A DNA stretch of 23,628 nucleotides, from the IMG/VR virus record IMGVR_UViG_3300047560_001570, positions 1 to 23,628 of that record; one strand, given 5' to 3'. The DNA comes from a virus. The position numbers and the translations under genes were made by a program. How positions within the stretch are numbered: position 1 is the first letter of the stretch; each line of letters begins with the position of its first letter. Shown here in pieces: positions 1-23,628 of the stretch. Below the pieces are notes generated by a model. The model did no database searches and was not told the DNA's origin. It saw nothing but the letters and a program-made list of their open reading frames with translations.

Positions 1-212
1 AAATCTAATGCTTCATTAAAATCGTTAAAAACTTTGACCACTTTGAATTCAAATGAATCTGCTCCATGATTCTTAATAAGATTTTTCACAACTTTTGACG
101 AAGAAAAATATTTTACCCAAAGGTCATTAACCGGATCTTCGTTACATTTCCTTGCACCAATGTATAAACACCCGGTTGGTTTGAATTTGAGTTGATAAAC
201 ATAATTAAACAT
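1..212 (-). CDS. GIY-YIG nuclease, N-terminal part (gene runs off the left edge)
   Basis: The complement from 212 down to base 1 is open without a stop and starts with ATG at 212-210. The first residues read MFNYVYQLKF and continue with CLYIGARK, which is the YVY...YIGxR pattern of the GIY-YIG catalytic domain; the arginine of that segment is the expected catalytic one. About 70 residues are visible, so only the N-terminal half of the nuclease domain is in the window. It is the only gene I call on the minus strand, as expected of a mobile homing-endonuclease gene. No Shine-Dalgarno sequence is visible; a TATAAAA stretch on its own strand lies just before the ATG. The family call rests on the motif alone, and the C-terminal DNA-binding part cannot be seen. 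Confidence 0.72.
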   Translation of the reverse strand, partial: MFNYVYQLKFKPTGCLYIGARKCNEDPVNDLWVKYFSSSKVVKNLIKNHGADSFEFKVVKVFNDFNEALD

Positions 213-321
213 TTTTATAGTGACTATTAAATTTAAATATTGTAGTATTATAAGAATAATTTAGGATATTTAGCAACCCTCTGCTAGACATTTTGGTCAC
301 ATCATCGGGAGAAATACAAAA

Positions 322-1008
322 ATGAAAACAAGTGAAATAATCCGTAATCGTATCAAGGCGGCGGGTGCAAGATTCAATGCGAATGATAACATCAGCAACT
401 TTGTTGCCAAGCATGAAATCAATGAACTTATTGACGAACTAACAGGTAAGTTTGAAGATGTACTAGACAGTCTGGTTATTGATCGTGAGAACGATCCAAA
501 CTCAATGGAAACCGGCAAACGTCTTGCAAAGATGTATGTTAATGAACTAATGCGCGGTCGGTTCTATTGTTGCCCCGAAGCGACAGCATTTCCAAATGAT
601 AGCGAAGAACGTTATGATGGTATGCTAGTTGTGCGTAGCGAATTGCGTAGTATGTGTTCACATCATCATCAACCAGTAAATGGTGTTGCGTATATTGGTA
701 TCATTGCTCATAAGAAACTAATCGGACTTAGCAAGTATACTCGTATTGCACAGTGGTGTGCTCGTAGAGGAACTCTTCAGGAAGAACTTTGTAGCGATAT
801 TGCAACTGAAATTCAAAAGGCAACTGATAGTGAACATGTTGCAGTTTATATTCAAGCACAACATGGGTGCTGTGAAAATCGTGGCATTATGGCACACTCA
901 AGTTTGACTCAGACTACAGTATTGCGTGGAGCATTCAAGGATGATCTTGGTACTAAGAAAGAGTTCTTTGACAATGTAAAATTACAGCAGGATTTTGCTC
1001 CAAGATGA
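322..1008 (+). CDS. folE: GTP cyclohydrolase I (FolE type)
   Basis: The enzyme converts GTP to 7,8-dihydroneopterin triphosphate, the first step of both folate and 7-deazaguanine (preQ0/queuosine) synthesis. The 228-residue length is usual for bacterial FolE. Residues 61-80 (METGKRLAKMYVNELMRG) match the segment before the active site. The zinc and active-site block SMCSHHHQPV at 111-119 gives C112, H114 and H115, and C183 in HGCCENRGI is the third ligand. The IGLSKYTRIAQ segment after the zinc block is also family-typical. The intergenic region before it (213-321) holds a TAAATA box at 234-239 but no clear Shine-Dalgarno sequence. With queE downstream, a role in 7-deazaguanine synthesis is more likely than folate supply; this last point is inference. 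Confidence 0.95.
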   Translation: MKTSEIIRNRIKAAGARFNANDNISNFVAKHEINELIDELTGKFEDVLDSLVIDRENDPNSMETGKRLAKMYVNELMRGRFYCCPEATAFPNDSEERYDGMLVVRSELRSMCSHHHQPVNGVAYIGIIAHKKLIGLSKYTRIAQWCARRGTLQEELCSDIATEIQKATDSEHVAVYIQAQHGCCENRGIMAHSSLTQTTVLRGAFKDDLGTKKEFFDNVKLQQDFAPR

Positions 1009-1211
1009 TATCAATTGAATCTTCAGAAGTCGTAGTCGACCCGAATACATTTACGCCGAAAATGAAATTTACATTTACAATTGATCTTCAATTGTCGGGT
1101 ACCAATACTCAAAAAGCACAGCAAGACTTTTCTAATGCTCTTGCAATGGAAATTGGCAAAGAAGTAATCAAACAAGCTACAATTTATCACGCATTAACTA
1201 AAGAGGATTAA
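1005..1211 (+). CDS. Conserved-looking small protein, unknown function
   Basis: A 68-residue protein whose ATG overlaps the folE stop as ATGA, so it is probably translationally coupled to folE. It starts with an alternating polar-hydrophobic stretch (about residues 1-32) that looks like beta strands, followed by a helical stretch rich in Ala, Lys and Gln to the end. No cysteine cluster, signal peptide or membrane segment is present. I do not recognise the family. It is acidic to neutral and probably cytoplasmic. Confidence 0.75.
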   Translation: MISIESSEVVVDPNTFTPKMKFTFTIDLQLSGTNTQKAQQDFSNALAMEIGKEVIKQATIYHALTKED

Positions 1212-1214
1212 CCA

Positions 1215-1514
1215 ATGAAATGGTTCGATAAATGGATTCGAAAGCAGGTTAAAAAGGCCTTAAAGGCTGAGCAAGAAAAACTGTATAATGATCGTCCGTC
1301 TCTTGTTAGGGTTAGTAACGATGTAGAGATGGATCATCGTAACTCTATGGTTTTAAAAATGCAACGTGCATATGGTGGCACTATTATTGAAGTTTCTGAT
1401 TATGACGAACATACAGATCGTTATAATAGAGATTTATATATTATAACTGCTGAACAGGATCTGTCCACAGAGATTGCAAGCATTCTTGTTCAGCATAATC
1501 TTAGACACGGTTAA
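1215..1514 (+). CDS. Small phage protein with basic N-terminal helix, unknown function
   Basis: A 99-residue protein preceded by GAGG in AAGAGGATTAACC, a good ribosome binding site. The first 25 residues (MKWFDKWIRKQVKKALKAEQ) form a strongly basic amphipathic helix. The remainder (GGTIIEVSDYDEHTDRYNRDLYIIT, then a C-terminal helix) resembles small proteins that recur in T4-like phage genomes next to a second protein also starting MKW, as here at 1612. That comparison is from memory and gives no function. It lies 3 bases after the previous stop, in an apparent operon with folE. Confidence 0.78.
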   Translation: MKWFDKWIRKQVKKALKAEQEKLYNDRPSLVRVSNDVEMDHRNSMVLKMQRAYGGTIIEVSDYDEHTDRYNRDLYIITAEQDLSTEIASILVQHNLRHG

Positions 1515-1526
1515 CAGGAGTTAAGA

Positions 1527-1709
1527 ATGAAGACGCATAGAGAATATACCGGAACCATTGCCGAAGATGATAATGGCGAATTGGTTCTAGTTTTTTCAAA
1601 GGAGTTTATCAATGAAATGGGTTGGCAAGAAGGTGACAGCATTATTTGGGATGTTGACGAACTTAACCGAGTCGTTATCGTCAAAAAAGACACCGGTTCA
1701 GGAGACTGA
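1527..1709 (+). CDS. AbrB/MazE-like swapped-hairpin small protein
   Basis: A 60-residue protein with an AGGAG ribosome binding site at about 1515-1519. The pattern, short strands followed by a helix and then GWQEGDSIIWDVDE and VVIVKK, matches the AbrB/SpoVT swapped-hairpin fold, where a loop rich in Gly and Asp precedes the strand. Such proteins are usually DNA-binding transition regulators or antitoxins, but no toxin gene of the MazF/PemK kind is next to it. The last 98 bases also encode the start of the following gene in another frame. The target is unknown. The fold assignment is moderately firm, the role only inferred. Confidence 0.75.
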   Translation: MKTHREYTGTIAEDDNGELVLVFSKEFINEMGWQEGDSIIWDVDELNRVVIVKKDTGSGD

Positions 1710-2211
1710 CAATTATATAGATTTAACTGGTACTGGAAACAATTACTATGACTTTACAGATTATTATAACAGTAACATGTATACAAATTTAACAACGATG
1801 GCAACAACTTCTGCAAATACAGGTGTTTACACTATATCAGCAAGTCCAACTATTAATACCGGATTATCAACTGGCGGATATAATTGGGCAGCTAATAATA
1901 GTTACAATACCGGTTATAATTCATCAGTTACAATGGCGGGTGCTCATATTGATGAAGTTGATATAACTTTAAAAAGAAAAGATAAACCAGAACTTAAAAT
2001 TGGTGCAACACTAGACTTAATCATAGAATCGTTGTACATTATAGTACCAGACAATGAAGAGCATGAAAAGAATCCAGCTCTAAAGTCTGCATATGAAGAA
2101 TGGCAACGTCAATTTCAAGAACAGACTAAACGTATGCATCCATTAAAAGAAGCCTACGATAGTTACATGATGATGAAGAAACTATGTCGGGAAGATCCAG
2201 AGGAACAATAA
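1612..2211 (+). CDS. Unknown protein with Asn/Thr/Tyr-rich linker; starts inside the AbrB-like gene
   Basis: A 199-residue protein. Its ATG is preceded by AAAGGAG at 1598-1604 with a 7-base spacer, one of the best Shine-Dalgarno sequences in the window, although this lies within the coding sequence of the previous gene. The first 32 residues are read from DNA that also encodes the AbrB-like C terminus. Residues 33-110 are low complexity, rich in Asn, Thr, Tyr, Ser and Gly, and probably a flexible linker. Residues 111-199 look like a folded domain with a beta part (VDITLKRK) and a long charged helical part ending in MMMKKLC. It begins MKW like the protein at 1215. Function unknown. Confidence 0.82.
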   Translation: MKWVGKKVTALFGMLTNLTESLSSKKTPVQETDNYIDLTGTGNNYYDFTDYYNSNMYTNLTTMATTSANTGVYTISASPTINTGLSTGGYNWAANNSYNTGYNSSVTMAGAHIDEVDITLKRKDKPELKIGATLDLIIESLYIIVPDNEEHEKNPALKSAYEEWQRQFQEQTKRMHPLKEAYDSYMMMKKLCREDPEEQ

Positions 2212-2212
2212 T

Positions 2213-2290
2213 ATGTTTGGCAAGAACGACCTCATACTAAATACAATATGGAAAAAGTTTATTATGTATATCAATATGTGGATCCTATGA
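2213..2290 (+). pseudogene. Fossil 5' end of queE, cut off by the endonuclease gene
   Basis: An ATG at 2213 with AGAGGA eight bases upstream opens a short frame that starts MFGKND and stops at 2290. The present QueE protein starts MFGRNQ at 2921. The two starts differ by conservative codon and residue changes, and the upstream one has the better ribosome binding site. The simplest reading is that queE once began here, directly after the 1612 gene, and that the GIY-YIG gene was inserted within the first codons. The 25-residue peptide has no sensible continuation. The similarity covers only six residues, so chance cannot be excluded. Confidence 0.5.
2238..2243 (+). promoter_or_regulatory. T4-like late promoter box (TAAATA)
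   Basis: The sequence ACTAAATAC lies 4 bases before the ATG of the GIY-YIG gene. The same ACTAAATAC string lies 5 bases before the methyltransferase ATG at 4519. In T4, TATAAATA sits about 10 bases before the transcription start, which would put the start at or just inside this ATG. No Shine-Dalgarno sequence is present. The first two bases of the T4 consensus are not kept. Confidence 0.35.
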
Positions 2291-2934
2291 CCAGTTTACC
2301 ATTTTATATTGGAAAAGGTAAAGGTAATAGGATGTACGTTCATTTAAAAGAAACCTTTGAAAAAACTGAAAACAGGAAGAAGTACGCTTACATTAAAGGT
2401 TTAAGAAATAAAAATCTTGAACCTTTAATTGAAAAGGTATGCGACAACTTAACTGAATTAGAAGCGTATGATTTAGAAACAACGTTAATAAAAAAGTACG
2501 GGAGAATAGACATTGACCCGGGTGGTATTCTTACTAATATATGCGAAGAAAATAAACCACCTAGGTTAACTGGAAAAAATCATCCTAACTTTGGAAAATC
2601 AGTTATCTCTTCCCATACAGAAGAAACTAAAAGAAAGATATCTGAATCAAAAAAAGGTAAAACATCTTGGCATAAAGGTCGCAAAAAAAGTCAAGAGTTC
2701 TGTGAAAAACTGTCAAAAGCAAAAGTCGGTACTTCTCTAAAAGACTCAACTAAACAAAAATTAAGTGAGTTAAACAAGGGAGAAAATAATCCAAATTACG
2801 GAACATTTTGGATTACAAATGGAATCGAAAATAAAAAAGTTAAATCACTAGACAACATACCAGATAACTGGTATAAAGGAAGATCCGTGAATCATATAAC
2901 AGGATTTAAAGGGGCTAAAGATGTTCGGTCGTAA
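2248..2934 (+). CDS. Free-standing GIY-YIG homing endonuclease with NUMOD3-like repeats
   Basis: A 228-residue DNA endonuclease. The catalytic domain is N-terminal: YYVYQYVDP at 5-13 and PFYIGKGKGNR at 18-28, with Arg28 as the likely catalytic arginine. The C-terminal half holds NUMOD3-type DNA-binding motifs: GKNHPNFGK and the following TEETKRKISESKKGK, then KQKLSELNKGENNPNYG, ending in a WITNG...NWYKGRS segment common in phage GIY-YIG enzymes. The gene lies between the 1612 gene and queE and overlaps the queE start by 14 bases. It is lysine-rich and more A-rich than its neighbours, which fits recent arrival. There is no Shine-Dalgarno sequence before its ATG. It is not in an intron: almost no non-coding DNA surrounds it. 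Confidence 0.9.
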   Translation: MEKVYYVYQYVDPMTSLPFYIGKGKGNRMYVHLKETFEKTENRKKYAYIKGLRNKNLEPLIEKVCDNLTELEAYDLETTLIKKYGRIDIDPGGILTNICEENKPPRLTGKNHPNFGKSVISSHTEETKRKISESKKGKTSWHKGRKKSQEFCEKLSKAKVGTSLKDSTKQKLSELNKGENNPNYGTFWITNGIENKKVKSLDNIPDNWYKGRSVNHITGFKGAKDVRS

Positions 2935-3793
2935 TCAAATCGTAGGTCAAAAGTATTTTGATAACGCAGAAGATAAACTCTACGTTACAAGTATATTCTT
3001 TACTCTACAGGGAGAAGGTCCCTATCGAGGAGAACCTGCTGTTTTCGTACGACTTGCCAAATGTAATCTTGCTTGCTCATTTTGTGACACTTACTTTGAT
3101 GGCGGCGATTGGCTTACTATTGAACAGATAGACCAACGTATACATACTGCTATTAGTGACCATTTTGCAGGCGAAATGCCACTATGGGCCGAAGAAATAT
3201 GGACGGGCGAAACTGTTACTAAGAAGCGTAACATGGTACTGGTAGTAACAGGTGGTGAACCACTACTACAGAAAAACATTGTACCATTTCTCGAGTATAT
3301 GAATACTAGATTTGCACATACTCAGATTGAAAGTAACGGTACAGTATGGCAAGACATTCCTGCAGAAACTACTCTGGTATGCTCACCAAAGTGTAATGAG
3401 AAGCGAGGTGTTCCAACTGCATATCTAAAGCCTAATAAGCAAGTAATGGATCGTGCTGATTGTTTGAAGTTTGTTATGAGTGCAGATCAGGGTAGTCCAT
3501 ATAGTACTATTCCAGACTGGGCTCATGAATATGCACACAGTGGTAAGAAGATCTTCATTAGTCCAATGAACATATACAACAGTGAACCTCAGAAGAGTAA
3601 ACAACTCAGGGCAGATAAGAATGATATTACGCTCGAAGAGCGTAGTAATGTAGATGAGAAAATTTCGTTTTGGGATCCAGGCCTGTTAAATATGGTTGAA
3701 AATCAACGCAATCACGAGTATACTGCTAGATACTGTATGGATTATGGGTTTACTTATAATTTACAAATACATTTGTATGCCTCACTAGCCTGA
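2921..3793 (+). CDS. queE: 7-carboxy-7-deazaguanine synthase (QueE), radical SAM enzyme
   Basis: QueE converts 6-carboxytetrahydropterin to 7-carboxy-7-deazaguanine in the preQ0 pathway, using S-adenosylmethionine and a 4Fe-4S cluster. The protein has 290 residues. FFTLQGEGPYRGEPAVFVR at 26-44 is the family N-terminal signature. The cluster cysteines are C48, C52 and C55 in CNLACSFC, and TGGEPLLQ at 110-117 is the SAM-binding GGEP motif. Bacterial QueE proteins are usually shorter, and the extra length lies partly in an insert around 62-103 and a longer C-terminal part. The start is inside the end of the endonuclease gene and has AAAGGGG upstream. It works in the same pathway as FolE at 322; queD and queC are not in this window. 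Confidence 0.95.
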   Translation: MFGRNQIVGQKYFDNAEDKLYVTSIFFTLQGEGPYRGEPAVFVRLAKCNLACSFCDTYFDGGDWLTIEQIDQRIHTAISDHFAGEMPLWAEEIWTGETVTKKRNMVLVVTGGEPLLQKNIVPFLEYMNTRFAHTQIESNGTVWQDIPAETTLVCSPKCNEKRGVPTAYLKPNKQVMDRADCLKFVMSADQGSPYSTIPDWAHEYAHSGKKIFISPMNIYNSEPQKSKQLRADKNDITLEERSNVDEKISFWDPGLLNMVENQRNHEYTARYCMDYGFTYNLQIHLYASLA

Positions 3794-3809
3794 GGTCGAA
3801 AGGATAAAG

Positions 3810-4499
3810 ATGATACCATTTGGAATGTGGCCTGGCTCATGGGGACTAAAGGGTAAGACTAGGGAAATTGCACAGGCAGAGTATGAGCTCACCGGATATG
3901 ATTTAGAAGTCAAACTAGCAGAGATTAATCATAGAGAAGATGAAGTTGCTTTTAAGAAAACCGTTCTTGCTATTGATTTAAATTACGGTAAGGTAGATGA
4001 TTATAATTATGATTTAGGAATGATTAATTTAACTAATACTCCTAACTCAACAGTATGGAAACAGAACAAATTAGATTTAGATCGCAAGTATAATAAGATT
4101 GACGAATATACATATGATCACAGTGTAGCTGAACTTGTAGAGCCTGCAAAAGACCGTCAACTTGCTCTTGCTAGTGTTGAATTTAAACACGAAAAAATTA
4201 CAGAAAATGAGTATGAGCGTCGCCGGGCAGACATATTAGAAGAGCCATGGATTGCCATGCCAAAGATTGCTTGGGATCCAGAAGATTCAAGTAAGACCTA
4301 CTTTGAGTTAGATTATAATGAAGCCTTTATTAATTACCTAAGAGAGAATAATTATCAAGGGTCTGACGACGATTGTATCAACCGTTGGTTGAACGATATA
4401 TGTTTTAGTGTAATAGAAGATTTAAACCAGCCAGAGCCAGAGTTAGTAAGTACTATACGTAAAATTAGGCTCCCTGATGGTAAGACTGAACATAGTTAA
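3810..4499 (+). CDS. Protein with three SHOCT-like repeats, unknown function
   Basis: A 229-residue protein with GAAAGGA before its ATG. Three related segments of about 20 residues occur at roughly 55-74, 90-109 and 123-142. Each has a hydrophobic-charged helix, then a [YH]xK[IV][DT][DE]xx[YF] turn, then a second helix; the cores read YGKVDDYNYD, YNKIDEYTYD and HEKITENEYE. The pattern resembles the SHOCT (short C-terminal) domain, usually found once at the end of a protein. Here the repeats are central, followed by a distinct acidic domain (SDDDCINRWLND at about 185-196). No membrane segment is present. Function unknown; oligomerisation or protein binding would be in keeping with SHOCT-like modules. 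Confidence 0.85.
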   Translation: MIPFGMWPGSWGLKGKTREIAQAEYELTGYDLEVKLAEINHREDEVAFKKTVLAIDLNYGKVDDYNYDLGMINLTNTPNSTVWKQNKLDLDRKYNKIDEYTYDHSVAELVEPAKDRQLALASVEFKHEKITENEYERRRADILEEPWIAMPKIAWDPEDSSKTYFELDYNEAFINYLRENNYQGSDDDCINRWLNDICFSVIEDLNQPEPELVSTIRKIRLPDGKTEHS

Positions 4500-4507
4500 A
4501 TAGCCAC

Positions 4508-4513
4508 TAAATA
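4508..4513 (+). promoter_or_regulatory. T4-like late promoter box before the methyltransferase gene
   Basis: ACTAAATAC lies 5 bases before the ATG at 4519. By T4 late promoter geometry the transcript would begin at the A of this ATG. No Shine-Dalgarno sequence is visible between 4500 and 4518. Confidence 0.45.
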
Positions 4514-4518
4514 CTTGT

Positions 4519-5100
4519 ATGGAATCACAAATAGAGTATTTAAAAAGAAACGGCTTATGGTTAAGCACGGCTACACATCAAGCTGCTTGGGGATTAATCG
4601 ACCCTATTAATGCGTTAGGTGAGAACCTTCGCGGTATTGAAATTGGTGTACAATCCGGAATGAACAGCTATATGCTCTTAGAATTTTGTCCAAACATTAA
4701 AAAAATAATGGGCATTGATCCTTATAAATCATATAAAGATTGGGATAAAGTGGTTCCTCAACTAGACTTAGATGCAAACTTCGAAACATTTCAAGGCAAT
4801 TATGAGCATATGAAAGATCGTTTCGAATTAGTAAAGATGTCTAGTAATGAAGCTGCACCCTTACTTAAAAATGAATCATTTGATTTTGTGTTTATTGACG
4901 GCGATCATAGTCTGAGAGCTGTATTAGATGATTTAACTAATTATGTACCAAAAGTTCGCAAGGGCGGAATAATTGCAGGACACGATATTGGATTAGGTGG
5001 CGTAACTATGGCTATCCAAAGTTGGTGTAAACGAAATAATATAGATTTATCAACAGTAAGACTAATTGAAAACACTGCATGGTATTGGATTAAAGAATAA
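4519..5100 (+). CDS. Class I SAM-dependent methyltransferase
   Basis: A 193-residue protein with a Rossmann-type methyltransferase fold. GIEIGVQSG at 39-47 is motif I, which binds S-adenosylmethionine; IMGIDPY at 63-69 gives the acidic residue (D67) that binds the ribose. DFVFIDGDH at 122-130 is the motif IV region with the IDGDH signature of the Methyltransf_24 family, followed by GGIIAGHD at 149-156. This family methylates small molecules, sugars or proteins, and the substrate cannot be read from sequence. DNA base methyltransferase motifs (DPPY or PCQ) are absent. The gene probably has its own TAAATA-type promoter and may be translated from a leaderless message. Confidence 0.88.
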   Translation: MESQIEYLKRNGLWLSTATHQAAWGLIDPINALGENLRGIEIGVQSGMNSYMLLEFCPNIKKIMGIDPYKSYKDWDKVVPQLDLDANFETFQGNYEHMKDRFELVKMSSNEAAPLLKNESFDFVFIDGDHSLRAVLDDLTNYVPKVRKGGIIAGHDIGLGGVTMAIQSWCKRNNIDLSTVRLIENTAWYWIKE

Positions 5101-5103
5101 CAG

Positions 5104-5132
5104 TTGCAAAAATTTTGATTTCCTGCTATAAC
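5104..5132 (+). promoter_or_regulatory. Sigma70-like promoter for the 5' nuclease gene
   Basis: TTGCAA at 5104-5109, a 17-base spacer, and TATAAC at 5127-5132, with TGC directly before the -10 box (extended -10). Transcription should start near 5139, leaving a short leader with GAAGGAA before the ATG at 5156. Confidence 0.7.
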
Positions 5133-5155
5133 TAGAATTAAGCGAAGGAAACACA

Positions 5156-6142
5156 ATGGCAACCTATCTACTAATTGATACACAAAATCTATTTCTTAGA
5201 GTTCGGTTTGGATTGCGAGCACCGGATTTAGAAACACAAATTGGACTGGCTCTCCATACCATTTTTACCAGTATTAAAAAAGTATGGCAGCAGTTCGACG
5301 GGACTCATACTGTATTTTGTCTAGAAGGCCGTAGCTGGCGTAAGGATATGTACGTCCCTTATAAAGCCAATCGTAAAGTTGCTGCTAATGCTAGAACACC
5401 ACGAGAAGTAGAAGAAGATCAAATCTTCTTTGAAGTAATGGATCAGTTTATTGAATTCCTTAGAACCAGTACAAATTGTACAGTACTAAAACATCCAAAT
5501 GCAGAAGCAGATGATATGATTGCCCGTTGGATTGCACTGCATCCAGATGATACTCATGTTGTCATTAGCAGTGATAGCGACTTTCAACAGTTAATTAAAC
5601 CAAATGTAATGATCTTTAATGGTATTGCCGGCCTACTATATACTCACACTGGAATATATGATAAGGATGGTAATATTGCGATTAACAAAAAAGGTCAACC
5701 TATGGCTGTTCCAGATCCGGAATGGTTACTGTTTGAAAAGTGTGTACGTGGCGACCCCGGTGACAATGTAATGAGTGCATTCCCAGGTGTGAGAACTAAG
5801 AAGCTACAAGAAGCATATGCCGATAGAGAAAATAAAGGTTATGCTTGGAATAATCTCATGTTATCTAAATGGTTGGATCATGAAAATGTAGAACATCGTG
5901 TACGTGATGATTATGAGCGTAATGTTCAACTTATTGATCTTTCACAGCAGCCTGCGGACTTGATTGATAAGTTTGACCTTGCTATAATTAGCGAAGTTAA
6001 TACAGAGATTAAGAAGCAAGTTGGTCTTGCACTCATGCGATTCTGTAATCAACACGGGCTTGTTAAGATTGAAAAGAATACCAGCGAATATAGTCCATGT
6101 TTCGGTTCACAGTACCGCGGCTTCCTACTTCAGTCGGAGTGA
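5156..6142 (+). CDS. 5'-3' exonuclease / flap endonuclease, T4 RNase H-like
   Basis: A 328-residue nuclease of the FEN/5' nuclease superfamily, which removes RNA primers and 5' flaps during replication. T4 RNase H has a similar length (about 305). Metal ligands can be seen in order: D8 in LLIDTQN, E117, D119 and D120 in NAEADDM, D140 and D142 in ISSDSDFQQL, and D200 and D203 in RGDPGDNV, the helix-hairpin-helix entry. KDMYVPYKANRK at 63-74 is the arch region with the conserved Tyr-Lys-x-Asn-Arg. All catalytic residues seem intact. The GAAGGAA ribosome binding site supports the start. It has its own sigma70-like promoter and heads a run of five overlapping or nearly touching genes to 7831. Confidence 0.93.
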   Translation: MATYLLIDTQNLFLRVRFGLRAPDLETQIGLALHTIFTSIKKVWQQFDGTHTVFCLEGRSWRKDMYVPYKANRKVAANARTPREVEEDQIFFEVMDQFIEFLRTSTNCTVLKHPNAEADDMIARWIALHPDDTHVVISSDSDFQQLIKPNVMIFNGIAGLLYTHTGIYDKDGNIAINKKGQPMAVPDPEWLLFEKCVRGDPGDNVMSAFPGVRTKKLQEAYADRENKGYAWNNLMLSKWLDHENVEHRVRDDYERNVQLIDLSQQPADLIDKFDLAIISEVNTEIKKQVGLALMRFCNQHGLVKIEKNTSEYSPCFGSQYRGFLLQSE

Positions 6143-6146
6143 TTAA

Positions 6147-6620
6147 ATGAGTCAATACTCGCTTAAACCAATTACAGAAACCAGTTGGATTCTACAGAAC
6201 GATGGCAATCGAGTTGCACTGGTTACACAGAATGATGCTGGCATTGTTGCAATCGGTAAACTTGCAAAGAGTCGATTCAAGGATATCAAAGATCTTGAAA
6301 AGTTTGTTGGATCAAAAATAGAAATTGAAAAGCACGAAGATGAAGAAGTTGCTGAGCTTGGCAACATCAAAGGCTTTCCAGTTAAACATGTTGGTGCTAT
6401 TGCAGTAGAAGAACAAGAACTTCCCGTATATAAGAGAACTGCTACAAGTAATACACACTACTCAGCAGGCTATTATGGAGTTAAGTTTCCAAATGGTTGG
6501 GTTACAAGTTATTGTCCAAAGCTAACAACATTAACTGAAAATGAATATATTGGACCATTCCAATCCAAGTTAGAAATGCAGAACAGCATTACACAAAAGA
6601 AAAGGCAAATCGACCTATGA
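6147..6620 (+). CDS. Conserved phage protein, unknown function
   Basis: A 157-residue protein 4 bases after the nuclease gene; the ribosome binding site is probably CGGAG in the end of that gene. The first 60 residues look like small beta strands plus a helix (LKPITETSWILQNDG, then AIGKLAKSRFKDIKDLEKFVG). The C-terminal half has a Tyr- and Gly-rich stretch (HYSAGYYGVKFPNGWVTSYCPKL at about 104-126) and ends with GPFQSKLEMQNSI. This layout recurs, to my memory, in proteins of T4-like and cyanophage genomes, with no known role. It lies in the transcript of the 5' nuclease and overlaps the next gene by 4 bases. Confidence 0.82.
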   Translation: MSQYSLKPITETSWILQNDGNRVALVTQNDAGIVAIGKLAKSRFKDIKDLEKFVGSKIEIEKHEDEEVAELGNIKGFPVKHVGAIAVEEQELPVYKRTATSNTHYSAGYYGVKFPNGWVTSYCPKLTTLTENEYIGPFQSKLEMQNSITQKKRQIDL

Positions 6621-6853
6621 GTAATGAACATATCATTAACGATGGCATTCATGAATTCTTAGAGAAATACAAGAATGCACGTAATTTTAATAGTAAAGAA
6701 ATTCGTCTCACTATTGCAGAAGCTGAGAGGCTTAGTACTGGTATCGCACTGGTGCTTAATCGTTATAAAGTACTAAGTGATCGAGTAATTGACCTACAAG
6801 AAGAACTACTTAATCCAGAAGATATTACCATGTCTGGCGGAGGATTTGAGTGA
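6617..6853 (+). CDS. Small helical phage protein, unknown function
   Basis: A 78-residue protein whose ATG overlaps the previous stop as ATGA. The sequence is largely helical: EIRLTIAEAERLSTGIALVLNRYKVLSDRVIDLQEELL, at about residues 28-65, has a heptad-like hydrophobic pattern suggesting a coiled coil or helical hairpin. It ends in a glycine run (SGGGFE). That glycine run is encoded by the GGCGGAGGA sequence which also serves as ribosome binding site for the next gene. Function unknown. Confidence 0.8.
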   Translation: MSNEHIINDGIHEFLEKYKNARNFNSKEIRLTIAEAERLSTGIALVLNRYKVLSDRVIDLQEELLNPEDITMSGGGFE

Positions 6854-7479
6854 AGACATTCCGAGTTGAAGATGAAAAATTTTCTAAAATATTCTCACGA
6901 TATTGTAACTTAGAAACGGGTCCGTGGATTGCCGGCGGTAGTGTTAGAAAGCTATGGGAAGGCAAGCCTTGGCAAATACAGGATGTGGATTTCTTCTTTC
7001 GTAATCCGCAACAATTTACTGATCTAACTAGTCGTATTAATGAGTTTGGTAAGGTAGAACAAGAATATAAAACCAATAATGCTAGTACCTATACAATCTA
7101 TTGCGGTCCAACTAAAAACCCTACTATCTGGGATCTTGATACCCTAGTTGAAGAAACTGACGGATATAACAAAAAGGATAATTGGTTAACTGTTCAGTTG
7201 GTGCAAAAACGTTGGCATTCATCTGCATGGCAATTGATTAATGACTTTGATCTAGGACTAAGTCAATTCGTCACGGATGGTTCTATTATACTTGCAACTG
7301 AACAAGCTGTTAAAGATGCCACTGATGGGATCATTCGGGCAAACAAAAATTCACTAGCTGAAGTAACACCTATGCGCCTTACAAAGTATTGTGCATATGG
7401 GTTTGAACCAGATCTTGATCTGTTAAAAACAGTTTTAAAAACAACCATAGCATCAGGATTTAGAAGTGATGATTACTAA
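6850..7479 (+). CDS. Nucleotidyltransferase-fold protein
   Basis: A 209-residue protein starting at GTG, overlapping the previous stop by 4 bases (GTGA) behind GGAGG. PWIAGGSVRKLWEGKPWQIQDVDFFF spans 25-50 and is the signature of the polymerase-beta-like nucleotidyltransferase fold: GG-S at 29-31, then the two metal-binding aspartates D45 and D47. The protein is much shorter than tRNA CCA-adding enzymes or poly(A) polymerases and lacks their tRNA-binding domains. A second conserved-looking segment (LINDFDLGLSQ at about 128-138) may hold the third acidic residue. Possible roles include nucleotide transfer to a small RNA, protein or antibiotic-like molecule; none can be chosen from sequence. 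Confidence 0.75.
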   Translation: MKTFRVEDEKFSKIFSRYCNLETGPWIAGGSVRKLWEGKPWQIQDVDFFFRNPQQFTDLTSRINEFGKVEQEYKTNNASTYTIYCGPTKNPTIWDLDTLVEETDGYNKKDNWLTVQLVQKRWHSSAWQLINDFDLGLSQFVTDGSIILATEQAVKDATDGIIRANKNSLAEVTPMRLTKYCAYGFEPDLDLLKTVLKTTIASGFRSDDY

Positions 7480-7831
7480 TATCGAAGATGCTCGTATGTT
7501 AAGTGTGTTGACTGATCGTCCACATATAATAGAGGATATCAATTGTAATAAAAAGATGGTAGCCTTTGCTGGTATTATTCTACCACTTGGTAGCTTCAGC
7601 ATGATGTTCATGTGGGCGTTGGCAGGTAGTAATTACTATCATAAGATCTTTCAAGAACAAGCAGATCTAGTAGAGGAATGTTTCCGCCTTAATCCAGGTA
7701 TTATTAATTATAAAAATTTTAATATCGGTCCACATATAGTTGGAAAGTTTAAGGAAGTACTAGGCAGACTTGATCCCGCTGACATTGAAGAACTTGTTGA
7801 CCATATGTTTGTAGAAACAGAGGGTTCCTGA
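7466..7831 (+). CDS. Small protein with one hydrophobic segment, unknown function
   Basis: A 121-residue protein overlapping the end of the nucleotidyltransferase-like gene by 14 bases, with AGGATTTAGAAGTG upstream. Residues 31-54 (MVAFAGIILPLGSFSMMFMWALAG) are hydrophobic enough for a membrane helix, although the prolines and start context leave a buried helix possible. The rest is soluble-looking, with an acidic C-terminal helix (DPADIEELVDHMFVE). It ends the run of genes that starts at 5156. I do not recognise the family; it is too long and has too few membrane helices for a typical holin. Confidence 0.78.
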   Translation: MMITNIEDARMLSVLTDRPHIIEDINCNKKMVAFAGIILPLGSFSMMFMWALAGSNYYHKIFQEQADLVEECFRLNPGIINYKNFNIGPHIVGKFKEVLGRLDPADIEELVDHMFVETEGS

Positions 7832-7862
7832 GTAATAACACTTCTCAAAGACTAGGATAAGA

Positions 7863-7868
7863 TAAATA
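7863..7868 (+). promoter_or_regulatory. T4-like late promoter box before the 7890 gene
   Basis: GATAAATATTCG with TAAATA at 7863-7868. The same TAAATATTCG string occurs before the HNH gene at 22235. The expected start near 7874 leaves a leader of about 16 bases that contains the GAGGAA ribosome binding site, so here the message has a normal leader. Confidence 0.5.
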
Positions 7869-7889
7869 TTCGGTCTACGAGGAATAATA

Positions 7890-8189
7890 ATGTCGCGTCC
7901 AAAACCGAACGTACTTTTAAATTACACAGATCCAAAGACTTTTAAAAGTGAGCAGGTTCTTGAGGCAGCTGGTATATATGCAGTATTTTATCAGGGTAAG
8001 CCAATCAACCTTCGCACACTTAACAGTATTATCAATCAACCAAATCTTAAATATCTCAAAGTAAGTTTTAGCAATCCGGGCCATGCCTTTAACCTTTGCA
8101 CTAAACTAAACAAGTTATTCAAGACTGATAAGTTTACAGTAGTTCACTTAACTGATGGTACTGTTATAACCGAGTCTGACGAGAAGTAA
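7890..8189 (+). CDS. Small phage protein, unknown function
   Basis: A 99-residue protein with GAGGAATAATA before its ATG, a good ribosome binding site. It is basic overall, with a mixed alpha-beta pattern: RPKPNVLLNYTDPKTF, then AGIYAVFYQGKPINLRTLN and a helix HAFNLCTKLNKLFKTD followed by a strand FTVVHLTDGT. Nothing suggests secretion or membrane insertion. It appears to form a transcription unit of its own, with a TAAATA box upstream and a strong intrinsic terminator 20 bases downstream. I do not recognise a known function. Confidence 0.82.
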   Translation: MSRPKPNVLLNYTDPKTFKSEQVLEAAGIYAVFYQGKPINLRTLNSIINQPNLKYLKVSFSNPGHAFNLCTKLNKLFKTDKFTVVHLTDGTVITESDEK

Positions 8190-8209
8190 TTTTAGACATA
8201 ATTAACTTG

Positions 8210-8246
8210 ATAGCCGCACTATTCCAAAGTAGTGCGGCTATTCTTT
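8210..8246 (+). terminator. Strong rho-independent terminator
   Basis: A perfect 12-base-pair stem: 8210-8221 (ATAGCCGCACTA) pairs with 8230-8241, around an 8-base loop, followed by TCTTTT. It ends the 7890 transcript. Because the stem is perfect it could also stall transcription coming from the other side, but the U-run lies only on this strand. Confidence 0.9.
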
Positions 8247-8257
8247 TGGCTGTACCA

Positions 8258-8263
8258 TAAATA
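8258..8263 (+). promoter_or_regulatory. T4-like late promoter box before the 8286 gene
   Basis: CATAAATAATC with TAAATA at 8258-8263, directly after the terminator. The predicted start near 8269 gives a leader of about 17 bases containing AGGTG (8271-8275). It keeps one more base of the T4 TATAAATA consensus than the other boxes here. Confidence 0.5.
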
Positions 8264-8285
8264 ATCATGCAGGTGTGGTGCGGCA

Positions 8286-8690
8286 ATGCTACAACGAGTA
8301 GTACAGAAAAAAGATCTAAAATTATTCAGCCAAGACCCGCGACAATTCTGCTTACGTATCACTACAGAAATACAACACGACCTAGATCCCTCCTTTCTAT
8401 ATAATCTCAACTTCGATCGTATCCGACGCTACTTCTTTGTAGGATCAGGCTGGAGACTTACCCGTACTGGATGTGATACTCTTGCACAAACCTATGCCAG
8501 TTATACCAGCACTAGTGATGCTAACAAATATGTAACTGGTAGAATTATCCTCAATATGGACGACTGTGTAGGCGGACCTTGGTGCATAAAAGGTCAAAAT
8601 ATTGTAGTGTTTGACTCGGCGATCCACTTTGAATTACAAATGGTTAGCGGGAATGTAAACAAATTCGTTGAATTTAAAGTCGGAAAATAA
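8286..8690 (+). CDS. Conserved phage protein, unknown function
   Basis: A 134-residue protein. The start at 8286 is the only ATG that keeps the frame after the in-frame stop at 8262; AGGTG lies 10 bases upstream. Residues 45-65 (YFFVGSGWRLTRTGCDTLAQ) form a helix-turn block, and the C-terminal third runs CVGGPWCIKGQNIVVFDSAIHFELQMVSGNVNKFVEF, a beta-rich stretch that I recall as typical of small conserved proteins in T4-like phages. No function is known to me. Two long antisense frames lie over the end of this gene and the next, but have no ribosome binding site. Confidence 0.8.
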   Translation: MLQRVVQKKDLKLFSQDPRQFCLRITTEIQHDLDPSFLYNLNFDRIRRYFFVGSGWRLTRTGCDTLAQTYASYTSTSDANKYVTGRIILNMDDCVGGPWCIKGQNIVVFDSAIHFELQMVSGNVNKFVEFKVGK

Positions 8691-8711
8691 CGCATATACC
8701 AAAATATTCTG

Positions 8712-8738
8712 TTGACACCTTCGAGATCTTCGTATAGC
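8712..8738 (+). promoter_or_regulatory. Sigma70-like promoter for the MoxR gene
   Basis: A consensus -35 TTGACA at 8712-8717 preceded by CTG. The -10 is less clear: TATAGC at 8733-8738 with a 15-base spacer, or TAGCTT at 8735-8740 with 17. Transcription from near 8745 would give a 30-base leader with GAGGTG before the ATG. Confidence 0.6.
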
Positions 8739-8774
8739 TTGTGTGAGTAATGACAAACAACGAGGTGATTACAA

Positions 8775-9977
8775 ATGAGCAACGCTAAGCAGAAAATTAT
8801 TGAACATTCTACTACAACACCAAGCCGCTTGAAGTTGGCTATCCAACACGCTTCGAAGCGCAAGCGTCCACTGTTTATTTGGGGACAGCCGGGCATTGGC
8901 AAGTCGGACATTGTTGCCGAAGTTGCACGCCAGCAGGGCCGCCCACTTATTGATATCCGACTTCCACTTATGGAACCAACAGACATCCGCGGTATCCCGC
9001 ATCTTATTGATGTTAAGATTACCGATGCTAAGGGTAATGTTGTTAAGGATGAGCATAACGTAGCTCTAACTGAAAAAGTGTTTACTTGGTCTAATCCAAG
9101 TGATCTTCCTACAGATCCAAACAGCAATGCACTAGTGTTCTTTGACGAGATGAGTGCTGCACCTCCCAGCGTCCAGGTTGCAACATATCAGATCATTCTT
9201 AATCGTCGGATTGGTCAGTATGAACTTCCTGAGAACGTGGTAATTATTGCCGCTGGTAACCGAGTTAAGGACAAGGGTGTTGCATATAACATGCCAATGC
9301 CGCTAGCCAATCGTTTCAGTCACCTTACACTTGCTGTAGACTTTGACGACTGGAAGGAATGGGCACTACTAAATCGTGTTCACAAGGATGTTGTTGGGTA
9401 TCTAAGCTTCCAGCCAAATGATCTCAACCACTTCAATCCTGGATCGGAGTCAATGGCGTTCGCTACACCTCGTTCGTGGTACTTTGTCAGCGAACTGATC
9501 CAGGACACTAATGAAAACAACGAGTTGGTTGATACCACACTACCAAGTGATGTACTCAGCGACTTGATCAAGGGTACGGTTGGCGAAGGTGCTGGTATTA
9601 AGTTTATGACTTATCGTCAGCAGGCTGCTAATCTTCCACATGCTCGTGATGTGCTTTCAGGCAAGGTTACCAAGCTTAATGTCAAACAGATTGATATTAT
9701 GTATGCTCTTACTACTGCACTGACCTACTACCTAGCAGATAGTGCTAAGCAGGCAGAACAGGCCAAGCGTGGTGGTGATCCCAAGCCAATGGAAGAGTTC
9801 CATAAGCAGGTTGATACATTCTTCCGCTTCACAATGGATAACTTTGAAGATGAGCTTGCGGTTATGGGTGCTAAGGCAATCCTCGGAACTTATAAGCTTC
9901 CGATTATGGCTCCCAAGCTGAAGAACTGGACTGAGTTCTGTAATCGCTACTCGGATTTGATTCCAAACGTTCCGTAA
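8775..9977 (+). CDS. MoxR-family AAA+ ATPase
   Basis: A 400-residue ring-type ATPase. The Walker A motif GQPGIGKS spans 37-44 (K43, S44). Walker B is ALVFFDEMS at 119-127 with D124 and E125. The following segment VQVATYQIILNRRIGQYELPENVVIIAAGN, at about 133-162, matches the MoxR/RavA core including sensor 1 (AAGN), and LANRF gives the arginine-finger region. MoxR ATPases act with VWA-domain proteins to remodel or mature target proteins; the VWA gene at 10909 is the evident partner. The GAGGTG ribosome binding site fits the start. Its codons are more GC-rich than those of the small neighbouring genes. The gene ends in a terminator. Confidence 0.93.
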   Translation: MSNAKQKIIEHSTTTPSRLKLAIQHASKRKRPLFIWGQPGIGKSDIVAEVARQQGRPLIDIRLPLMEPTDIRGIPHLIDVKITDAKGNVVKDEHNVALTEKVFTWSNPSDLPTDPNSNALVFFDEMSAAPPSVQVATYQIILNRRIGQYELPENVVIIAAGNRVKDKGVAYNMPMPLANRFSHLTLAVDFDDWKEWALLNRVHKDVVGYLSFQPNDLNHFNPGSESMAFATPRSWYFVSELIQDTNENNELVDTTLPSDVLSDLIKGTVGEGAGIKFMTYRQQAANLPHARDVLSGKVTKLNVKQIDIMYALTTALTYYLADSAKQAEQAKRGGDPKPMEEFHKQVDTFFRFTMDNFEDELAVMGAKAILGTYKLPIMAPKLKNWTEFCNRYSDLIPNVP

Positions 9978-9997
9978 CACTTTGTAATCACACCCTT

Positions 9998-10026
9998 GAA
10001 GCGGGCGAGCAATCGTCCGCTTTTTC
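9998..10026 (+). terminator. Rho-independent terminator after the MoxR gene
   Basis: The stem runs 10000-10008 (AGCGGGCGA) with 10013-10021 (one G-U pair), around a GCAA tetraloop, followed by TTTTTC. Flanking A and T bases can extend the stem by about two pairs. Confidence 0.9.
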
Positions 10027-10056
10027 TTGACTTTACAGAGTGAATAACTCTACAAA
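10027..10056 (+). promoter_or_regulatory. Possible sigma70-like promoter for the glycosyltransferase gene
   Basis: TTGACT at 10027-10032 and TACAAA at 10051-10056 with an 18-base spacer. It overlaps the end of the MoxR terminator. The spacer contains a short hairpin (AGAGT, five bases, ACTCT). It is weaker than the other promoters of this type in the window. Confidence 0.4.
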
Positions 10057-10076
10057 TAGTTTATTTGGAATTATAA

Positions 10077-10847
10077 ATGCCAACGCTACCCAAAACAGTT
10101 ATATGTCATTTTTACAACGAAGAATATCTACTTCCTTGGTGGCTTAGACATCAGTCTAAGGTATTTGATCATGGTGTAATGATTGACTATGGAAGTAATG
10201 ATAAATCCTGCAACATTATTAGAGAAATGTGTCCAACTTGGACCATTGTTCCAACTCGTCAAGAGAGTTTCGACTTTGCCGGAATTGAACCAGAGATTTA
10301 TGAACTTGAAAAAAGTCTCCCTGTTGAAGGTTGGAGAATAATTCTAAACGTAACTGAATACTTGGTTGGCAATTACACAGTGCTAGACGACCTTCCGTCT
10401 GATACTGAATTTAAAATCGGATGTCACAGTCTAGTTGAATTGGATTGGGGCAAACAATATACATATGATTTGGACATTATAGATCAATGTCCAACTGGAT
10501 TCACTTGGCAAAAATGGTTTGATATGCGATTCGCTAGAGCTATCCGAAATTATACAGCACCGTGGCCTTATGGACGACATTATCATTCAGTTGATACTAA
10601 TGAATTAGTAGTATATCATTATGGATTTGCGCCATGGAATGAACAGGCATTATCACGTAGAACTCAAATTAAAGACAAGTGCAGTCAACAGGTTAAAAGT
10701 ATGTATGGTGACCAAGGTATGCATCACTTGTATGGGGACGAGAAACTGCGAAAATTCTATCAAGATCATGTTGATCATAGTTTCGATATGAGAGAAGAAA
10801 ATCAAAAATGGATCCAGAAGCACATTGACGCTCTTGGATATAGATAA
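10077..10847 (+). CDS. Glycosyltransferase family 2-like protein
   Basis: A 256-residue protein. CHFYNEEYLLPWWLRHQ at 10-26 has the N-E pair at 14-15 typical of nucleotide-sugar binding in GT-A enzymes, followed by FDHGVMIDYGSNDKS at 30-44, which matches the Glyco_tranf_2_4/GT92-like group. Where these enzymes normally carry an Asp-x-Asp-Glu-like metal site after W-R-I, this protein has IILNVTEYLV at 88-97, so the first acidic position is Asn91. That may alter metal use, or it may be normal for this subgroup. It probably transfers a sugar to phage DNA, a protein or the host surface; the acceptor is unknown. It lies between the MoxR and VWA genes, each with its own promoter. Confidence 0.85.
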   Translation: MPTLPKTVICHFYNEEYLLPWWLRHQSKVFDHGVMIDYGSNDKSCNIIREMCPTWTIVPTRQESFDFAGIEPEIYELEKSLPVEGWRIILNVTEYLVGNYTVLDDLPSDTEFKIGCHSLVELDWGKQYTYDLDIIDQCPTGFTWQKWFDMRFARAIRNYTAPWPYGRHYHSVDTNELVVYHYGFAPWNEQALSRRTQIKDKCSQQVKSMYGDQGMHHLYGDEKLRKFYQDHVDHSFDMREENQKWIQKHIDALGYR

Positions 10848-10853
10848 TTTCAG

Positions 10854-10881
10854 TTGACAACATTCTAAAATCTGCTACAGT
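10854..10881 (+). promoter_or_regulatory. Sigma70-like promoter for the VWA gene
   Basis: TTGACA at 10854-10859, a 16-base spacer and TACAGT at 10876-10881 with TGC before it. The upstream 12 bases TTTCAGTTGACA are identical to those of the RNA ligase promoter at 16055. AAGGAG then precedes the ATG at 10909. Confidence 0.75.
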
Positions 10882-10908
10882 TACAATATCAGTTCAAGGA
10901 GATATGCT

Positions 10909-12180
10909 ATGCAGCATCGCGATCCAGTTGCAAAAAAGATTTCACAAGCACGTATTAAACTATTATTTGGACAGCCGTTCTTCGGTAACCTCACTATGCA
11001 TCTTAAACTGGTAGATGCAACTGATGCAGGTTGGTGTCCCACTGCGGCAGTTGATGGCCGTAACATTTATTACAATCGAGACTTTTTTGGCGAACTAGAT
11101 GTTGATGAGATTGTGTTCGTTCTTTGTCATGAAGTTCTCCATGTAGCATTTGACCATTTTGGACGTCGTTCACATCGCGATCCGCAGTGGTGGAACATGG
11201 CCAATGACTATGTTATTAACGGCACCCTTACCCAGGATAAAATTGGTAAGATGCCCATGAAGAAAGTCACCGATGACAACGTTAAGGACGAGGATGGTAA
11301 GAGTGTCCAGCGTGTCGGACTATATGATGCCAAGTATGTAGGCTGGAGTTCAGAAGCTGTTTATGATGATCTTGAACGACGCAAGGTCAAGAAGGAACAG
11401 ACACTAGACGTCCATATTGAAATGGGCGATGACAAGAAGGGCAAAGGCGGAGATAAGAGCGGTCAGGGCAAGGGTATTCCAATTGAAATCGACTCGGATG
11501 AGTTGAAGAAGATCCGTGAGGAGATGAAGGGTAAGATCCTACAGGCTGCTAATGCTGCGGCTGGTAAGATGCCTGCAGGTCTACAGCGTCTTATTGATGA
11601 TCTTGTTGAACCTAAGATCAATTGGCGTGATCTACTACAACAGAATATTCAGAGCTGTGTTGTAGATGACTTTACATGGACTCGTCCAAATCGTAAGCAT
11701 ATGTATTCGGGTATCTTCCTTCCGGTATTGGATAAGGATGAAACTATTGATATCCAGATTGCTATCGATATGTCAGGTTCGATCAGTGATGACATGGCAC
11801 GTGATTTCATGAGTGAGATTCATGGTATCATGAGTTCATATAATGACTTCACTATCGGTGTCATTTGCTTCGATACAGATGTTTATAATTACAAGAAGTT
11901 TACACAGGAAAATGCTGATGAACTTCTACAATATGAACCCAAAGGTGGCGGCGGTACTGACTTTATGGCGTTTTGGAATTATTGGATGGATAATAATCTA
12001 GAGCCTAAGAAGGCAGTGGTATTTACTGACGGATATCCGTTTGGTACCTGGGGTCCAGAGACTTATGCAGATACGTTATGGATTATCACAGAAGGTGCTA
12101 AAACTCGTGTTAAGCCACCGTTTGGTACATATGTATATTATGAGCCAAAGCAGGGTGTCGATGAGGTAGGGGTTGCTTAA
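10909..12180 (+). CDS. Metallopeptidase-like and VWA-domain protein (MoxR partner)
   Basis: A 423-residue protein with two domains. The N-terminal part resembles the DUF2201 putative metallopeptidase domain: VLCHEVLHVAFDH at 71-83 carries the zinc-binding HExxH (H74, E75, H78), with WWNMANDYVIN at 94-104 downstream. Residues 160-230 are charged and low in complexity (KKGKGGDKSGQGKG), probably a linker. The C-terminal part is a von Willebrand A-like domain with a complete MIDAS: D287, S289 and S291 in IDMSGS, T350 in GGGGTDF, and D374 in FTDG. This protein and the MoxR ATPase at 8775 form a classic pair. Whether the HExxH is an active protease is not known. The AAGGAG ribosome binding site supports the start, and codon use is relatively GC-rich. 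Confidence 0.9.
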   Translation: MQHRDPVAKKISQARIKLLFGQPFFGNLTMHLKLVDATDAGWCPTAAVDGRNIYYNRDFFGELDVDEIVFVLCHEVLHVAFDHFGRRSHRDPQWWNMANDYVINGTLTQDKIGKMPMKKVTDDNVKDEDGKSVQRVGLYDAKYVGWSSEAVYDDLERRKVKKEQTLDVHIEMGDDKKGKGGDKSGQGKGIPIEIDSDELKKIREEMKGKILQAANAAAGKMPAGLQRLIDDLVEPKINWRDLLQQNIQSCVVDDFTWTRPNRKHMYSGIFLPVLDKDETIDIQIAIDMSGSISDDMARDFMSEIHGIMSSYNDFTIGVICFDTDVYNYKKFTQENADELLQYEPKGGGGTDFMAFWNYWMDNNLEPKKAVVFTDGYPFGTWGPETYADTLWIITEGAKTRVKPPFGTYVYYEPKQGVDEVGVA

Positions 12181-12512
12181 TGCAACCCTTACATTCTGCT
12201 ATGAGAATTAACTTCAATCCACTAACAACAGCAGATCTAAACTTTCCAGATTGGCTAGGAGAATATCGAGTCAAATGGTTAACTGAATATGACTTTGATC
12301 TAACATATTCTAACAAACTTGTTAATGAATATGTATGGTCGCCTACAGGCTGTAAAAACTTTGCAATATGGCTTCGATGGCAGGGATTCGGAGTAGATTA
12401 TTGGGCGGTTGATTATCAACCAAAAGATGAAGCTAATCCTATTGCATATGGTTTAAAATTTGATGAAGCATGTCCTAAATTTGTTTATGAACAATTAAAG
12501 GGCAGTGACTAA
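12180..12512 (+). CDS. Small acidic protein, member A of a tandem paralog family
   Basis: A 110-residue protein whose ATG overlaps the VWA stop (TAATG), with AGGGG seven bases upstream. A second ATG at 12201 gives the MRINF start shared by the relatives at 13015 (MKINF) and 13353 (MRINF), but it has no ribosome binding site. The family layout is: MxINF, then a helix (WLGEYRVKWLTEYDFD), a middle segment (GCKNFAIWLRWQGFGVDYW) and a C-terminal GLKFDEACPKFVYEQLK. No catalytic motif is evident. It is probably co-transcribed with the VWA gene. Function unknown. Confidence 0.85.
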   Translation: MQPLHSAMRINFNPLTTADLNFPDWLGEYRVKWLTEYDFDLTYSNKLVNEYVWSPTGCKNFAIWLRWQGFGVDYWAVDYQPKDEANPIAYGLKFDEACPKFVYEQLKGSD

Positions 12513-12751
12513 TGATCATGGACATTAATGAAATCCGTAACCAGTTTGAAGAACAATTCTGGCTCGAACATTTCGCTTCAGTGGCTACAAACTATAAAGG
12601 AAGACTATTAAGCAAAAGTTCCAATGAACAATTAGCTGCACTTGCAGAACATTTAGTATTAAATGGGTATAATGCATGGACTGATAAAAACAGTGCTCTT
12701 GTTGAAATATCTAATGAAGATTATATGTTTGGGTTGTTATCGCATGAATAA
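12512..12751 (+). CDS. Small protein, possible distant member of the tandem family
   Basis: A 79-residue protein starting by TAATG overlap with the gene before; an alternative ATG is at 12518. The pattern of an N-terminal helix (EIRNQFEEQFWLEHFASV), then LAALAEHLVLNGYNAW followed by a strand VEISNEDYMF, parallels the helix, hydrophobic middle and C-terminal order of the neighbours at 12180, 13015 and 13353. Sequence identity is too low for me to claim common ancestry. No known domain is recognised. Confidence 0.75.
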   Translation: MIMDINEIRNQFEEQFWLEHFASVATNYKGRLLSKSSNEQLAALAEHLVLNGYNAWTDKNSALVEISNEDYMFGLLSHE

Positions 12752-13031
12752 ACGTTACAAAATTCGCAATTCATATCAAGCACCCAAATGGCATAGAAAA
12801 TGGTTTACTCAGCATTATGCTAATTGGTTATCTGGTGTAGATCCTTCTTACTATAAAGAAGTCTTTTATGCTACAGATATTTCAACAGGTTTTGTCACAT
12901 ACATATGCGAACTTGGATATGAAATTAAACTAATGAGACCCCTACTTGATGACGAACATTTGGTAGTATTTCTTTCAAAAGAAGAATACGTTATGGAAAG
13001 ATTACGAGTATCAAATGAAAATCAACTTTAG
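12744..13031 (+). CDS. Small basic protein, divergent member of the tandem family
   Basis: A 95-residue protein. The frame is open further upstream, but the ATG at 12744 overlaps the end of the previous gene by only 8 bases and gives a protein of family length. An N-terminal basic stretch (MNKRYKIRNSYQAPKWHRKW) precedes the segment FVTYICELGYEIKLM, which resembles FITYLTEKGYKVKSY of the 13353 protein, and the C-terminal part (HLVVFLSKEEYVMERLRV) resembles the family end. The ribosome binding site is weak, so translation is probably coupled. Function unknown. Confidence 0.75.
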   Translation: MNKRYKIRNSYQAPKWHRKWFTQHYANWLSGVDPSYYKEVFYATDISTGFVTYICELGYEIKLMRPLLDDEHLVVFLSKEEYVMERLRVSNENQL

Positions 13032-13311
13032 TAATTTTAGAGCAAGCAAAGACCGTAATCCTTGGCTTAATGAATTAGCCAAAGAGTTTCTTAATGAACA
13101 TGATATTGCCAGTGGTACTAACACTCGTGTATGGTTTAGGACTCGTGAAGGCAGTAGGTGTTTCGTTGAATGGTTAGCTGGGCGTAACTGGCAGGTCGCT
13201 TATTGGGAACTTCCTCCATTAAAAGAAGATAATAAAGAAGTTTATATTGCATACGGTATTGAAGTAAAAGAGGACTGTCCAGAATTCATTGCCTATAAAT
13301 TAAAAATGTAA
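13015..13311 (+). CDS. Small protein, member B of the tandem paralog family
   Basis: A 98-residue protein starting MKINF, overlapping the previous gene by 17 bases. It aligns over its full length with the proteins at 12180 and 13353: helix WLNELAKEFLNEHDIASGTN, middle segment SRCFVEWLAGRNWQVAYWE, and end GIEVKEDCPEFIAYKLK. The C-terminal block with the invariant Pro (C/DP-x-[FV]) is the best-kept part. GGAAAG lies 16 bases upstream, too far to be a normal ribosome binding site, so coupling to the previous gene is likely. Function unknown. Confidence 0.85.
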   Translation: MKINFSNFRASKDRNPWLNELAKEFLNEHDIASGTNTRVWFRTREGSRCFVEWLAGRNWQVAYWELPPLKEDNKEVYIAYGIEVKEDCPEFIAYKLKM

Positions 13312-13318
13312 CAGAATT

Positions 13319-13346
13319 TTGAAATTGATTCTGTGTTTGGTATACT
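13319..13346 (+). promoter_or_regulatory. Sigma70-like promoter for the 13353 gene
   Basis: TTGAAA at 13319-13324, a 16-base spacer and TATACT at 13341-13346. The start site is expected about 7 bases after the -10 box, near 13353, exactly at the second ATG of the gene. There is no room for a Shine-Dalgarno sequence. Confidence 0.65.
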
Positions 13347-13352
13347 ATGGAC

Positions 13353-13640
13353 ATGCGAATCAATTTCAAACGTGGATCATATTTCAAAGACACAAGACGC
13401 AGTATTCTAAAAGATCTCATCACTGAGTTATGCGAGGATTACGACCTAGACACAACCGGAACTGCTGAATGGGTTAAGAGCAAAAACGGTCTTGACATTT
13501 TTATCACGTATCTAACTGAGAAGGGATACAAGGTTAAATCCTACTCGTGGCCTTCGGACAAGGATCCGAGAAGTGTTGGCTTAGAGTTTGACGATAATGA
13601 TCCTCTTGTAATAGCATTAAAATTAAGATATAGTGAGTAA
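13353..13640 (+). CDS. Small protein, member C of the tandem paralog family; probably leaderless
   Basis: A 95-residue protein. I start at 13353 (MRINF), because it matches the paralog starts and lies at the predicted transcription start; the ATG six bases earlier directly abuts the -10 box. The protein follows the family layout: helix ILKDLITELCEDYDLD, middle GLDIFITYLTEKGYKVKSY and end GLEFDDNDPLVIALKLR. Unlike its relatives, it has its own promoter, so it can be made separately from the VWA operon. The message would have no leader. Function unknown. Confidence 0.82.
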   Translation: MRINFKRGSYFKDTRRSILKDLITELCEDYDLDTTGTAEWVKSKNGLDIFITYLTEKGYKVKSYSWPSDKDPRSVGLEFDDNDPLVIALKLRYSE

Positions 13641-13853
13641 GTGATGGAAATTTTAAAAACTCAACCATTATCATTAGATGAATTTTTAGAACTTCGTCAA
13701 TGGTGTAACGCGAATAATATAGCATATAAAAATGATATTGTACGACGAGATCGAAATGAAATTCTATTGTTCATAAATGATCAAGAACTTAAAATTTTTG
13801 CACAACTTAAATGGGTAGCACAACTTTATCCCCTACGTGACCAATATCAATAG
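13641..13853 (+). CDS. Small protein, unknown function
   Basis: A frame of 70 residues from the GTG directly after the previous stop; the ATG at 13644 is an equally good start. The protein has a helix (LSLDEFLELRQWCNANN), a strand pair and a C-terminal ELKIFAQLKWVAQLYPL. The helix-strand-helix order and the small size recall the second half of the tandem family, but the similarity is too weak to call. It sits 0-3 bases after the 13353 gene, and the 67 bases after it hold no gene and no clear promoter. Confidence 0.68.
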   Translation: MMEILKTQPLSLDEFLELRQWCNANNIAYKNDIVRRDRNEILLFINDQELKIFAQLKWVAQLYPLRDQYQ

Positions 13854-13920
13854 TATATTCTTTCCTCAGACTGTTAAAATTTCGGCTAAATTACTACGGT
13901 AGATAGTTGAAAGGGGCATC

Positions 13921-14067
13921 ATGGATCCAGATATGAGAGAACATTACGAATATCTTCTAAACATTAAACGATCAATAGTAGAAGAGCTACGAGAACGACT
14001 AGAATATTTAGAAGCTGAATATGAACTTTTAGAAATCACTTACAATGAAAGTACCGACAATGAGTAG
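13921..14067 (+). CDS. 48-residue coiled-coil protein
   Basis: A short gene with AAAGGGG eight bases before its ATG, a strong ribosome binding site. The protein (MDPDMREHYEYLLNIKRS and on) is nearly all helix, with heptad-spaced Leu and Ile and many Glu and Arg residues, so a short acidic coiled coil is likely. Its end overlaps the start of the next gene. It may be a small partner or anti-host protein, but nothing in the sequence says so. Confidence 0.7.
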   Translation: MDPDMREHYEYLLNIKRSIVEELRERLEYLEAEYELLEITYNESTDNE

Positions 14068-14335
14068 ACCAGCAGATTATCATGTACAATTAGCAGACCT
14101 AACCGCAAAATTATGTGGACTGGTAGCAGAACGTTTAGCCTATGCTTCAAAGGATATGGCACCAAATGAACGTGCGAAGATTTTAGATATGATTGAAGGC
14201 AACCTTCCGGACGTTGTTTCTAACACTATTGCAAAAACTCCTAGCCTCCACTCCAATTCTGGGGTTAAATATTTGGAAGAACACCTGGAGTCGTGGGCAG
14301 ATGCTTGGGCTAAAAAATTCGTTAGCAAAGACTGA
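14060..14335 (+). CDS. Small helical protein, unknown function
   Basis: A 91-residue protein from ATG 14060 (MSRPADYH), preceded by GAAAG nine bases upstream. An ATG at 14045 would add five residues but has no ribosome binding site. The sequence is largely helical: LADLTAKLCGLVAERLAYASKD, then APNERAKILDMIEGNLPDVV, and an amphipathic C-terminal part with many Trp and Lys residues (SWADAWAKKF). It overlaps both neighbours. I do not recognise the family. Confidence 0.75.
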   Translation: MSRPADYHVQLADLTAKLCGLVAERLAYASKDMAPNERAKILDMIEGNLPDVVSNTIAKTPSLHSNSGVKYLEEHLESWADAWAKKFVSKD

Positions 14336-14567
14336 GTTGATTGACAGTTTAGACACTGACACTACAATACATATTAAAGTAGATAGCGATCATCTGCAGA
14401 AAGATAAGCATCTGAGTTTGTTCCTGTTAGAACAAATGGTGAGTTCAACATACCAAGATGCTATAGTCCAAAAATTTGTAAATGAGTATGGACTGTTAAC
14501 TGATGTATACATAAAGTTTACTTCTGTAAATGACGCTATTCATTTTAGATTAATGCACTACAACTAG
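14301..14567 (+). CDS. Small protein, unknown function
   Basis: An 88-residue protein. The open frame extends upstream to 14193, but that would overlap the previous gene by more than 140 bases. The ATG at 14301 has GGAG ten bases upstream and overlaps it by 35 bases. A TTG at 14336 right after the upstream stop is another possible start. The visible part has a strand TTIHIKVDSDHL, a helix LSLFLLEQMVSSTYQDAIVQKFVNEYG and a strand pair LTDVYIKFTS and AIHFRLMHYN, giving a compact alpha-beta fold. Function unknown. Confidence 0.7.
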   Translation: MLGLKNSLAKTELIDSLDTDTTIHIKVDSDHLQKDKHLSLFLLEQMVSSTYQDAIVQKFVNEYGLLTDVYIKFTSVNDAIHFRLMHYN

Positions 14568-14575
14568 GTCCAAGC

Positions 14576-14815
14576 ATGAGCGATATCTTAAAAGGCGTCA
14601 GAATTAGCATTACAAATTCTGGCAGTAGTGAACTTGCAGCACTTGATGCAAATGAAGGCTTAAAAGAATTATTTGAACAACGTCAAAAGATTCTAAAAGA
14701 AATGAATCTAGCCAAAAAGGCCGCAGCAGAACTTGCAGCAAAACCTTTCCAAGACTCGCTTGCAGAGATTGATCGACAGTATGCAATGATCTTATCAATG
14801 ATAAGCGACACATAG
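14576..14815 (+). CDS. Small acidic coiled-coil protein
   Basis: A 79-residue protein starting 8 bases after the previous gene, behind TAGGTCCAAGC. After a short strand (GVRISITNSG) it is one long helix from about residue 24 to the end, rich in Ala, Glu, Leu and Lys (ELFEQRQKILKEMNLAKKAAAELAAK). It resembles small chaperone-like or structural adaptor proteins in general shape only. No known family is recognised. Confidence 0.78.
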   Translation: MSDILKGVRISITNSGSSELAALDANEGLKELFEQRQKILKEMNLAKKAAAELAAKPFQDSLAEIDRQYAMILSMISDT

Positions 14816-14822
14816 GATCCAT

Positions 14823-16025
14823 ATGAAGAGCCCCATTAAACTTCCAGCACAATATTATGTAGGTGTACTTGTTAGAAAAGATCGACTACCACTCGGCTTA
14901 ATAACACCATATGGAACAGACGGTGCTGCAAAAAGTCGTATGAGCACGATCAACTCTTGGGTTACTAGAAACACTAGAATGTCTGGATATAAGCTACCTA
15001 CTATGGTAGTTGAGAATCAACCACTGGTTGGATTTCGAATTTTAAATTGCAACCAAGGCCGTGCTGGCAGTGATACTTGGCGGGTAGAAGATCCTCGTGG
15101 ATTTGAATTGGAAGTGTCTGGAATTAATATCATCAATCTACTCAAGTCTACGACAGTACAAAATGGAGAAATTCTAGATCCTTGTGTGTGGGCAAGATTA
15201 GGTGCTGTTAATGTTTTAATTTCTACCGAGTCACAGGAGTATAAAGTAGCTATAAGCAATACCATTGCTGCTAATCGCAAGGCTAGTTGGCGCGATGTTA
15301 AACCAGGTAATAGAGTTGTATTACAAAATAATCTACGCGGCGTATTCTTAGGTAAGATGTGGCTGATCAGTTATGGGCTGTATAGTACCCAAACTCAAGA
15401 GATTGGAAATAATGATATAACTGCTTCTGCAAAACCATTCTATGTAATTTTTGACGAAACCGGTCCAAAACCCAAACATGTGAATTATTCTAATTCACTT
15501 CATTTAATTGCTACTCCAAAATTAAGTAGTGTTGAAGATGCTACTGAAATGAACGTTAAAGATTGTGAGGATCTTGCTAATAGAATGTTGCACGATTCTG
15601 ATTGTCAATTGGTATCTAATTCTTATTATAGACCAGTTGCATTAACTGTTAATAAACCAGACCTAGCACGAGATATTAAAATTAATGAAATACCCGTTGA
15701 CTGTGCAACTGACATTGAATTAAAATCTGAATTAACATCTGTTAATAAGGTCAAAAGAGACAGTGCAATATTTGTAAAAACTCCTAGTGAATTTGGACGG
15801 ATTACTTATTATAGAAACTTTAATATTATTGAACACAGTTATGAACATTTAAAATTAAATGAACTTCGTCGTAAATTACATTTAAGTCCCAGTAGAAATA
15901 GTCTATATAATCTATTCAGCGAGAAGACTGCACAATGGACTTTTAATACCACAGACGAGTTAATGCATTTAGAGATCGAAGTATCTACAGAATACGGAAA
16001 TATCTTTAAATATTTCATAGTATAA
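14823..16025 (+). CDS. Large protein of unknown function
   Basis: A 400-residue protein with AGGA before its ATG. It has no signal peptide or membrane segment. The first 130 residues are basic and beta-rich (YYVGVLVRKDRLPLGLITPYG), with a GFRI-x5-NQGRAGSDTWRVEDPRG segment at about 70-95; residues 130-230 have alternating strands (GNRVVLQNNLRGVFLGKMW). The C-terminal third is more AT-rich in codon use and ends in a hydrophobic IFKYFIV. The size and beta-rich character would suit a nucleic-acid-binding or virion-associated protein, but I find no diagnostic motif. It is the largest unknown in the window and is followed by the RNA ligase promoter. Confidence 0.85.
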   Translation: MKSPIKLPAQYYVGVLVRKDRLPLGLITPYGTDGAAKSRMSTINSWVTRNTRMSGYKLPTMVVENQPLVGFRILNCNQGRAGSDTWRVEDPRGFELEVSGINIINLLKSTTVQNGEILDPCVWARLGAVNVLISTESQEYKVAISNTIAANRKASWRDVKPGNRVVLQNNLRGVFLGKMWLISYGLYSTQTQEIGNNDITASAKPFYVIFDETGPKPKHVNYSNSLHLIATPKLSSVEDATEMNVKDCEDLANRMLHDSDCQLVSNSYYRPVALTVNKPDLARDIKINEIPVDCATDIELKSELTSVNKVKRDSAIFVKTPSEFGRITYYRNFNIIEHSYEHLKLNELRRKLHLSPSRNSLYNLFSEKTAQWTFNTTDELMHLEIEVSTEYGNIFKYFIV

Positions 16026-16054
16026 TCAATAGCTTACAAACCAACAAATTTCAG

Positions 16055-16082
16055 TTGACAGTTCTTAATAATATGCTACTAT
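16055..16082 (+). promoter_or_regulatory. Sigma70-like promoter for the RNA ligase gene
   Basis: TTGACA at 16055-16060, a 16-base spacer and TACTAT at 16077-16082 with TGC before it. The context TTTCAGTTGACA is shared with the VWA promoter. TAGGAG precedes the ATG at 16104, giving a short leader of about 15 bases. Confidence 0.78.
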
Positions 16083-16103
16083 ATATGTAAATAGGAGCCA
16101 ATT

Positions 16104-17303
16104 ATGCAGTACCGATTTCCGCATATTACTCACTTGGACGATGTACGGCAGGCTATTGAAGGTCGTAACGAGTTCGTTATTGCTGAGCGTCCCTGGGGAT
16201 ATGTAGTTAACTATCTTGTCAGCATGCCGGATACCTTTCCGGAAGTTCGCCGCAAGGTCGGAGACGTTTGGGAACAGGATTATATAGCTGCACTACGTCG
16301 TGAGCTTCGTGGTATTCTGTTCTTTCCCAATGGGATGATCATGGCTCGACGCTTGCACAAGTTCTTTAACGTAGGTGAACGCGATGAGACGCAGCCGCAT
16401 CTTATCGACTTGAGTCAGCCGCACGTTATCTTGGAGAAGCTGGATGGATCTATGATCACGCCGGTTGAAACTGCGGACGGTTTTACCTGGGGGACTAAGA
16501 TGGGTCCCACGGATGTTGCTGGTCCGGTTGCAGAGTGGGTACAGTCTCATCTTAACTATCTTGCATTTGCTCAGACGCAGATGCAGCTAGGCTTTACGCC
16601 GATCTTTGAGTGGTGCTCTCGTAAGCAGCGTATTGTAGTTGACTATCCGGAAGATCGTTTAGTGCTAATTGCAATCCGTAACACTGTTACGGGCGAGTAT
16701 GTGTCACTTGATACTATGCAGGACCTTGCTGAGGATTATGAGATTGACATTGTCAAGACTTATCCGGGTACTGCTGCGTCTCTCGAACACCTTATGACTG
16801 AGACTCGCGATGCCGTAGGAATCGAGGGATGGATCATTCGCTTTGATGATGGTCATATGCTAAAGCTAAAGGCCGAAGAATATCTACGGTTTCATAAGAC
16901 CAAGGAGTCAATTGCGCTTGAGAAGAACGTAGTCGACTTGTTGATCAATGAGAACATAGATGATGCTAAGGCGTTTATGCAGGATGAGGATCGGCATCGT
17001 GTAGAGCAGTTCGAAACGCAGTTCTGGCAGGGTATTGCCGAAACTGTTCAGCGTTACGAGGATTACTTCCAGACCATGTCAGGGTTGGATCGTAAGACCT
17101 GGGCCGTTGAACATATGCCCACTGTTCGCAAGCAGAATCCATTTACGCCGGCAATCATGTTTGGTATGTATGATGGCAAGGATGCTCGTAAGTTGGTGCT
17201 TGACACGATCAAGAAGAACTGCAATACGCAGACCAAGGTTGACGAGGTTCGTATACTTTGGGGCGGTGCTCGTTGGAACTATCACTTTAATGAGGAGGGG
17301 TAA
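16104..17303 (+). CDS. RNA ligase, T4 Rnl1-type
   Basis: A 399-residue ATP-dependent RNA ligase, which joins 3'-OH and 5'-phosphate RNA ends and in T4 repairs cleaved tRNA. T4 Rnl1 has 374 residues. ELRGILFF at 67-74 and RRLHKFFNVGE at 82-92 are family segments before the active site. Motif I is EKLDGS with the adenylated lysine K112. Motif IIIa/III is IFEWCSRKQRIVV at 167-179 (E169), motif IV is EGWIIRF from E241, and motif V is KLK with K254 and K256. All nucleotidyl-transfer motifs are intact. Codon use is GC-richer than in the small neighbours. The partner kinase-phosphatase is at 21021. Which RNA is repaired is unknown, although the Rnl1 type points to tRNA. Confidence 0.93.
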   Translation: MQYRFPHITHLDDVRQAIEGRNEFVIAERPWGYVVNYLVSMPDTFPEVRRKVGDVWEQDYIAALRRELRGILFFPNGMIMARRLHKFFNVGERDETQPHLIDLSQPHVILEKLDGSMITPVETADGFTWGTKMGPTDVAGPVAEWVQSHLNYLAFAQTQMQLGFTPIFEWCSRKQRIVVDYPEDRLVLIAIRNTVTGEYVSLDTMQDLAEDYEIDIVKTYPGTAASLEHLMTETRDAVGIEGWIIRFDDGHMLKLKAEEYLRFHKTKESIALEKNVVDLLINENIDDAKAFMQDEDRHRVEQFETQFWQGIAETVQRYEDYFQTMSGLDRKTWAVEHMPTVRKQNPFTPAIMFGMYDGKDARKLVLDTIKKNCNTQTKVDEVRILWGGARWNYHFNEEG

Positions 17304-17320
17304 CCTTCCTCATTTATTTT
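17291..17320 (+). terminator. Rho-independent terminator overlapping the ligase stop
   Basis: Stem 17291-17299 (TGAGGAGGG) with 17304-17312 (CCTTCCTCA, one G-U pair), closing a GTAA tetraloop, followed by TTTATTTT. The stem begins inside the ligase coding sequence and the TAA stop lies in the loop. Confidence 0.82.
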
Positions 17321-17385
17321 CTGGTTAAGTGATTAATACTATTGAGGGACTTTTTCTTTCTCGCTTACCAGAAAACAGGCAAAAA

Positions 17386-17535
17386 ATGAACGTAGAGATT
17401 GCTCTTGGATTAACAGGATTTATAGTTATGCTTATAGCTATTGATAGTTTTGATAGAACTGATTATTGTCGAGCGGCCGTGCTGGCTGTACTATCCGTTA
17501 GTATTATTGAAATAATGCCGTTCTTTCACAAGTAA
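17386..17535 (+). CDS. Small membrane protein
   Basis: A 49-residue protein from ATG 17386, with CAGG six bases upstream. The frame could start at GTG 17329, but that lies in the terminator tail and has no ribosome binding site. Two hydrophobic helices are likely, at about 4-20 and 28-46, with a short polar loop (DSFDRTDYCR). It has no signal-peptidase site. Small phage proteins of this type may affect host membranes or lysis; I cannot say which. It precedes the secreted protein at 17561. Confidence 0.6.
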   Translation: MNVEIALGLTGFIVMLIAIDSFDRTDYCRAAVLAVLSVSIIEIMPFFHK

Positions 17536-17560
17536 TAGCTACAGTATAAGGAGAACTAAA

Positions 17561-17950
17561 ATGCGTAAGTTAATTGTTTCTACAGTTATTGCAGCAACTC
17601 TTCTCGTCTCTGCACCAGCAAATGCTTGGTACGGAGGCTGGGGCGGTTATGGTGGTTGGGGCGGCGGCTGGGGATATGGCGGCGGTGCCGCTATGGTTGG
17701 CGCAATGGCCGGAGGTGCTTTGTTAGGCGGAGTTATCGGAAGTGCTATTGCTAATTCTAATCGTCCATATTATGGCTACGGTTATGGTGCACCGGTATAT
17801 GCTGCTCCTGCTCCAGTGGTAGTAGAACAGCCTGCTGTTGTTGAACAACCTGTAGTAGTTCAGTCGAGACGAGTTGTAGTACAACCACGTTGCCGTACAT
17901 TCCAGGAATGGGATGCTTTCCAGGGTTATGTCTATAGGCGGGTCTGCTAA
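17561..17950 (+). CDS. Secreted glycine-rich protein with glycine-zipper segment
   Basis: A 129-residue protein with AAGGAG before its ATG. Residues 1-22 are a textbook signal peptide (MRKLIVSTVIAATLLVSAPANA), with cleavage expected after ANA. Then come a Trp/Gly/Tyr-rich repeat (WYGGWGGYGG and on, 23-43), a glycine-zipper hydrophobic stretch (AMAGGALLGGVIGSAIA, about 48-64), and a Tyr/Pro-rich then Val/Gln-rich part with repeats of VVEQP. Cys111 and Cys129 could form a disulfide. The layout resembles bacterial periplasmic or outer-membrane glycine-zipper proteins, suggesting it was taken from a host. It may alter the infected cell's envelope. The next gene overlaps its stop. Confidence 0.85.
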   Translation: MRKLIVSTVIAATLLVSAPANAWYGGWGGYGGWGGGWGYGGGAAMVGAMAGGALLGGVIGSAIANSNRPYYGYGYGAPVYAAPAPVVVEQPAVVEQPVVVQSRRVVVQPRCRTFQEWDAFQGYVYRRVC

Positions 17951-18102
17951 TGTGGACCCTTCTATTTCTTTTTTGGCTAGTAGGTGCAATTCTTGCATGG
18001 ATGTTCATGGCAGGTGCAAGTATACTAAATGAAAGGTATGATGATGAAACCGCAAGACGATGGCGAAACGAAATCCCCGACGATTTATCAGAGTCTGAAT
18101 GA
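17950..18102 (+). CDS. 50-residue single-span membrane protein
   Basis: The ATG overlaps the stop of the secreted-protein gene (TAATG), so it is probably translated by coupling. Residues 3-24 (TLLFLFWLVGAILAWMFMAGAS) are a clear membrane helix, followed by a charged tail (NERYDDETARRWRNEIPDD) that should face the cytoplasm by the positive-inside rule, although charges are mixed. The last 59 bases are also the start of the next gene in another frame. It may act with the 17561 protein. Function unknown. Confidence 0.68.
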   Translation: MWTLLFLFWLVGAILAWMFMAGASILNERYDDETARRWRNEIPDDLSESE

Positions 18103-18340
18103 CTTAGTCATTGCACTTAATAATAGTGACGCTGACAAAACAACTTCAATTATGATTATGGAAAATCTGATTAGAGATATTATCAGCGTCAATATCCCAT
18201 TGGATCAACGTTGGAGTACAACCAACGGAGTTGAAAAATATGTTAAGAAAATTGCAAGCGGTGATTTAAGATACGCTAGTGGCTTCAACGGCCATTGGGC
18301 AAAATGGCACGAAGAACAATTCGAAAATGAAACAGATTAA
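18044..18340 (+). CDS. Small soluble protein, unknown function
   Basis: A 98-residue protein. In-frame ATGs occur at 18029, 18038, 18041 and 18044; AAAGG at 18032-18036 fits the last one best, with a 7-base spacer, and the longer form adds up to five residues. The protein has a helical part (IYQSLNDLVIALNNSDADKTTSI), a segment RDIISVNIPLDQRW and a C-terminal region rich in Trp, His and Gly (YASGFNGHWAKWHEEQF). No known motif is recognised. It overlaps the membrane-protein gene by 59 bases. Confidence 0.75.
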   Translation: MKPQDDGETKSPTIYQSLNDLVIALNNSDADKTTSIMIMENLIRDIISVNIPLDQRWSTTNGVEKYVKKIASGDLRYASGFNGHWAKWHEEQFENETD

Positions 18341-18366
18341 GGACTATTATTAGGAGAATAATAGCA

Positions 18367-18573
18367 ATGGCTGAAAATGAATTTTATACACAAGTACCAG
18401 TTGATTTAATCAAGAACCTCCAAGACCGTCTTGAAAAACTATCATATCTCAGATGGTATGACGATCAAAATAGAAGTGATCTGTTCTGGCCGACTGCTGA
18501 ACAAAAAGAAAAGTATCGTGCTATAGTTAAAGAACTTGATCAAGAAGAACGTGATAGTTGTAATTCAAAATGA
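18367..18573 (+). CDS. Small acidic protein, unknown function
   Basis: A 68-residue protein with TAGGAG ten bases before its ATG. It is helical and charged: VPVDLIKNLQDRLEKLSYLRWYDDQNR and then EQKEKYRAIVKELDQEERDS suggest a helical hairpin or short coiled coil. No membrane or signal segment is present. Its stop overlaps the next gene as ATGA, placing it first in a coupled chain of five genes to 19523. Function unknown. Confidence 0.78.
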   Translation: MAENEFYTQVPVDLIKNLQDRLEKLSYLRWYDDQNRSDLFWPTAEQKEKYRAIVKELDQEERDSCNSK

Positions 18574-18845
18574 GAATTATTAAAAAATACGAAATCAATT
18601 CCATGATGGATCCAATTGTTCCCATGCACAAGGGAGCAAAGATTCTCAGTCTTGCTCACAAGAAAACTCGTCCGATTATTTGGGCAGAAGTAGATACAGA
18701 AAAGCCGCTTGTAAACAGACTCGTTAGAACATACTATAGTGGACAAGAGTTACCAGATGAACCTGGAAGATATCTAGGAACGATTGAAACTCTTGGATAT
18801 ATTTGGCATTGTTTTGATGGCGGTGAAAGGCCCTTGGACAAATGA
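18570..18845 (+). CDS. Small beta-rich phage protein, DUF7352-like
   Basis: A 91-residue protein coupled by an ATGA overlap with the gene before. The pattern KYEIN...IVPMHKGAKILSLAHKK...IIWAEVDTEKP...RYLGTIETLGYIWHCF resembles the widespread phage domain of unknown function DUF7352: a strand, then a PxGAKILS turn, a LWA-x-VD strand, and a final GT-like strand with a Trp-His end. I make this match from memory, and it carries no function. No catalytic residues are evident. Confidence 0.76.
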   Translation: MRIIKKYEINSMMDPIVPMHKGAKILSLAHKKTRPIIWAEVDTEKPLVNRLVRTYYSGQELPDEPGRYLGTIETLGYIWHCFDGGERPLDK

Positions 18846-19072
18846 CGTTTGAACTACTAGAATCAAAAACTGTTCGCATTAAGACTGGCGATCCTGACTT
18901 TATGATAGTTGATAATATATGCATGGTACCGCGGGCAGGATTTGAATTATCTGAAGATTGTCCTAAAGATTATGCATATATTATCAACCTTGCTATATTG
19001 CAGGGATGGTTGAAACCTGTTGCTAATATGAAAAGGTCTGAACAAATTTTTAATGCACTGGAAAATTCATAA
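18842..19072 (+). CDS. Small phage protein, unknown function
   Basis: A 76-residue protein beginning at an ATGA overlap. It opens with strands (MTFELLESKTVRIKTGDPDFMIVDN), followed by PRAGFELSEDCPKDYAYIINLAILQGWLKPVANMK, which mixes a Cys-Pro helix start and a Trp-containing turn. The segment GFELSEDCP recalls GIEVKEDCP in the 13015 protein, but the rest differs, so I treat the likeness as chance. Function unknown. Confidence 0.78.
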   Translation: MTFELLESKTVRIKTGDPDFMIVDNICMVPRAGFELSEDCPKDYAYIINLAILQGWLKPVANMKRSEQIFNALENS

Positions 19073-19179
19073 TGGACGTATTTAATTGGCTTGTTGTATA
19101 TCCGCTGATTGTTCTAGTGTGGCTTGTGATTCTTTGTATAGTTTATGCAGTAGTTTCTGAAATATTCTGGAGAAGATAA
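19072..19179 (+). CDS. 35-residue single-span membrane protein
   Basis: A short frame from ATG 19072, overlapping the previous stop by one base (TAATG) and ending at 19179, where its stop overlaps the next ATG in the same way. Both junctions favour a real, coupled gene. Residues 6-29 (WLVVYPLIVLVWLVILCIVYAV) form a membrane helix; the C terminus ends in WRR, so it should be cytoplasmic. Too small to assign a role. Confidence 0.7.
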   Translation: MDVFNWLVVYPLIVLVWLVILCIVYAVVSEIFWRR

Positions 19180-19523
19180 TGGGTATTGATATTCATACAT
19201 ACGGTATCTACGGTGTTCGTATTGATAATTATGATTCTGACTTTTCGGAAGCACATGATGATTTATATGACACATGCCCGTTGGATATCATTATGGACGG
19301 AATGGGTGGGGACTATATGGTCTTTGGTCGTATCATATTCAACAGCGGTAATTTTAGATGGGGTGCAGATGACGGAGATGATTCAACTGTAATTGCAACA
19401 GACCCCGAAACTCTTGCAAATATTGAAAAAGAATATAAACTAGAATTTACAAAATGGTTTCCGAAGTTTTCAATTTATATGGATCAACCATTTCAGTTGA
19501 TGATGTTTACACATTACAGTTAG
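19179..19523 (+). CDS. Conserved-looking small acidic protein, unknown function
   Basis: A 114-residue protein starting by TAATG overlap. It opens MGIDIHTYGIYGVRIDNYD and contains acidic stretches (SEAHDDLYDTCP, GADDGDDSTV), with mixed strands and a C-terminal segment WFPKFSIYMDQPFQLMMFTHYS. The many Asp residues could bind a metal, but they do not form a motif I know. Proteins with this opening are, to my memory, found in several phages of Gram-negative hosts. Confidence 0.8.
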   Translation: MGIDIHTYGIYGVRIDNYDSDFSEAHDDLYDTCPLDIIMDGMGGDYMVFGRIIFNSGNFRWGADDGDDSTVIATDPETLANIEKEYKLEFTKWFPKFSIYMDQPFQLMMFTHYS

Positions 19524-19529
19524 GACTCA

Positions 19530-20144
19530 ATGAGATTTATAGGTGACACACATTCTAAATGGGACCAATATCTACCCTTAACAGAAGGAGTAGACTCGAT
19601 CCAAGTTGGAGATTTTGGTATCGGGTTCCGCGAAGTTCCTGACCTAAACTCACGAGCAAGATTTATTCGCGGTAATCACGACAGTCCCGAATTAGCTCGT
19701 AATCATCCCAACTGGATCAAGGACGGTCTTATTGAAAATGATATGATGCTGATCGGTGGTGCATTCAGTATAGATAGAGAATGGAGAACCGAAGGTGTAG
19801 ACTGGTGGGCTGACGAAGAATTAACTATGACTGAATTGCAGCAGTTGATTGATATTGCCATCGCTGTTAAACCTCGTGTCATTGTAACACACGATTGTCC
19901 TGCATGTATTATTCCTTACTTATTTCCTCGTGCATTACCTGTTAGGTCCAGATCACAACAGGCATTTGATGCATTACTGCTCTCTGTTAAGCCGACACTT
20001 TGGATTTTCGGCCATTGGCATCTAGATAGAGATGTAACTATAGACGGAACTCGTTTTATTTGTTTGGACGAGTTGTCATATATTGATGTTGACTTAGACA
20101 CATTAACTATTCATGAAAATGAAAAGTTTAAACCCTTTAGGTGA
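19530..20144 (+). CDS. Calcineurin-like metallophosphoesterase
   Basis: A 204-residue phosphoesterase with the family motifs in order: GDTH at 5-8 (GDxH), GD at 27-28, GNHD at 48-51 (GNH[DE]), TH at 120-121, and GHWH at 161-164 (GHxH). All two-metal ligands seem present. The short, acidic insert WWADEELTM at about 92-100 follows the pattern of phage stand-alone phosphatases. Substrate not visible: candidates are phosphoproteins, diadenosine tetraphosphate, cyclic nucleotides or RNA ends. TAGGA precedes the ATG. A second metallophosphoesterase domain, fused to a kinase, is encoded at 21021. Confidence 0.9.
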   Translation: MRFIGDTHSKWDQYLPLTEGVDSIQVGDFGIGFREVPDLNSRARFIRGNHDSPELARNHPNWIKDGLIENDMMLIGGAFSIDREWRTEGVDWWADEELTMTELQQLIDIAIAVKPRVIVTHDCPACIIPYLFPRALPVRSRSQQAFDALLLSVKPTLWIFGHWHLDRDVTIDGTRFICLDELSYIDVDLDTLTIHENEKFKPFR

Positions 20145-20147
20145 TAA

Positions 20148-20516
20148 ATGGATAGCAAAGATCTAAAAGACTTTCAAGAATTTTTTAAAATGTTTGACAT
20201 TAGAATAGATGGTGATACAACCATGTCCAGATGGAATCTTTCAAAGTATAAACCATATGATGAAAATCCTCATCTTCAAACAGCAGCTATGAAAGCCGAA
20301 GTAGTTCCTGCATATCAGTTAACAATCGGTATCAAACAATTAGAAAGATTAGTTGATATTCTTAAAAGTAAAGGTTATTTTCATGATGATGCATATCAAA
20401 TTAAGCTTCGAGAAGAAGAATTAATAATGTCTAATCCAACACTGAAGCATTATCACGATCAGTATAAAACATTATTGTATATGCTAAACGACAGGACCTA
20501 TGATTCATATGACTAA
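20148..20516 (+). CDS. Small protein, unknown function
   Basis: A 122-residue protein 3 bases after the phosphoesterase gene, with AGGTGA before its ATG. It is basic to neutral and helical: DLKDFQEFFKMFDIRID, then QLERLVDILKSKGYF and a long charged C-terminal helix (EEELIMSNPTLKHYHDQYKTLLYML). No signal or membrane segment and no catalytic motif is visible. It is likely to be in the same transcript as the phosphoesterase. Confidence 0.8.
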   Translation: MDSKDLKDFQEFFKMFDIRIDGDTTMSRWNLSKYKPYDENPHLQTAAMKAEVVPAYQLTIGIKQLERLVDILKSKGYFHDDAYQIKLREEELIMSNPTLKHYHDQYKTLLYMLNDRTYDSYD

Positions 20517-20754
20517 GAGCATCATTCACGTTAATCAACATGTAATCCGTGCTAATAAAAAGAACGGTACTTGTGATCCTGTTCTAACTGTTAAACAGGG
20601 AAAGAAGAACACTTATGCTCATGAGTTAGAAATACTCGGACCAAGCCGAATTGTTTATAGCCCTGATAAACCATTAAGCTGCGGGGCAAGAGTTTGGATC
20701 GAAACCACAGCAGAAGTTCGTTTTGTTGAAAAATCTATCAACAATAATAAATAG
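20500..20754 (+). CDS. Small basic beta-rich protein, unknown function
   Basis: An 84-residue protein overlapping the end of the previous gene by 17 bases. AGGA lies 3 bases before the ATG at 20500 and 12 before an ATG at 20509, neither ideal, so the start may be either. The sequence is beta-rich: SIIHVNQHVIRANKKNG, DPVLTVKQGKK, then ELEILGPSRIVYSPDKPLSCGARVWIETTAEVRFVEKS. It looks like a small beta-barrel; I do not recognise the family. Confidence 0.78.
   Translation: MIHMTKSIIHVNQHVIRANKKNGTCDPVLTVKQGKKNTYAHELEILGPSRIVYSPDKPLSCGARVWIETTAEVRFVEKSINNNK
20748..20753 (+). promoter_or_regulatory. Possible late promoter box before the 20784 gene
   Basis: AATAATAAATAG holds TAAATA at 20748-20753, overlapping the stop of the previous gene. 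A start near 20759 would leave a leader of about 25 bases with AAAGG before the ATG. In AT-rich DNA this six-base match has limited weight. Confidence 0.3.
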
Positions 20755-20783
20755 AAACAAGCTACAAAACTTAAAGGCTTGTT

Positions 20784-20990
20784 ATGGTTGCCAAAGAAGT
20801 AACTAAACACGTATGTTTAATATGTGCATTAGCAATAGCTTTTGTTGCGTCTGGCCTTATCGCTACATTTTGTGAAACCTTCCACGCTTCTATAGAAATG
20901 GGCGCTGCTATATTTGGCGTCAGTTTTGCTGGAATTTCGGCAGGATTTTTCAAACTCTATCAATTGGTTATAACCTACTTTTTTGGTTGA
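20784..20990 (+). CDS. Two-span small membrane protein
   Basis: A 68-residue protein with AAAGG upstream of its ATG. Two hydrophobic helices are likely, at about 9-30 (HVCLICALAIAFVASGLI and on) and 38-58 (EMGAAIFGVSFAGISAGFF), with a short loop containing Glu and His. The N terminus is basic (MVAKEVTK), so both ends should be cytoplasmic. The size and hairpin shape are compatible with a small holin or a membrane-stress protein, but there is no endolysin nearby, so the role is open. The next promoter begins within its last codons. Confidence 0.72.
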   Translation: MVAKEVTKHVCLICALAIAFVASGLIATFCETFHASIEMGAAIFGVSFAGISAGFFKLYQLVITYFFG

Positions 20991-21014
20991 CAAATTCTTA
21001 TAATGTGTTATTGT
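20987..21014 (+). promoter_or_regulatory. Sigma70-like promoter directly abutting the kinase-phosphatase gene
   Basis: TTGACA at 20987-20992, a 16-base spacer and TATTGT at 21009-21014 with TG two bases before it (extended -10). The expected start site, about 7 bases after the -10 box, falls at 21021, the first base of the next ATG. The -35 box overlaps the last codon and stop of the 20784 gene. Confidence 0.72.
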
Positions 21015-21020
21015 TAACAC

Positions 21021-22229
21021 ATGACTACTATTCAACTTCACTCTATAGTGCTTATGATTGGACCCAGCGGGGCTGGGAAGAGCACACTTGCAAACAAGCT
21101 GTTCCCGCAGCATGAAATCGTTTCGTCGGACGCAATCCGTGCGGAACTTTGTGGGGACTTCCGTGTACAGACACGAAACGACGAAATCTTTGCAGAACTG
21201 CATCGACGTACCGAGCATCGTCTCCTCTATGGTCAGCGGGTAGTTGTAGATGCAACCAACCTTAAGACTCGTGACCGACAGTTTTTTATAAACCTGGCGC
21301 AGCGTCTTGGCGTACCTCTTTACTATCTAGTTGTGAACCGCTCTATCGAAGAGAAGCTCGCAACTGCTGGATGGCGTAAGGAAGTTAACGGTCTTATCGA
21401 GAAGCACGATACCACGTTCCAGAGCAATCTGCGAAGCATTCTCAACGGTGATGGTGTTGCCACTGTTATCCAGTGGACGCAGCCTTTTACGGTTGTGAAC
21501 CGAGGTGATATCAAGGACTTGCTCCGTGCTGGCCGTTATAACAAGGTAATGGCAGTAGGCGATATTCACGGTAACCCCGTAGAGGCTCGACTTGCTGCAA
21601 CCAAGGCTGATCTCGAAAATGCATTTACCATTTATCTAGGTGATGTTGTTGACTACGGTGATCACAACCTAGAAGCTTTTTGGTTTGTGTATGAGCGAGT
21701 CATGACTGGCAAGGCTGTACTTGTGTGGGGCAACCATGAACGCAAGATGGACATGTGGATTCGTTCTAACTTTGGTGCTACCTATCGTGGCAAGATTTCT
21801 AACGGAATGATGAAGACCGTTAATGAGCTCAGGCAGCTAGGTAACCGCCAGCGTTTTTGTGCTGCATGGAGTGCGCTCGAAAGCATGAGCCGTCAGCACT
21901 ATGTAATCGGTGATATGCTGTTTACTCATGGTGCTGCAACACCAGAGCTTTGGTATATAAAGGATCATCGTCCTCATGGCGAACACGGTCAGCTGGCTTA
22001 TTTTGGTCAGCTTGATCGAGAGAAGCCTATGCGTGACGACGGTTATCCAAACCGTGTATATGACTGGGTTGATAAGATTGAACCGGGACGAACTGTAGTT
22101 GTTGGCCATGACATTCGTGATACTGATGAACCATTTATTCACGATAACAGGGCAGGCGGACGAGCAGTGTTTCTTGACACAGGATCAGGCAAGGGAGGTA
22201 AACTAAGTTATATGATATACGAAGTATAA
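21021..22229 (+). CDS. Polynucleotide kinase-phosphatase (bacterial Pnkp-type, no ligase domain)
   Basis: A 402-residue two-domain RNA end-healing enzyme. The N-terminal kinase (about 5-150) has the P-loop GPSGAGKST at 14-22 (K20, S21), SSDAIR at 35-40 and VVVDATNLKTRDR at 74-86, as in polynucleotide 5' kinases. The C-terminal metallophosphoesterase has GDIHGN at 180-185, YLGDVVDYGDH at 205-215, WGNHE at 236-240, and later THGAA and VVGHDIRD, completing the two-metal site. This order is that of bacterial Pnkp, where a ligase domain follows; here the ligase is separate, at 16104. T4's own Pnkp uses a HAD-type phosphatase instead. No Shine-Dalgarno sequence lies before the ATG, and the promoter geometry suggests a leaderless message. 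Confidence 0.93.
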   Translation: MTTIQLHSIVLMIGPSGAGKSTLANKLFPQHEIVSSDAIRAELCGDFRVQTRNDEIFAELHRRTEHRLLYGQRVVVDATNLKTRDRQFFINLAQRLGVPLYYLVVNRSIEEKLATAGWRKEVNGLIEKHDTTFQSNLRSILNGDGVATVIQWTQPFTVVNRGDIKDLLRAGRYNKVMAVGDIHGNPVEARLAATKADLENAFTIYLGDVVDYGDHNLEAFWFVYERVMTGKAVLVWGNHERKMDMWIRSNFGATYRGKISNGMMKTVNELRQLGNRQRFCAAWSALESMSRQHYVIGDMLFTHGAATPELWYIKDHRPHGEHGQLAYFGQLDREKPMRDDGYPNRVYDWVDKIEPGRTVVVGHDIRDTDEPFIHDNRAGGRAVFLDTGSGKGGKLSYMIYEV

Positions 22230-22234
22230 CTTGG

Positions 22235-22240
22235 TAAATA
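22235..22240 (+). promoter_or_regulatory. T4-like late promoter box before the HNH gene
   Basis: TAAATATTCG occurs here and again at 7863. The box ends 6 bases before the ATG at 22247, so the T4 late geometry would put the start at 22246, one base before the ATG. No Shine-Dalgarno sequence is present. Confidence 0.5.
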
Positions 22241-22246
22241 TTCGCA

Positions 22247-22807
22247 ATGGGACATACACTGATTTTAAATGCAGACTACAGTCCTCTTAGTTTTGTACCA
22301 CTCAGTACAATCAGTTGGCGGGATGCAATAAAGATCAATTTCCTCGGTCATGCAAAAGTGATCGAGGAATATGAGGATTGGTTCGTACACAGTCCCAGCA
22401 TCTCTATACCTGTGCCGTCTGTAATGATTAGCGAAACTTATATCAAGACCAAGCAGCATGTAAAGTTTAGTCGTGCTAATCTATTAGTTAGAGATAACTT
22501 CACATGCCAATATTGCAGCAAGCATCTAGAAATCAAGGAACTAACTGTCGACCACGTGGTTCCTCGAGTTAGAGGTGGGAAGACCACTTGGGATAATATT
22601 GTTGCTAGTTGTTATGTTTGTAATACTATCAAAGGGCATAAGCAACATATGAAACCCAAGCAGAAGCCTTATAAGCCAGACTATTATAGTCTTGTTAATA
22701 ATGCAAAAAAGATGCGAGTTACTATTCCCGATCCCAAGTGGTTACCATACCTAGACTGGGACCCTGATCTAGTAACAATTCAACCGCCTAATAAAAATTT
22801 TAAATAA
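22247..22807 (+). CDS. HNH endonuclease
   Basis: A 186-residue protein. The N-terminal part (LILNADYSPLSFVPLSTISWRDAIK, 5-29, then VHSPSISIPVPSVM) is the well-known N-terminal region of a family of HNH proteins shared by bacteria and phages. The nuclease domain follows: FTCQYC (C87, C90), LTVDHVVPRVRGG with the D102-H103 pair, TWDNIVASC with N117, and CYVCN (C122, C125), so a zinc-bound beta-beta-alpha-metal fold is complete. It could be a homing endonuclease, but the family is also common as a fixed gene, and here it has normal composition. Its promoter region is a TAAATA box adjoining the ATG. Confidence 0.92.
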   Translation: MGHTLILNADYSPLSFVPLSTISWRDAIKINFLGHAKVIEEYEDWFVHSPSISIPVPSVMISETYIKTKQHVKFSRANLLVRDNFTCQYCSKHLEIKELTVDHVVPRVRGGKTTWDNIVASCYVCNTIKGHKQHMKPKQKPYKPDYYSLVNNAKKMRVTIPDPKWLPYLDWDPDLVTIQPPNKNFK

Positions 22808-22819
22808 TTTCAAATTAAT

Positions 22820-22849
22820 TTGATATTTGGATCTCCAATCTGTTATATT
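22820..22849 (+). promoter_or_regulatory. Sigma70-like promoter for the 22886 gene
   Basis: TTGATA at 22820-22825 and TATATT at 22844-22849, 18-base spacer, with TGT before the -10 box. The start near 22856 lies downstream of the left arm of the inverted repeat at 22825-22887, so messages from here keep the ribosome binding site free. Confidence 0.55.
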
Positions 22850-22887
22850 TTAACATCAGTTAAAATTTTAACCTAGGAGATCCAAAT
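22825..22887 (+). repeat. Inverted repeat enclosing a promoter and covering the ribosome binding site
   Basis: The 12-base arm ATTTGGATCTCC (22825-22836) is the exact reverse complement of 22876-22887, which contains the GGAGA ribosome binding site and the first two bases of the ATG. Between the arms lie the -10 box and a small AT hairpin (22848-22854 with 22859-22865), part of which is the 14-base palindrome GTTAAAATTTTAAC. A transcript coming from upstream could fold the arms together and hide the start; one from the internal promoter could not. Confidence 0.7.
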
Positions 22888-23164
22888 GACTGACGAACTA
22901 AATGTTCAAAATGCTGGCGGCGATCAGCCAAGTCCAGATAACGTAGTTACACTAACAGATCTACAGAATGTACTAGTTGTTCTCGATCTTGCATCAAGTC
23001 GCGGTGCATTTCGTGGTCCCGAACTAGAGCCAGTTGGTCAGCTATACAGCAAGATCAGCAAGTTCCTACAGGCCGTTGCACCACAGCAGCCAGAAAATGG
23101 AGTTGAGCAGAGCACAACTACTACACAGGGGTCAGAAGTTAGTACAGCACCGGGAGTAGCTTAA
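22886..23164 (+). CDS. Small phage protein, unknown function
   Basis: A 92-residue protein with GGAGATCCAA before its ATG. The middle (VVTLTDLQNVLVVLDLASSRGAFRGPELEPVGQLYSKISKFLQAV, about 20-64) is helical and well formed; the N and C termini are low complexity, the latter Gln-, Thr- and Ser-rich and apparently disordered. The segment SSRGAFRG is, as I remember, typical of small conserved proteins of T4-like cyanophages. Function unknown. The initiation region lies in an inverted repeat. Confidence 0.82.
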   Translation: MTDELNVQNAGGDQPSPDNVVTLTDLQNVLVVLDLASSRGAFRGPELEPVGQLYSKISKFLQAVAPQQPENGVEQSTTTTQGSEVSTAPGVA

Positions 23165-23166
23165 TA

Positions 23167-23628
23167 ATGTTCGAAGGAATGACAAAACACACAGGTATAC
23201 TTGCCAACACTGGTAAGAATGTTGTTGTGGTTTTCATGAGTCTTCCAGACGATCCAGAAAGTGCATTAGTGGTTGATACCGATGCACTTCCAGATGCCTT
23301 TAACGAAGCACTTCGTAAGGTAGTTGATAGTACAGAAGGTCAGCAGGCTGAGAATCTTGCAGAAGTTCTTGCACGTCGCATGAGTCCAGATGGTAGCAAT
23401 ACTACATTGTTACAGAAGTTCCATGCTGCTGGTAGACTTCAGAAGGTTCCAGTTGATCTAGTAACTATGACTCCACGTCGTGGTGTTAATTGGCCACTTC
23501 GTCAAATTCTTGAAGCTATGAAATCTACTAAGAGCGAAGATCCAATTGGATTTGATGATCTTGATCCAGAAACCAAGGCTGCTGTTGCGGCAGACTTGAA
23601 GAAGTTCAATGTTCATGCAACAAACTCA
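23167..23628 (+). CDS. Conserved T4-like phage protein, unknown function (3' end missing)
   Basis: An open frame of 154 codons from ATG 23167 to the window edge without a stop, two bases after the previous gene. The protein begins MFEGMTKHTGILANTGKNVVVVFMSLPDDPESALVVDTDALPD and goes on to a helical middle and LQKVPVDLVTMTPRRGVNWPLRQILEAM, a pattern I associate with a conserved protein of T4-like phages of no known role. The sequence is balanced in composition and looks like a core phage gene. The total length cannot be known here. Coupling to the 22886 gene is likely, as no separate strong ribosome binding site is visible. Confidence 0.8.
   Translation, partial: MFEGMTKHTGILANTGKNVVVVFMSLPDDPESALVVDTDALPDAFNEALRKVVDSTEGQQAENLAEVLARRMSPDGSNTTLLQKFHAAGRLQKVPVDLVTMTPRRGVNWPLRQILEAMKSTKSEDPIGFDDLDPETKAAVAADLKKFNVHATNS

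Follow-up and report, generated by a model that had tools for sequence, protein, structure and literature searches.

A gene for a free-standing GIY-YIG homing endonuclease has probably inserted into the first codons of queE in the phage studied here, and its homing would carry along the 5' end of the donor queE. The window, i.e. the whole stretch of DNA that was analysed, is a virus record of 23.6 kb (23,628 nt). Judged by sequence comparison, the insertion is real and recurrent; delivery of a foreign queE start is seen in outline for a sister element (L067) and is put forward as a hypothesis for the window. The evidence comprises four cases, three of them related and one independent, all on metagenomic contigs.

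Table 1. Features of the queE locus in the window
Feature	Position	Strand	Basis or remark
Upstream gene (function not assigned)	1612..2211	+	Homologue close to queE in endonuclease-free L032, 44% over 80 aa
Shine-Dalgarno GAGGAA of orphan queE start	2200..2205	+	Sequence; spacer to ATG 2213 of 7 nt
queE stub ATGTTTGGCAAGAACGA (MFGKN + GA of codon 6)	2213..2229	+	Homology to endonuclease-free queE stops about here
Left end of element, without Shine-Dalgarno ahead of endonuclease ATG	2230..2247	+	Counterpart in L014 and L112 is GAYATAAATANNAG
GIY-YIG homing endonuclease gene, 228 aa	2248..2934	+	LEM-3-like GIY-YIG domain and NUMOD3 repeats
Shine-Dalgarno AGGGG of present queE	2910..2914	+	Within endonuclease tail codons HITGFKG, conserved in L112
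Intact queE (7-carboxy-7-deazaguanine synthase-like radical SAM), MFGRNQIVGQKYF...	2921..3793	+	Sequence and homology

The preliminary description of this DNA had noted, after the 1612 gene, an orphan start with a ribosome binding site that reads MFGKND and then dies. Indeed, the ATG at 2213 lies immediately 3' of that gene behind the sequence GAGGAA, translates as MFGKNDLILNTIWKKFIMYINMWIL and is followed, in a frame differing from that of the endonuclease ORF, by a stop codon at 2288-2290. The MFGRNQ start of QueE was likewise correctly placed in the last codons of the endonuclease; both ORFs overlap by 14 nt, and the endonuclease ends with GAT GTT CGG TCG TAA (D V R S stop). Between both starts of 18 bases, 8 and not about nine positions differ, and to call the encoded peptides near-identical was slightly too strong, since MFGKND and MFGRNQ have four of six residues in common. 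Shine-Dalgarno sequences precede both queE starts of the window, and none precedes the ATG of the endonuclease.

Both queE start codons are in the same frame with a spacing of 708 nt, as would be expected if an intron or a programmed bypass joined the stub to queE in RNA or protein. This is extremely improbable, because almost no noncoding sequence lies between the parts and because queE has its own complete start and Shine-Dalgarno sequence, so that nothing needs joining; programmed bypass was rejected as unneeded for this reason. Self-splicing introns gave no Rfam match at the gathering score in the window or in the carriers L014, L067 and L112, by which a group I or group II intron was ruled out, and there is no room for a ribozyme outside the endonuclease ORF.

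Two further genes of the window may be mentioned. Upstream of the queE locus, a MazE/AbrB-like DNA-binding protein is encoded (1527-1709), and a similar protein occurs at the equivalent place in L014. At 22247-22807 an HNH protein is encoded, the HNH portion of which resembles the HNH domains of IscB and Cas9d.

The endonuclease matched the Pfam profiles PF22945 (LEM-3-like GIY-YIG domain, 3.2e-10, above the cut-off) and PF07460 (NUMOD3, a C-terminal modular DNA-binding motif, 4.2e-18); in the same type of search, NUMOD3 obtained no score in the orthologue of L112. Its PHROG match was a homing endonuclease, and a comparison to GIY-YIG chains of the PDB yielded an E value of 2e-11. Orthologues are encoded by L014 (61% identity) and L112 (51%), and Y6, Y8, Y20, R28 and E77 are invariant across all three proteins. 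The tail HITGFKGxKxVR is conserved between the window and L112, and both tails overlap queE. The gene is present at the queE start in the window, L014 and L112 and missing at the other queE loci, with a different nuclease in the L067 group. Taken together, the domain, NUMOD3 and this presence/absence polymorphism characterise the window gene as a putative free-standing GIY-YIG homing endonuclease.

For comparison, phages from GenBank (Phosso, Dinoroseobacter phages, Pan1 and ACP17) and 80 queE loci from IMG/VR, three of them with an endonuclease, served as relatives. The expectation of the preliminary description that queE of endonuclease-free phages would begin near MFGKN was borne out, as nearly all such relatives examined (>75) start with [MVL]FGxN; one exception is the GenBank relative L011 with ATT TTT GGG CTA AAC at this position. 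It had further been expected that queE would then lie directly after the 1612 gene. Among the endonuclease-free relatives, L032 is the nearest one in terms of full-length QueE (77% aa); just upstream of its queE lies a homologue of the 1612 gene, and one ORF of 67 aa separates the two genes. This homologue (aligned over 80 aa) was the only one found, as none was detected in the GenBank phages and none by pattern in the viral contigs. In general, the gene content upstream of queE differs strongly among the relatives.

The orphan starts match ordinary queE starts of endonuclease-free phages. With the start base excluded, the window stub differs from queE of L036, L074 and L086 at one of 16 nt, the stub of L014 is identical over 16 nt to an endonuclease-free start, and that of L112 shows one mismatch over the same length; the longer stub of L067 differs from L057 queE at 4 of 56 nt. 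The stubs are thus most plausibly captured remains of uninterrupted alleles, in which the native gene end survives as a relic. The earlier proposal of an endonuclease gene that broke into queE within its first codons was upheld. Codon 6 is GAY in three of three stubs of the window-type endonuclease versus 0 of 63 endonuclease-free starts; therefore, the element probably begins at codon 6. Apart from queE-like starts, both strands of 2.78 Mb of sequence contained the start motif [AGT]TGTTYGGNNNNAAY about 19 times, and one of these 19 is the stub of L112. Its rarity, the top scores of the queE loci in the survey described below and the recurring layout argue against a chance origin of the orphan start.

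Legionella genomes and MAGs (L192-L212) also encode a phage-type QueE, 48-58% identical to that of the window, and many of them start with MFGLN or MFGMN. They have no stub, and a scan with the start motif revealed no additional queE start at these Legionella-type genes.

L014 and L112 are phages distant from the window; in both, an orthologous endonuclease gene occupies this position and is preceded by the same stub. In L014, the stub ATGTTTGGAAAAAATGACATA... (MFGKNDINIR) ends with a stop codon that overlaps the endonuclease start as ATGA, and queE begins with MFGKNSIVGKK. In L112, the stub ATGTTTGGTTAGAACGATATA stops at codon 4, and queE begins with VFGKNSIVS. L067, L070 and L071 carry a very different GIY-YIG gene at the queE start (29% identity over the domain), preceded by an L057-like stub of 19-20 codons, and here as well queE starts inside the last endonuclease codons. 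A second, very different nuclease is taken to have entered the queE start independently.

At 102 GIY-YIG loci, a repeat of the downstream gene start was sought upstream of the endonuclease; queE loci scored 15-27 and all others at most 13. A general habit of the GIY-YIG family was ruled out, as among these 102 loci a convincing repeated start occurred at queE loci only. No further carriers were found by pattern scans for the TTCGGT start or for the stub, or among the matches listed in the endonuclease-alignment scan, and the L067 element had no DNA-level relative in the GenBank phages. In a tree built from the QueE residues after the intein site (see below), the carriers are scattered, and the well-supported branches require a minimum of four changes of label; L014 groups with endonuclease-free L088 and L067 with endonuclease-free L055. 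Such scattering indicates that the element moves or was lost repeatedly.

Two observations concern the surroundings of these elements. In L014, an ORF for a DUF723/DUF4379 zinc-finger, nuclease-like protein (1074-2018) and several extra genes separate the GIY-YIG gene from the gene which is the neighbour of queE in relatives. In L067, a structured spacer with long complementary arms (GCGTGGTC...GACCAC...CGC) lies between the stub and the second endonuclease (4990-5057).

What came along with the element is clearest in L067. In comparison to queE of endonuclease-free L055, codons 1-28 differ at 27 of 81 nt (33%) and the remaining 798 nt at 24 (3%; p 6e-17), and the first 126 nt past the codon-28 boundary show no difference at all. 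This step is the trace expected of a short co-converted tract, and by these alignments the L067 element demonstrably delivered a foreign queE 5' end of about 84 nt. Codons 15-28 equal those of L058 at 41 of 42 nt, and codons 1-14 differ from L058 at 11 of 42 nt, mostly synonymously.

The preliminary description had suggested that the element carried a recoded 5' end, by which the host gene was restored and the cleavage site removed. For L067 this holds insofar as the 28 codons are foreign and partly synonymous. It was not supported for the window, where the present start is not unusual. That the elements carry a selected, synonymously recoded end for self-protection is rather unlikely in our estimation. 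If an L058-like donor is assumed for L067, codons 1-14 contain eight synonymous codons, one amino-acid change and the start codon versus 1 of 42 bases in codons 15-28 (p 0.003), but codons 1-14 could just as well be a mosaic to which a third natural allele contributed (L041 at 8 of 56). All four stubs read TTT at codon 2 and the four present starts read TTC, a codon seen in 17 of 63 endonuclease-free starts, and TTCGGT occurs in three of four carriers versus 4 of 63. The TTT/TTC contrast has a p of 0.008 if the cases are independent, which three of the four are not, and gives a weak hint of cleavage protection. Moreover, the TTC of L014 queE is also present in its endonuclease-free sister L088 and so need not be a protective change. 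Finally, L014 and L112 share all 16 nt after the first base of their present starts despite unrelated, distant queE bodies, which would fit a recoded end and suggests that the queE 5' end travels with the endonuclease.

In the window, codons 1-14 of queE differ from L032 at 7 of 42 nt, which is below the gene average (259 of 870) and no more than expected, and codon use at this start was not unusual in comparison to endonuclease-free alleles. The present start thus looks like an ordinary allele of the window's lineage, as the stub does for a different lineage, and their differences need not be recoding. Both starts are best read, from their alignments, as natural alleles, the stub being of the K type of uninterrupted queE and the present start of the R type. 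The comparison with L032 revealed no boundary between a foreign 5' end and a native body within the window queE; the element may have brought the entire gene, or else it may be the stub that is foreign.

The lack of an internal recombination boundary, together with the strong variation of gene content upstream of queE, would also agree with the arrival of the endonuclease and a whole foreign queE beside a resident queE that was later deleted save for the stub, so that homing would be intergenic and would need no coding target. This course of events is clearly unlikely, since two very different endonucleases both lie within codons 6-20 of queE and since the L067 queE body is native past codon 28.

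Homing into the coding start with a donor 5' end is our preferred explanation and a likely one. The target would most likely be the conserved 5' coding end of queE, as the upstream sequences vary among phages while codons 1-13 are conserved. The enzyme would cut uninterrupted queE, and the break would be repaired from an element-carrying phage, whereby the endonuclease and the donor queE 5' end are copied in, as a short tract in L067 (28 codons) and, for the window, possibly as the whole gene. The sequence itself shows five to six initial codons of an uninterrupted queE with their ribosome-binding site on the left, which would be the stub left from the recipient, then the element, and on the right a complete queE start, the ribosome-binding site of which lies in the last codons of the endonuclease. 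The right-hand queE copy contains the whole coding target; hence, the element would be spared by a different, largely synonymous spelling, the only evident protection, and not by physical disruption of the site. It appears doubtful that two very different GIY-YIG endonucleases independently became cassettes which enter queE start codons with a synonymously respelled, cleavage-proof 5' end and their own ribosome-binding site, and which use the captured old start for self-expression or self-repression.

Expression of the endonuclease deserves attention in this context. A clear Shine-Dalgarno sequence ahead of its ATG is missing in the window, L014 and L112, and each stub has one; it is plausible from this arrangement that ribosomes are now loaded onto the endonuclease through the stub. 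In T4, several free-standing endonuclease genes likewise depend on ORFs located upstream of them, and I-TevI represses itself by binding to an operator that resembles its homing site and precedes its ORF (PMC2988022). By analogy, the stub could be kept for a function, either as a leader ORF which supplies the endonuclease with ribosomes or as an operator at which the enzyme would bind its own half-site and repress itself. This would be compatible with the preferred explanation and is in itself somewhat unlikely. Over their first 17 nt, all differences between the window stub and that of L014 are synonymous and at third positions, but independent capture of coding starts accounts for such differences. 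A Shine-Dalgarno-like sequence is kept in all four cases and the ATGA overlap occurs in L014; on the other hand, the L112 stub stops at codon 4, so that the peptide is not conserved. In L112 (2450-2490), a hairpin (z -2.97) is predicted to include the start codon of the endonuclease, directly after an exact TATAAATA, the T4 late-promoter sequence, whereas the window has no significant structure and no TATAAATA (0 versus 2.7 expected). As a common element of the carriers, the late promoter was rejected, because it occurs in L112 only.

Mobile ORFs of fungal mitochondria (Allomyces atp6; Glomus atp6, atp9, cox2 and nad3) bring a replacement C-terminus and leave the native end as a relic (PMC3630166). 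The queE elements resemble them in the endonuclease within a conserved gene and the relic of the native end; a foreign, mostly synonymous gene end was seen in L067 and could not be recognised in the window. The fungal elements, however, affect the 3' end, reside in mitochondria and mostly encode LAGLIDADG enzymes, whereas the phage case concerns the 5' end, a GIY-YIG enzyme and new translation-start signals without a fusion. In this analogy, the queE elements are the phage 5'-end mirror image of the fungal ones. Titles and abstracts of the open-licence literature contained no report of a 5'-end version or of homing endonucleases in queE.

Like the Seg endonucleases of T4, the window gene is a free-standing GIY-YIG gene beside a conserved phage gene and would co-convert its flanks, and several free-standing T4 endonucleases have no discernible ribosome-binding site of their own and overlap with a neighbouring gene (PMC2988022). 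Seg genes are described as intergenic, and hundreds to thousands of bp separate them from their cleavage sites; in contrast, the queE element sits among the initial codons of the gene, of which a stub remains. In T4 mobA/gene 60, an endonuclease likewise splits a conserved phage gene, and a nearby change was proposed to shield the downstream part from self-cleavage (PMC5009743, PMC3014915). However, mobA encodes an HNH enzyme, splits the gene in the middle into two proteins and would be protected by a bypassed insert of 50 nt, whereas at queE a complete gene is restored and protection, if any, would come from codon spelling. As with the I-TevI operator (PMC2988022), a homing-site-like sequence lies just upstream of the endonuclease ORF; at queE, this is a remnant of the interrupted gene and a candidate regulator only.

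These elements suggest that a conserved phage gene can harmlessly take up a selfish endonuclease at its coding start, without an intron or intein, if a replacement start comes along. Genomes that contain an old and a new start side by side are ready natural material for a cleavage test of self-sparing. For annotation, the relic start may mislead gene callers, and phylogenies may be misled by the foreign 5' end.

An intein was also observed in phage queE, just ahead of the last cysteine of the radical-SAM motif CxxxCxxC, in L014 (3664-5481), in L001, L002, L004 and L006 (upstream of position 3001) and in L003. With the two types of GIY-YIG elements, the kinds of selfish element known from queE here number three or more.
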